Source of the DNA: Nitrospira sp. CG24C
Lineage (GTDB): Bacteria > Nitrospirota > Nitrospiria > Nitrospirales > Nitrospiraceae
Assembly (NCBI GenBank): GCA_002869885.2
Contig: NEWR02000013.1
Span: 58,220-99,789 of the forward strand
Length of the DNA stretch: 41,570 bases
Direction: 5' to 3'
Position numbers and translations under genes: made by a program. Below the pieces are notes generated by a model. The model saw nothing but the letters and a program-made list of their open reading frames with translations, was not told the DNA's origin and did not search any database. Positions 1-41,570 of this stretch are shown piece after piece; position 1 is the first letter of the stretch, and the number at the start of each line of letters is the position of its first letter.

Positions 1-1113
1 ACGGACACCCGCCTTATCCGGGCTTCGAGGTTCAACCCGATGTGACTCAAGCGCAGCCGAATCCACCGTGATCATATGCGGTGATTCAGACCGCGAAGTA
101 CTGGACACGACCAGGGTGGCCTCAGCCAGCCCATACGCCGGCATGAATGCATTCTCGTTGAATCCGTGTGGAGCAAACACCCGGGTGAACGTATTGATCG
201 TCCGGTGGTGAATGGGCTCGGCTCCACAACTGGCCACCGCCCAGCGCGCAAGATCGCTGGTCCAGCCAGGTTGCTTCTGATGGGCCTTTACACACGCATC
301 GTAGGCAAAGCTCGGAGCGCCGCTATGCGTGATATTCCACCGGTCGATGGCTTCAAGCCAGCGGAGCGGCCGCCGAAGGAATGTAAGAGGTGATAAGAGG
401 AACGCCGGGATGCCCACATATAATGGGGCAAGAATTCCGTGCACCAATCCATAGTCGTGAAAATACGGGAGCCAGCACAACGAGCGGCTCTCAGCATTGA
501 CTCCCGCTGTCTGCCGGATGGCTTCACATTGAGCCAGGACATTGCGGTGACTGATCATTACGCCGCGTGGTGTCGCCGTTGAACCTGACGTATATTGCAA
601 ATAGGCCAGGTCCGAGATCGGTGAACGGACTTCCAGGCTGGGCCACCCCTCACCAGTCGGTTGATCAGTGGCCAGCCATTGGACCTGGCGATCCGTTGCC
701 ACAAGGGATTGCTCCGCACACAGAACCTGGATGCCGGCCGTCGTTAGGACAAGTGTGGCTTGAGCATCATCCAGGATGGCCTGCAGGCGAGAGAGGCTGT
801 GCTTGCGTCTGATGGGATCCGGCGCGGGGGCCGGAACGGGAACGAGGCCGGCTTCGATACAAGCCCAGAAGGCCACGACCACTTCGAGTCCAGGGGGATA
901 AATCAGAAGAGCGCGAGTGCCCGGCTCAACACGCGCCCCGAGAGCTTTTGCAAGAACGTTCACTTCGCCCGCGAGTTCAACCCACGTAAGCTGACGGTCT
1001 ATCGCAGCGGTATCTTTGAGATAGGCATAGGCCAATCCACCGCCGGCTTGCTCACAGCGGCAGGCAAATAATTCGGCAAGGGTGCGGACTGAAATAGGTA
1101 CTGATTCGCTCAT
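1..1113 (-). CDS. Fatty-acyl-AMP ligase / acyl-CoA synthetase family, C-terminus cut by window edge
   Basis: Reading the minus strand from the ATG at 1113 gives an uninterrupted frame to the window edge, about 371 residues. It begins MSESVPISVRTLAELF. The adenylate-forming P-loop YTSGSTATPRGVMISH is at about residues 178-193, and further on are WLPYFHDYGLVHG and the block LRRPLRWLEAIDRW followed by THSGAPSFAY. The last two blocks are typical of fatty-acyl-AMP ligases (FAAL) rather than classical acyl-CoA synthetases. FAALs activate a fatty acid with ATP to an acyl-adenylate and usually pass it to an acyl-carrier protein or polyketide synthase. The C-terminal domain and the downstream genes that would name the pathway are outside the window. 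A 20-bp dyad lies about 50 nt upstream of the start. Family is well supported; substrate is unknown. Confidence 0.85.
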   Translation of the reverse strand, partial: MSESVPISVRTLAELFACRCEQAGGGLAYAYLKDTAAIDRQLTWVELAGEVNVLAKALGARVEPGTRALLIYPPGLEVVVAFWACIEAGLVPVPAPAPDPIRRKHSLSRLQAILDDAQATLVLTTAGIQVLCAEQSLVATDRQVQWLATDQPTGEGWPSLEVRSPISDLAYLQYTSGSTATPRGVMISHRNVLAQCEAIRQTAGVNAESRSLCWLPYFHDYGLVHGILAPLYVGIPAFLLSPLTFLRRPLRWLEAIDRWNITHSGAPSFAYDACVKAHQKQPGWTSDLARWAVASCGAEPIHHRTINTFTRVFAPHGFNENAFMPAYGLAEATLVVSSTSRSESPHMITVDSAALESHRVEPRSPDKAGVR

Positions 1114-1484
1114 GCAGCAAATGAAACACTAGGAAACAATGAATCCGAACAACTCAATAATAGACTGATCCTATGCCGGATCAGAAGGATTTTCTACCGC
1201 TACGGAAGGATAGTACGGACCACCGCATTCTAGAAGAGATTTCCTGTTCTGCGCACACGACAGGCCGGCGAGACTTCACACAACGTCACGATTCAGTGGA
1301 ATAATTCATCCTACCCGGAGATTCAAAAGGCACCGTGATTCTTTCTCTGATGAATAGGCGGTTGTATCGTCCCCGATGAGAGAAAACTCATTGAAATATC
1401 ATGCCTCTCACTGTAAGCTCTCCCCATAGCTTGATCGGTCAGGGGCGCGCGTCTTTCGCTGCCTCCCAATTCAGCAAGTTGCCA
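1114..1484. other. Gene-free spacer between the FAAL gene and tRNA-Ser
   Basis: No frame here looks like a protein. It should hold the divergent promoters for the acyl-AMP ligase (minus) and tRNA-Ser (plus). A TTGAAA hexamer near 1393 followed after 17 nt by TAAGCT is only a weak promoter candidate. The one clear structure is the dyad at 1165-1184. Confidence 0.5.
1165..1184. promoter_or_regulatory. Perfect 7+7 bp dyad upstream of the acyl-AMP ligase
   Basis: CTGATCC, six bases, GGATCAG. The dyad sits about 51 bp upstream of the FAAL start codon on the minus strand. Its size and position would suit a dimeric repressor or activator site. No T-run follows on either side, so it is not an obvious terminator. 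The function is inferred from position only. Confidence 0.3.
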
Positions 1485-1574
1485 GGAGAGGTGCCAGAGT
1501 GGCCGAATGGACTCGCCTCGAAAGCGGGCGTCCTCGCAAGGGGACCGTGGGTTCAAATCCCACCCTCTCCGCCA
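1485..1574 (+). tRNA. tRNA-Ser (anticodon CGA)
   Basis: Acceptor GGAGAGG (1485-1491) pairs with CCTCTCC (1564-1570), followed by discriminator G and an encoded CCA. The anticodon stem CTCGC/GCGGG encloses loop CTCGAAA, so the anticodon is CGA and reads UCG. A long variable arm (class II) and the T-loop GTTCAAATC are present, as expected for serine. The last bases of the gene and its 3' flank are repeated 201 bp downstream. Confidence 0.95.
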
Positions 1575-1829
1575 CATAAAGACGTGAAACGTGAGGCGTG
1601 AAACGTAAGGGGCAAGAGTGTGGGAGAGCATGGAAGCTCCGAGGGTGGGATTCGAACAAGGGGGATCGCGGGGGATATGTCCCCCGCGTGGGGAGCCTAC
1701 GAGGGGGCTGGCCCCCTCTGTAGGAGCGAGCGCAGTTTCAGCGCACGCGACTTCGAATACCCACCCTCTCCGCCATATCAAGACGTGAAACGTGAGGCGT
1801 GAAGCGTAAGGGGCAAGAGCGTGGGAGAG
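1561..1829. repeat. 201-bp-offset duplication of the tRNA-Ser 3' end with internal nested hairpins
   Basis: The segment 1561-1628 (tRNA T-arm end, CCA and 3' flank) recurs at 1762-1829 with only a few mismatches. Between the copies, GAGGGTGGGATTCGAA at 1641 is the approximate reverse complement of 1752-1767, so the whole interval can fold as a long hairpin. Two further hairpins lie inside: CGCGGGGGATATGTCCCCCGCG near 1667-1688 and CCTACGAGGGGGC/GCCCCCTCTGTAGG near 1696-1723. The downstream copy lacks the rest of a tRNA, so it is a tail remnant and not a second gene. It may mark an integration or recombination event at the tRNA 3' end. Confidence 0.75.
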
Positions 1830-1847
1830 AATGAAGACCTTGTTATT

Positions 1848-1938
1848 AGTGCTGAGTGTTGAGTTTGCAAGACAAGAACGGGGCAAAAAGGTGACTTCAC
1901 CGCCTGTGAATCTTTCTTTTAACTCACAACTCAGCACT
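1848..1938. repeat. Imperfect intergenic inverted repeat (word type GCTGAGTGTTGAG)
   Basis: The 18-nt arm AGTGCTGAGTGTTGAGTT (1848-1865) is mirrored by AACTCACAACTCAGCACT (1921-1938) with two swapped positions. It lies between the tRNA-Ser tail duplication and SRP RNA. It belongs to the same class of word-built inverted repeats found in many other gaps of this window. Confidence 0.6.
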
Positions 1939-1957
1939 TTGAACTTCGAACTTGAAG

Positions 1958-2066
1958 AAGGGGCTGGGCCCTGTGCAGCAGAACCCTGTGAACCCCGCCA
2001 GGTCCGGAAGGAAGCAACGGTAAGCGGTTAGTTCTGTGTGCCGCAGGATCACCTGGCCCCGCTCTC
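1958..2066 (+). ncRNA. ffs: Signal recognition particle RNA (4.5S type)
   Basis: The apical SRP domain core CAGGTCCGGAAGGAAGCA is seen near 1999-2016, with the conserved GGAA tetraloop and asymmetric internal loop. Flanking segments AGGGGCTGGGCC (about 1959-1970) and CTGGCCCCGCT (about 2053-2063) pair as the closing helix, giving a ~105-nt bacterial short-form RNA. The RNA binds Ffh and FtsY in co-translational membrane targeting. SRP RNA directly upstream of dnaX-ebfC-recR is a recurrent bacterial arrangement. The ends are approximate. Confidence 0.9.
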
Positions 2067-2075
2067 TTTGAAGAA

Positions 2076-2164
2076 GTTCTGAGTCTTGAGTTCTGAGTTG
2101 GGAGTTGGGAACAAAGAGCTTTCCCATCCCCAGAACTGACAACTCAGAACTCAAGACTCAGAAC
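2076..2164. repeat. Perfect 24-bp inverted repeat between SRP RNA and dnaX
   Basis: The arm at 2076-2099 (GTTCTGAGTCTTGAGTTCTG...) is the exact reverse complement of 2141-2164, separated by 41 bases. Each arm is itself built of the near-repeated words TTCTGAG, CTTGAG and TTCTGAG. It begins about 10 nt after the SRP RNA helix and ends 22 nt before the dnaX start. It could therefore terminate or process the SRP transcript or attenuate dnaX. There is no terminal T-run. Confidence 0.75.
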
Positions 2165-2186
2165 TCATAATTGGAGCGTAGCGACA

Positions 2187-4016
2187 GTGGATTACCAAGT
2201 CTCCGCCAGAAAGTACCGGCCAGGCACGTTTGATGACGTGATTGGACAGCCACACGTGGTTCAGACGCTGGTCAATTCCATCACTACGAAACGAATTGCC
2301 CAAGCCTATCTCTTTTCCGGAACCCGCGGTGTGGGAAAAACTACGGTGGCAAGGATTCTTGCCAAGGCGCTCAATTGTGAGCGCGGGTCAACCGGCACAC
2401 CCTGTGGTACCTGCTCCAACTGTCTTGAAATCGCGCAGGGAACCTCCGTCGATGTCATGGAGATCGACGGAGCGTCCAATACGAGCGTGGACGATGTGCG
2501 TGAGATCCGCGAGAACGTCAAGTTCGCCGCGTTTCGCGGGAAGTACCGGGTCTATATCATCGATGAAGTCCACATGTTGTCGAACTCGGCCTTCAATGCG
2601 CTGTTGAAGACGCTGGAGGAGCCACCGCCGCATGTGGTGTTTATCTTCGCCACGACCGAGATTCACAAGATTCCCGCGACGATCCTTTCCCGCTGCCAGC
2701 ATTACAACTTCCGCCGAATTGCGCGAACTGAGATTGTCGAGCGGCTGCGCCATGTGGCCGAACAGGACCAGATCGTGATCGAGGAACGGAGCCTGATGGC
2801 GCTCGCCAGGGCCAGCGAAGGAAGTATGCGCGATGGGTTGAGCCTGCTCGACCAGGCAGTAGCATTCGGCGGCAAGACGATTGTGCATACGGATCTGGAG
2901 GCCCTACTGGGAGCGGTTCCGCAAGAACTCGTTCGTGCCGTGATTCAGGCGATCACGGCGCAGGAGAGTGCAGCGGCGTTACGCGTGCTGGCACAACTGT
3001 TGGACCAAGGGCACGATCTGCGGGCCTACTGTGCGGAGGTCGTCGAGTATCTGCGTAACATGCTGGTGGTGTCGGTGGTGCCCTCACCCCAAGAATGGCA
3101 GGGGTTGATCGAGGCATCAGCGGAAGATCTCACGCAGATGGCCGCTGACGCGCGTTCGTTTTCACCCGAATTACTTCAGGAATTGTTGGCAATCTTCACG
3201 CAAGCGGAGGACTCGCTCAGGCTCAGTGCCCATCCTCGGTTCGTGCTTGAAACAGCGGCAGTGCGTGCGACGCGGCTGTTGCGTCGAGTGGATGACAAGC
3301 CAGGGCAAACAGTGCAACAAACTCAGCCGACACGCCCATCTCAGCCGACCCCAGGGCGCACGGGCCAGCCTGTCTCACCGGCTCGTTCCACAGATCCAGC
3401 GGCCTCCTCGCCCCGGCAATCGACAGCCCCTGCACCAGCTACTTCGATACCATCGAGGCCTCTTGTTACCGGAAACACGGAACCGCCACGAGGCCCTTCA
3501 ACGAGTCCTACGAATGACAGATCCCCTGGCACGGACGGCGAGGTGAAGGCTCCAATGCCCCCGGCATCGCGTCCGCCTGATGGTGGGCGGGTCGCAGTGT
3601 TGCTCAATTGGGAACAGGTCCAAGAGGAAGTGGCCAACGCCTCTGCCAGGATTGCCGCTTTCTTGGAAAGAGGGCGGTTTGTGAGTGTGGATGGCCATGT
3701 TGTGACAATTGGGTTTGCCAAGCAGGAGATGGCGGCCCGAGGGATGATCGAGAACCCAGATAATATGGCGGTGCTTACTTCAATATGTGAACGATTGAGT
3801 GGTCAGACTGTTCGGTTGCGGATTGTCGAACTGACAGAGTCGGATCCTTCCGGGCCGACGATGGCGCAGCTCAGGGCGGCGAAGGAAAAAGAGCAACGGC
3901 TGGTTCTCTTCGAGCAGGCGCGGGCACATCCGGTCGTGAAGCAGGCGCTGGAGATATTCGGCGCAGAGCTCGCAGAGGTTAGGTCGGTGTCGAGCCAAAA
4001 GGAGGTTGAAGAATGA
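2187..4016 (+). CDS. dnaX: DNA polymerase III subunit tau/gamma
   Basis: 609 residues with a GTG start at 2187; TTGGAG about 10 nt upstream serves as ribosome binding site. The N-terminal clamp-loader ATPase shows MDYQVSARKYRP, Walker A GTRGVGKTT (about 46-54), a four-Cys zinc module (C64, then CGTCSNC), Walker B IIDEVHML (about 124-131) and ALLKTLEEPP. A Pro/Ser/Thr-rich linker occupies about 370-480. A C-terminal domain of about 125 residues carries the tau-specific part. DnaX loads the beta sliding clamp and couples the polymerases at the replication fork. I saw no obvious A-rich slippery heptamer for gamma production. The gene overlaps ebfC by 4 nt (ATGA), so the two are translationally coupled. 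Confidence 0.97.
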   Translation: MDYQVSARKYRPGTFDDVIGQPHVVQTLVNSITTKRIAQAYLFSGTRGVGKTTVARILAKALNCERGSTGTPCGTCSNCLEIAQGTSVDVMEIDGASNTSVDDVREIRENVKFAAFRGKYRVYIIDEVHMLSNSAFNALLKTLEEPPPHVVFIFATTEIHKIPATILSRCQHYNFRRIARTEIVERLRHVAEQDQIVIEERSLMALARASEGSMRDGLSLLDQAVAFGGKTIVHTDLEALLGAVPQELVRAVIQAITAQESAAALRVLAQLLDQGHDLRAYCAEVVEYLRNMLVVSVVPSPQEWQGLIEASAEDLTQMAADARSFSPELLQELLAIFTQAEDSLRLSAHPRFVLETAAVRATRLLRRVDDKPGQTVQQTQPTRPSQPTPGRTGQPVSPARSTDPAASSPRQSTAPAPATSIPSRPLVTGNTEPPRGPSTSPTNDRSPGTDGEVKAPMPPASRPPDGGRVAVLLNWEQVQEEVANASARIAAFLERGRFVSVDGHVVTIGFAKQEMAARGMIENPDNMAVLTSICERLSGQTVRLRIVELTESDPSGPTMAQLRAAKEKEQRLVLFEQARAHPVVKQALEIFGAELAEVRSVSSQKEVEE

Positions 4017-4336
4017 AGAACCCGATGGGCAACATGGGAAATCTTCTGAAGCAAGCGCAGGCGATGCAGGCCCAAATGGCGAAGGTGCAGGAACAGGCCT
4101 CGTCGAAGACGGTGACCGGAACGGCCGGCGGTGGCAGTGTGACGGTCACTGTGAACGGGGCCATGCAGCTAGTCGGCATCGTCATCGATCCCGAAGTGGT
4201 GAAAAGCGGCGATGTGGAGATGGTGCAAGATTTGGTTATGGCCGCATCGAACGATGCCCTCAAGAAGGCTCGCGAGATGATGGCGGATGCGATGAAATTG
4301 GTTACGGGCGGGATGAACGTTCCTGGATTGACCTAG
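4013..4336 (+). CDS. ebfC: YbaB/EbfC family nucleoid-associated protein
   Basis: 107 residues, usual for the family. It starts with MKNPMGNMGNLLKQAQAMQ, a helical opening like those of YbaB/EbfC proteins, followed by the glycine-rich TAGGGSVTVTVNG strand and the region VIDPEVVKSGDVEMVQDLVMAA. The family forms dimers that bind DNA and is almost always found between dnaX and recR, as here. The start ATG overlaps the dnaX stop (ATGA), and GGAGG in the dnaX 3' end (4001-4005) is its ribosome binding site. Confidence 0.95.
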   Translation: MKNPMGNMGNLLKQAQAMQAQMAKVQEQASSKTVTGTAGGGSVTVTVNGAMQLVGIVIDPEVVKSGDVEMVQDLVMAASNDALKKAREMMADAMKLVTGGMNVPGLT

Positions 4337-4350
4337 CGAATTATCACGGC

Positions 4351-4953
4351 ATGGCAGTCGATCAGCAAGGATTACTTTCACGGTTGGTGCGCGAGTTAGT
4401 CCGTCTTCCTGGTATCGGCCAAAAGACGGCGCAGCGATTGGCCTTTCACGTCTTGAAGGCTGAGCGCGAAGACGCGCTTCGCTTGGCTGAGGCGATTCGT
4501 GCTGTCAAAGACGGGCTCTCGTTTTGCCGGCAATGCCGGAACATCGCCGAGGGCGAACTCTGCGAATTTTGTCTGGATCCTAAACGGGACCAGACCAGAA
4601 TTCTGGTGGTGGAAGAACCCAGTACGACCTATGCCATCGAGCGAGCGGGAGCCTACCGAGGCTTGTATCATGTGCTGCTCGGCGCCTTATCACCGCTGGA
4701 CGGTGTCGGTCCGTCAGATATCAGAGCCGAGGAGTTGATCGATCGGGTGAAGCTTGGGGGAATTGACGAAGTGATCCTCGCGACGAGTCCGACGATCGAG
4801 GGCGAGGCGACCGCCATCTATTTAACGAACCAACTGAAACCTCTTGGAGTACGGGTCTCGCGTATCGCCTATGGTATTCCGGTCGGGATGGATATCGAAT
4901 ATGCCGACGACGTGACGTTGCTGAAGTCGATCGAAGGCCGTCGAGATCTCTAA
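4351..4953 (+). CDS. recR: Recombination mediator protein RecR
   Basis: 200 residues from ATG 4351, the standard RecR length. The order is the helix-hairpin-helix RLPGIGQKTAQRLAFH, the four-Cys zinc finger CRQCRNIAEGELCEFC, the Toprim domain beginning ILVVEEPSTTYAIERAGAYRGLYHVL, and the C-terminal Walker-B-like region. RecR works with RecO/RecF to load RecA at gapped or broken DNA. The frame stays open upstream to 4006, overlapping ebfC, but that extension matches nothing in the family. The start 14 nt after the ebfC stop is therefore preferred, although no strong ribosome binding site is visible and translation may be coupled. Confidence 0.95.
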   Translation: MAVDQQGLLSRLVRELVRLPGIGQKTAQRLAFHVLKAEREDALRLAEAIRAVKDGLSFCRQCRNIAEGELCEFCLDPKRDQTRILVVEEPSTTYAIERAGAYRGLYHVLLGALSPLDGVGPSDIRAEELIDRVKLGGIDEVILATSPTIEGEATAIYLTNQLKPLGVRVSRIAYGIPVGMDIEYADDVTLLKSIEGRRDL

Positions 4954-4959
4954 CAAGAC

Positions 4960-5075
4960 TGTTATTTGGTTTGTTTAGTTTGTCTAGCTTGGTCTATCTA
5001 GTCTGTCTGGTCTATTCGGTCTATCTCGTGTGTTTGGTTGAACCAGATGAACCGACAGACCGGATAGACTAAATT
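4960..5075. repeat. Word-built imperfect inverted repeat after recR (word type GGTCTATCTGGT)
   Basis: The left side repeats variants of TTTGTCTAG, GGTCTATCT and AGTCTGTCTGGT about every 10 nt. After the turn GGTTGAACC the right side gives the complementary words ACCAGATGAACCGACAGACC and GGATAGACT. Together they can form a long imperfect hairpin. It sits just before the promoter of the DksA-like gene. Confidence 0.6.
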
Positions 5076-5095
5076 GACGGGGCTCGTGCTGCCCA

Positions 5096-5124
5096 TTGAC
5101 CCCCCTCTAGGCCCCTGCTATAGT
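5096..5124 (+). promoter_or_regulatory. Sigma70-type promoter for the DksA/TraR-like gene
   Basis: TTGACC (5096-5101), a 17-nt spacer, TATAGT (5119-5124): five of six consensus bases in each hexamer. The start codon is 45 nt downstream at 5169. This implies the zinc-finger gene is transcribed on its own, apart from dnaX-ebfC-recR. Confidence 0.65.
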
Positions 5125-5168
5125 TTTGCGGTTTTGGACGGTTTTACTCCCCTCAGGCAGGCTACAGT

Positions 5169-5612
5169 ATGAAATCTGGTCCTTCCGCCAAGCGCAGTTC
5201 TCCCACTCGACCGGCAGCCAAGGCTGTCACGGCCAAGCCCAAAGCTAAGAAATCATCTCAGGGGAAAAAGTACGCGGCTATTCGCCGCGATCTTGAGCGG
5301 CAGCGCAAGGTATTGTTGGAGGAGGTGGTCGAAGGCCTCGCCAATCCAAATGGTCAGGAGACCTTCCCGGATGTCAGCGATCAGGCGTCTGCGGAAGCCG
5401 AGCAGAATTTTTCGATGCGTATCCGTGAGCGCGAGCAACGATTAGTCAAGAAGATCGACGAGGCGCTTGAGCGGATGAACCAAGATGTCTATGGCATCTG
5501 TGAGCGCTGCGAAGAAGAGATTCCCTATCCTCGGTTGAAAGCCCGCCCAGTCACGACCCTCTGCATCAACTGCAAGACGCTCGAAGAACAGGAAGAAAAG
5601 GCCCGGCGCTGA
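5169..5612 (+). CDS. DksA/TraR-family C4 zinc-finger protein
   Basis: 147 residues. A basic Lys/Ser/Pro-rich tail (1-40) precedes a coiled-coil-forming region (about 40-110, rich in Glu, Arg and Leu). The C4 zinc finger is CERCEEEIPYPRLKARP followed by TTLCINCK, and the end is EEQEEKARR. DksA proteins enter the secondary channel of RNA polymerase and modulate initiation together with ppGpp. Members with this layout are often annotated RNA polymerase-binding DksA or TraR/DksA C4-type. The tip acidic pair of true DksA cannot be assigned with certainty, so no symbol is given. It has its own promoter. Confidence 0.88.
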   Translation: MKSGPSAKRSSPTRPAAKAVTAKPKAKKSSQGKKYAAIRRDLERQRKVLLEEVVEGLANPNGQETFPDVSDQASAEAEQNFSMRIREREQRLVKKIDEALERMNQDVYGICERCEEEIPYPRLKARPVTTLCINCKTLEEQEEKARR

Positions 5613-5621
5613 AGAGCCAAG

Positions 5622-5690
5622 CCTAGTCTGTCTGGTTCATCTGGTCTATCTGGTTCAACCAAATAAACAAGACAAACCAAACAATCCACA
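5622..5690. repeat. Word-built inverted repeat between convergent genes
   Basis: AGTCTGTCTGGTTCATCTGG with further GGTCTATCTGG words faces AACCAAATAAACAAGACAAACC across the turn GGTTCAACC. The arms match only loosely. It lies between the convergent DksA-like (+) and TPR (-) genes, where a bidirectional terminator would be expected. Confidence 0.5.
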
Positions 5691-5708
5691 TAACAGTCTC
5701 CTTCTGCT

Positions 5709-5736
5709 GGCAGACCTTCTCAGCATCCTGCTAGTG
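5709..5736. repeat. End fragment of the dispersed TIR element
   Basis: CTGGCAGACCTTCTCAGCAT and the following CCTGCTAG match the reverse complement of one end of the element at 14307-14434 (CTGGCGGACTTTATCAACAG, then CCTGCTAG) at about 22 of 28 positions. The match runs into the stop codon of the TPR gene. Only this end is recognisable here. Confidence 0.5.
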
Positions 5737-6906
5737 CTTCAATGTCTTGACGCGTTGTTGGACAACAGCAACGCGACCGGCTTCATCGGGGATACCTTGG
5801 ACCAGCGCGAGATAGGTCTCGTACTCCGAGATGGCCCGTTTAGGACTCGTGGGTTCGTAGGCCTCGGCCAAGTTGTAACGGGCGATGGCATAGTTAGGTC
5901 GGAGCGTGACGGCCTTTTCGAATGAGGCAAGCGCGCTCGCCTTGTCTCCCAGCTCGCGGTACACCGTGCCCAGGTTGTTCAGAACTTCCGGAGTGTTCGG
6001 TCTGATGGTCAAGGACTGAAGCATCTCCGCCTTGGCCTTCTCGTGCTCTCCCTTCCCTTCCCAGGCCAGGCCTAGCTTGTGATGAGCTTCTGCCAGCCAC
6101 ACTTTATTCGTAAATCCGCTTGCGATCGCTTTTTGGTAGGCGGTGGCTGCGGTATCGTAGTTCTGCGCCCCGCAGTAAGAGAGCTGCGCGGTTTGGCCGC
6201 GCGCAAATTGCTGGAGCGAGATGAAGGGTTCCTTGTCCTCCGAGCCTTGAGTCTCGATCTCTTGCCCGGGCTTCTTGCCCCTTGGATGGCGCAGCCGTTC
6301 CAGGAACTCGCGGCGATAGGGTGAAAAGAGCCGTACATAGGGGTCGATCGTCACGGAAGCCTGGAGCAGCGTCGGCTGCTCGCGCGTACCAAGCACCAAG
6401 TATTGTGTCGTCGTTTTCTCATCGCCGGTTTCGTACAGGGCGCTGGAATCCATGCTCGTCTTTGAGGATAGATTTGCCACGGTGAGATAGAATTCCAATA
6501 CCGGCTTCAGCTGCATTAAAGTGTGGCGGAGGACCGGGTATGGTTTCAAGTCAAGCCCGGATGGAAAGGTAAAGACGGTTCCGATCAGCATACCGTCCTC
6601 ATCGAAAAAATAGGACTCGTCGCCATGTGATGGACTTCGTCCGGCAGGGAGAAGCAACTCTTGTCCGGCGCCCCAGTCTTGGGGCTTGAGGGTAGAGGCA
6701 GGATGTGTTTTGAGGAAGACGGATTTCGAGGTGCAGAGGGTCGTGGGCTTCAGGAGGACCAAGTCGCTTTCAGAGGGCGGGAGAACCGGTTTTCGAGGCG
6801 AAGTGTCGCAACCGTTCAGCAAAAGGCCCAGTCCCAGGCTGCAGACCACCCACAGTCGGAAGAGCACCGCATAAGGCTGCTGTTTGTTACGTGAATTCAA
6901 ACTCAC
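5731..6906 (-). CDS. TPR-repeat lipoprotein
   Basis: The frame is open from 6954, but a GTG at 6906 gives a normal lipoprotein signal: basic n-region with RNK, hydrophobic WVVCSLGLGLLL, lipobox LNGC. That start is preferred, giving 391 residues. The middle (about 40-230) is an unfamiliar secreted domain containing EDGMLIGTVFTFPSG and FSPYRREFLERL. The C-terminal ~150 residues are tandem TPRs, for example AYQKAIASGFTNKVWLAEAH, NTPEVLNNLGTVYRELGD and NYAIARYNLAEAYE. TPRs form protein-binding superhelices, so an envelope-anchored scaffold or assembly factor is a reasonable inference. The function is unknown. Confidence 0.8.
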   Translation of the reverse strand: MSLNSRNKQQPYAVLFRLWVVCSLGLGLLLNGCDTSPRKPVLPPSESDLVLLKPTTLCTSKSVFLKTHPASTLKPQDWGAGQELLLPAGRSPSHGDESYFFDEDGMLIGTVFTFPSGLDLKPYPVLRHTLMQLKPVLEFYLTVANLSSKTSMDSSALYETGDEKTTTQYLVLGTREQPTLLQASVTIDPYVRLFSPYRREFLERLRHPRGKKPGQEIETQGSEDKEPFISLQQFARGQTAQLSYCGAQNYDTAATAYQKAIASGFTNKVWLAEAHHKLGLAWEGKGEHEKAKAEMLQSLTIRPNTPEVLNNLGTVYRELGDKASALASFEKAVTLRPNYAIARYNLAEAYEPTSPKRAISEYETYLALVQGIPDEAGRVAVVQQRVKTLKH

Positions 6907-6957
6907 AAAGGGAGCATACACGAAAGGTGAAAGGGTTTGCCAAGGGGGTGACACAGC

Positions 6958-6988
6958 AACGCCCGCTTTCGTGAAGAAAGCGGGCGTT
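6958..6988 (-). terminator. Strong hairpin downstream of the small lipoprotein gene
   Basis: AACGCCCGCTTT, a 7-base loop and AAAGCGGGCGTT form a perfect 12-bp stem. It lies 28 nt past the stop of the minus-strand lipoprotein gene and just before the TPR gene. No U-run follows on the minus strand, so it may act as a processing or 3'-stabilising stem rather than a classical terminator. Confidence 0.6.
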
Positions 6989-7015
6989 CAATCTAGGGCG
7001 GTGCAATTGCGGAAG

Positions 7016-7357
7016 TTAGCGCCGCTGGCCATCCACCATTGAGTCCTCAGATGTATATCCGAAAAGGTAGGGCATCTTGCTGGTGATCGCGTAGATCGGC
7101 CGGTTCACACCGTAATCCACCGCAACTCCGAGAGGGTGTAAGAGAAAACCGGCCCAGCGCCAGGGGTTATCGCCAGGGGAAGCTCCGGCCGCCACATTGG
7201 TATAGACCAAGGACGTGGGGTCCATCACACTATAAATGCTAACCGGGGGGGTATAGCCTCCATCTGCATCGGCCAACGCCTGTTGCTCGCGGTTTCCGGC
7301 ACAACCGACTGCGGTGGCCAGGAGGAGAATTCCCAAGGCAAGAGTTGTAGTCCGCAT
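7016..7357 (-). CDS. Small lipoprotein of unknown function
   Basis: 113 residues from the ATG at 7357, preferred because AGG in ATGAGGTCATCT precedes it at normal spacing. Upstream in-frame starts at 7369 and 7468 give an abnormal signal peptide. The sequence MRTTTLALGILLLATAVGC is a lipoprotein signal with lipobox TAVGC. The mature part contains YTPPVSIYSVMDPTSLVY, WRWAGFLLHPLGVAVDYG and RPIYAITSKMPYLFGYTSED. The WAGFLLHPLG-DYG pattern resembles small conserved envelope proteins of unknown role in Nitrospirota and Proteobacteria. tRNA-Val lies upstream on the same strand. Confidence 0.75.
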   Translation of the reverse strand: MRTTTLALGILLLATAVGCAGNREQQALADADGGYTPPVSIYSVMDPTSLVYTNVAAGASPGDNPWRWAGFLLHPLGVAVDYGVNRPIYAITSKMPYLFGYTSEDSMVDGQRR

Positions 7358-7523
7358 AGATGACCTCATTTGTCTTATAGAGTTCAGAGTCGATGGTCTC
7401 TCGGTAGACTGAAGTGTAGCCGAGGTCCGGTATTCTGTCCAGAATAGGAGCAGAACCGACAGTATCATGAATACTGTGGGGTTAGGCTATGGGTATGGAC
7501 CAGGAAAGGGAAAGGGGAGGATA

Positions 7524-7598
7524 TGGTAGGCGATACTGGTATCGAACCAGTGGCCTCTTCCGTGTGAAGGAAGCGCTCTACCCCTGAGCTAATCGCCT
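7524..7598 (-). tRNA. tRNA-Val (anticodon CAC)
   Basis: On the minus strand acceptor AGGCGAT pairs with ATCGCCT, then discriminator A and an encoded CCA. The D-arm begins TAGCTCAGGGGTAGAGC. The anticodon stem CTTCC/GGAAG encloses TTCACAC, giving anticodon CAC, which reads GUG. The T-arm CTGGTTCGATACCAG is intact. Confidence 0.95.
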
Positions 7599-7609
7599 AC
7601 GAGCGGCAA

Positions 7610-7639
7610 AGTCTAGCATGGGGTTGTAAATTGGATCAA
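7610..7639 (-). promoter_or_regulatory. Promoter of tRNA-Val
   Basis: On the minus strand: TTGATC, 18-nt spacer, TAGACT, with an extended -10 TGC directly before it. The tRNA 5' end is 11 nt further on, the expected distance for a short tRNA leader. Confidence 0.6.
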
Positions 7640-7673
7640 CCGTGCCGCCAGCGTTATGGAGTGCGAAGTCGCC

Positions 7674-7703
7674 TTGACATCCCCAAAATGCGCTTCCTAC
7701 AAT
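7674..7703 (+). promoter_or_regulatory. Promoter of the trmFO-xerC-argB operon
   Basis: TTGACA (7674-7679, perfect), 18-nt spacer, TACAAT (7698-7703, five of six). The trmFO start is at 7743, giving a leader of about 33 nt that contains the TTGAGGAG ribosome binding site. Confidence 0.75.
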
Positions 7704-7742
7704 GCCCCCGCGCTCGGTCTTTCTTTGAGGAGTTCCACTCGA

Positions 7743-9059
7743 ATGCGTGAGGACATTGTCATTATTGGGGGCGGTCTGGCTGGGTCTGAAGCGGCATGGC
7801 AGGCAGCCAATCGTGGAGCGAAAGTGACGCTCTATGAAATGCGCCCCAAAGAGATGACGCCGGCTCACAAGACTGGTGGTCTGGCCGAGCTGGTTTGCTC
7901 GAATTCACTTGGCTCAGCGGATATCCTGAATGCTCCCGGAATTTTGAAAGAGGAAATGCGCCGCCTCAACTCGCTCATTATTCGGGTGGCGGATGAGGTG
8001 CGAGTGCCAGCCGGATCGGCCCTGGCCGTCGATCGCGATCTGTTTTCACTCAAGATTACCCAGGCACTGGAAGGGCATCCGAACATTCGCATTCTGCATG
8101 AGGAGATCACCGAGATTCCCACGGACTGTCTCTGCATCCTGGCGACCGGCCCTTTGACATCCGCCAAACTGTCTCAGGCGATTGCGCAACTGACCCACAG
8201 CAAACATTTGTATTTTTACGATGCCATCTCCCCGATCGTGGATGCCGACTCCATCGACATGGATATCGCATTTCTCGCGTCCCGTTACGGCAAAGGCGGG
8301 GACGATTATCTCAACTGCCCCATGGACGAGCTTGCCTACAATGCCTTCCATGATGCATTGCTTGCGGCGGAGAAAGTCCAACCGAAAGAGTTCGAAAAGG
8401 CTGCCTACTTCGAAGGCTGTATCCCTATTGAGGTGATGGCCGAACGGGGCCGTCAGACCATGCAGTTCGGTCCATTGAAGCCGGTGGGCCTTGAGAATCC
8501 CAAGACCGGTGCCCGAGCCTATGCGGTGGTGCAGCTCAGGACGGAAAACGCCCATCGCTCTTGTTACAACCTCGTGGGGTTCCAGACCAAACTGACCTAC
8601 GGAGAGCAGAAGCGGGTGTTTCGTATGATTCCCGGTCTTGAGCAGGCGGAGTTTCTGCGCTACGGCAGCCTGCATCGCAATACCTTTATTAATTCTCCTC
8701 AACTGCTGCACAATACCCTTCAGTTTAAGGCGCGCGGCACCCTCTTCTTTGCAGGACAGTTGGTCGGTGTTGAGGGCTATACGGACTCCGCCGCGATGGG
8801 AGGGCTCGCAGGAATCAACGCGGCCCGTGGTCTGGCAGGTTTGCCGTTGGTCACGCCGCCACCTACCACAGCGCATGGCTGTCTCGTGTCGTATATTACG
8901 GCGACGGACCCTCGCCACTTTCAGCCGATGAATACAAATTTCGGGCTCTTTCCTCCGCTGGACACACCGACGAGAGACAAGGAACGCAAACGACGGCTCA
9001 CGGGACAACGGGCGCTTGAGGACTTGACGGCATGGATCACGCAATTCGAGCTTTCATGA
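7743..9059 (+). CDS. trmFO: Methylenetetrahydrofolate-tRNA-(uracil-5-)-methyltransferase TrmFO
   Basis: 438 residues from ATG 7743, the usual length. An upstream in-frame start at 7656 would overlap the promoter and is rejected. The N-terminus has the FAD-binding VIIGGGLAGSEAAWQAANRG and the family signature YEMRPKEMTPAHKTGGLAELVCSNSL. Other conserved segments are YFEGCIPIEVMAERGRQTM, FGPLKPVGL and GVEGYTDSAAMGGLAGINAAR near the C-terminus. TrmFO methylates U54 of tRNA to ribothymidine using methylenetetrahydrofolate and FADH2. It is first in a closely packed run and its 3' end overlaps xerC. Confidence 0.97.
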   Translation: MREDIVIIGGGLAGSEAAWQAANRGAKVTLYEMRPKEMTPAHKTGGLAELVCSNSLGSADILNAPGILKEEMRRLNSLIIRVADEVRVPAGSALAVDRDLFSLKITQALEGHPNIRILHEEITEIPTDCLCILATGPLTSAKLSQAIAQLTHSKHLYFYDAISPIVDADSIDMDIAFLASRYGKGGDDYLNCPMDELAYNAFHDALLAAEKVQPKEFEKAAYFEGCIPIEVMAERGRQTMQFGPLKPVGLENPKTGARAYAVVQLRTENAHRSCYNLVGFQTKLTYGEQKRVFRMIPGLEQAEFLRYGSLHRNTFINSPQLLHNTLQFKARGTLFFAGQLVGVEGYTDSAAMGGLAGINAARGLAGLPLVTPPPTTAHGCLVSYITATDPRHFQPMNTNFGLFPPLDTPTRDKERKRRLTGQRALEDLTAWITQFELS

Positions 9060-9970
9060 CGTTCCTCGAGCTGGAGCGTCATGCGTCGCATGAGACAATG
9101 CGCAACTATGCCTCGGACCTCCGGCAGTTTCAGACCTTCATGAAGGCAGAGCATCTTGCCGTACCCCTACTCGACCCTGCCACAGTGCAAACGGAGTCGA
9201 TTCGGGCCTATCTTCACTGGCTGGATCGCAAGCGCGAAAAAAGCACCTCGATGGCCCGGAAACTCGCCTCACTCCGCAGCTTCTATCGCTATCTGCAACG
9301 AGAGGGCAGGGTCGGTCTCAATCCTGCCGAGGCCATCAGGACGCCGAAACAGCCGAAACATCTTCCTCGCGTGTTGAGCAAGGACGATGCGGCGGCATTG
9401 ATGGAGTTTCCTGCCGGCGAAACAGGATCGTCGCTCCGAGACCGCGCCTTGCTAGAGACGCTCTATTCGACCGGGGCTCGCGTGAGTGAACTTGTGGGGA
9501 TCAATCTCGACGATCTCCGCGCGTCTGAAGGGCTGGTCCATCTGCGAGGAAAGGGCCGGAAGGAGCGCATCGTGCCGATCGGAGCTGTGGCGCTCAAGGC
9601 AATCCACAACTATCGTGCTTCGCTGAAGCCATCAACCATCAACCATCGGCCATCAGTTCCCATTTTTTTGAATCTTAGAGGGGGACGATTAACAACCCGG
9701 AGTGTCGCCCGCATTGTGGCCCGCTATTCGAATCAGCTGACCGGTGGTTCCGTGAGCCCCCATACGTTGCGCCACTCCTTTGCTACCCATCTCCTCGATG
9801 AAGGGGCCGATCTGCGCTCGATCCAAGAGATGCTGGGGCATGTCTCATTGAGTACGACGCAAAAGTATACCCACCTGGCTACGGACCAGCTTCTGGCCGT
9901 CTATGATAAAACTCATCCGAGGGCCGGTCGTCCAGCCGGCGCGCGTATGGTGAAGGACGATAAGCCATAG
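9032..9970 (+). CDS. xerC: Tyrosine recombinase XerC
   Basis: 312 residues. The N-terminal SAM-like domain contains FMTFLELERHASHETMRNYA. The catalytic domain has all key residues: Arg in STGARVSELVG, Lys in HLRGKGRKERIVP, His-x-x-Arg in SPHTLRHSFATHLL, His in MLGHVSLSTTQKYTHL with its nucleophilic Tyr. XerC/XerD resolve chromosome dimers at dif. The start at 9032 overlaps trmFO by 28 nt and keeps the N-terminal helix seen in XerC. An ATG at 9056 would remove it. trmFO-xerC adjacency is common, which favours the housekeeping recombinase over a phage integrase. No dif site was identified. Confidence 0.9.
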   Translation: MDHAIRAFMTFLELERHASHETMRNYASDLRQFQTFMKAEHLAVPLLDPATVQTESIRAYLHWLDRKREKSTSMARKLASLRSFYRYLQREGRVGLNPAEAIRTPKQPKHLPRVLSKDDAAALMEFPAGETGSSLRDRALLETLYSTGARVSELVGINLDDLRASEGLVHLRGKGRKERIVPIGAVALKAIHNYRASLKPSTINHRPSVPIFLNLRGGRLTTRSVARIVARYSNQLTGGSVSPHTLRHSFATHLLDEGADLRSIQEMLGHVSLSTTQKYTHLATDQLLAVYDKTHPRAGRPAGARMVKDDKP

Positions 9971-9980
9971 GAGTCTTGAT

Positions 9981-10877
9981 ATGAATAGACTGATTAAGAA
10001 AGCCAACGTCCTGATCGAAGCCTTGCCTTACATTCGCACCTTCAAGGGGAAGACGGTGGTCATCAAGTATGGCGGTCATGCGATGACCGATGCGCCGCTG
10101 AAAGAGAAGTTTGCCCAGGATGTCGTGCTCCTGAAATATGTAGGCCTCAACCCGGTCATCGTGCACGGCGGAGGCCCCCAGATCGATAAGATGCTCCAGC
10201 GTTTGGGTATCGAAGCCAAGTTTCGCCATGGAGTCCGGGTCACCGATGAAGCCACGATGGAAATCGTGGAGATGGTGTTGGCCGGCAAGATCAACATGGA
10301 AATCGTCGATCTCTTGAATCGCCATGGCGGCCTTGCGGTCGGCTTGAGTGGAAAGGATGGCGGGCTCATGCTCTCTCGACCGCTCACGGCCAAAGCCTGG
10401 GCGGCCAGTTTGGAAAAAGATCTCGACGACGGCGAGGAGGACGAGGACTTCGGCTTGGTCGGAGAGGTTCAGTCTATCGATCCTACGTTGGTGAAGAAAC
10501 TACAACAGGATCATTACATCCCCGTCATCGCCCCGATTGGCACCAACCGGGAAGGAAACACGTACAACATCAATGCCGATCTGGTGGCCGGGGCGATGGC
10601 CGCTGCGCTGGGCGCGGAAAAGCTGGTGATGATGACCGATGTGAAGGGCATTCGTGATGCGAATGGGCGCCATCTCTCGACGGTCTCACGCAAAGACGTA
10701 CAGCGGATGGTGAAAAAGGGCACGATCGGCGAAGGGATGTTGCCTAAGGTCCATGCCTGCTTGGATGCGCTCGGAGGAGGCGTCGGCAAAGCCCATATCA
10801 TCGACGGACGAATTCCTCATGCCATACTTCTCGAAGTGTTCACGCATAAAGGTATCGGGACCGAGATCACAGCATAA
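9981..10877 (+). CDS. argB: Acetylglutamate kinase
   Basis: 298 residues, 10 nt after xerC, with AGGAG in the gap as ribosome binding site. It shows the amino-acid-kinase motifs VVIKYGGHAM (ATP phosphate binding), VIVHGGGPQI, GLSGKDGGL, NINADLVAGAMA (acetylglutamate site) and MMTDVKGI. It phosphorylates N-acetyl-L-glutamate in arginine synthesis. An Asp/Glu-rich stretch (EKDLDDGEEDEDFGLVGEV, about 140-158) is longer than in the E. coli enzyme. The N-terminal helix NRLIKKANVLIEALPYI is of the type found in hexameric, arginine-inhibited enzymes, so feedback inhibition is likely. Confidence 0.96.
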   Translation: MNRLIKKANVLIEALPYIRTFKGKTVVIKYGGHAMTDAPLKEKFAQDVVLLKYVGLNPVIVHGGGPQIDKMLQRLGIEAKFRHGVRVTDEATMEIVEMVLAGKINMEIVDLLNRHGGLAVGLSGKDGGLMLSRPLTAKAWAASLEKDLDDGEEDEDFGLVGEVQSIDPTLVKKLQQDHYIPVIAPIGTNREGNTYNINADLVAGAMAAALGAEKLVMMTDVKGIRDANGRHLSTVSRKDVQRMVKKGTIGEGMLPKVHACLDALGGGVGKAHIIDGRIPHAILLEVFTHKGIGTEITA

Positions 10878-10929
10878 CCAAAACATCGGCGATTGCAGCA
10901 GAAACGTCCATGAGTAGTCCTGGCTAGAT

Positions 10930-11805
10930 GTGCTAACCCAGCGCCGTCGAATCACCCGCCATCTCGATCACCTCGTCGGAGAACGCCATCCTGAGACGAG
11001 TCCCCGCGCGCTTCGGAAGACGGCGCACTATCTGGCCACGCAGTTTGCCAAGTTAGGATGGGTCACCAGTGGCCAGCCCGTGAATGCTTGGGGCAAGGTC
11101 TATCGCAATGTGGTGGCGACCAAGTATCCGGACAGGCCGGGCCGGGGAGGGGAGTTGCCCCCACTCCTGATCGGGGCCCACTACGATACCGTGTCCGGGT
11201 CGCCGGGTGCGGACGATAACGCGAGCGGGCTTGTGGTTCTTCTTGAGGTAGCGTTGCGCCTCCGCGTGCAATCTCTCGCGCGACCCGTCTGGCTCGTGGC
11301 CTTCTGTCTTGAAGAGCAGGATCGACTGGGGAGTCAGGCGTTTGCGTCCCGCTTGAAAGCTGAACGATGCGAGTTGGCTGGTGTGATTATCTTGGAATGT
11401 GTCGGGTTCGCCAGGAGCGAGGCAGGCACTCAGCAGGCCCCGCCGGGAGTGCCTATCGCGGTGTCGACCCAAGGAGATTTTCTCGCCATTGTGGGCAACG
11501 AGGCGTCCAGGTCTATGGTGGGTCAGCTTGAACAGGAGGCCCGGCAGCATGCGGCCAAGCTCAAAACCCTGTCATTGGTGGTGCCGGGCCGAGGGGAGGC
11601 CATGCCCCATACTCGCCGTAGCGACCATGCCTCGTTCTGGGATGCAGGCTATCCAGCCGTGGTGTTGACCGATACGGCGAACTTCCGGAATCCGCATTAT
11701 CATCGTGAGACCGATACCCTGGACACGCTGAATCTCGAATTTCTCTCGAACGTGGCAACGACGGTGACCGCAACCGCGACGCAGATCGCCGGAGTAGGAC
11801 CATGA
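10930..11805 (+). CDS. M28-family zinc aminopeptidase
   Basis: 291 residues with a GTG start. The M28 metal-binding pattern is complete: IGAHYDTVSGSPGADDNASG (His84, bridging Asp96), LEEQDRLGSQAF (catalytic Glu pair), and a late RRSDHASFWDAGYPAVVL followed by NPHYHRETDT. No signal peptide is visible, so the enzyme is probably cytoplasmic. The substrate is unknown; relatives include aminopeptidases and glutaminyl cyclase-like proteins. Its stop overlaps the next start by 4 nt (ATGA), pairing it with the unknown gene downstream. Confidence 0.88.
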   Translation: MLTQRRRITRHLDHLVGERHPETSPRALRKTAHYLATQFAKLGWVTSGQPVNAWGKVYRNVVATKYPDRPGRGGELPPLLIGAHYDTVSGSPGADDNASGLVVLLEVALRLRVQSLARPVWLVAFCLEEQDRLGSQAFASRLKAERCELAGVIILECVGFARSEAGTQQAPPGVPIAVSTQGDFLAIVGNEASRSMVGQLEQEARQHAAKLKTLSLVVPGRGEAMPHTRRSDHASFWDAGYPAVVLTDTANFRNPHYHRETDTLDTLNLEFLSNVATTVTATATQIAGVGP

Positions 11806-12506
11806 AGGCGAGTCGCACGAAACTCCCTCCCGCAACCAGCCGTCTCATTACCGACGTCTATGGCCGTCTCGACTATGGCGCGCTGGGGCCGGTCTATTGT
11901 TATGAGGGCGGCGATGAGTTTTGGCGAGCGAAGCGGGGGACCTGTGAACGGCTCGGGAGTCTGGTTGCCGTGGCATTGAGGAAGAAACTCAGGCGAGGGG
12001 GTCGCAGTCTCTATGTCGGCGCCGGGGTGGCGGAGCTTCCTCCTTTGATCATGGAAAAGATGGAGCTGGATCGGACGGTGGAGCCCTATAATCTCCGGAG
12101 AGTCGAAGTCGCGGCCCTCAACCGTGCCTGCCATTCGATTCCCTTCACGTTCCATGCGGCTGATGCGGCCAAAGCGAAGGGCCGATTCGATCATCTCTGG
12201 ATAGTCAGCGTGCTGAATGACCCTGAGCGATTCCCGCATCTGTCGCCTCTGTCCTATGGGCGAGGCAATCCTCTTACCCTCGACACCCTGAAATTTGAAA
12301 AGGAGCGCTGCATCGTGCGAGCGTTAGTCGCAGGTTGCATGGGAAAGCTTGCAAGGCCTGGTCTTGTCACGACCACTACAGAAGAAGTCGTATGGATTGC
12401 AGAGTGGTGTCACCGGCATCGAGTGCCCTACTTGGTCGGGAAACGCGATTATCCGACGGCGCTGGTGGGAGATCCGATTTGTTTCATCAGGGTTGGTAAG
12501 GGGTGA
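11802..12506 (+). CDS. Protein of unknown function coupled to the M28 peptidase
   Basis: 234 residues, not recognised. It has no signal peptide or membrane segment. A segment RSLYVGAGVAELPPLIMEK (about 68-86) resembles the glycine-rich loop of a Rossmann or SAM-binding fold. It is followed by ELDRTVEPYNLRRVEVAALN, which could be a binding-acid strand, so a methyltransferase-like fold is possible but unproven. The C-terminus contains GLVTTTTEEVVWIAEW and RVPYLVGKRDYPTALVGDPICFIRVG. The ATGA overlap with the peptidase gene suggests the two products are made together. It is the last gene of the trmFO run. Confidence 0.75.
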   Translation: MKASRTKLPPATSRLITDVYGRLDYGALGPVYCYEGGDEFWRAKRGTCERLGSLVAVALRKKLRRGGRSLYVGAGVAELPPLIMEKMELDRTVEPYNLRRVEVAALNRACHSIPFTFHAADAAKAKGRFDHLWIVSVLNDPERFPHLSPLSYGRGNPLTLDTLKFEKERCIVRALVAGCMGKLARPGLVTTTTEEVVWIAEWCHRHRVPYLVGKRDYPTALVGDPICFIRVGKG

Positions 12507-12534
12507 AGGGTTAGGGGTGAGGTGTTGGTGGGGG

Positions 12535-13074
12535 TCAGACCTGAAAACCCGTTTTCGTCTTGGCCGGGTCGCCCATGTACTGGCCCGCGTACTTCACGTA
12601 GTTCTCCGCCGACTCCTTAATCCATGCGAGTTCTTCCGCCGTGACCGGTCGCTTCACCTTCGCGGGCGAACCAAGGATTAGGCTGTTGGGTGGGACGATG
12701 GTTTCTTCCGTGATCAGGGCCCCGGCTGCCACGATGGAGTCTTCTCCAATCACGGCGCCATCCATGATGATCGCGCCCATCCCGATCAGCACACGATCTT
12801 TAATCGTGCAGCCATGGAGTATCACTCCGTGGCCAATGGTCACCTCGTTGCCGATGATCAGCGGATGGGTATCGTGGGTGACATGGAGCATACAGAGATC
12901 CTGCACGTTCGTCCGGTCACCGATTCTAATATAGTGCACGTCTCCGCGAACGACGGTATGGAACCAGATGCTGCACTGCTCGCCCAGCACGACATCGCCG
13001 ATGACGACGCCGGTCTCTTCGATAAAACAGGATGTGGGAACGGTGGGTTTGATGCCTTGAAATGTGCGGATCAT
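12535..13074 (-). CDS. Gamma-carbonic-anhydrase-like left-handed beta-helix protein
   Basis: 179 residues from ATG 13074 (MIRTFQGIKPTVPTSCFIEE). An in-frame TTG at 13104 is less likely. Hexapeptide repeats form the left-handed beta helix: GVVIGDVVLGEQCSIWF, RIGDRTNVQDLCMLHV, LIIGNEVTIGHGVILHG, VLIGMGAIIMDGAVIG. The gamma-class His pattern is present: His in CMLHVTHDTHPL and in GHGVILHG. These proteins bind a metal; some hydrate CO2, but most family members (YrdA/PaaY-like) have no confirmed activity. It faces the trmFO run convergently and may be transcribed alone. Confidence 0.88.
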   Translation of the reverse strand: MIRTFQGIKPTVPTSCFIEETGVVIGDVVLGEQCSIWFHTVVRGDVHYIRIGDRTNVQDLCMLHVTHDTHPLIIGNEVTIGHGVILHGCTIKDRVLIGMGAIIMDGAVIGEDSIVAAGALITEETIVPPNSLILGSPAKVKRPVTAEELAWIKESAENYVKYAGQYMGDPAKTKTGFQV

Positions 13075-13149
13075 GCAGCGCACTGTAGGGTAATCAACCG
13101 ACAACCTGCAAGGGGGAAGTGGATCATCACGCGAGACTGAGAAGGGTTC

Positions 13150-13194
13150 GAGGTCCGAAGTTCGAGGTTATCAGAACCCCGAACTTAGCACTTC
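13150..13194. repeat. Inverted repeat overlapping the nagZ stop (word type AAGTTCGAGG)
   Basis: GAGGTCCGAAGTTCGAGGTT (13150-13169) faces AACCCCGAACTTAGCACTTC (13175-13194), matching at about 16 of 20 positions with a 5-base loop. The right arm runs into the last codons of nagZ. It is likely the 3' stem-loop of the nagZ message. Confidence 0.55.
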
Positions 13195-14294
13195 TGATCG
13201 CGCACTTGAAAGGACCGCGCATGGACCTGCTCGATCGTGCGTAGCAACGATTGATGGCTTTGGCAACCTGCGATGAGTCTCGCATCGGAGACGGTGACAG
13301 GCTTGTAGGGCTTGATGAACCGGTCTTTCAGGCGGGCGATCCGAGCCGCGGAGAGGTTCAATCGTTCTGTGGAAATTGCGCCTGACGTCACCGCCTGCTC
13401 AATGGCTCCGAAGGCGGCGACTTCCCGATCCCGATCTTTACAAATCAATAAGACGTCGCATCCTGCCAGTACTGCGCGTACCGCAGCGTCCTCCACGCCA
13501 TAATGGTCGATGATCGCGTGCATCTCTAAGTCGTCCGTCAACACCACCCCATCGTATTTCAACTCCTGGCGCAAGAAACTGTTGATGATCGCCGGCGAAA
13601 GCGTGGCAGGCAATTCGGGATCGAGAGCCCGGTAGAGCACATGTGCGGTCATCATCGACGCGATACCCTGCGCAATCGCATGACGGAACGGGGGGAACTC
13701 GACAGTCTCCAACCGTTCCCGCGATGCTTCGACCACCGGAAGTTCTTTGTGGGAGTCGGTACTCGTATCCCCGTGGCCGGGAAAATGTTTTCCGCAGGCC
13801 ACGACCTTGTTGCCTTGCAGCCCCGCCGCCGTCGCCATCCCCAATTCACAGACCACATCCGGCGTCGTGCCGAATGCCCGATCGCCGATGACCGGATTGT
13901 CCGGATTACTATTGACGTCGAGCACCGGCGCCATATTCATGTTCACGCCCACCGCCCTCAGCTCTTTGGCAATGGTCGCCGCAGCCGAGTAGGCTAATTC
14001 GGTTGAGCGGCAGCGGCCCAACAGGTCGCAGGGAGGGAAAATCGTAAAGCCTTTCGGCAGACGGGAAACCCGACCGCCTTCCTGATCGATCGAAATCAAC
14101 AGCGGCGAATGGGGACTGCAGGCTTGCAGGTCATTGGTCAGGTCGACCATCTGGCCGACGGATTCCAGATTCCGCGAGAAGAGAATCACACCACCCGGCT
14201 TGTACTCTTTGATGAACGAAGCCAGCTCGGGCGTCACCGACGTGCCCAGAAATCCGACCATGAAGAGTTGTCCGATCTTATCGCGTGAATTCAA
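13185..14294 (-). CDS. nagZ: Beta-N-acetylhexosaminidase (glycoside hydrolase family 3)
   Basis: 369 residues. It shows the GH3 NagZ markers: KIGQLFMVGFLG, PGGVILFSRN, SIDQEGGRVSRLP, the substrate loop KHFPGHGDTSTDSHKELP carrying the catalytic His/Asp dyad, and the nucleophile Asp in VVLTDDLEMHAI. NagZ removes N-acetylglucosamine from anhydro-muropeptides during peptidoglycan recycling. There is no clear signal peptide, which agrees with the cytoplasmic location of NagZ. The upstream gap toward pepA is filled by the dispersed TIR element, so the two genes may not share a transcript. Confidence 0.93.
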   Translation of the reverse strand: MNSRDKIGQLFMVGFLGTSVTPELASFIKEYKPGGVILFSRNLESVGQMVDLTNDLQACSPHSPLLISIDQEGGRVSRLPKGFTIFPPCDLLGRCRSTELAYSAAATIAKELRAVGVNMNMAPVLDVNSNPDNPVIGDRAFGTTPDVVCELGMATAAGLQGNKVVACGKHFPGHGDTSTDSHKELPVVEASRERLETVEFPPFRHAIAQGIASMMTAHVLYRALDPELPATLSPAIINSFLRQELKYDGVVLTDDLEMHAIIDHYGVEDAAVRAVLAGCDVLLICKDRDREVAAFGAIEQAVTSGAISTERLNLSAARIARLKDRFIKPYKPVTVSDARLIAGCQSHQSLLRTIEQVHARSFQVRDQKC

Positions 14295-14306
14295 GAGATC
14301 TTTCTA

Positions 14307-14434
14307 GCAGGCTGTTGATAAAGTCCGCCAGCCTCGTTCTCGGCTCATCGAAATCCTCAACGTACCCCAGAAGGGTACGCCTCCGGTTTCGACTCGCCTG
14401 CGGCCTTGCTGGACGGCCTTTCTGAACAGCCTGC
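14307..14434. repeat. 128-bp dispersed element with 10-bp terminal inverted repeats
   Basis: GCAGGCTGTT (14307-14316) and AACAGCCTGC (14425-14434) are perfect terminal inverted repeats. Inside is the hairpin GTACCCCAGAAGGGTAC and the motif AAATCCTCAACGTACC. A degenerate relative occurs at 25804-25975 and an end fragment at 5709-5736, each immediately after a stop codon. No protein is encoded. It looks like a MITE or REP-type sequence that needs a transposase supplied elsewhere. Confidence 0.75.
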
Positions 14435-14443
14435 GGGCCATTT

Positions 14444-15955
14444 TTATAAGCTTCGGTCAATGAGGTATTGCACCAACAACCTGGTTCCAATTGCGGTAGG
14501 ACCCTTGGGAATATAAGCCCGTTCCCGCTCGCTCCAATCCGTGCTGGCAATATCGAGATGCACCCAGGGGCAGTCCCCCACGAACTTGCTCAAAAAGAGC
14601 GCCGCGGTGATCATGCCGCCGCCGCGGCCACCGATGTTGCGCATGTCGGCAACGTCGCTCTTGAGCTGTTCGAAATATTCTTCCCACAGAGGCATCTCCC
14701 ACACCCGCTCGCCGGCCTTCTGCCCCGACTTCCGCACCTGTTCTTTGAGCGCCTGGTCGGTGCCGAACATCCCGATTGCAAATTGGCCGAGCGCCACGAC
14801 GCAGGCCCCTGTGAGCGTCGCAATGTCGATCAAGGCTGCCGGTTTATAGCGCATGGCGTAGGCGAGGCCATCGGCCAGGATGAGCCGGCCCTCCGCATCC
14901 GTGTTCTGCACTTCGACGGTCTTTCCCGATAGCGTCGTCACGATATCGCCCGGCTTCATCGCCCGGCCACCAGGCATGTTTTCCGCCACGGGCAGGATAC
15001 TGATGAGACGCAGAGGGAGCTTGAGTCTGGCCGCTGCCCGGATCGAAGCCAGCACCTCGGCTCCCCCCGTCATATCGGCTTTCATATGTTCCATATTTTC
15101 GGCAGGCTTCAGCGAGATTCCACCCGTATCGAAGGTGATCGTTTTTCCGACCAGCACGACCGGACGCTCGTCTTTTTTCTTGGTTCCGTTGTACTCAAGG
15201 ATGATGAACTTGGGCGGCTCCTGACTTCCGCGCGATACGCCGAGCAGGGCACCCATTCCCAACTGCTCCATCTCTTTCTGTTCGAGAATCTTGATCGCGA
15301 TCCCTTCAGTCTTGGCGACGGTCTTCGCTTCGTCGGCGACCCTGGCGGGAGTCAGAACGTTAGAGGGATGATTACAGAGATCTCGGACAAAGACGGTGGC
15401 CTCTGCCGTGGCAACGCCGCGCCGGACCCCTTCAGTAACCTGGCGCAACTGATCCTTTTGCTGGGCGAGAATCCTCATCTCCGCGACGTCTTGTCCTGAA
15501 GCAGCCTCGCTCCGATAGACAGTGAACTGATAACTGCCCAGGATCGCCCCTTCAACCATCGCTTGCGCTACCTCGATCCATGACATCCTGTTAGGCTTCA
15601 CCGTTGGAAGCACGACTGCAAAGGACCCGACCTTCGCCTGGCGGACGCGCTTCGCGGCTGAGCCCATCGCTTGCCTGATCGTCTCCAGCGTGACCTCGTT
15701 TCTCTTGCCCAGCCCGACCAGCACCAACCGTTTCGCCGGCACTTTGTCCTGCGTGTGATACAGCAAGACGTCGTTGGCCTTGCCTTCAAATTCTTTGGTT
15801 TGCATCAGCTTGTTCAACGAACCTCCGAGGGCACGATCGAGCGGGACCGCACCCTGTTTGGCCAATGCCTCTCCTTCACAGTGCATGAGTACCAACACCT
15901 CTGCCGCCGCGGTCTCTGCTTGCCCAACCTGTGCCGTGACTTGCATGATCTTCAT
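14444..15955 (-). CDS. pepA: Leucyl aminopeptidase (M17 cytosol aminopeptidase)
   Basis: 503 residues, the normal length. AAGGAG is 8 nt before the chosen ATG. The N-terminal macro-like domain contains AKRLVLVGLGKR. The catalytic domain has VGKTITFDTGGISLKP with metal-binding Lys/Asp, MKADMTGGA, and the M17 signature NTDAEGRLILADGLAYA. The hexameric enzyme releases N-terminal amino acids in the cytoplasm; some homologues also act in Xer recombination at cer or dif-like sites, but nothing here shows that role. It ends just before the dispersed element. Confidence 0.96.
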   Translation of the reverse strand: MKIMQVTAQVGQAETAAAEVLVLMHCEGEALAKQGAVPLDRALGGSLNKLMQTKEFEGKANDVLLYHTQDKVPAKRLVLVGLGKRNEVTLETIRQAMGSAAKRVRQAKVGSFAVVLPTVKPNRMSWIEVAQAMVEGAILGSYQFTVYRSEAASGQDVAEMRILAQQKDQLRQVTEGVRRGVATAEATVFVRDLCNHPSNVLTPARVADEAKTVAKTEGIAIKILEQKEMEQLGMGALLGVSRGSQEPPKFIILEYNGTKKKDERPVVLVGKTITFDTGGISLKPAENMEHMKADMTGGAEVLASIRAAARLKLPLRLISILPVAENMPGGRAMKPGDIVTTLSGKTVEVQNTDAEGRLILADGLAYAMRYKPAALIDIATLTGACVVALGQFAIGMFGTDQALKEQVRKSGQKAGERVWEMPLWEEYFEQLKSDVADMRNIGGRGGGMITAALFLSKFVGDCPWVHLDIASTDWSERERAYIPKGPTAIGTRLLVQYLIDRSL

Positions 15956-15996
15956 TTCACAAACTCCTTGGTTCTCGGCGCTCGTTACCCGCGCGG

Positions 15997-16117
15997 GAAT
16001 TGTGAGACAAGCGGGGCGGATGACGGTTCGAGGTTCGAAGTTCGAGGTTTTTGGAACTTCGAACCCAGAACTTCGAACTTCGTGTCGCGCGCGTCTTGCT
16101 TGTCTCGCTCACAATTC
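15997..16117. repeat. Nested inverted repeat between pepA and queE
   Basis: The outer arms GAATTGTGAGACAAGC (15997-16012) and its mirror at 16098-16117 match except for a 4-nt insertion in the right arm. Inside, TTCGAGG/TTCGAAGTTCGAGG words face AACTTCGAACCC/AACTTCGAACTTC. The right outer arm includes the queE stop codon. This is the one word-built repeat here with a clear second, outer pair of arms. Confidence 0.65.
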
Positions 16118-16751
16118 ACACCCCACGCATATCCGGCGCCCAGATGTATTTATGCATCTGCAATTGAAAACGGACCGGCAGACGATCGGCCAGGATCCAT
16201 TCGGCCAGCTCACGTATATCAAGCGAGCCGAAAACCGGACTGAAGAGCACCGTACAGCGGTTTGCTAGGTCGTACCGGGCCAGAGTTTCACTGGCCCAGT
16301 CGTAGTCGGCTCGGTCAGCCAACACAAATTTCGCCTCGTCTTTGGCTGCCAGCCTGGAAAGATTCGGCCAGTGCATCCGATCGGTCATATCGCTTCCCGG
16401 ACACTTTACATCCAGGATGACATGGACGCGCGGATCGACCGGTGCAATATCGAAGGCGCCGCTGGTCTCAAGGAGGACCGTATAGCCGGCGTCGCAGAGT
16501 CGGGCCATGAGTGGCAGGCTCTCGGGCTGGGCAAGGGGTTCACCTCCGGTGACCTCGACAAGGCGGCACCTATAACGATGCACCTTCGCCAGAGCATCAT
16601 CGATCGAACCGTCTTGCCCTCCATGAAAGGCATAGTCGGTATCGCACCAGGTGCAGCGGAGCGGGCAGCCGGTCAGCCGGATAAAGACGCAGGGCTGTCC
16701 GGCATAGCTCGACTCGCCTTGAATGCTATGGAAGATTTCGGTGATGCGCAT
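16116..16751 (-). CDS. queE: 7-carboxy-7-deazaguanine synthase
   Basis: 211 residues from ATG 16751; an in-frame TTG lies 12 nt upstream. It begins MRITEIFHSIQGESSYAGQP. The radical-SAM iron-sulfur motif CPLRCTWC (Cys-x3-Cys-x2-Cys) is followed by DTDYAF and VEVTGGEPLAQPE, the SAM-binding GGE motif. QueE is among the smallest radical-SAM enzymes and turns carboxytetrahydropterin into 7-carboxy-7-deazaguanine for queuosine synthesis. No other queuosine gene is adjacent. The upstream gap is a long word-repeat region, so its promoter is not obvious. Confidence 0.93.
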   Translation of the reverse strand: MRITEIFHSIQGESSYAGQPCVFIRLTGCPLRCTWCDTDYAFHGGQDGSIDDALAKVHRYRCRLVEVTGGEPLAQPESLPLMARLCDAGYTVLLETSGAFDIAPVDPRVHVILDVKCPGSDMTDRMHWPNLSRLAAKDEAKFVLADRADYDWASETLARYDLANRCTVLFSPVFGSLDIRELAEWILADRLPVRFQLQMHKYIWAPDMRGV

Positions 16752-16760
16752 AAGAATGCT

Positions 16761-16917
16761 CAAGTCATCAAGTCGTAAAGTCTAAAAGTCATCAGGTCTT
16801 CTGCACGTCATCAAGTCTGCAAGTCAAAAAGTCGTCAAGTCTGAAGGTCGAATGTCCGAGACTTGATGACTTGAAGACTTTCTGACTTGATGACGTTCCG
16901 ACCTGACGACTTTAGAC
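16761..16917. repeat. Long word-built inverted repeat between queE and the HAD gene (word type AAGTCATC)
   Basis: About 100 bp of near-repeats of AAGTCATCAAGTCGTAAAGTCT is followed by the complementary run GACTTGATGACTTGAAGACTTTCTGACTTGATGACG. The words recur roughly every 9-10 nt with irregular drift, so the region is neither a simple tandem repeat nor a CRISPR. It ends 10 nt before the HAD stop codon. Confidence 0.65.
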
Positions 16918-16926
16918 AATCTTGTT

Positions 16927-17466
16927 TCATTTCCATATCTCGACCGGCCAGCCGAATCGTTGTGCCGTGCGAGCCATGCCCCGGATCGGGTTGACGACCA
17001 GGGGGTGCCCGACCATTTCAAGGAGGTCGTGATCGCCCGGGCTATCGCCATAGGCATAGGAGCCGGTTAAGTCCAGACCCATTTCCCGAGCGTGGGCGAG
17101 GATCAGCTCACGTTTGCCAGGACCATAGGGCAGGGGGGGGATCAAGGCGCCGGTATAGACGGAATCCCGCTGCTCCGGCTTCGCCGCGAAGATCGTGGCC
17201 ACGCCCAAAAATTCCGCAAGGGGTGCTATTAAAAAATCCGGCGCGCCGGTCACAAGAATCAGGTTGTGGCCGGCCTGTCGATGCTCGTCCAGCTTTGCGC
17301 GGCCCTGCAAGGACAATCTCCCGATCATCTGGGCGTGACAAAACTCCCGCGCAGAGGACTCAATGTCCGCGGAGCGCTTGCCGGCCAGATACACTTTTCG
17401 TTCCCGGAGCCTTGATTGACAAGGATTTTGGCCCACTTCTATAATGCGCTTCCCTCGGGCTGTCAC
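16927..17466 (-). CDS. HAD-IB-type phosphatase lacking its N-terminus (probable pseudogene)
   Basis: 179 residues if read from GTG 17466. From about residue 24 on it matches SerB-like HAD-IB hydrolases: GRAKLDEHRQAGHNLILVTGAPDF (motif II Thr), YGPGKRELILAHARE (motif III Lys) and SYAYGDSPGDHDLLEMVG (motif IV acidic residues), ending RFGWPVEIW. Motif I (DxDGT), which carries the nucleophilic Asp and should lie ~70 residues earlier, is absent, and I do not find it in other frames upstream. The first ~20 codons overlap a perfect plus-strand promoter for tRNA-Leu. The simplest reading is a gene whose 5' end was lost by a rearrangement at the tRNA. Confidence 0.7.
   Translation of the reverse strand: MTARGKRIIEVGQNPCQSRLRERKVYLAGKRSADIESSAREFCHAQMIGRLSLQGRAKLDEHRQAGHNLILVTGAPDFLIAPLAEFLGVATIFAAKPEQRDSVYTGALIPPLPYGPGKRELILAHAREMGLDLTGSYAYGDSPGDHDLLEMVGHPLVVNPIRGMARTAQRFGWPVEIWK
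17416..17445 (+). promoter_or_regulatory. Full-consensus sigma70 promoter for tRNA-Leu
   Basis: TTGACA (17416-17421), 18-nt spacer, TATAAT (17440-17445): both hexamers match consensus exactly. The tRNA starts 120 nt downstream, so the leader includes the word-built inverted repeat at 17462-17547. The promoter lies inside the 5' end of the opposing HAD reading frame. Confidence 0.75.
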
Positions 17467-17547
17467 GCGTCATTCGTGAAACGTGAAGCGTGAAACGTCA
17501 GAATCCAGAAATGAGCGACGCTTCACGAGATACGCTTCACGCGTGAC
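17462..17547. repeat. Word-built inverted repeat in the tRNA-Leu leader (word type GTGAAACG)
   Basis: The arm at 17462-17491 (GTCACGCGTCATTCGTGAAA and on) faces 17518-17547 (ACGCTTCACGAGATACGCTT and on). The word GTGAAACGTGAAGCGTGAAACG also occurs in the two copies of the tRNA-Ser 3' flank, so two tRNA loci share this word. Confidence 0.6.
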
Positions 17548-17564
17548 GCCTCACGGATTCGGTC

Positions 17565-17648
17565 GCCGAAGTGGTGAAATGGCAGACACGCACGTTTGAG
17601 GGGCGTGTGGCGAAAGCCGTGCGGGTTCAAGTCCCGCCTTCGGCACCA
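17565..17648 (+). tRNA. tRNA-Leu (anticodon GAG)
   Basis: Acceptor GCCGAAG pairs with CTTCGGC, followed by discriminator A and an encoded CCA. The anticodon stem CACGT/GCGTG encloses TTGAGGG, so the anticodon is GAG, reading CUC/CUU. A long variable arm (TGGCGAAAGCCG) and the T-arm GCGGGTTCAAGTCCCGC are present, as expected for leucine. Confidence 0.95.
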
Positions 17649-17908
17649 AATTAGACATTCTCGTTTCTGCCCCCTGTTCAGGACCACCAGCGAGGGTCTG
17701 CGCTTATGCGGTTTTTGCAGCCCGATCTGCACCGAAACGCTCCTATCGCAACTGTTGTTCATTTCTTTTTCACTCACCATCAGAATTTTTCCGCACAACG
17801 CAGTGGTATTAGCGCGATTGTTCCCCCTGCATATCGACTCTTCGATGCTCACGATGATCCGCGCCCGACCGCAATACATCGCCATCTTGCATGGCAAGGA
17901 GCTGCACC

Positions 17909-20900
17909 ATGAGTAGTCCCGGCCATCTGTCCGAATTGGACTTGCTGCGTGGCCAGGTCGCCGACCTGTCGCGCCAGCTGGCGGAGCGGGACCGTTCGAT
18001 GCAGGATCTCCGTGAACAGTCCCAACGCTTGCGAACCATCGTCGAAGGCACAGCGTCTGAGACAGGGGATGAGTTCTTCGCTTCACTCGTCACACGCTTG
18101 ACCTCGACGCTGCATATGCAATATGCGGTGATCAGTGAAGTGCTTGAAGTCCCCTTCAGGAAGATCCGCACTCTCGCGGTCTCGGACGGAGACACCCTCA
18201 TCGACAACTTCGAATATGATCTTGAACATACGCCTTGTGCCACCGCACTGACACAGACCTTTGCCTGCTTCAACCGGGATCTCCAGGCCACGTTTCCTCA
18301 GTTCCAGCGTCTAGTAGACCTTGGAGCCGAAAGCTATTGCGCTGTGCCGGTCTGGACGAAAGGCGGAGCAGTCAGTGGATTGCTTGTCGTGATGGATACG
18401 AAGCCTCTGGAAAACAGCGACGATCTGCAATCTCTGTTAGGAGTCTTTGCCCCGCGCATTGCGGCGGAGTTCGAACGGAGGCGAGCTGAGCAGGAACGTA
18501 CCCAAGCTCTGGCCGATTTACACAATGTCATTGAAGCGATCCCCGACATCGTGTTCGCTCTGAACACCCAAGGCAACATGGTGAAATGGAATCGGCGTGT
18601 CGTGGATGTCACGGGATACAGCCCTGAGGAATTGCTGCACATGCCTGCCTTGGCCTTCGTGCCCACGGAAGAACAGACTCATACCGCCACTGCCATTCAG
18701 CGGGCCTTCACGGAAGGATACGCCGAGCTTGAAGGCCATCTGTTGACCAAGGATCACCGCCTCATTCCCTATCACTGGACCGGCGCCCTGCTTAAGAATT
18801 CTCACGGCGAGCCCGTCGGCATCACCGGAATCGGACGAGACGTGTCTGACAAAAAGCGGGCGGAAGAGGTGTTACGGAAGAGCGAACAGCGTTTCGCGCT
18901 GGCTGTAGAGGGATCCACCGATATCCTCTGGGATGCCCAGCGGCTGCCAGGCGAGCCCTGGTATGCACCACAGACAGCGATCTGGTGGTCGCCACGAGTC
19001 CGTGAATTGCTGGGACTACAAGAATCCGAATCGTTCGAGACGTTCGAGCAATGGGCCGCCCGGCTCCATCCCGATGACAAGGATCGCGTGTTCGGCCAAT
19101 TGGCTGCACACATGGAGCATCGAGTTCCGTACGATGTCGAGTACCGGCTGCGCACCAATGCAGACGGCTATTGCTGGATTCACGGGCGCGGGCAGGCACT
19201 GTGGGGTGAGCAGGGAGAACCTCGTCGCATGTCCGGCTCATGCCAAGACATCACCGATCGCAAGCGGGCGGAAGAGGCCCTGCGCGAGAAACAGCGTCAG
19301 CTCACAGAAGCTCAACGTTTGGCAAGGATAGGGAGTTGGCATTGGACCGTCGAGACTGACACCGTTACCTGGTCGGATGAGCTCTACGCAATTTTTGGCA
19401 GAGATCCCAAGCAGCCCGCGGTCAGCTATAAAGATCACCCCAAGATCTACACGGCGGACAGTTATGCTCGACTCGATAAAGCCGTTACCCATGCGTTGGC
19501 GACAGGGGCACGCTACGAACTTGAGCTTGAATTCATTCACACTGATGAGACCCATCGCTGGGGTGTTGCCCGGGGAGAGCCGGTGGAGGGAGGAGGTGGC
19601 CGTATTCTTGGCCTGCATGGAACCTTCCAGGACATTACCGAACGCAAGCAGGTCGAGCAAGCCTTGCACGCCAGCGAGGAGCGATTCACCCTCGCCGTCC
19701 ACGGTTCGAACACCGGGATTTGGGACTGGGATCTCCGGACCGGCAAGACCTACTTCTCACCGCTCTGGAAAAGTATGTTGGGATATGAAGCGCACGAACT
19801 CCGAGGAGAACTCTTTGAGTGGGAGGAGCGCCTCCATCCCGATGACCGAAAGCGGTCATCGGCAACAGTACGGGCATACCTGGAAGGGACAACTCCACAA
19901 TATGAACTTGAACACCGTCTGCGTCACAAGGATGGCAGTTACCGGTGGATCCTTACTCGGGGGGTCTCCATTTCCGATGCCGAAGGAAAGCCCTATCGCA
20001 TGGCCGGCTCCCACATCGACATCACGGAACAGAAGCAGACCCAGGAGGCCCTGATCCAGAGTGAGCGCCAGCTGCGAACCGTCCTCGATGCCCTTCCCGT
20101 GGGTGTCTGGTTTACCGATCGAGCTGGCAAGCCGCTCCTCGCAAACCCGGTTGCGAAACAGATTTGGTCGAACATCAAACAGATTGGGCTGCAGACTGAG
20201 AACCCCCAGGCTGGTTGGTGGGAGACCATCGGACCAGCCAACGAACCCCATCGCTGGGCCTTGAGCCATGTGCTCACGACAGGTGTTCCTTCGCAGTACG
20301 AAACCTTCGACTTTGAATGTCTCGATGGGACGAAGAAGACCATTCGTAATTCGACCGTTCCGGTCAAGAATGAGGCAGGCGTGATCCTCGGCGCTATTGT
20401 GCTGAACGAAGACATTACCACGTTGCGGCAGGCCCAGGCAGCGCTTCAGTTGACTCAGTTCTCCGTCGACCATGCGGTTGAAGGATTCCTCTGGATCGGG
20501 TCTGACGCCAGGATTTTTCATGTCAACGATTCGATATGCAGGATGTTGGAATATACCTGGGAAGAACTCACGACCATGACCCTGCACGACATCGACCCGA
20601 ATCTTACTTCGGAGGTCTGGCCTGCACATTGGGAAGAGTTGAAGGAGAAAGGATCCTTGACGTTCGAATCGAAATATTGGTCGAGGACCGGCCGCGTGCT
20701 GGACATGGAGGTCACAGTCAATTATCTGCAGTACGAGGGAAAAGAATACAATTGCGCCATCATGCGGGATATCGGAGAGCGCAAGCGGGCGGAGGTGTCA
20801 TTGCGCCAGAGCGAAGAACGCTATCGGTCCTTGGTGGACAACGCTCCGATCGGCATCTTCCTGAACGAGGCGGGACGGTTCGTCTATGCCAATCGGGAGA

Positions 20901-22726
20901 TGTTAAGAATTCTCAAAGCGCCAAACGCCGAGCAGCTGATCGGCACGCCGGTCCTGGACCGGATCGCCCCTGAATTTCACACCGTGGCGAAAGACCGCAT
21001 CCGCGAGTTGACTATGGGGCAACCAGTTCTGTCATTGGATGAGAAGTTTGTAAGGCTCGACGGGTCACAGGTCGACGTGGCCGTTTCGGCAATCCCCACC
21101 TCCGTGGGCGGCAACCCCGTGATGCAAGTGCTGGCGCTTGATATCACCGAACGCAAGCAGCTCGCCGAGCGGGAAGTCTTCCACATCAGGCAACTGAAGA
21201 AACTTTATGAGCTCAGCATGACGTTGTCGGGCGATCCTGGCGTCGTCCTTGAGCATGCCGTGCGCATCATTGGTGAGCTATTCAAGGTGCAGGTGGTCTG
21301 TTTATCAGAGATCGTCGGCCAGGAGTTATATTTCAAATCCGTGTACATCAACGGCCAGACTGTTACGGATGCAGGCCATTGTTCCCTGGCGATCACCCCC
21401 TGCGCCATGGTCGAACAGACCAAGGATTTACGGATATTCGACCGCGTCATGGAGCGCTTCCCACAGGCGTCGTTTCTCCGGGACCATCAGGCTGTCTCTT
21501 ACTGCGGATTTCCTGCTCTGGACAACGAAGGGCGTGTCGTTGGGGTGACCTGCCTGCTGGATAACAAGCCGCATGAGTTCAGCAAGGAAGAGCAAGATCT
21601 CTTGCGTATTTTCGGGCAGCGCATTGCTACAGAAATCGCACGGAGCCGCCACACCGCCGAGCAGAAACGGGCGGAGAAAGAGCTGCGGAAATCCCATGCG
21701 TTTATCCGCCAGATTATCGACACGCATCCGAACTTCATCTTTGCAAAAGATCGTGAGGGTCGATTCACCTTGGTCAACAAGGCGGTCGCCGATGTCTACG
21801 GGACGACGGTGGAAAACCTGATTGGCAAGACCGATGCCGACTTCAATCCCAACCAGGAGGAGGTGGCGTCCTTCAGTCAGCAGGATCTGGCGGTGATGGA
21901 TACCCTTCACGAACTCTTCCTTCCTGAAGAAGTCATCACGGGCTTTGATGGGAGAACCCGCTGGCTTCAAACGGTCAAAAGGCCGATTCTGGACGACGAG
22001 GGTTGCGCGACAATGGTGCTGGGCTCGTCCACCGATATCACCGAGCGCAAGCGCATGGAAGAGACGCTGCGTCAGCGGGAGCGTGCCTTGCGGGCGGCTA
22101 TAGAGGAACGCGAGCGGATCAGCCAAGACCTGCATGATGGCATCTTACAGTCGCTCTTTGCCGTGGGCCTCGCCCTCGAATCGGCCCAATTGACGATGCC
22201 CCCAAGGAACCTCAAGGTGTCCAGAACATCACTCAATCAGGCCATTGATCAGTTGAACGATGTCATGCGCGAGATCCGGAACTTCATCGCGGGGCTGGGC
22301 TCGGACCTGCTCCAGGGGAAGAGTCTTCCGGCAGCACTGAAGCAGATGCTGGCATCACTGACGGAGCACCAGGCGATGCGCGTGCGCCTCGCGGTCGAGG
22401 ACCGTGCCGTGAAGGCCCTATCGACTGAACAGTCCCTGCACCTGGTCCGTGTCGTCCAGGAAGCGGTGAGTAATTGTATCCGGCACGGCCATGCGCAAGA
22501 GGCTAGGGTATCGCTCAAGATGCTGAAGCGGGGTGTCCGGTTGAGCGTTCGCGATAACGGCCGTGGATTCAACCAGGCCACTGCCAAGATGACTGGGCAT
22601 GGGTTGACAAATATGGCCGCCCGTGCCCAGAAGATCGGAGGACGATTCACCATCTTGTCGAAGGTGAATGAGGGAACCAGCATCGTACTCGATTTACCGA
22701 AAGAGGCTGCCGATGTCTCCCGCTAA
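17909..22726 (+). CDS. Soluble multi-PAS/GAF sensor histidine kinase (NarX/DegS type)
   Basis: 1605 residues from ATG 17909, preceded by AAGGAG; an in-frame start 18 nt upstream is less likely. No membrane segment is visible. Domains in order: short coiled coil, GAF (about 54-190), seven PAS domains (about 200-315, 325-450, 470-580, 590-710, 715-840, 845-960, 965-1085), most ending in a DITERK-like PAC linker, a second GAF (about 1095-1245), an eighth PAS (1260-1380), HisKA_3 with ERISQDLHDG (phospho-acceptor His1409), and HATPase_c with AVSNCIRHG and DNGRGF. Such kinases sense several cytoplasmic cues and pass phosphate to NarL-type regulators. The regulator gene overlaps its 3' end by 14 nt, so the partner is clear. 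The ligand is unknown. Confidence 0.95.
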   Translation: MSSPGHLSELDLLRGQVADLSRQLAERDRSMQDLREQSQRLRTIVEGTASETGDEFFASLVTRLTSTLHMQYAVISEVLEVPFRKIRTLAVSDGDTLIDNFEYDLEHTPCATALTQTFACFNRDLQATFPQFQRLVDLGAESYCAVPVWTKGGAVSGLLVVMDTKPLENSDDLQSLLGVFAPRIAAEFERRRAEQERTQALADLHNVIEAIPDIVFALNTQGNMVKWNRRVVDVTGYSPEELLHMPALAFVPTEEQTHTATAIQRAFTEGYAELEGHLLTKDHRLIPYHWTGALLKNSHGEPVGITGIGRDVSDKKRAEEVLRKSEQRFALAVEGSTDILWDAQRLPGEPWYAPQTAIWWSPRVRELLGLQESESFETFEQWAARLHPDDKDRVFGQLAAHMEHRVPYDVEYRLRTNADGYCWIHGRGQALWGEQGEPRRMSGSCQDITDRKRAEEALREKQRQLTEAQRLARIGSWHWTVETDTVTWSDELYAIFGRDPKQPAVSYKDHPKIYTADSYARLDKAVTHALATGARYELELEFIHTDETHRWGVARGEPVEGGGGRILGLHGTFQDITERKQVEQALHASEERFTLAVHGSNTGIWDWDLRTGKTYFSPLWKSMLGYEAHELRGELFEWEERLHPDDRKRSSATVRAYLEGTTPQYELEHRLRHKDGSYRWILTRGVSISDAEGKPYRMAGSHIDITEQKQTQEALIQSERQLRTVLDALPVGVWFTDRAGKPLLANPVAKQIWSNIKQIGLQTENPQAGWWETIGPANEPHRWALSHVLTTGVPSQYETFDFECLDGTKKTIRNSTVPVKNEAGVILGAIVLNEDITTLRQAQAALQLTQFSVDHAVEGFLWIGSDARIFHVNDSICRMLEYTWEELTTMTLHDIDPNLTSEVWPAHWEELKEKGSLTFESKYWSRTGRVLDMEVTVNYLQYEGKEYNCAIMRDIGERKRAEVSLRQSEERYRSLVDNAPIGIFLNEAGRFVYANREMLRILKAPNAEQLIGTPVLDRIAPEFHTVAKDRIRELTMGQPVLSLDEKFVRLDGSQVDVAVSAIPTSVGGNPVMQVLALDITERKQLAEREVFHIRQLKKLYELSMTLSGDPGVVLEHAVRIIGELFKVQVVCLSEIVGQELYFKSVYINGQTVTDAGHCSLAITPCAMVEQTKDLRIFDRVMERFPQASFLRDHQAVSYCGFPALDNEGRVVGVTCLLDNKPHEFSKEEQDLLRIFGQRIATEIARSRHTAEQKRAEKELRKSHAFIRQIIDTHPNFIFAKDREGRFTLVNKAVADVYGTTVENLIGKTDADFNPNQEEVASFSQQDLAVMDTLHELFLPEEVITGFDGRTRWLQTVKRPILDDEGCATMVLGSSTDITERKRMEETLRQRERALRAAIEERERISQDLHDGILQSLFAVGLALESAQLTMPPRNLKVSRTSLNQAIDQLNDVMREIRNFIAGLGSDLLQGKSLPAALKQMLASLTEHQAMRVRLAVEDRAVKALSTEQSLHLVRVVQEAVSNCIRHGHAQEARVSLKMLKRGVRLSVRDNGRGFNQATAKMTGHGLTNMAARAQKIGGRFTILSKVNEGTSIVLDLPKEAADVSR

Positions 22727-23369
22727 GAGGCCGATTCGCCTGCTCTTGGTCGACGATCACCAGGTGGTCCTTGTCGGTCTGCGAACGGTCTTACACAATA
22801 GAAGACAGGGCATTACCGTCGTCGGCGAGGCAGGATCCAGAGCCGATGCGGTGCGGGCAGCCAAGCGACTTAAACCGGACATCATTCTGATGGATGTCCG
22901 ACTCCCGGATGGTTCCGGGGTTGAAGCCTGTCGTGATATTCTCGCCAAACATCCCTTGATGCGAGTGATCTTTCTCACATCGTTTGCCGATGATGAGTTC
23001 GCCCTGGCAGCCGTGCTGGCCGGCGCGAAGGGCTATGTCCTCAAGAATATCGACTCCGACTTGCTCGTTCAATCGATTCGTGCCGTTTTCAACGGTCAAT
23101 CGCTGCTCAGTCCGGCCCTCACCCAACGGGCGCAGATTCGGGCGAAAGCCAGACCGGCTCAAGCAGGCCCGGTGCGAAAACAATCCCTTGCCCCTCAGGA
23201 AGAGCGAGTCCTGGCGCTGGTGGCGGAAGGTTTGACCAACAAGGAAATTGGAGCTGCGCTGCAACTCAGCGATAAGACAGTCAAAAACTATCTCTCTAAC
23301 ATGTTTCAGAAACTGCACATCACGCGACGCGCGCAGGCCGCCACTTTCTTCGTGAAGCGTCAGCCTTGA
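22713..23369 (+). CDS. NarL/LuxR-family response regulator, partner of the multi-PAS kinase
   Basis: 218 residues from ATG 22713 (MSPAKRPIRLLLVDDHQVV), overlapping the kinase by 14 nt; the upstream in-frame start at 22668 would give a non-homologous tail. The receiver domain has the acidic pair VDDH, phospho-acceptor Asp in IILMDVRLPDGSG, Thr in VIFLTSFADD and Lys in GYVLKNI. The C-terminal LuxR helix-turn-helix is PQEERVLALVAEGLTNKEIG followed by LSDKTVKNYLSNMFQKL. It should bind DNA as a dimer when phosphorylated. Its targets cannot be told from the sequence. No autoregulatory site was recognised. Confidence 0.95.
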   Translation: MSPAKRPIRLLLVDDHQVVLVGLRTVLHNRRQGITVVGEAGSRADAVRAAKRLKPDIILMDVRLPDGSGVEACRDILAKHPLMRVIFLTSFADDEFALAAVLAGAKGYVLKNIDSDLLVQSIRAVFNGQSLLSPALTQRAQIRAKARPAQAGPVRKQSLAPQEERVLALVAEGLTNKEIGAALQLSDKTVKNYLSNMFQKLHITRRAQAATFFVKRQP

Positions 23370-23381
23370 AGATTGTGGAAT

Positions 23382-23473
23382 GTTTCAGGTTTTGAGTTTC
23401 TCGTTTCAGGTTTTGAGTTTCTAGGTTAAAGTTTTCGAAAGTTGATTCCGGACAACCTGAAACCTGAAACTCG
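23382..23473. repeat. Word-built inverted repeat after the response regulator (word type GTTTCAGGTTTTGAG)
   Basis: GTTTCAGGTTTTGAGTTTCT is nearly repeated at 23383 and 23403; CAACCTGAAACCTGAAACTCG at 23453-23473 is complementary. It can fold as a hairpin at the 3' end of the kinase-regulator operon and could terminate it. Confidence 0.6.
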
Positions 23474-23509
23474 ACGATCCGGAGTTATTTACCGACGCTG
23501 AGGTATAGG

Positions 23510-23881
23510 ATGCCAATGATTCTTGTCGTCGATGATGACGACCAAATTCGTAAACTGATTCGCGCGACATTGGAGGAGGCAGGCTATCGCGTCACGGAAG
23601 CGCGTAATGGGAGGGAGGCTATCCCGCAATATCGGTTGGACCAGGCTGATCTGGTCATTATGGATATTCTCATGCCGGGTCAGGATGGCTTGGTAACCAT
23701 TGCCACGTTGCGACAGGAATTCCCCGACTTGAAAGTCATCGCGATTACCGGCGGCACTGACAGGATCGGGATTCTCAATTTTCTCGATGTTGCTAAAATG
23801 TTTGGCGCAGGCCGCACGCTTCAGAAGCCCTTTGAGATGAAGACTCTCCTGGACATGGTCCAAGCCGAACTGCAAGCTTAG
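23510..23881 (+). CDS. Single-domain response regulator (CheY-like)
   Basis: 123 residues, one receiver domain with no output. All key residues are present: acidic VVDDDD, phospho-acceptor Asp in LVIMDILMPGQDG, Thr in VIAITGGT and Lys in TLQKPF. It may relay phosphate or act by binding a partner. It is separated from the LuxR-type regulator by a repeat-filled gap of 140 nt and could answer to the upstream kinase or to another. The start could also be the second Met, two codons in. Confidence 0.92.
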   Translation: MPMILVVDDDDQIRKLIRATLEEAGYRVTEARNGREAIPQYRLDQADLVIMDILMPGQDGLVTIATLRQEFPDLKVIAITGGTDRIGILNFLDVAKMFGAGRTLQKPFEMKTLLDMVQAELQA

Positions 23882-23904
23882 CCCGCCAGCTTTCTGAAAG
23901 GTTA

Positions 23905-23940
23905 AGGCTGAGATTAAAAAGTCTGATCTTCGCTCAGCCT
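23905..23940. terminator. Possible terminator hairpin after the receiver gene
   Basis: AGGCTGAG and CTCAGCCT form a perfect 8-bp stem around a 20-nt loop that itself contains GATTAAAAAGTCTGATC. It is 24 nt past the stop codon. No U-run follows, so termination is tentative. Confidence 0.4.
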
Positions 23941-23972
23941 CGACCTCGACCTGTCTCGCCTGCTGCGTGCGC

Positions 23973-24001
23973 TTGACCATCAGATAGAGAATCGCTAAGG
24001 T
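23973..24001 (+). promoter_or_regulatory. Candidate promoter of purEK
   Basis: TTGACC, 17-nt spacer, TAAGGT, ending 43 nt before the purE ATG. The -35 is good and the -10 is weak. No purine-repressor or riboswitch-like structure was seen in the leader. Confidence 0.4.
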
Positions 24002-24043
24002 GAGGGCTTCGTTGAGAGTTATGAGAGAAGGGCCCGCGCGAAT

Positions 24044-24622
24044 ATGCCTCGCCTCAGCAAAGGTGCACAATCACGGAAGCGAGGATCGGATCGTCCGCAG
24101 CCCTTGGTCGGGGTGTTGGGCGGAAGTAAATCCGATTTTCCGATCTTAGAAAAAGCCGTGGCGATTCTATCGGATCTCGGAATTCCGCACGAATTGATGG
24201 TTGTTTCTGCGCACCGGACCCCGGATCGTTTGTTCGCCTATGCAGAACAAGCGCCCGACCGGGGGATCGAAGTCATTATTGCCGGCGCCGGCGGAGCGGC
24301 CCATCTTCCTGGGATGCTGGCTGCGAAGACGCATTTGCCGGTCATCGGGATACCGATCCCGACGGAGAATCTTCGCGGACTCGATTCGCTCCTCTCAATC
24401 GTACAAATGCCGAGAGGGATTCCTGTTGCCACGGTGGCGATCGGAGGGGCGGAGAATGCCGCTTTGCTTGCGGCGCAAATCCTGGCGGGCCGGTATCCCG
24501 CTATTGCCGCTCGTGTGAAACTATTCCGCCAGGCTCAGACTGACAAGGTGCTCCAGTCTCCTGAAGCGAAGGGCTTGGTGGCCAAAATAAAAAGTCCCGG
24601 TCGTCCGAGTCGCCGGTCGTGA
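24044..24622 (+). CDS. purE: 5-(carboxyamino)imidazole ribonucleotide mutase
   Basis: 192 residues, slightly longer than usual because of a basic N-terminal tail ([17 protein letters not shown]). The class I PurE signature follows: [63 protein letters not shown] and [20 protein letters not shown]. It moves the carboxylate of N5-CAIR to form CAIR in purine synthesis. It overlaps purK by 4 nt (GTGA), so the two enzymes of this step are translationally coupled. Confidence 0.96.
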
Positions 24623-25803
24623 AGGTCGCCGGCATTGAGCCAGGCTCTGTTCTGGGCGTCCTGGGCGGTGGACAGTTGGGCGCCATGTTCACCCTGGCGG
24701 CATGCCGTCTTGGATATCGCGTTGCCGTTTGGGATCCGGACCCTGAGGCGCCGGCTCATCTGGTTGCCACGCACAGCTTTCCCGTTCCGTTTAACGACCC
24801 ACACATTCTTGAGCGTTTTTCCCGCCTGGTCAGTGTCGTGACCTATGAATGGGAAAATATCCCGGCGGAGCTCTGTCGAGCGTTGGAGCAGCAGATGCCG
24901 GTTCGTCCGTCGAGCGCTGTTCTGAGCGTGATTCAGGATCGTCTCGAACAAAAGGGGTTCTTGGCCTCCAACGGATTTCCCGTTCCTCGCTTCGCCGGCC
25001 TGACTGCTCCCGATCAATTGGCGACGACGGTTCGAGAGGTCGGCTATCCAGCGCTCTGTAAGACGGCCACGGCCGGTTATGACGGCAAGGGACAGTGGAG
25101 AATCCCTCGTGAGTCCGATGTCCCGAAGGTGGAACGAGCATTGGCAGAATCTGCTCGCCCTGGTATGCGATGGATCGTGGAGTCCTTGGTGCCTTTTGAA
25201 CGGGAACTCTCGATCCTGGTCGTCCGTGGAGCTGACGGACAGAGTTGCAGCTACCCCCTGGTTGAAAACGAACATGAAGAGGGGATTCTCCGAACCACCA
25301 AGGTGCCGGCCCCAGGATCGTCAGCTATGGCTGAACGAGCGGCCGCTCTTGCCTGTCAGGTTGTCGATCGGCTGGAAGGGGTCGGGGTATTTTGTCTCGA
25401 ATTGTTTCAGCTGCCCGGCGGGGAATTGCTTATCAACGAGGTTGCCCCGCGGCCCCATAACTCAGGCCATTACACGCTTGATGTCTGCAGTGTGTCCCAG
25501 TTTGAGCAACAGGTTCGCGCGATCTGCGGGATGCCGCTTGGTGAGGTGCGTCTGCTGAGCCCCGCCGTCATGGTGAACCTCATTGGCGACGATGCTGCAA
25601 TGTTTATGAAGAAGGACACAGACTGTCGAACCCTGCTGGATATTCCCGGTGCGGTACTCCATCTCTACGGCAAACGTGAGACGCGTCCCCGCCGCAAGAT
25701 GGGACATGTCACCTTTCTCGGAGAGACGCTCGATCAAGCCCTCGATCGTGCCAAGCAGTTTCGGCGAACGATGCACGACCAGCTGCTTCGTTCTCGGCCC
25801 TGA
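24619..25803 (+). CDS. purK: 5-(carboxyamino)imidazole ribonucleotide synthase
   Basis: 394 residues with a GTG start inside the purE stop. ATP-grasp protein with [19 protein letters not shown] at the N-terminus, [20 protein letters not shown] and the late [19 protein letters not shown], all PurK hallmarks. It makes N5-CAIR from AIR, bicarbonate and ATP, feeding PurE. The remaining pur genes are not in the window. The stop codon is followed at once by a repeat related to the dispersed TIR element. Confidence 0.96.
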
Positions 25804-26130
25804 AAAATCCTCAACGTATACCAGAGAATACGCCGCTGGTTTTTCCGGACCTTGCGCCGCTCATCTGGCCGCACCTCCTTCGCCTCACCACGAGCGGCAA
25901 TGTTGGACAGGCTCCAAGCATGCCGCCCCGGAAAACCCAATCTGAGAGCCATTTTTTGGCCATCCTGCGTCGTTCGATTTTGTGACTTACCGTAGGGGTG
26001 TGAACCCCACGGTCCTGCTCTTCAGGGCATAGCCTACTGGAAAAACATGGTTTCTCCTGTTTGGGTATCGGTATAGGACTTGCTCCATCCTAGTCTTCGG
26101 TCGCCCAAGCCTAAGCAGGAGAATAACCAG
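25804..26130. repeat. Gene-free spacer holding a degenerate copy of the dispersed element and a hairpin
   Basis: From 25804 the sequence AAATCCTCAACGTATACCAG and then AGAATACGCC resembles the centre of the element at 14307-14434, and the block ends near 25975 with GGCCATCCTGC, like its terminus. The middle has diverged or been rearranged. At 25990-26012 CCGTAGGGGT and ACCCCACGG form a bulged 9-bp hairpin. No gene is seen in the interval. The promoter of the downstream hybrid kinase should be in its last 100 bp but is not clear. Confidence 0.5.
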
Positions 26131-27948
26131 ATGAGCAGTCTCGCCTTACCGTCTGAAAATCAGGTCGAGTCGTCCTCGGCGGATTCAACTCACGAGAGTA
26201 TGATTTCGCGTCCACGGTATGTTGGGCTTCAGTCGCTGGTCGGCGTGATGTTGGCCTACCAGTTGTTATTTGGAGAGGCGCTGATCGTCAGCCGTCCGAC
26301 GAGCGTGCTGATCGTCGCTGGGTTGGTGGCGATGGTCCTCTGCCTCTGGTATGCGCCGGCCTCGATCTTACAGGCTGCCTGGTTCAGCGGGGCCGTGGTC
26401 GGGATCGATACGGTTCTTGTAACCGGAACCATCTATTTGTCAGGTAATGCCCGGTCGGAACTCTATCTGTCGTATTTCATCCTCATGCTCATTGCCGCCT
26501 CGGTGCGCCGGCTCTCCCATGTGATTGGGTTGTCTCTGTTGCTCTGTGTCGGGTATGGCACCATCCTCTATCAGGGGGTCGTACAAACTGGCTCTTTGTC
26601 GCCCGGGCATCTGCTGGGCGTACCGGTGTTGCTGGTGATGGCGATGTTCTATGGTCTCGCGCTGCAAACGATCGGGACTGAACGGCAACAAAAGACACAA
26701 TTGCTGGGGAGCATCGAGGCTCTGAAAGAAACTGAACGGGCGTTGCAATCGTCGCGCGATCAGTTGGAGGCCCGTCTCAAGGGTCTTAAGGGCGATCTCT
26801 CGAGAGCGAATGAGCATGTCCGGCAGGAGAAAAAAGAGCGAGAAGGCGTTGAGCAGCAATTGCATGATGCGCTGAAGATGGAAGCGATCGGTCGGATTGC
26901 CGGGGGAATTGCCAACGAACTCAGCCAGCTCGTTTCGGTGATCGGGAAGCAGACCGGTGTGGTTCTATCCGGGCTCAAGCCGGACGACCCGCTCTATGGG
27001 CCGGTCGATGACATATTTCGAAGCGGAGGGAAGGCTGCAGCCGTGACCGCTCAGTTGGCCGGGTTGGGCCTCCACAACGGTCATATCCGGCAGGTGCTTT
27101 CGGTCAAAACCGTGCTGGAGGATCTTCGTGGAGTGATGAGAGGGTTGCTGCCCGCCTCCATCGATCTCAGTATGGCCATTGAAGATGCGCCGATGGATGT
27201 CGAGGTCGATCGTGAAGGGCTGGAACAAGTGCTGCTTCATCTTGCGGTGAATGCGCGGGACGCCATGCCGAAGGGTGGCCGGCTCCGGATTGAAGCGAAG
27301 CAGTCGTCTTCCGGGCATCAATCCAAAGTATTGATTCAGGTGAGCGATACCGGAAGCGGGATGAGCCTAGAGACCCAGTCGCACATGTTCGAACCCTTCT
27401 TTTCCACAAAGGAAATGAACGTGGGATTCGGACTCACCGCAGTCTATGGCATTGTGAAACAGAGTGCAGGCCAGCTCGATGTTGTCAGCCGGCCCGGCGA
27501 AGGTACGGTGGTACGGGTGGTGCTTCCCCTTGTACGACAGGGCCGGCCGCCGGCTCCGTCGAGCCTGGCACAGGTTGCAGCCAAAGGCCAGGAAACGGTT
27601 TTATTGGTGGACCCGAATGAAATCGATCGTAAGCTCGCGCTTTCCACGTTGTTGCGGCATCGCTATCAGGTCTTGGAGGCGAGCTCGTCTGTTGAAGCGG
27701 TGCTGCTTGTGCAGCGATATTCCGGAGCCGTCCATGTGGCTGTGAGCGATCTCATGATGCCGGAAATCGGTGGGCGTGAGTTAGCCAGACGGTTGTTGAA
27801 GCAACACCCGAAGATGCAGCCGCTCTTTGTCTCCGGGTATGACGACGAGGCGATGGTGTCTCATCGCCTCAACCCGCGGTATCTCTTGAGGCGTCCCTAC
27901 CGGCAAGCAGGGCTGGTGGAAAAAGTACGCGAGCTGCTGGATGCGTGA
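26131..27948 (+). CDS. Membrane hybrid histidine-kinase-like protein with altered phosphorylation sites
   Basis: 605 residues from ATG 26131, which has CAGGAG upstream. About five membrane segments fill residues 30-185. A coiled coil (about 190-250) leads to the kinase core LKMEAIGRIAGGIANELSQL. The usual motif is GGIAHDFNNLL, so the phospho-acceptor His is Asn (N262, codon AAC). The ATPase domain is intact: NARDAMPKGG, DTGSGM, FEPFFSTK, GFGLTAVYGIV. The C-terminal receiver keeps Asp540 (VSDLMMPE), but the conserved Lys before Pro is Arg588 (LLRRPYR). The protein may bind ATP without autophosphorylating at the normal site and act as a scaffold or allosteric partner. No regulator gene is adjacent. 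Confidence 0.9.
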   Translation: MSSLALPSENQVESSSADSTHESMISRPRYVGLQSLVGVMLAYQLLFGEALIVSRPTSVLIVAGLVAMVLCLWYAPASILQAAWFSGAVVGIDTVLVTGTIYLSGNARSELYLSYFILMLIAASVRRLSHVIGLSLLLCVGYGTILYQGVVQTGSLSPGHLLGVPVLLVMAMFYGLALQTIGTERQQKTQLLGSIEALKETERALQSSRDQLEARLKGLKGDLSRANEHVRQEKKEREGVEQQLHDALKMEAIGRIAGGIANELSQLVSVIGKQTGVVLSGLKPDDPLYGPVDDIFRSGGKAAAVTAQLAGLGLHNGHIRQVLSVKTVLEDLRGVMRGLLPASIDLSMAIEDAPMDVEVDREGLEQVLLHLAVNARDAMPKGGRLRIEAKQSSSGHQSKVLIQVSDTGSGMSLETQSHMFEPFFSTKEMNVGFGLTAVYGIVKQSAGQLDVVSRPGEGTVVRVVLPLVRQGRPPAPSSLAQVAAKGQETVLLVDPNEIDRKLALSTLLRHRYQVLEASSSVEAVLLVQRYSGAVHVAVSDLMMPEIGGRELARRLLKQHPKMQPLFVSGYDDEAMVSHRLNPRYLLRRPYRQAGLVEKVRELLDA

Positions 27949-27957
27949 GCAACGGAT

Positions 27958-28029
27958 GGTTCATCTGGTTTGTTTTGTTTATTTAGTTGGTTTTATTTAA
28001 CCAAACAAACCAAACAAACCAAATAAACC
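27958..28029. repeat. Word-built inverted repeat between convergent genes (word type TTTGGTTTGTTT)
   Basis: GGTTTGTTTTGTTTATTTAG on the left faces AACCAAACAAACCAAACAAA followed by CCAAATAAACC on the right across TTTTATTTAACC. It fills the gap between the convergent hybrid-kinase and rhomboid genes and provides A- and T-rich arms on both strands. A bidirectional terminator is the natural inference. Confidence 0.65.
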
Positions 28030-28032
28030 GGG

Positions 28033-28728
28033 CTAGTTGCCTCTGCGGCTTGGTGCAAAGAAGGGCACGTCTGAGCGTTTGAACAGACCAATCAGCGCCA
28101 TCCCTGCGAGAAACCCGCCGATATGGGCGAAGAATGCGACGCCTCCGCCCTGGCTTCCGATACTCATCCCTCCGCTCAACAGCTGCATCACGAACCACAT
28201 GCCAAGGACGACACCTGCCGCTACCCTCGTTGCGCCAAGACCCGGCATCATCACCAGCACGCGGGCTCGTGGAAACAACAGCACATAAGCGCCTAAGACA
28301 CCGGAAATGGCGCCGCTTGCCCCGACCATGGGAACAGACGAGGATGGATCGGTCAGGGCATGGCTTAAGGCGGCTAGAATTCCGCATGTGAGGTAGAACG
28401 CGACGTACTTCGCATGTCCCATGGCGTCTTCGATGTTATTTCCAAAGACCCAGAGGTACAGCATGTTTCCGATGAGATGCATCCAGCCGCCGTGGAGAAA
28501 CATGCTCGTGATCAACGTGGCGTAGGCGGGAATGGCGATGCCCATCTCGGGGGGGTCGGCCTCTCCGAATACGAGGGCCGGGATTGCCCCGTACTGATAG
28601 ACGAACGTGTCTCCTGAGCCGGCTGGAAGGCTTGCCTGATAGAGAAATACCAGAACGCAGGCTGCGATCGAAGCGATCGTCACGACAGGCGGTCGCTCGG
28701 TTGGGTTATCGTCGTGCAGAGGGATCAT
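28033..28728 (-). CDS. Rhomboid-family intramembrane serine protease
   Basis: 231 residues with six membrane segments. The first is VVTIASIAACVLVFLYQ. The conserved LITSMFLHGGWMHLIGNMLYLWVFG precedes the catalytic Ser in GASGAISGVLGAYVLLFP, and the partner His is in FFAHIGGFLAGM near the C-terminus. Rhomboids cleave single-span membrane proteins inside the bilayer. The N-terminal MIPLHDDNPTERPPVVT is the common opening of this bacterial subgroup. The substrate is unknown. Word-built inverted repeats flank the gene on both sides. Confidence 0.94.
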   Translation of the reverse strand: MIPLHDDNPTERPPVVTIASIAACVLVFLYQASLPAGSGDTFVYQYGAIPALVFGEADPPEMGIAIPAYATLITSMFLHGGWMHLIGNMLYLWVFGNNIEDAMGHAKYVAFYLTCGILAALSHALTDPSSSVPMVGASGAISGVLGAYVLLFPRARVLVMMPGLGATRVAAGVVLGMWFVMQLLSGGMSIGSQGGGVAFFAHIGGFLAGMALIGLFKRSDVPFFAPSRRGN

Positions 28729-28751
28729 GGCGAGTATGAAGACCGTTATTT

Positions 28752-28832
28752 GGTTTGTTTCGTTTGTCTAGTTTATTTGGTTGAGCGGAACTAACCAGAT
28801 AAACCAAATCAACCAGATAAACCAAACAAACC
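28752..28832. repeat. Word-built inverted repeat between rhomboid and DHH genes (word type TTTGGTTTGTTT)
   Basis: GGTTTGTTTCGTTTGTCTAG and TTTATTTGGTT on the left; AACCAGATAAACCAAATCAA and ACCAGATAAACCAAACAAACC on the right. It uses the same word family as 27958-28029 on the other side of the rhomboid gene, so the gene is bracketed by related repeats. Confidence 0.6.
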
Positions 28833-28835
28833 AGA

Positions 28836-29711
28836 TTAACCAGGAGGCCTGCGGCGGTCGATGACCGATCGAGGAAGTGCCTGGTTATCCGGCAGGGAGC
28901 CGTCAGGGCCAAGAGAGACTGAGAACCCTGCGGCATGTGTATGGCCTCCACCGCCGAAAGACGCGGCGATGGCCCCCACGTCGGCCCCATCCTCACGCGA
29001 GCGCATGCTGTAATAGCGGCGCCCATCGCGATCGTGCCACATGAGGCAAAATGGGTGCTCTGCAGAGAGGCGTTCGCCGATCTGGCTCGTCAAGACCGCG
29101 CTTTGGACCGATGGAACGACGGCCCCGTGAAAGTCGACCAGCATCGCTTGCGCCGCAAGTTTGCTTACGAGCTCGTTTTCATAACGCAGGATGGCCCGGC
29201 CTTCCTGTTCCAACTCCTTCTGCTTGAAGTGACTCCACAGGTGATATTCGAAGGGATAGGAGGCAACGGCTGCATTAATTTCTCGACTGGATGGGAGCAT
29301 CCAAGTCCAGAGGTCTTTGTCTTGAATATAGTCGAGGAGCCATGGAATCGGGCGATCGTGGGCCCATTCCCAGGCCAGGACTGCGCCGGACTTCTTCATG
29401 TCGAAGTAGGCATAGGGAAGGCCGGCAAGGGCCTTCTCTGCGGTGATGTGATGATCGAGTACGAGGAGCGCCTGCGTCTGAGCAGCCATGGTTTCCAGCG
29501 TCTCGCGGGCATAGCTGAAGTCCACGATGACGACTCGCTGGTCTTGTAGCCCTGTGGGAGGTGGATTTCCGTGTTTGACGGGAATGAACCGGGCCGCTGG
29601 AAATTGATTCCAGATCGCCCAAGCGGCGCCGAATCCATCGGCACATTCGGCGTGATAGAGCACGACGGTAGGGGGCTCAGAGAATGGGTGCTGTATGCGG
29701 GAACCGGTCAT
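28836..29711 (-). CDS. DHH/DHHA1-family phosphoesterase
   Basis: 291 residues from ATG 29711; a GTG at 29729 is an alternative but lies inside a hairpin. The N-terminal domain shows VLYHAECADGFGAAWAIW, VVIVDFSYARETLE and the metal-binding LVLDHHITAEKAL (DHH motif). The C-terminal DHHA1 domain ends in ASFGGGGHTHAAGFSVSL, the GGGHxxAAG substrate-binding motif. Relatives include nanoRNase/oligoribonucleases and cyclic-dinucleotide phosphodiesterases. No sensor domain is attached, so an oligonucleotide or pAp-like substrate is possible. Activity cannot be fixed from sequence alone. Confidence 0.85.
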   Translation of the reverse strand: MTGSRIQHPFSEPPTVVLYHAECADGFGAAWAIWNQFPAARFIPVKHGNPPPTGLQDQRVVIVDFSYARETLETMAAQTQALLVLDHHITAEKALAGLPYAYFDMKKSGAVLAWEWAHDRPIPWLLDYIQDKDLWTWMLPSSREINAAVASYPFEYHLWSHFKQKELEQEGRAILRYENELVSKLAAQAMLVDFHGAVVPSVQSAVLTSQIGERLSAEHPFCLMWHDRDGRRYYSMRSREDGADVGAIAASFGGGGHTHAAGFSVSLGPDGSLPDNQALPRSVIDRRRPPG

Positions 29712-29714
29712 TGT

Positions 29715-29740
29715 GGCGGAGCATACCACGATGCTCCGCC
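29715..29740. promoter_or_regulatory. Perfect 10-bp-stem hairpin at the start of the DHH gene
   Basis: GGCGGAGCAT, loop ACCACG, ATGCTCCGCC. On the minus strand it ends 4 nt before the preferred ATG (29711) and contains the alternative GTG start and the only GGAG-like sequence. It could hide the ribosome binding site or end the upstream LOG-like transcript. No U-run follows. Confidence 0.5.
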
Positions 29741-29768
29741 GAGACTAAAGCCTCTTTGTGAGAAGAGG

Positions 29769-30824
29769 TCAGAGGGCGTTGAGATGGTCGATGAGCTGAC
29801 GCAACCGGCTCGCGCTCCGGCGGTTGGAGGTAAAGGCCAGTCGAGGCAATTCTCGTAGTTCCGGTTCGTCGAGTTCTTCGGGAAGCGGCCCGCGCAATTC
29901 GAAGGTACCCTCGGATAACAGATCGCCAAACGTGTCATGAAGGCAGGCCACCTGTTCCGGGGAGATGCCCGTTTTCAGCCGTATGGCCAGGAGTCGTCCC
30001 ACATAGCGAATGGAATGGAATCGGCGGTAAAAGCGGCTGATCTCATCGATTGCGTCGTCAACGGACGTGGTAATTTTGAATAGGCTGAGATCTTCAGGGT
30101 TAATCAGTCGGCGGTTCAAGAGTTGGCGTGTGACGAAGTTGTACCAGTCGTCCCAATAGTCGCAGCCGGGAGCCTGGAGGCACACGATCGGCTGGGGATC
30201 GCTCTTGCCGGTTTGGGCGAGGGTTAAAATCTCAAACCCCTCGTCATGCGTTCCGAAACCGCCCGGAAATAATGCAATGGCATTGGCTTCTTTCTGAAAG
30301 ACCAACTTTCTGGTGAAGAAATACTTGAACGTGACGAGCTTGGGGTCATCGGCGATCGTGGCATTCGGGCCTTGTTCGAAGGGCAGCATGATATTGACCC
30401 CGAAGCTGTTCTCGCGCCCGGCGCCCTCCTGGCACGCGCGCATGATCCCGTCGGCCCCTCCGGTAATGACCATGAACCCCTCCTCGACGATCCGTCGGGA
30501 AAACTGGTAGGCCATCTGGTAGTTTGGATCATCCGAAGCGGTGCGGGCCGACCCGAAGATGCTGATCTTGCGGCGATCGCGATAGTCATGAAAGACGCGG
30601 AAGGCATGACGCAGTTCTTTTACTGCGCGGTTGACGATCTTGAGGTCCAGGATATCAAGATGAGAATTGTGAAGCCGAAGCGTCCCAGCCAGGAGCTCCT
30701 TCATGATCGCGGCCTGCAGGTCGTCTTCCGGGCTGTCGAGCAGGAGGCGAATTTGGCTGAGCAACTCCTCATTCGAAGGGAGGGGACGGGAACGGGTCTG
30801 GGACGTTTTCATTGGGTTATCCAT
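29769..30824 (-). CDS. LOG-family (lysine-decarboxylase-like) nucleotide-binding protein
   Basis: 351 residues. The Rossmann core has ISIFGSARTASDDPNYQMAY, FMVITGGADGIMRACQEGA and the family signature FPGGFGTHDEGFEIL (PGGxGTxxE). The core is longer than in ~190-residue cytokinin-activating LOG proteins: an N-terminal helical part (1-85) and a C-terminal ~95-residue extension are added, as in the PpnN-type group. PpnN cleaves nucleoside monophosphates at the N-glycosidic bond and responds to (p)ppGpp; that role is inferred here, not shown. The gene is followed by the DHH phosphoesterase on the same strand, 57 nt on. Confidence 0.85.
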   Translation of the reverse strand: MDNPMKTSQTRSRPLPSNEELLSQIRLLLDSPEDDLQAAIMKELLAGTLRLHNSHLDILDLKIVNRAVKELRHAFRVFHDYRDRRKISIFGSARTASDDPNYQMAYQFSRRIVEEGFMVITGGADGIMRACQEGAGRENSFGVNIMLPFEQGPNATIADDPKLVTFKYFFTRKLVFQKEANAIALFPGGFGTHDEGFEILTLAQTGKSDPQPIVCLQAPGCDYWDDWYNFVTRQLLNRRLINPEDLSLFKITTSVDDAIDEISRFYRRFHSIRYVGRLLAIRLKTGISPEQVACLHDTFGDLLSEGTFELRGPLPEELDEPELRELPRLAFTSNRRSASRLRQLIDHLNAL

Positions 30825-30909
30825 CTGAAGTTATGGTTCATTCTTGAGAGACAAAAAAACTCTATCAGCTGATCGCCTGTTGGTCAAAAGAATGCGCATA
30901 TGTGCGAGG

Positions 30910-31686
30910 TTAGACTCGACTGGGGGCTGGAGGCATCGTTTGAAGCGTCCAAGCCCTAATCCGCGTGAGGTCAGACGACGAGAGGTCCGTGAACTGAATT
31001 TCGTTATGCCAGGCGCCTGTTCCAGTTGAGGTTTCAGCTGGTTCCGCTCCGAGAACTTTGCTGGCCATCACCCTCCCCCGAATCGTCAGAGGAGTGTTTT
31101 GACCGGAAATGGAAAATGCCAGTACGACATTTGCCTTTGGTGTGAGTTTCGCCGCCGATTCGATCGACGCTCCGATATGGTTCAGTTGGGTGATCATGGC
31201 GTTGTAGTTGAGTCGCTGCGCCGAGGTTCGCCCAACCACGCTCACGACGACGGGGATCTTCGTGCTACGTCTGGGCGGGTTGAGCATCAGGTCTTGTGCG
31301 CTGAGCACCCCGACTGGTTGGTTTTGTTTCGTGACAATCAGGAGAAAGGCGCCTGTCGCCATCATGAGTGTCGAGGCTTCTGCCAAGACCTCATCGTACT
31401 CGATGAACTGCACCGGACGTGTCATAATCGTCCGAACTTCGATGTCGTGGGGTTCGAGTCCCTGAGCGACGACTTTCTTTACAATGTCGGTCGGCGTCAT
31501 GAGGCCGAACTGCGTATCGGTATCCTTGACGAGCAGGCAAGGCGTCTGTTCCCGTTCGAACAGCAGCGCCGCCTCGCTGACGGATATATCTCCCGGAATT
31601 TGCACGACCCCTGGCGTCATCATATGGGCAACCATGGTGGGTATGAACCGTGTTGTTTTGAAGGGCCTGTCATTGTCGATCGGCAT
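30910..31686 (-). CDS. CBS-domain pair protein with PilZ-like C-terminus
   Basis: 258 residues from ATG 31686, preferred because GGGGGAAG precedes it; the frame is open to 31809 but that part overlaps promoter and hairpin DNA. Two CBS motifs: VAHMMTPGVVQIPGDISVSE with GLMTPTDIVKK, and VRTIMTRPVQFIEYDEVLAE with GVLSAQDLML. CBS pairs bind adenosine nucleotides and act as sensors. The last ~110 residues start PRRSTKIPVVVSVVG, then ITQLNHIGASIESAAKL and IQFTDLSSSDLTRIRAW, which resembles a PilZ beta-barrel. The c-di-GMP motifs RxxxR and D/NxSxxG are only partly present, so binding is doubtful. Confidence 0.8.
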   Translation of the reverse strand: MPIDNDRPFKTTRFIPTMVAHMMTPGVVQIPGDISVSEAALLFEREQTPCLLVKDTDTQFGLMTPTDIVKKVVAQGLEPHDIEVRTIMTRPVQFIEYDEVLAEASTLMMATGAFLLIVTKQNQPVGVLSAQDLMLNPPRRSTKIPVVVSVVGRTSAQRLNYNAMITQLNHIGASIESAAKLTPKANVVLAFSISGQNTPLTIRGRVMASKVLGAEPAETSTGTGAWHNEIQFTDLSSSDLTRIRAWTLQTMPPAPSRV

Positions 31687-31755
31687 GGGTTCGAAACTTC
31701 CCCCGATTTGCGCCTGCACGATTCGTGAGGGTTCCGCCCCTGGCGACGTAAGCCA

Positions 31756-31761
31756 AGTATA
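31756..31761 (-). promoter_or_regulatory. Extended -10 of the CBS-gene promoter
   Basis: On the minus strand TGCTATACT carries the TGn extension and a five-of-six -10 hexamer. The CBS start codon is 69 nt downstream. No good -35 is seen at 17-18 nt, as is usual for extended -10 promoters. Its upstream side enters the tandem hairpins. Confidence 0.45.
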
Positions 31762-31773
31762 GCAGATGGGGCT

Positions 31774-31812
31774 CCCCGGTCCTTGACCGGGGCTTCCCTT
31801 GTCAAACAAGGG
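31774..31812. promoter_or_regulatory. Two adjacent perfect hairpins between divergent CBS and DUF692 genes
   Basis: CCCCGGTC-CTT-GACCGGGG (31774-31792) and CCCTTGT-CAA-ACAAGGG (31796-31812) lie side by side in the divergent intergenic region. The second overlaps the proposed -35 of the DUF692 operon. They could be operators or leader structures; there is no terminator U-run. Confidence 0.5.
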
Positions 31813-31828
31813 GTTCGGCGAATAGACT
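31799..31828 (+). promoter_or_regulatory. Candidate promoter of the DUF692-dus-maf operon
   Basis: TTGTCA (31799-31804), 18-nt spacer, TAGACT (31823-31828), followed 34 nt later by the GTG start of the DUF692 gene. Confidence 0.5.
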
Positions 31829-31862
31829 AGGCTAATTCTTAGAGCAGCACAAGGGGTGATCG

Positions 31863-33353
31863 GTGCCTGATCTCGATTTTGTTCAGCAGGATTTTCAGCG
31901 TCGCCTTATGGAAATTCCTCCACAGGGGACGGGGCTGTCAGTCGACGTCTATTCTCCCGATCTGTTTGAGCTGGTGAACAAACTCAGGGAGCGAGGCCTC
32001 AAGCCGGACTATCTGGAAGTCTTTAAGGCGACGACGACCGCACTGACAACGGTTCGACAGACTATGCCGGATATACCGCTGGCGTACCACGGGGAAGGCC
32101 TGTGGATCACCCAGCCGGATGTGCAAACGTCTCCGTTCTTTCAGCAGGACGTCGGCGAGATGGTCACGCAACTCAACAGCCTACAGAGCCTCTGGCTGAA
32201 TCATGAATGCGCGATGAAGCAGATGGCGGGCTATTCGTTCGGCACCTATGTTCCTCCTCTCTATACGCCGCTGAGCGCAGAAGTGGTGGCCGACAATATC
32301 GCAACGGTGCAGCAGGCGATGGATCGGCAGGGTCGTCGAGCGAATGGAACTGCGCCGCTCTTTCTCTTGGAGATGCCGCCGCTCACATATTTTTCCGCAG
32401 GCACGATACCGATTCCTCACTTTTTTCGGCTCATCACCGAGTTGGTACCCTGCGGTCTTGTGTTGGATATCGGGCACCTCTGGACGGTCTATCGCTATAC
32501 CGCTGCCTGTCGACGGACATCGCTTGAACGATTCGTCGGAGAATTCCTGGACGAATTTCCTCTGGAGCGGGTCGTAGAAATCCATATAGCGGGGTTGTCC
32601 TGCCATGAGTCGGTTGGTGGGCCACAGGGGGGAGGGGGTCTTCCTGAGTGGATCGACGCCCATGCAGCCCCGATTCCATCGATCCTCTACACCATGCTTG
32701 AACAGGTTCTGGCGCATCCGAATCTCTGTAGCCTCCGGGCTGTGGCGCTTGAAGTGGACACCAAACCGATCGAGATGATTGTGGAGGAGTATGCAGAGGC
32801 CGTTCGGCGTTTCGCCATCCTCGTTCAACAGACAATGGCCAAAGGCGCGGCGATAGAACAGCCGGTGAAATTGACGTCTCGTCCAATCTCAGCCCAGGAA
32901 CCGGTGTGCCAGTCCGATCGACAGCGGTTGCGCGACGACTATGCGCGTTACGCGCAAATCATTTCCGGGCAAGGTCCTATCGTTGGCCCGGAGTGGCAGG
33001 AAACGGCTGCGGAAGCGACGGGTCTAGCACAGTACTGCACGTCCTATGTGCCGCACGAGATCCTCCATTGGGGAGGAGACCTTGGAGAGATGTTCCCACA
33101 GACTTGTCGGGCCCTAGCGGAGCAGGGCATCTGCCTGACAGCGTTTGTACCCTTCTGGTTTCGGTCGCCGCGTCCGCTCACGCAGTCGTATGATTTTTTC
33201 CTCCTCAAGATCGAGCGGTTTCTCGAATTCGTGACGGAATGCGCGCCGGATGCGCTGGTTTGCGTACAAGAGGAATGCGACGGCTTACGCCTGGCCTATG
33301 CGCAGGCGAATGAAGTAGGGAACCCGATGATGGAGATGGAGCGAACCAAATGA
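31863..33353 (+). CDS. DUF692-family (MbnB/TglH-like) protein with long C-terminal extension
   Basis: 496 residues, GTG start. The first ~300 residues look like a DUF692 TIM barrel: IPLAYHGEGLWITQPD, LFLLEMPPL, GLVLDIGHLW, VVEIHIAGLSCHES and WIDAHAAPIPSILYTMLEQV. In MbnB and TglH, DUF692 enzymes use two or three iron ions to oxidise cysteine residues of peptides; the His/Asp/Glu pattern here fits metal binding. Those systems have a partner protein and a Cys-containing precursor peptide, neither of which is evident here. The last ~170 residues have no recognised domain. It overlaps dus by 4 nt (ATGA). Family probable, substrate unknown. Confidence 0.8.
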   Translation: MPDLDFVQQDFQRRLMEIPPQGTGLSVDVYSPDLFELVNKLRERGLKPDYLEVFKATTTALTTVRQTMPDIPLAYHGEGLWITQPDVQTSPFFQQDVGEMVTQLNSLQSLWLNHECAMKQMAGYSFGTYVPPLYTPLSAEVVADNIATVQQAMDRQGRRANGTAPLFLLEMPPLTYFSAGTIPIPHFFRLITELVPCGLVLDIGHLWTVYRYTAACRRTSLERFVGEFLDEFPLERVVEIHIAGLSCHESVGGPQGGGGLPEWIDAHAAPIPSILYTMLEQVLAHPNLCSLRAVALEVDTKPIEMIVEEYAEAVRRFAILVQQTMAKGAAIEQPVKLTSRPISAQEPVCQSDRQRLRDDYARYAQIISGQGPIVGPEWQETAAEATGLAQYCTSYVPHEILHWGGDLGEMFPQTCRALAEQGICLTAFVPFWFRSPRPLTQSYDFFLLKIERFLEFVTECAPDALVCVQEECDGLRLAYAQANEVGNPMMEMERTK

Positions 33354-34531
33354 GTTTCTGGGAGTCACTCGCCAAACCGGTCATCGGGATGGCGCCGATG
33401 GATGGGGTCACAGATGCGACGTTTCGCCATACCGTGGCCCTGCACGGGAAGCCGGACGTTTCCTTCACGGAGTTCACGCATGTGCATGACGTCTGCCGGG
33501 GACCGGAGTTCCTGTTGGACTCTCTTATCTATCATGAGGCGGAGCGTCCGATCGTCGCGCAGCTCTATGGGAAAGAGCCGGACCTCTTCTATCAGGCCGC
33601 CCATGCAGTCTGTGAGTTGGGGTTCGACGGACTGGATATCAACATGGGCTGTCCCTCGCGGAGCGTGGCCTCATCCGGATCGGGAGCGGGGCTGATCCGG
33701 ACGCCGGATGTGGCTCAAGCCATTATGCAGGCTACGCGGCAGGGGATTACCGATTGGGCGGCAGGTCAGACCCTTGAGGGAGCGGGCCTCAAGCCTGGCA
33801 GAGTGGCGGCGATCCACCGAATGAACGAGCAGCGGCAGGACGCCCGCCCGCTCGTCCGACGCAAGCTCCCTCTGTCCGTCAAGACACGCCTCGGCTACGA
33901 CGTAGTGGTGATCGACCAATGGATTGAACAGCTTCTCAGGGAGCAGCCGGCAGTGATTTCCCTCCATGGCCGCACCTTGCAACAAATGTATCGGGGGGAA
34001 GCGGATTGGAATGCCATTGCCAGGGCAACGGAGATCGCGCGGGGAAGTGGAACTTTGCTGTTCGGCAACGGAGATGTGCATAGTTACCACGACATCGTCC
34101 GTCGCGTCCGGGATACCGAAGTCGATGGTGTGCTGGTCGGGCGAGCTGCGCTTGGAGCTCCTTGGTTCTTTCGGCAGAAAGAGGAGGCGCGACTCATTCT
34201 GCAGCAGCATCGACATGAGGAGGGGCCGGAACCGTGGGCGCCATCGCTCGATGTGCGCTTTGAGATGCTGCTCGATCATGCCCGACGGTTTGAAGCGGCC
34301 TGTGGGCAGGGCCAATTTCGGCGAATGCGCAAACATCTGGGTTGGTACTGCAAAGGCTTCCCTCATGCTGCCTCGCTTCGAGCCAATATGTTCCGAGTCT
34401 CTTCGGTTGCTGACTTGGAGCAGGTGCTCGCCGATTTTCACGCGCACTGCGCGAGCCTTACCGAGATCCCTGACCACCTATTGCCGGACCCCCTTGTCGC
34501 TACTTCTCCTGAACCCTCTCCGGCATTGTAG
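33350..34531 (+). CDS. dus: tRNA-dihydrouridine synthase family protein
   Basis: 393 residues. FMN-binding TIM barrel starting KPVIGMAPMDGVTDATFRH. The catalytic loop is DINMGCPSRSVASSGSGAGLI, with the active-site Cys in GCP. SVKTRLGYD and VISLHGRTLQQMYRG supply the conserved Lys and His, and FGNGDVHSYHD and GVLVGRAALGAPW bind the FMN phosphate. Dus reduces specific uridines in tRNA. An insertion of about 35 residues (ITDWAAGQTLEGAGLKPGRV and following) between two barrel elements is unusual. It is coupled to the DUF692 gene upstream (ATGA) and is directly followed by maf with no spacer. Confidence 0.92.
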   Translation: MSFWESLAKPVIGMAPMDGVTDATFRHTVALHGKPDVSFTEFTHVHDVCRGPEFLLDSLIYHEAERPIVAQLYGKEPDLFYQAAHAVCELGFDGLDINMGCPSRSVASSGSGAGLIRTPDVAQAIMQATRQGITDWAAGQTLEGAGLKPGRVAAIHRMNEQRQDARPLVRRKLPLSVKTRLGYDVVVIDQWIEQLLREQPAVISLHGRTLQQMYRGEADWNAIARATEIARGSGTLLFGNGDVHSYHDIVRRVRDTEVDGVLVGRAALGAPWFFRQKEEARLILQQHRHEEGPEPWAPSLDVRFEMLLDHARRFEAACGQGQFRRMRKHLGWYCKGFPHAASLRANMFRVSSVADLEQVLADFHAHCASLTEIPDHLLPDPLVATSPEPSPAL

Positions 34532-35164
34532 ATGGCACTCATTCTGGCTTCCACCTCTCCGCGCCGTCGCGAGTTGCTCGCCCTGCTGAGTATTTCATTC
34601 GACGTCAAGAACCCATCCTTTGAGGAACGGCTGGTAGCGGATCGCCCGGCGATCGACCAGGTGCAATCCTTCGCGCAGGGCAAGGCCCGGTCAGTTGCGA
34701 TACAAGAGCCGGAGGCGATCGTGCTGGGGAGCGACACCGTGATTGAATTGGATCATGGCGTGCTCGGGAAACCAGCCGATCCAGCGGAGGCCCGTGCGAT
34801 GCTTCGGCGCCTGGCAGGCCGCGATCATTACGTATGCACGGCGGTCGCGCTCGTCTGTTCAGCGATTGGGATAGATGTCGTTGCGCTGTCCTCCTCTGTT
34901 GTCCGGATGAAGCCATTCGATGAGCGAGCGCACGAGCGGTATCTCGCAACAGGAGAAAGTCTCGGCAAGGCCGGCGCCTATTCGATCCAAGGAGAAGGCG
35001 GCGATCTGGTCGATTCCATTGATGGAGATTTCCCAACGGTGGTCGGCCTGCCGCTCCGCCTTGTTGCCCAGCTGCTTACGCAAGCAGGAGTGAGCGTGCC
35101 GGTCGATCTTGATGAGCTTTATGCCGTCAAGCCCTACGCTAACTGGGCTCGTTTCTCAGGCTGA
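34532..35164 (+). CDS. maf: Maf-family nucleoside triphosphate pyrophosphatase
   Basis: 210 residues; the ATG follows the dus stop without a gap. N-terminal signature LILASTSPRRRELLALL, then VLGSDTVIELDHGVLGKP, AGRDHYVCTAVAL and the late GAYSIQGEGGDLVDSIDGDF followed by TVVGLPL. Maf proteins hydrolyse dTTP/UTP or modified nucleotides to the monophosphate; which subgroup this is cannot be told. Third gene of the DUF692-dus-maf operon. Confidence 0.94.
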   Translation: MALILASTSPRRRELLALLSISFDVKNPSFEERLVADRPAIDQVQSFAQGKARSVAIQEPEAIVLGSDTVIELDHGVLGKPADPAEARAMLRRLAGRDHYVCTAVALVCSAIGIDVVALSSSVVRMKPFDERAHERYLATGESLGKAGAYSIQGEGGDLVDSIDGDFPTVVGLPLRLVAQLLTQAGVSVPVDLDELYAVKPYANWARFSG

Positions 35165-35193
35165 TTGCAAAGGGGTAGGGGGTTCCGTACAAT
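35165..35193 (+). promoter_or_regulatory. Candidate promoter of the secreted-protein gene
   Basis: TTGCAA, 17-nt spacer, TACAAT, beginning at the maf stop. The start codon at 35232 is 39 nt downstream with ACGGAGGGG as ribosome binding site. Confidence 0.5.
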
Positions 35194-35231
35194 GCCGCCC
35201 CATCAATCTTTGTCTTGTATACGGAGGGGTC

Positions 35232-35903
35232 ATGAGTGTGCGATGCCTGACATCGGCGACGCGAATCGGTGGCGTTGCCATTTGTGCGATCGCGGGTCTG
35301 TTGACGGTCGTCGGTCTCCAGCCGGTCTTTGCGATTGATGTGAAGCTCTCGGTGGAAGAGGCGCAGAAAGCCTTGGGAGCTGGGCGGGCGCCATTGGAGA
35401 AGGCCAACACCCCGGAGGAGGTCAAGAAGGTCCTTCAGCAAGCCTCCATGATCACGCGCGTGGGCGCCGATCCTGAGAAAGATCCCTGCGGAGCCAGCGC
35501 CATCCTCAGAACCAAACGCTATCGGCTTGAAGCCTTTGGCCGGCAGGAAGCGGCAGAGTCCAAGAAGCGGAAGACGGAAGTGCGCATGCCCGAGGAGTTC
35601 ATAAAAAAGGTCATGGACATGCCCAATATGGAGATTGAGGTTCAGCTTTGTGGCGACGACGAATACTTTGCCGAGGGCGCCTTGATCGAGTTACAGCAGG
35701 GCTCGAAGAAGATCAAGCCCGTCGACATCGGAAAAGCCGAACGTGGCCGAAAGAATGAGGGAAGTGGGCCGGTATATCGGTCACGGTTTACCGCACTGTT
35801 TGCCTATGAAAAATTCGACCCCACGGTATCGTCCGTCTTCGTCGTGAATCTTCAGGACGGAACTGAGGCGAGAATCGTCGCCGACTTCTCCAAGGTAAAA
35901 TAA
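35232..35903 (+). CDS. Secreted protein of unknown function
   Basis: 223 residues from ATG 35232, chosen for its strong ribosome binding site (GGAGGGG); the longer frame from 35109 overlaps maf. An N-terminal signal peptide IGGVAICAIAGLLTVVGLQP with a VFA cleavage site near residue 34 predicts export to the periplasm. The mature part starts with helices (KLSVEEAQKALGAGRAPLEK) and ends in a beta-rich region (SVFVVNLQDGTEARIVADF). Two Cys (DPCGASAILRTKRY and VQLCGDDEYF) might form a disulphide. No family is recognised. Confidence 0.8.
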   Translation: MSVRCLTSATRIGGVAICAIAGLLTVVGLQPVFAIDVKLSVEEAQKALGAGRAPLEKANTPEEVKKVLQQASMITRVGADPEKDPCGASAILRTKRYRLEAFGRQEAAESKKRKTEVRMPEEFIKKVMDMPNMEIEVQLCGDDEYFAEGALIELQQGSKKIKPVDIGKAERGRKNEGSGPVYRSRFTALFAYEKFDPTVSSVFVVNLQDGTEARIVADFSKVK

Positions 35904-35918
35904 ACGCATATCTCGCGC

Positions 35919-37478
35919 TTATGAACCCCGCTCACTCACGTGCGGTTTGTGGCTTTGCGCCCACTGGAGCTGAAACTGCTCATACGACATGGACATCTTC
36001 TGTTGCATCGCTGTTTCAAGAGATTGTCCGGTCATGAGCATTTTCATCAGTTGACGAACAGTAGACAGGCTATACCGATCGATGAGGTGCTGAGTGGCAA
36101 CGTTTGCCGAGAGGTAAGCGGTCGATACTGATGTTGCGGGAAGCTGAGCCCACGATCCGTGAAGCGAGGTCAGTGGTATGAGGGGAAGGCTCTTTTGTCG
36201 GGACTCTTCCATGTCAGGCCAGGGGTCTTCCGTCAGATGGATGGCCAGACCTTCCACGAGCCATCTTGGAGGAGGTGCGCTTCCATTCTTGGCCTGTTCA
36301 TGAAAGAGCGCATGGACGAACTGATGACGGGCCACGCGGCTGAATAATGCAAGATCGTCGAGCGCGCCTTGAGTGGGGAGATTGATCGATCCTGAAGCGT
36401 GATCGAACAATGTATCGGCCCAATCGGGAACTCCCGCCGGACCGGAAAATTTCTGACCTGTGTGGAGGACAACCTTGATAGGTCCGGCAGGCACCTGTCC
36501 GAACTTCGGGGGAATCTCCTCATAGGCGTATTCAAGCATGGCCCGGATGCGCAGCCACGTCGCTTGATCGTCCGGCCCATCGAATTGAACGACGAAATGA
36601 GCAGTGTCGCGCGGAACAAACGGCCTCGTCGGCTGTTCTTCCTGAGTAGCGGTGGAAGGGGCCGGTGGATGGGCGGATGGCATTGAGGGCGCAGGTGTAA
36701 GGCCTTGACGAGGCTCCGGAACCGGTCTGGCGACTATGTCTGCTGTTGTGGATGGGGCAGTGAGTGCCATGTCCGTCTTTGCAACGAGCTTATTTCGATA
36801 GGATTGGAGATGGGGATCATATTGGGTTTGTGGCTGCGCGAGATTGAGATGGGCCATCGCCGAGGTCTTGTCGCCTTTCTCCAATAGGAGTTCGGCGAGC
36901 GCAAGATGCGGGAATGGGTCGGCGGGATTCAGCCGAATCACCCTGTTAAGGAATTGAAAGGTCATCGCGGGGTCACGAAGTTCCCAGTACGCTTGCGTCA
37001 GGTTCATGGACGCAAGCGGATTGTTGGGGTCGGACGCGACGGCTTTCTTGAAGGCTTTGACAGAGAGTGCGCTCCCGCCGAACTTTTCCTGTTGCACACC
37101 AAGATTGTTCCAGAGCGCTGCGATGTACCGTTTGGTCTTGGGCTTATCCAGCCGTTTGTGAGAGAGGGCTATCAACCGGCGTTCTGCTTCCTTGTAGTTT
37201 CCCTTGTCCACTTCATCGCGAATAAGCTCGAGCGCATCGGTGGGTGCTTGCCCTGGATCGATCAGTCGAGTTTGCGGAACGTCCCAGGGCGGATATTCTT
37301 GTGTTCCCGGCAACGTGAAGCTGGGGGTTGGCTGCACCGGAGGAGACTCCGAGGGCTGCCGTGATGCTGGTCCAGGAGTCAAATAGGTGGGTTTTAGCCA
37401 CCCCTGGTAGCCGACAAAGAGGGCAAGTCCGAGGGCAATGAGTTTGAGTGTGGATGAGATGTCGCGTCGATATTGCAC
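35919..37478 (-). CDS. TPR protein with gluzincin-like domain whose catalytic Glu is Gln
   Basis: 519 residues, GTG start with AAGGGAAGG upstream. One N-terminal membrane anchor (LKLIALGLALFVGYQGWL), a Pro-rich stretch, TPRs (about 75-215, for example AALWNNLGVQQEKFGGSALS), a second Pro-rich linker, then a peptidase-MA-like domain. Its zinc-site motif reads HQFVH (385-389) where active enzymes have HExxH; the codon is CAG. The downstream WLVEGLAIHL (Glu409) is kept. The protein is likely a catalytically dead, substrate- or cofactor-binding relative. It is the last gene of the cytochrome operon, 40 nt after the 24-haem cytochrome, so it may help assemble or hold it. Confidence 0.85.
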   Translation of the reverse strand: MQYRRDISSTLKLIALGLALFVGYQGWLKPTYLTPGPASRQPSESPPVQPTPSFTLPGTQEYPPWDVPQTRLIDPGQAPTDALELIRDEVDKGNYKEAERRLIALSHKRLDKPKTKRYIAALWNNLGVQQEKFGGSALSVKAFKKAVASDPNNPLASMNLTQAYWELRDPAMTFQFLNRVIRLNPADPFPHLALAELLLEKGDKTSAMAHLNLAQPQTQYDPHLQSYRNKLVAKTDMALTAPSTTADIVARPVPEPRQGLTPAPSMPSAHPPAPSTATQEEQPTRPFVPRDTAHFVVQFDGPDDQATWLRIRAMLEYAYEEIPPKFGQVPAGPIKVVLHTGQKFSGPAGVPDWADTLFDHASGSINLPTQGALDDLALFSRVARHQFVHALFHEQAKNGSAPPPRWLVEGLAIHLTEDPWPDMEESRQKSLPLIPLTSLHGSWAQLPATSVSTAYLSANVATQHLIDRYSLSTVRQLMKMLMTGQSLETAMQQKMSMSYEQFQLQWAQSHKPHVSERGS

Positions 37479-37518
37479 AGCACCTTCCCTTTGGAGATAT
37501 TAACCAACAGGCCTGAAG

Positions 37519-39309
37519 CTAACGACCGCGAAAGATGCCGCTGCCTCGTTTGACCGTCTTCCACAGGGTGGTTTCATGACACCGATCACATTGGGGGCCG
37601 AAACTTCCTTCATGCTTGTCATCCTTCTTGTGGCAACTGACACAAGTGGAGGATGTTTCGACCTTCTTGTCCATGTGTGCACGGTGGCAGGCGTAACAAT
37701 CGAGCCCCTTATGGCCGCCATCGAGCTTGAATCGAGTCCGCGAATCGTGATCGAAGTCCCAGAGTTTCCAGTCTCGTAGGCTGTGGCAGTCCTGGCATTC
37801 CGTACCCAACCGGCGCAGATGCTTATCGTCCTTCTTGTGGCAAGCGTAGCAGGCCGTGGGAGTCTTGTCCTGATACAGCAGTCCTCTGTGGCAACTCTCG
37901 CAAGTGGTGGCTCGGTGTTTCCCTCGTAGCGGATAGGCCGTATCGTGATCGTGCTCGAAGAGGGGGACTTTCCAATCCCGTTCGGTATGGCAGCGTTCAC
38001 ACTTCTCGGTAAAGTGGCCCTTATGCTTGTCGTCCTTTTTGTGGCAGGCGTTGCAGTCGGCCGGAGTCTTGTCCTTGTATAGATGTCCTGTATGACAGGA
38101 CTCGCACTTTGCTGCCCGATGCTTCCCCCGCAGTGGATAGGCCGTATCGTGATCGTGCTCGAAGAGGAGGGCTTTCCAATCCCGTTCGGTATGGCAGCGC
38201 TCGCACTTCTCGGTAAAGTGGCCCTTATGCTTGTCGTCCTTCTTGTGGCAGGCGTTGCAGTCGGCGGGAGTCTTGTCTTTATACAAGTGCCCTTTATGGC
38301 AGGAGTCGCACTTCGTCGTGATATGCCGCCCCCGCAGCGGGTACTGGGAATGCAAGTCGTGGTCGAAGGTGATGGTTTTCCAGTCACCCGCTCCATGGCA
38401 CGTCTCGCATTTCTCTCCATATGCCCCTTTGTGCTTGTCGTCTTTCTTGTGGCAGGAATAACAATCTGTCGGTGCGTCTTTAAAGGCCGGCGTCAGATGG
38501 CATTTCGTACATTCCACCTTGGCGTGCTTCCCCATCAAAGGGAAGCGCGACTTGTTGTGGTCGAACGGCGATTTTTTCCACGACTGGTCGTTGTGGCATT
38601 CTTCGCATTTCGTGCCCTCCTGCCCTTTATGCTTGTCGTCCTTTTTATGGCAGGAGTAGCAATCCATCGGGGTTTCTTTATAGCGATCGTTTTCGTGGCA
38701 GCCCTTGCAGGGGACTTCGACATGCTTGTTGCGGAGCTTATATCGTGTCTTGTCATGGTCGAACCGGAACTCCTTCCAATTCCGATCCGTATGACAGTCG
38801 GCGCAGGCGCTTCCCAGTTTGCCTTTATGCTTATCGTCTTTCTTGTGGCAGCTATAACAATCGGAGGGCGCCTCACGATACTTTGTCTTGGGTTTGTGGC
38901 AGGCCTTGCACTCGATCTTCTTCGTGTCGGCATGGGCGCCCTGGAGCGGGAAGTCCGTCCGCTTATGGTCGAAGGTCAGTTCTGTGATCGGCGCAATGTT
39001 CTCCGTTCTGCCCTTGTGATCCGTGTGGCATTCCTTGCATTCCCGTTGCTCTTTGAAACGCCCGTGCGATCCCTGCTTCTGCGCGATGTCCGTACGGATG
39101 TCTTTGTGACAATCCTGGCAGAGGGTATTCTGCGCCGCCTTGTCGAATCGCTTGTGACACTTCGTACAGTCGTCTTCCCATTTCGCATGGCCTTCGATCA
39201 CCTGCCCAGGCATTAATGCTGACTCGACGTTGTCTGCCCAGGCCGGCGCGGCCATGAGCATCAAGGCGCCGAGCAGACCAATGGGCAGGTAGTAGGATGA
39301 GGCGAGCAC
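37519..39309 (-). CDS. 24-haem c-type cytochrome built of 68-residue tri-haem repeats
   Basis: 596 residues, GTG start preceded by GAGG. The signal peptide ends in APAWA (cleavage after residue 25). I count 24 CxxCH haem sites. After an N-terminal variant unit there are six units of ~68 residues, then a partial one. Each full unit reads CxxCHKKDDKHKG, CxxCH, WK, FDHD or FEHD, GKH, CxxCH. Every unit therefore carries three haem sites plus three conserved extra His, enough for bis-His ligation. Two neighbouring units are almost identical (DNA offset 204 bp), showing recent duplication. It should be an exported linear electron conduit, fed by the cytochrome b-like protein encoded 12 nt upstream. 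The final acceptor or donor is unknown. Confidence 0.93.
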   Translation of the reverse strand: MLASSYYLPIGLLGALMLMAAPAWADNVESALMPGQVIEGHAKWEDDCTKCHKRFDKAAQNTLCQDCHKDIRTDIAQKQGSHGRFKEQRECKECHTDHKGRTENIAPITELTFDHKRTDFPLQGAHADTKKIECKACHKPKTKYREAPSDCYSCHKKDDKHKGKLGSACADCHTDRNWKEFRFDHDKTRYKLRNKHVEVPCKGCHENDRYKETPMDCYSCHKKDDKHKGQEGTKCEECHNDQSWKKSPFDHNKSRFPLMGKHAKVECTKCHLTPAFKDAPTDCYSCHKKDDKHKGAYGEKCETCHGAGDWKTITFDHDLHSQYPLRGRHITTKCDSCHKGHLYKDKTPADCNACHKKDDKHKGHFTEKCERCHTERDWKALLFEHDHDTAYPLRGKHRAAKCESCHTGHLYKDKTPADCNACHKKDDKHKGHFTEKCERCHTERDWKVPLFEHDHDTAYPLRGKHRATTCESCHRGLLYQDKTPTACYACHKKDDKHLRRLGTECQDCHSLRDWKLWDFDHDSRTRFKLDGGHKGLDCYACHRAHMDKKVETSSTCVSCHKKDDKHEGSFGPQCDRCHETTLWKTVKRGSGIFRGR

Positions 39310-39321
39310 AGTTGATAGGCC

Positions 39322-40248
39322 TCAGTACATGTAGGCGGCCACGATGTGAAAAATCGCGCAGGCAGCCAGAACGTAGATCAATGGCACATGGAGCACGTGC
39401 CACAACGAGAAGAGGCGTTCGAAGGTACTAAACTGGGCGACGCGCTGGCACTCTCTCAAATACGATGACGCCAACTGGATCGCTTCCGATGCCCCCCCAC
39501 GGAACTCCGGATGCCGTTCGGCCTTCAGAATTTTTCGCAGCTCGCGCCTGCAGCGAAAGCCCAAGACAATCCGTTTTAACCCGATCGTCAGGGGACTGAA
39601 GAGGTGTGAGGTAAAGGAACGATCGAGTTGTTTCGAGTCGCGTTCGAATGATTGGAGCCATTGCTCGACACGAGGCGCAAAGTGCAGTCTGGATTTCGCA
39701 TCGTTGGAAAGGCCTGCAAGCTCTTCCTGTGCTTTTTCCAGTGTGGCGCGACGGCCGTAGAGACCATAGTGAATCTTGGTGTAGATAAAGCGACCGATAA
39801 TGCCGCTGATGACCACCCCCAGCATGCTGAAAAGCGCGATGGTCGCGTTTAGGGATCTCAGATGAAAGGTTGAGTGAAATAGAATGAGTGTGGGGCCGAC
39901 GATCCCCATGATCATGTGGATACGAAACCAGTATTTTAGTGCCCCCCAGCGACTCATGAAACCCACGTGCTTGCGCAGTGGATAGGCCAGCATCAAGAGC
40001 AGCGTCACGGAGCCGACGACTCCCAGGTACCAGCCAAAGTCCGAGCGTGGAGTGTAATACTTGCCGGTCGCAACCGTATAGGCCACCCATATCGATAAGC
40101 CCACGAGCAGGGAGACCAGCAGTCGTCCTGGCAGAGAGGGAGAGTCGTCCGTCACGTCTTCCTTCGGTCTTGAGCGGCTCCGTGTTGCCGGGCGAGATGC
40201 CTCGTTTGTTCGTTCCCGGACATGTTGGAGAGGTTCAGCGATAGCCAT
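39322..40248 (-). CDS. Cytochrome b-like membrane electron-transfer protein
   Basis: 308 residues, ATG start with AGGA upstream. The polar N-terminus (1-40) is followed by membrane segments at about 41-60, 71-91, 109-130, 135-156 and 281-307. His111, His125 and His129 fall in or near the third, and His284, His287 and His301 in or near the last. They are suitable haem b ligands near both membrane faces. The hydrophilic loop 157-280 is basic and helical. The layout suggests a di-haem quinol-cytochrome c oxidoreductase or ferric-reductase-like subunit; no flavin or NAD(P) domain is present. It is first in the operon with the 24-haem cytochrome and probably passes electrons across the membrane to or from it. 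Confidence 0.8.
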   Translation of the reverse strand: MAIAEPLQHVRERTNEASRPATRSRSRPKEDVTDDSPSLPGRLLVSLLVGLSIWVAYTVATGKYYTPRSDFGWYLGVVGSVTLLLMLAYPLRKHVGFMSRWGALKYWFRIHMIMGIVGPTLILFHSTFHLRSLNATIALFSMLGVVISGIIGRFIYTKIHYGLYGRRATLEKAQEELAGLSNDAKSRLHFAPRVEQWLQSFERDSKQLDRSFTSHLFSPLTIGLKRIVLGFRCRRELRKILKAERHPEFRGGASEAIQLASSYLRECQRVAQFSTFERLFSLWHVLHVPLIYVLAACAIFHIVAAYMY

Positions 40249-40390
40249 ACTCGTTCATCCTATGCTCAGAGAAAGGTTGGTTTGTTGATTTGGTTGTAGT
40301 CGATGCGCCGAAGGTCTGGATTGTATAGAGCAAATTCTGCGCCTGTTTCTCGATGCACATCCTTGCGTGGGATCGGACATTTCTGAGCCA

Positions 40391-40406
40391 TGGGAAAACG
40401 ATCCCT
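40391..40406. promoter_or_regulatory. Operator-like dyad, near-match to TGGG-N8-CCCA
   Basis: TGGGAAAACGATCCCT: one mismatch in the last base of the pattern. Centre 72 bp from the next dyad. It is the copy nearest to the cytochrome b-like gene. Confidence 0.45.
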
Positions 40407-40462
40407 CTGCAGAGAGTGTAGGCGCTGTCCTGCATTCTGTACAGGAAGCTCTCTGCGTCTAT

Positions 40463-40478
40463 TGGGTAGATCTACCCA
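40463..40478. promoter_or_regulatory. Operator-like perfect palindrome TGGG-N8-CCCA
   Basis: TGGGTAGATCTACCCA is a 16-bp palindrome with no mismatch and no loop. Centre 98 bp from the following dyad. Confidence 0.6.
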
Positions 40479-40560
40479 TGCAGAACCTCAGCTTCGTATG
40501 GAAATCACAAGCTTGCGATGTTTTTCCTGCAAAGGGTATGTCCCTTGCTCTACCCCTGCT

Positions 40561-40576
40561 TGGGATTATGTTCCCA
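40561..40576. promoter_or_regulatory. Operator-like dyad TGGG-N8-CCCA
   Basis: TGGGATTATGTTCCCA, with TGGGA/TCCCA arms. Its centre is exactly 50 bp from the last dyad, about five helical turns, so both face the same side of the DNA. Confidence 0.6.
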
Positions 40577-40609
40577 CGATTCTTTCTACTTGGGAGTCGC
40601 GTCGAGACG

Positions 40610-40627
40610 TTGGGAATAATATCCCAA
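40610..40627. promoter_or_regulatory. Operator-like dyad TTGGGA-N6-TCCCAA
   Basis: TTGGGAATAATATCCCAA, the longest arms of the set (6+6). It lies 86 bp before the start of the second multihaem cytochrome gene, in a position suited to control its promoter. Confidence 0.65.
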
Positions 40628-40712
40628 CTTTAAAATTGAATACTCAGTGCAGTGGAATCGAGGGGCAATATTGTTGGCGCAAGCGACCGATGTGCTCAGT
40701 GGCGGATACAAA

Positions 40713-41570
40713 ATGACACAATCGAATAGCTGGACAGGACGCCGGTTCTTTGCCTGGGCAATTGTTACTGGACTTCTGGCGGTATGCAGCTTGGCCTTGT
40801 TGATGCCGGATACCGCTTTTGCCCAGGGGAGTATCCGCACAGATATTGAAATCGATCACAGCAGCACTGGCTTCCCGCTCAGCGGCGGCCATGCGCAGGT
40901 CGTGTGTGAGCGGTGCCACTTGCAGGGCATTTTTCGAGGAACGCCGACGCAGTGCATGCAATGCCACTCACCAGGCGGACGAGTCGTCTCCACCTTTAAG
41001 CCGATGAACCACCTGCCGACCATGGTTAATTGCAGCAGCTGCCATCGGACGACAAATTGGACCCCCGCGTTCTTTACCCATAACGGTGTTGCTCCTGGAA
41101 CCTGCTCCAAATGCCATAATCAATCGACCGCGGCAGGCAAGTCTGCGAGTCATATTCCGACGACCATGAGCTGCGACAGTTGCCACCGGACGGTTGGCTG
41201 GACTGGTGCGGCCTTCAAGCATACGGGGGTTGGGCCAGGTACTTGTGCAACTTGCCACAACGGTATCCAGGCTCCGGGGAAGTCGGCCGGGCACGTGTCT
41301 ACAGCTGCTTCGTGCGATTCCTGCCATCGAATGGGCGCGGCGAATTGGCTGCTTGTGTCCAACGGATATGATCACACGGGGATCACGACGGGGTGCGCGA
41401 CCTGCCATAACGGAACGACAGCGCGGGGCAAGGCAACGACACACGTCCCGACGACGGCGGCCTGCGAGACGTGCCATCGCTCCACGACGACGTTTGTGGG
41501 GACCGCATTCAACCACACAGGGATCACGACGGGCTGCGCGACGTGCCATAACGGAACGACAGCGCGGGGC
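40713..41570 (+). CDS. Multihaem c-type cytochrome with 47-residue di-haem repeats, C-terminus outside the window
   Basis: 286 codons are seen and the frame is open at the edge. The signal peptide FFAWAIVTGLLAVCSLALLM ends in TAFA (cleavage after about residue 37). Ten CxxCH sites are present, in the order CERCH, CMQCH, CSSCH, CSKCH, CDSCH, CATCH, CDSCH, CATCH, CETCH, CATCH. Repeats follow the pattern FxHTG, CxxCHNG, AxGK, HxPTT, CxxCH. The last two have become nearly identical in DNA with a 141-bp (47-codon) offset, so the array may continue for many units. Each unit has two haem sites and two further conserved His. Probably an exported or surface electron-transfer protein, divergent from the 24-haem cytochrome operon. 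Confidence 0.92.
   Translation, partial: MTQSNSWTGRRFFAWAIVTGLLAVCSLALLMPDTAFAQGSIRTDIEIDHSSTGFPLSGGHAQVVCERCHLQGIFRGTPTQCMQCHSPGGRVVSTFKPMNHLPTMVNCSSCHRTTNWTPAFFTHNGVAPGTCSKCHNQSTAAGKSASHIPTTMSCDSCHRTVGWTGAAFKHTGVGPGTCATCHNGIQAPGKSAGHVSTAASCDSCHRMGAANWLLVSNGYDHTGITTGCATCHNGTTARGKATTHVPTTAACETCHRSTTTFVGTAFNHTGITTGCATCHNGTTARG
41380..41570 (+). repeat. 141-bp tandem repeat inside the cytochrome gene
   Basis: GGATCACGACGGGGTGCGCG at 41380 recurs at 41521 as GGATCACGACGGGCTGCGCG, and the following CATAACGGAACGACAGCGCG is identical in both. The period is 47 codons with two haem sites. The copy continues to the window edge. Confidence 0.85.

Follow-up and report, generated by a model that had tools for sequence, protein, structure and literature searches.

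The locus at the end of the DNA analysed here probably holds half of a porin-cytochrome conduit of the PCC3 type and the beginning of its second half, to judge from its genes and their motifs. The window, a stretch of 41,570 nucleotides (G000:C5:58220-99789; positions below are those of the window), comes from the genome of Nitrospira sp. CG24C (3.0 Mb, 94% complete). A three-gene unit on the minus strand (35919-40248) was found exactly where the original prediction had placed an operon, with intergenic gaps of 12 and 40 nt in the list of open reading frames (ORFs), and it faces the gene of a second cytochrome. The features are:

39322..40248, minus strand: inner-membrane protein (308 aa ORF), of the PCC3 inner-membrane protein type, likely with two haems b
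37519..39309, minus strand: MHC1 (596 aa ORF), an exported cytochrome with 24 CXXCH motifs
35919..37478, minus strand: TPR/HQxxH pseudo-peptidase (519 aa ORF) with a C-terminal MA-clan-like domain
40713..41570, plus strand: 5' part of MHC2, a T/S/A/G-rich repeat cytochrome, with 10 CXXCH motifs
40249..40712, no strand: intergenic region between the divergent units, with site counts at chance level

The probable ATG of MHC2 is at 40713, and the longest ORF runs from 40647 (40647-41570, plus strand). No promoter-like site was listed for the intergenic region, and promoter and terminator scans gave counts at chance level. In six gene comparisons, with one related genome each, dN/dS was 0.08-0.29; the genes of the locus are therefore under purifying selection.

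PCC3 is defined by four genes (PMC5566968, PMC10734462, PMC8788666, PMC12016527, PMC12442390; these and the other PMC papers are cited from excerpts). As described by He et al. 2017, they encode a porin, an extracellular and a periplasmic multihaem protein, and an inner-membrane protein of ~300 aa; the set was reported from Alpha-, Beta- and Gammaproteobacteria (PMC5566968). The extracellular protein is rich in T, S, A and G (STAG). The periplasmic one has a median of 21 haems, 22-39 aa per haem and repeats, and the inner-membrane protein has two WX3HX13H motifs and one SGXXG motif, carried on TM3, TM4 and TM5 of five transmembrane helices (PMC5566968). The set studied here agrees with this description in the motifs and length of its inner-membrane protein, the aa per haem of MHC1, the STAG content of MHC2 and the porin gene of its relatives. 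The assignment is thus one from gene set and motifs, the type proteins Slit_1446-1449 being compared by description only.

The inner-membrane protein carries the motifs W107-x3-H111-x13-H125, SGIIG (148-152) and W283-x3-H287-x13-H301; the paired histidines singled out in the original prediction are H111/H125 and H287/H301. Two WX3HX13H motifs and SGXXG are present in all 26 homologues examined, the window included, and these motifs also occur in the plasmid-borne proteins of Emticicia and Sphingobium. Among distant plasmid proteins, that of Methylophaga has one WX3HX13H and that of Variovorax none. From these motifs the protein is predicted to carry, likely, two haems b. No Pfam family scored above its cut-off, PF01794 (ferric reductase/NOX) was absent among the Pfam matches up to E 0.1, and comparing the profile with solved structures (PDB) returned no cytochrome b and nothing useful. 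The AlphaFold model is weak (pLDDT 59), with long helices at residues 39-60, 71-88, 105-126, 133-162 and 253-307, and a crude hydropathy count gives 3-5 helices for most homologues, with a single one at 2. In a tree of this protein, in which long branches limit the deep order, 12 Nitrospira copies form one supported group, outside which lie the group from f14 (with one gammaproteobacterial copy) and the betaproteobacterial copies.

Counting confirmed 24 CXXCH motifs in MHC1, the secreted 24-haem protein of the original prediction; shuffles of its own residues give a mean of 0.34 and a maximum of 3 in 1000. The protein has 24.8 aa per haem, 32 further His and c7/c3-like triheme repeats, which by pattern form six regular triheme units. 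Among 35 uncut copies (the window, 20 Nitrospira and 14 others), CXXCH number 24 in 23, 21 in seven and 27 in five; a cut copy from L112 (56), a second copy with 16 CXXCH in L058 and a 30-CXXCH paralogue in the CG24C genome were left out. All these counts can be divided by three, as they would be if whole triheme units were gained or lost, and an MHC1-like protein of Emticicia, counted apart, breaks the pattern with 23. Bis-His ligation is possible, since each of the 20 proteins checked has one or more extra His for every CXXCH. The STAG content is 22-24% in the Nitrospira copies measured. Searches against PDB sequences gave nothing useful, and the c7 nanowire model TIGR04257 was considered and rejected because its cut-off is not reached. 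By analogy, MHC1 may be the periplasmic wire.

The part of MHC2 inside the window has 10 CXXCH up to the window end, as expected from the at least ten haems claimed for the facing cytochrome (own-residue shuffles: mean 0.10, maximum 2). It has 28.6 aa per haem, inside the 22-39 given for PCC3, and 45% STAG, compared with 48% in the uncut homologue of G020. The window ends at a 100-N gap inside the gene (contig position 99790-99889). CXXCH motifs number 14-43 in 15 uncut Nitrospira copies and 11-47 in other Nitrospirota, smaller L103 neighbours with 7 and 8 being left out of the range. When the G020 protein was compared with the PDB, it gave a weak match to solved MtrC (E 8.5e-5), outranked by an implausible match to cystathionine beta-synthase. 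By analogy MHC2 would be extracellular; the near-fixed length of MHC1 and the variable length of MHC2 would fit a wire that spans the periplasm and a wire outside it.

The absence of a porin partner, part of the original prediction, does not hold: a gene for a TPR/beta-barrel protein follows MHC2 in each of the 15 Nitrospira loci that extend beyond it. The missing porin is thus an assembly artefact. Extending the contig, as had been proposed, stops at the 100-N gap, and the barrel was instead located on contig C22, beyond a second N-gap. There, a 100-N gap is followed by MHC2-like repeats (10 CXXCH), a 766-aa protein, a CcmI-type protein, an Fe-S/FAD oxidoreductase and a Sel1 protein (gene families taken from G020 homologues and the genome's own proteins). 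In CG24C the barrel thus lies off the window's contig. At the thresholds used, this genome has one copy each of the inner-membrane protein, the 766-aa protein and the oxidoreductase.

Support for a beta-barrel fold of the 766-aa protein family is moderate. A modelled homologue has TPRs and 21 strands after residue 290 (weak, pLDDT 52), and Foldseek matched it to FadL, porins and the TPR-barrel protein BcsC, with query TM-scores of at most 0.22 among the 50 matches listed. Moreover, the C-terminus has an aromatic-rich stretch that resembles a barrel signal. Elsewhere in Nitrospirota, homologues with 24-30% identity are found in this gene set too, and hhalign gives E 2.3e-46 to an f14 barrel and 1.2e-15 to a barrel from the same class. 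No NCBIfam model matches the CG24C barrel at 1e-5, Pfam matches of the G020 barrel up to 0.1 are TPR/YfiO only, and PDB sequences gave TPR matches and marginal chance hits only.

A search with the inner-membrane protein gave 22 named loci: 18 of the Nitrospira type (54-85% identity) and four distant ones (35-43%) titled beta- or gammaproteobacteria or, in one case, a Chitinophaga bin. Among 32 genomes of the genus, 13 have the inner-membrane protein, 16 the barrel and 17 the oxidoreductase, and all 13 with the inner-membrane protein also have the barrel (relatedness ignored). The 21 Nitrospira loci besides the window contain the inner-membrane protein (21), an adjoining MHC1 (20), the TPR protein (19), a divergent MHC2 (20) and the barrel after MHC2 (15); where a conduit gene is missing, the contig ends before reaching it. 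The four core genes occur together in 14 of these loci, the other seven being cut at a contig end. We also compared four f14 loci, six loci from the nine same-class genomes with a match, and one of several other distant Nitrospirota loci (f21). The four core genes are together in three of the four f14 loci (the remaining one being cut) and in all six same-class loci opened, and the set has three different gene orders across Nitrospira, f14 and same-class loci. The f21 locus, L112, has only the inner-membrane protein and an MHC1-like protein within 14 kb. Scattered orthologues had been named as an argument against the original prediction; the orthologues are in fact co-located in Nitrospira and in other Nitrospirota relatives. 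What is directly observed of the conduit is its genes and their motifs, repeats, synteny and co-inheritance. In a sample of 395 Nitrospirota genomes, the profile of the inner-membrane protein matched in 79; 33 of these matches, one with an internal stop, cover at least 220 of 306 profile positions, and the rest are partial.

Nine distant plasmid records were returned by tblastn, four of which (Emticicia, Sphingobium, Methylophaga and Variovorax) were compared. The Emticicia plasmid encodes the inner-membrane protein, adjoined by an oxidoreductase of 47% identity, and proteins with 23 and 40 CXXCH, with no recognised barrel. The Sphingobium plasmid has the inner-membrane protein, two 10-CXXCH proteins and, in the oxidoreductase's place, a Pyr_redox-cNMP-Fer4 protein. 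The Methylophaga and Variovorax plasmids, with 7-CXXCH proteins, do not fit as PCC3-like sets and were rejected.

The CG24C genome encodes AmoA. The 12 AmoA sequences from the genus, of which two are partial, share at least 81% identity pairwise, and those of the Rifle_cladeB and CG24E MAGs are among them. As a review assigns CG24E to clade B (PMC6311188), CG24C too probably belongs to the clade B ammonia oxidisers. Nine of the 19 genus genomes that are at least 90% complete have the barrel, three of them without AMO (G008, G009, G018), and three others have AMO and lack the barrel. The gene set is thus common without being universal, and has no tie to ammonia oxidation. No link between the two was found (barrel versus AMO 8/8/4/12, p = 0.27, for 32 genomes with relatedness and incompleteness ignored). 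As an anecdotal observation, in the near relatives G005 and G046 (AmoA 98% identical) AMO lies ~32-45 kb from the conduit genes on one contig. A putative PCC3-type set is called here in both canonical Nitrospira and clade B ammonia oxidisers.

Two proteins found with the set in Nitrospira are outside the four-gene definition of PCC3, as are the haem-maturation genes adjacent to it in some genomes. The first is the TPR/pseudo-peptidase. Several Pfam TPR models score above their cut-offs, and Peptidase_MA_2 reaches 16.7 bits, under its cut-off of 32.4. The motif is HQFVH...WLVEG: the presumed zinc ligands are retained and the catalytic Glu is replaced by Gln, so that of the MA-clan (gluzincin) signature, HExxH plus a distal Glu, the window has HQFVH in place of HExxH. 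Both His and the distal Glu are retained in all 20 Nitrospira copies (window included), 10 of which have HExxH and 10 HQxxH. A dead gluzincin, as originally predicted, is therefore in keeping with the window's protein, and not with the 10 copies in which HExxH is intact. On the tree of the inner-membrane protein (12 Nitrospira rows), Gln falls into two separated groups, the window clade and L058/L061/L062. By parsimony this makes two Glu-to-Gln changes likely, and the catalytic Glu was probably lost twice. Within the window clade, selection is still purifying (dN/dS 0.24, one pair). We read the protein as having a zinc-binding structural role; it would probably act as a periplasmic scaffold or assembly factor.

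The second is the Fe-S/FAD oxidoreductase. At its N-terminus a single hydrophobic stretch precedes basic residues; it also has two three-Cys Fe-S motifs (the first with a fourth Cys in four of 12 sequences) and a YpdA/thioredoxin-reductase-like FAD domain. Across 12 sequences its invariant Cys are six, all in the Fe-S motifs. The protein is present in all 16 genus genomes with the barrel (the G043 copy being a C-terminal fragment) and in one of the 16 genomes without it. Barrel and oxidoreductase lie on one contig within ~7 kb in 13 of the 16 and on different contigs in three. The oxidoreductase adjoins the inner-membrane protein and MHC1 in all eight beta, gamma (including the "Chitinophaga" bin) and f14 loci. 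Since it is absent from all six same-class loci opened, and also from the one f21 locus, it is not a core part. Its recurrence suggests a cytoplasmic partner at the level of NAD(P)H or ferredoxin besides, or instead of, quinone. The quinone-pool input of the original prediction would thereby be amended: a cytoplasmic partner would be added to it or replace it.

Compared with known systems, the set is closest to PCC3, as in the clusters Slit_0867-0870 and Slit_1446-1449 of Sideroxydans ES-1, with which it shares the four gene types, the motifs and length of the membrane protein, low aa per haem and low-complexity repeats. CXXCH counts are alike as well (17/21 and 24/28 in ES-1; 21, 24 and 27 in periplasmic proteins of Gallionellaceae), and the f14 order of membrane protein, MHC1, MHC2 and barrel is that of Slit_1446-1449. 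Nitrospira differs in that the set is split into two divergent units and that the TPR/pseudo-peptidase and the oxidoreductase are added, and perhaps also in the N-terminal beta domain and TPRs of its barrel. Fe-S or other redox proteins were noted by He et al. in PCC4 and related clusters (PMC5566968). Porin-cytochrome complexes have already been reported in Nitrospirota, namely the porin-dodecahaem complexes of Ca. Manganitrophus; these, with PCC_1 confined to that family, are set apart by description (PMC9040806). The set shares a periplasmic wire, a barrel and an outer cytochrome with MtrCAB/MtoAB/PioAB, but it has no MtrB-type match and a different inner-membrane protein. CymA is a tetrahaem c-type protein. 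MtrCAB was rejected, as the original prediction had also concluded: the decahem_SO model gives 18.5 bits for MHC1 and 42.3 bits for the MHC2 part against a cut-off of 192.2, and no DmsE/MtrA-type decahaem match exceeds its cut-off. With PF01794 ferric reductase/NOX proteins the set has in common two H-x13-H pairs on two helices (a comparison made by He et al., PMC5566968) and a cytoplasmic NAD(P)H-type flavoprotein, but this flavoprotein is separate and of the thioredoxin-reductase type with Fe-S motifs, and PF01794 is not matched. Beside homologous genes, L065 has a cluster of 11-haem, NHL, 701-aa, NHL and 4-haem proteins, of which the 11- and 4-haem proteins recall Uet of the cathode-oxidising Tenderiales (PMC10734462); such a cluster was not seen in the Nitrospira loci, and the 701-aa protein has no detectable relation to the Nitrospira barrel. 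Open-licence PMC papers gave no report joining PCC3 with Nitrospira, although earlier reports may exist, and no match listed there had PCC3 and Nitrospirota together; nor did we find such a paper on extracellular electrons in clade B comammox or on a 24-heme Nitrospira cytochrome.

The genes thus look like parts of a trans-envelope conduit, as was first proposed; the absent porin and the design without a counterpart are corrected. In the conduit as we picture it, electrons would be exchanged between a cytoplasmic redox partner (quinol and/or the membrane-anchored Fe-S/FAD oxidoreductase) and the inner-membrane protein, whose two stacked haems b would connect to the 24-haem MHC1 of near-fixed length crossing the periplasm. 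MHC1 would pass them through the TPR/beta-barrel outer-membrane protein to MHC2, the outer repeat cytochrome, whose length varies. That the proteins bind their haems, are located as proposed, form a complex and conduct electrons is predicted here from the sequences. Direct wiring to an NAD(P)H- or ferredoxin-level Fe-S flavoprotein, in a NOX-like manner and not to quinone alone, is a tentative extension of this model. Direction is not settled; we lean slightly towards outward flow, because the membrane potential favours passage of electrons from cytoplasm to periplasm and because the only redox enzyme found repeatedly with the set is a cytoplasmic flavoprotein of the NAD(P)H type.

The same conduit might run inward, a sub-case that we think possible but rather doubtful, with electrons from Fe(II), Mn(II) or partner cells delivered to quinone. 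The isolate names of relatives include RSF and Rifle, presumably for sand filters and an aquifer, which would suit such a role. Transfer inward to the cytoplasmic side, in turn, runs against the membrane potential. An inward run is the hypothesis of He et al. for PCC3 (PMC5566968), and Mn oxidation by Nitrospira has been raised elsewhere, on the grounds of MnxG and Cyc2 (PMC12070406). According to the excerpt of PMC12442390, function is untested for every PCC3. In Sideroxydans ES-1, both PCC3 clusters were expressed less on Fe(II) (PMC8788666), and Slit_1448, the extracellular cytochrome, is 0 in all eight proteome columns shown (PMC12016527); the transcript and protein data thus lend no support to a role with Fe(II) in that organism.

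Two further readings were weighed. That the cytochromes form an electron store or distributor confined to the periplasm would agree with MHC1 adjoining the inner-membrane protein in all but one, cut, Nitrospira locus besides the window, with the 30-haem paralogue in CG24C having no such partner in its adjoining genes, and with L065, L067 and L068, where no homologous barrel was found. Conservation of barrel and MHC2 beside the MHC1 set in three separate lineages makes this improbable. Slightly less probable still is a locus for cytochrome c maturation, with the oxidoreductase and the TPR protein as reductant and scaffold and the multihaem proteins as clients. CcmA-, CcmE-, CcmF-, CcmG/DsbE- and CcmI-type genes do follow the barrel in some relatives, and CcmI alone in others, and the oxidoreductase resembles YpdA/thioredoxin reductase; but it is without a conserved redox CxxC in the 12 sequences, and in L065 and L068 it stands beside the inner-membrane protein and MHC1 without a recognised ccm gene in the vicinity.

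Nitrospira count among the major nitrifiers, and the usual description is that they respire soluble acceptors. If the PCC3-type conduit is real, part of the genus could trade electrons with minerals, electrodes or other cells, and PCC3 would extend beyond the Proteobacteria, its described range in the papers cited. A near-fixed inner wire of mostly 24 haems, a variable outer wire and a recurrent Fe-S flavoprotein would make specific predictions for PCC3. Should the direct wiring also hold, some complete nitrifiers would be electroactive with their respiratory chain bypassed, and the same pairing of oxidoreductase and cytochrome b would occur in PCC3-like sets of Nitrospirota, Proteobacteria and Bacteroidota (Emticicia).

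The genome of the window (G000) also encodes, on a second contig (C22), a larger relative of the exported 24-haem protein, and a cytochrome richer still in haem motifs was found in another genome (G089).

L046:8034-10358 (G000:C22), minus strand: 30-CXXCH cytochrome, a paralogue that shares 56% identity with the 24-haem protein
L112:1-4139 (G089): cytochrome with at least 56 CXXCH, its gene interrupted by the locus end

No membrane-protein partner adjoins the 30-CXXCH paralogue, which lies beside DUF5666 and DUF6502 genes. A distant membrane-protein homologue adjoins the cytochrome of L112.

Two features concern the Fe-S/FAD oxidoreductase co-inherited with the candidate outer-membrane barrel.

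L045:13169-14482, plus strand, and homologues, residues about 124-155: segment AGELGG...QG
G043:C34:86984-89798: barrel gene, directly followed by an oxidoreductase remnant

The segment is similar to the FAD motif at the C-terminus of thioredoxin reductases and precedes GxGxxG, an order of motifs that makes the domain look permuted. The G043 remnant comprises 184 C-terminal residues, suggesting a deletion or an assembly fault.

Elsewhere in the window are:

17891-23369, plus strand: histidine kinase (1611 aa; many PAS domains, one GAF domain), its gene followed by that of a LuxR-type response regulator
31863-33353, plus strand: MbnB/TglH/ChrH-type RiPP-modification domain protein (PF05114)

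By eye, the neighbour of the latter gene looks like a tRNA-dihydrouridine synthase.

Finally, two comparison loci carry genes that are alike in size.

L065:1737-9438: 11-haem / NHL / 701-aa / NHL / 4-haem cluster, adjoining the homologous genes
L068:253-8099: genes close in size to these, one with 11 CXXCH

Protein families were tested in L065 only, L068 being compared by gene size and CXXCH; its bin, labelled Chitinophaga, looks mis-binned. The L065 cluster resembles the Uet complex of cathode-oxidising Tenderiales.
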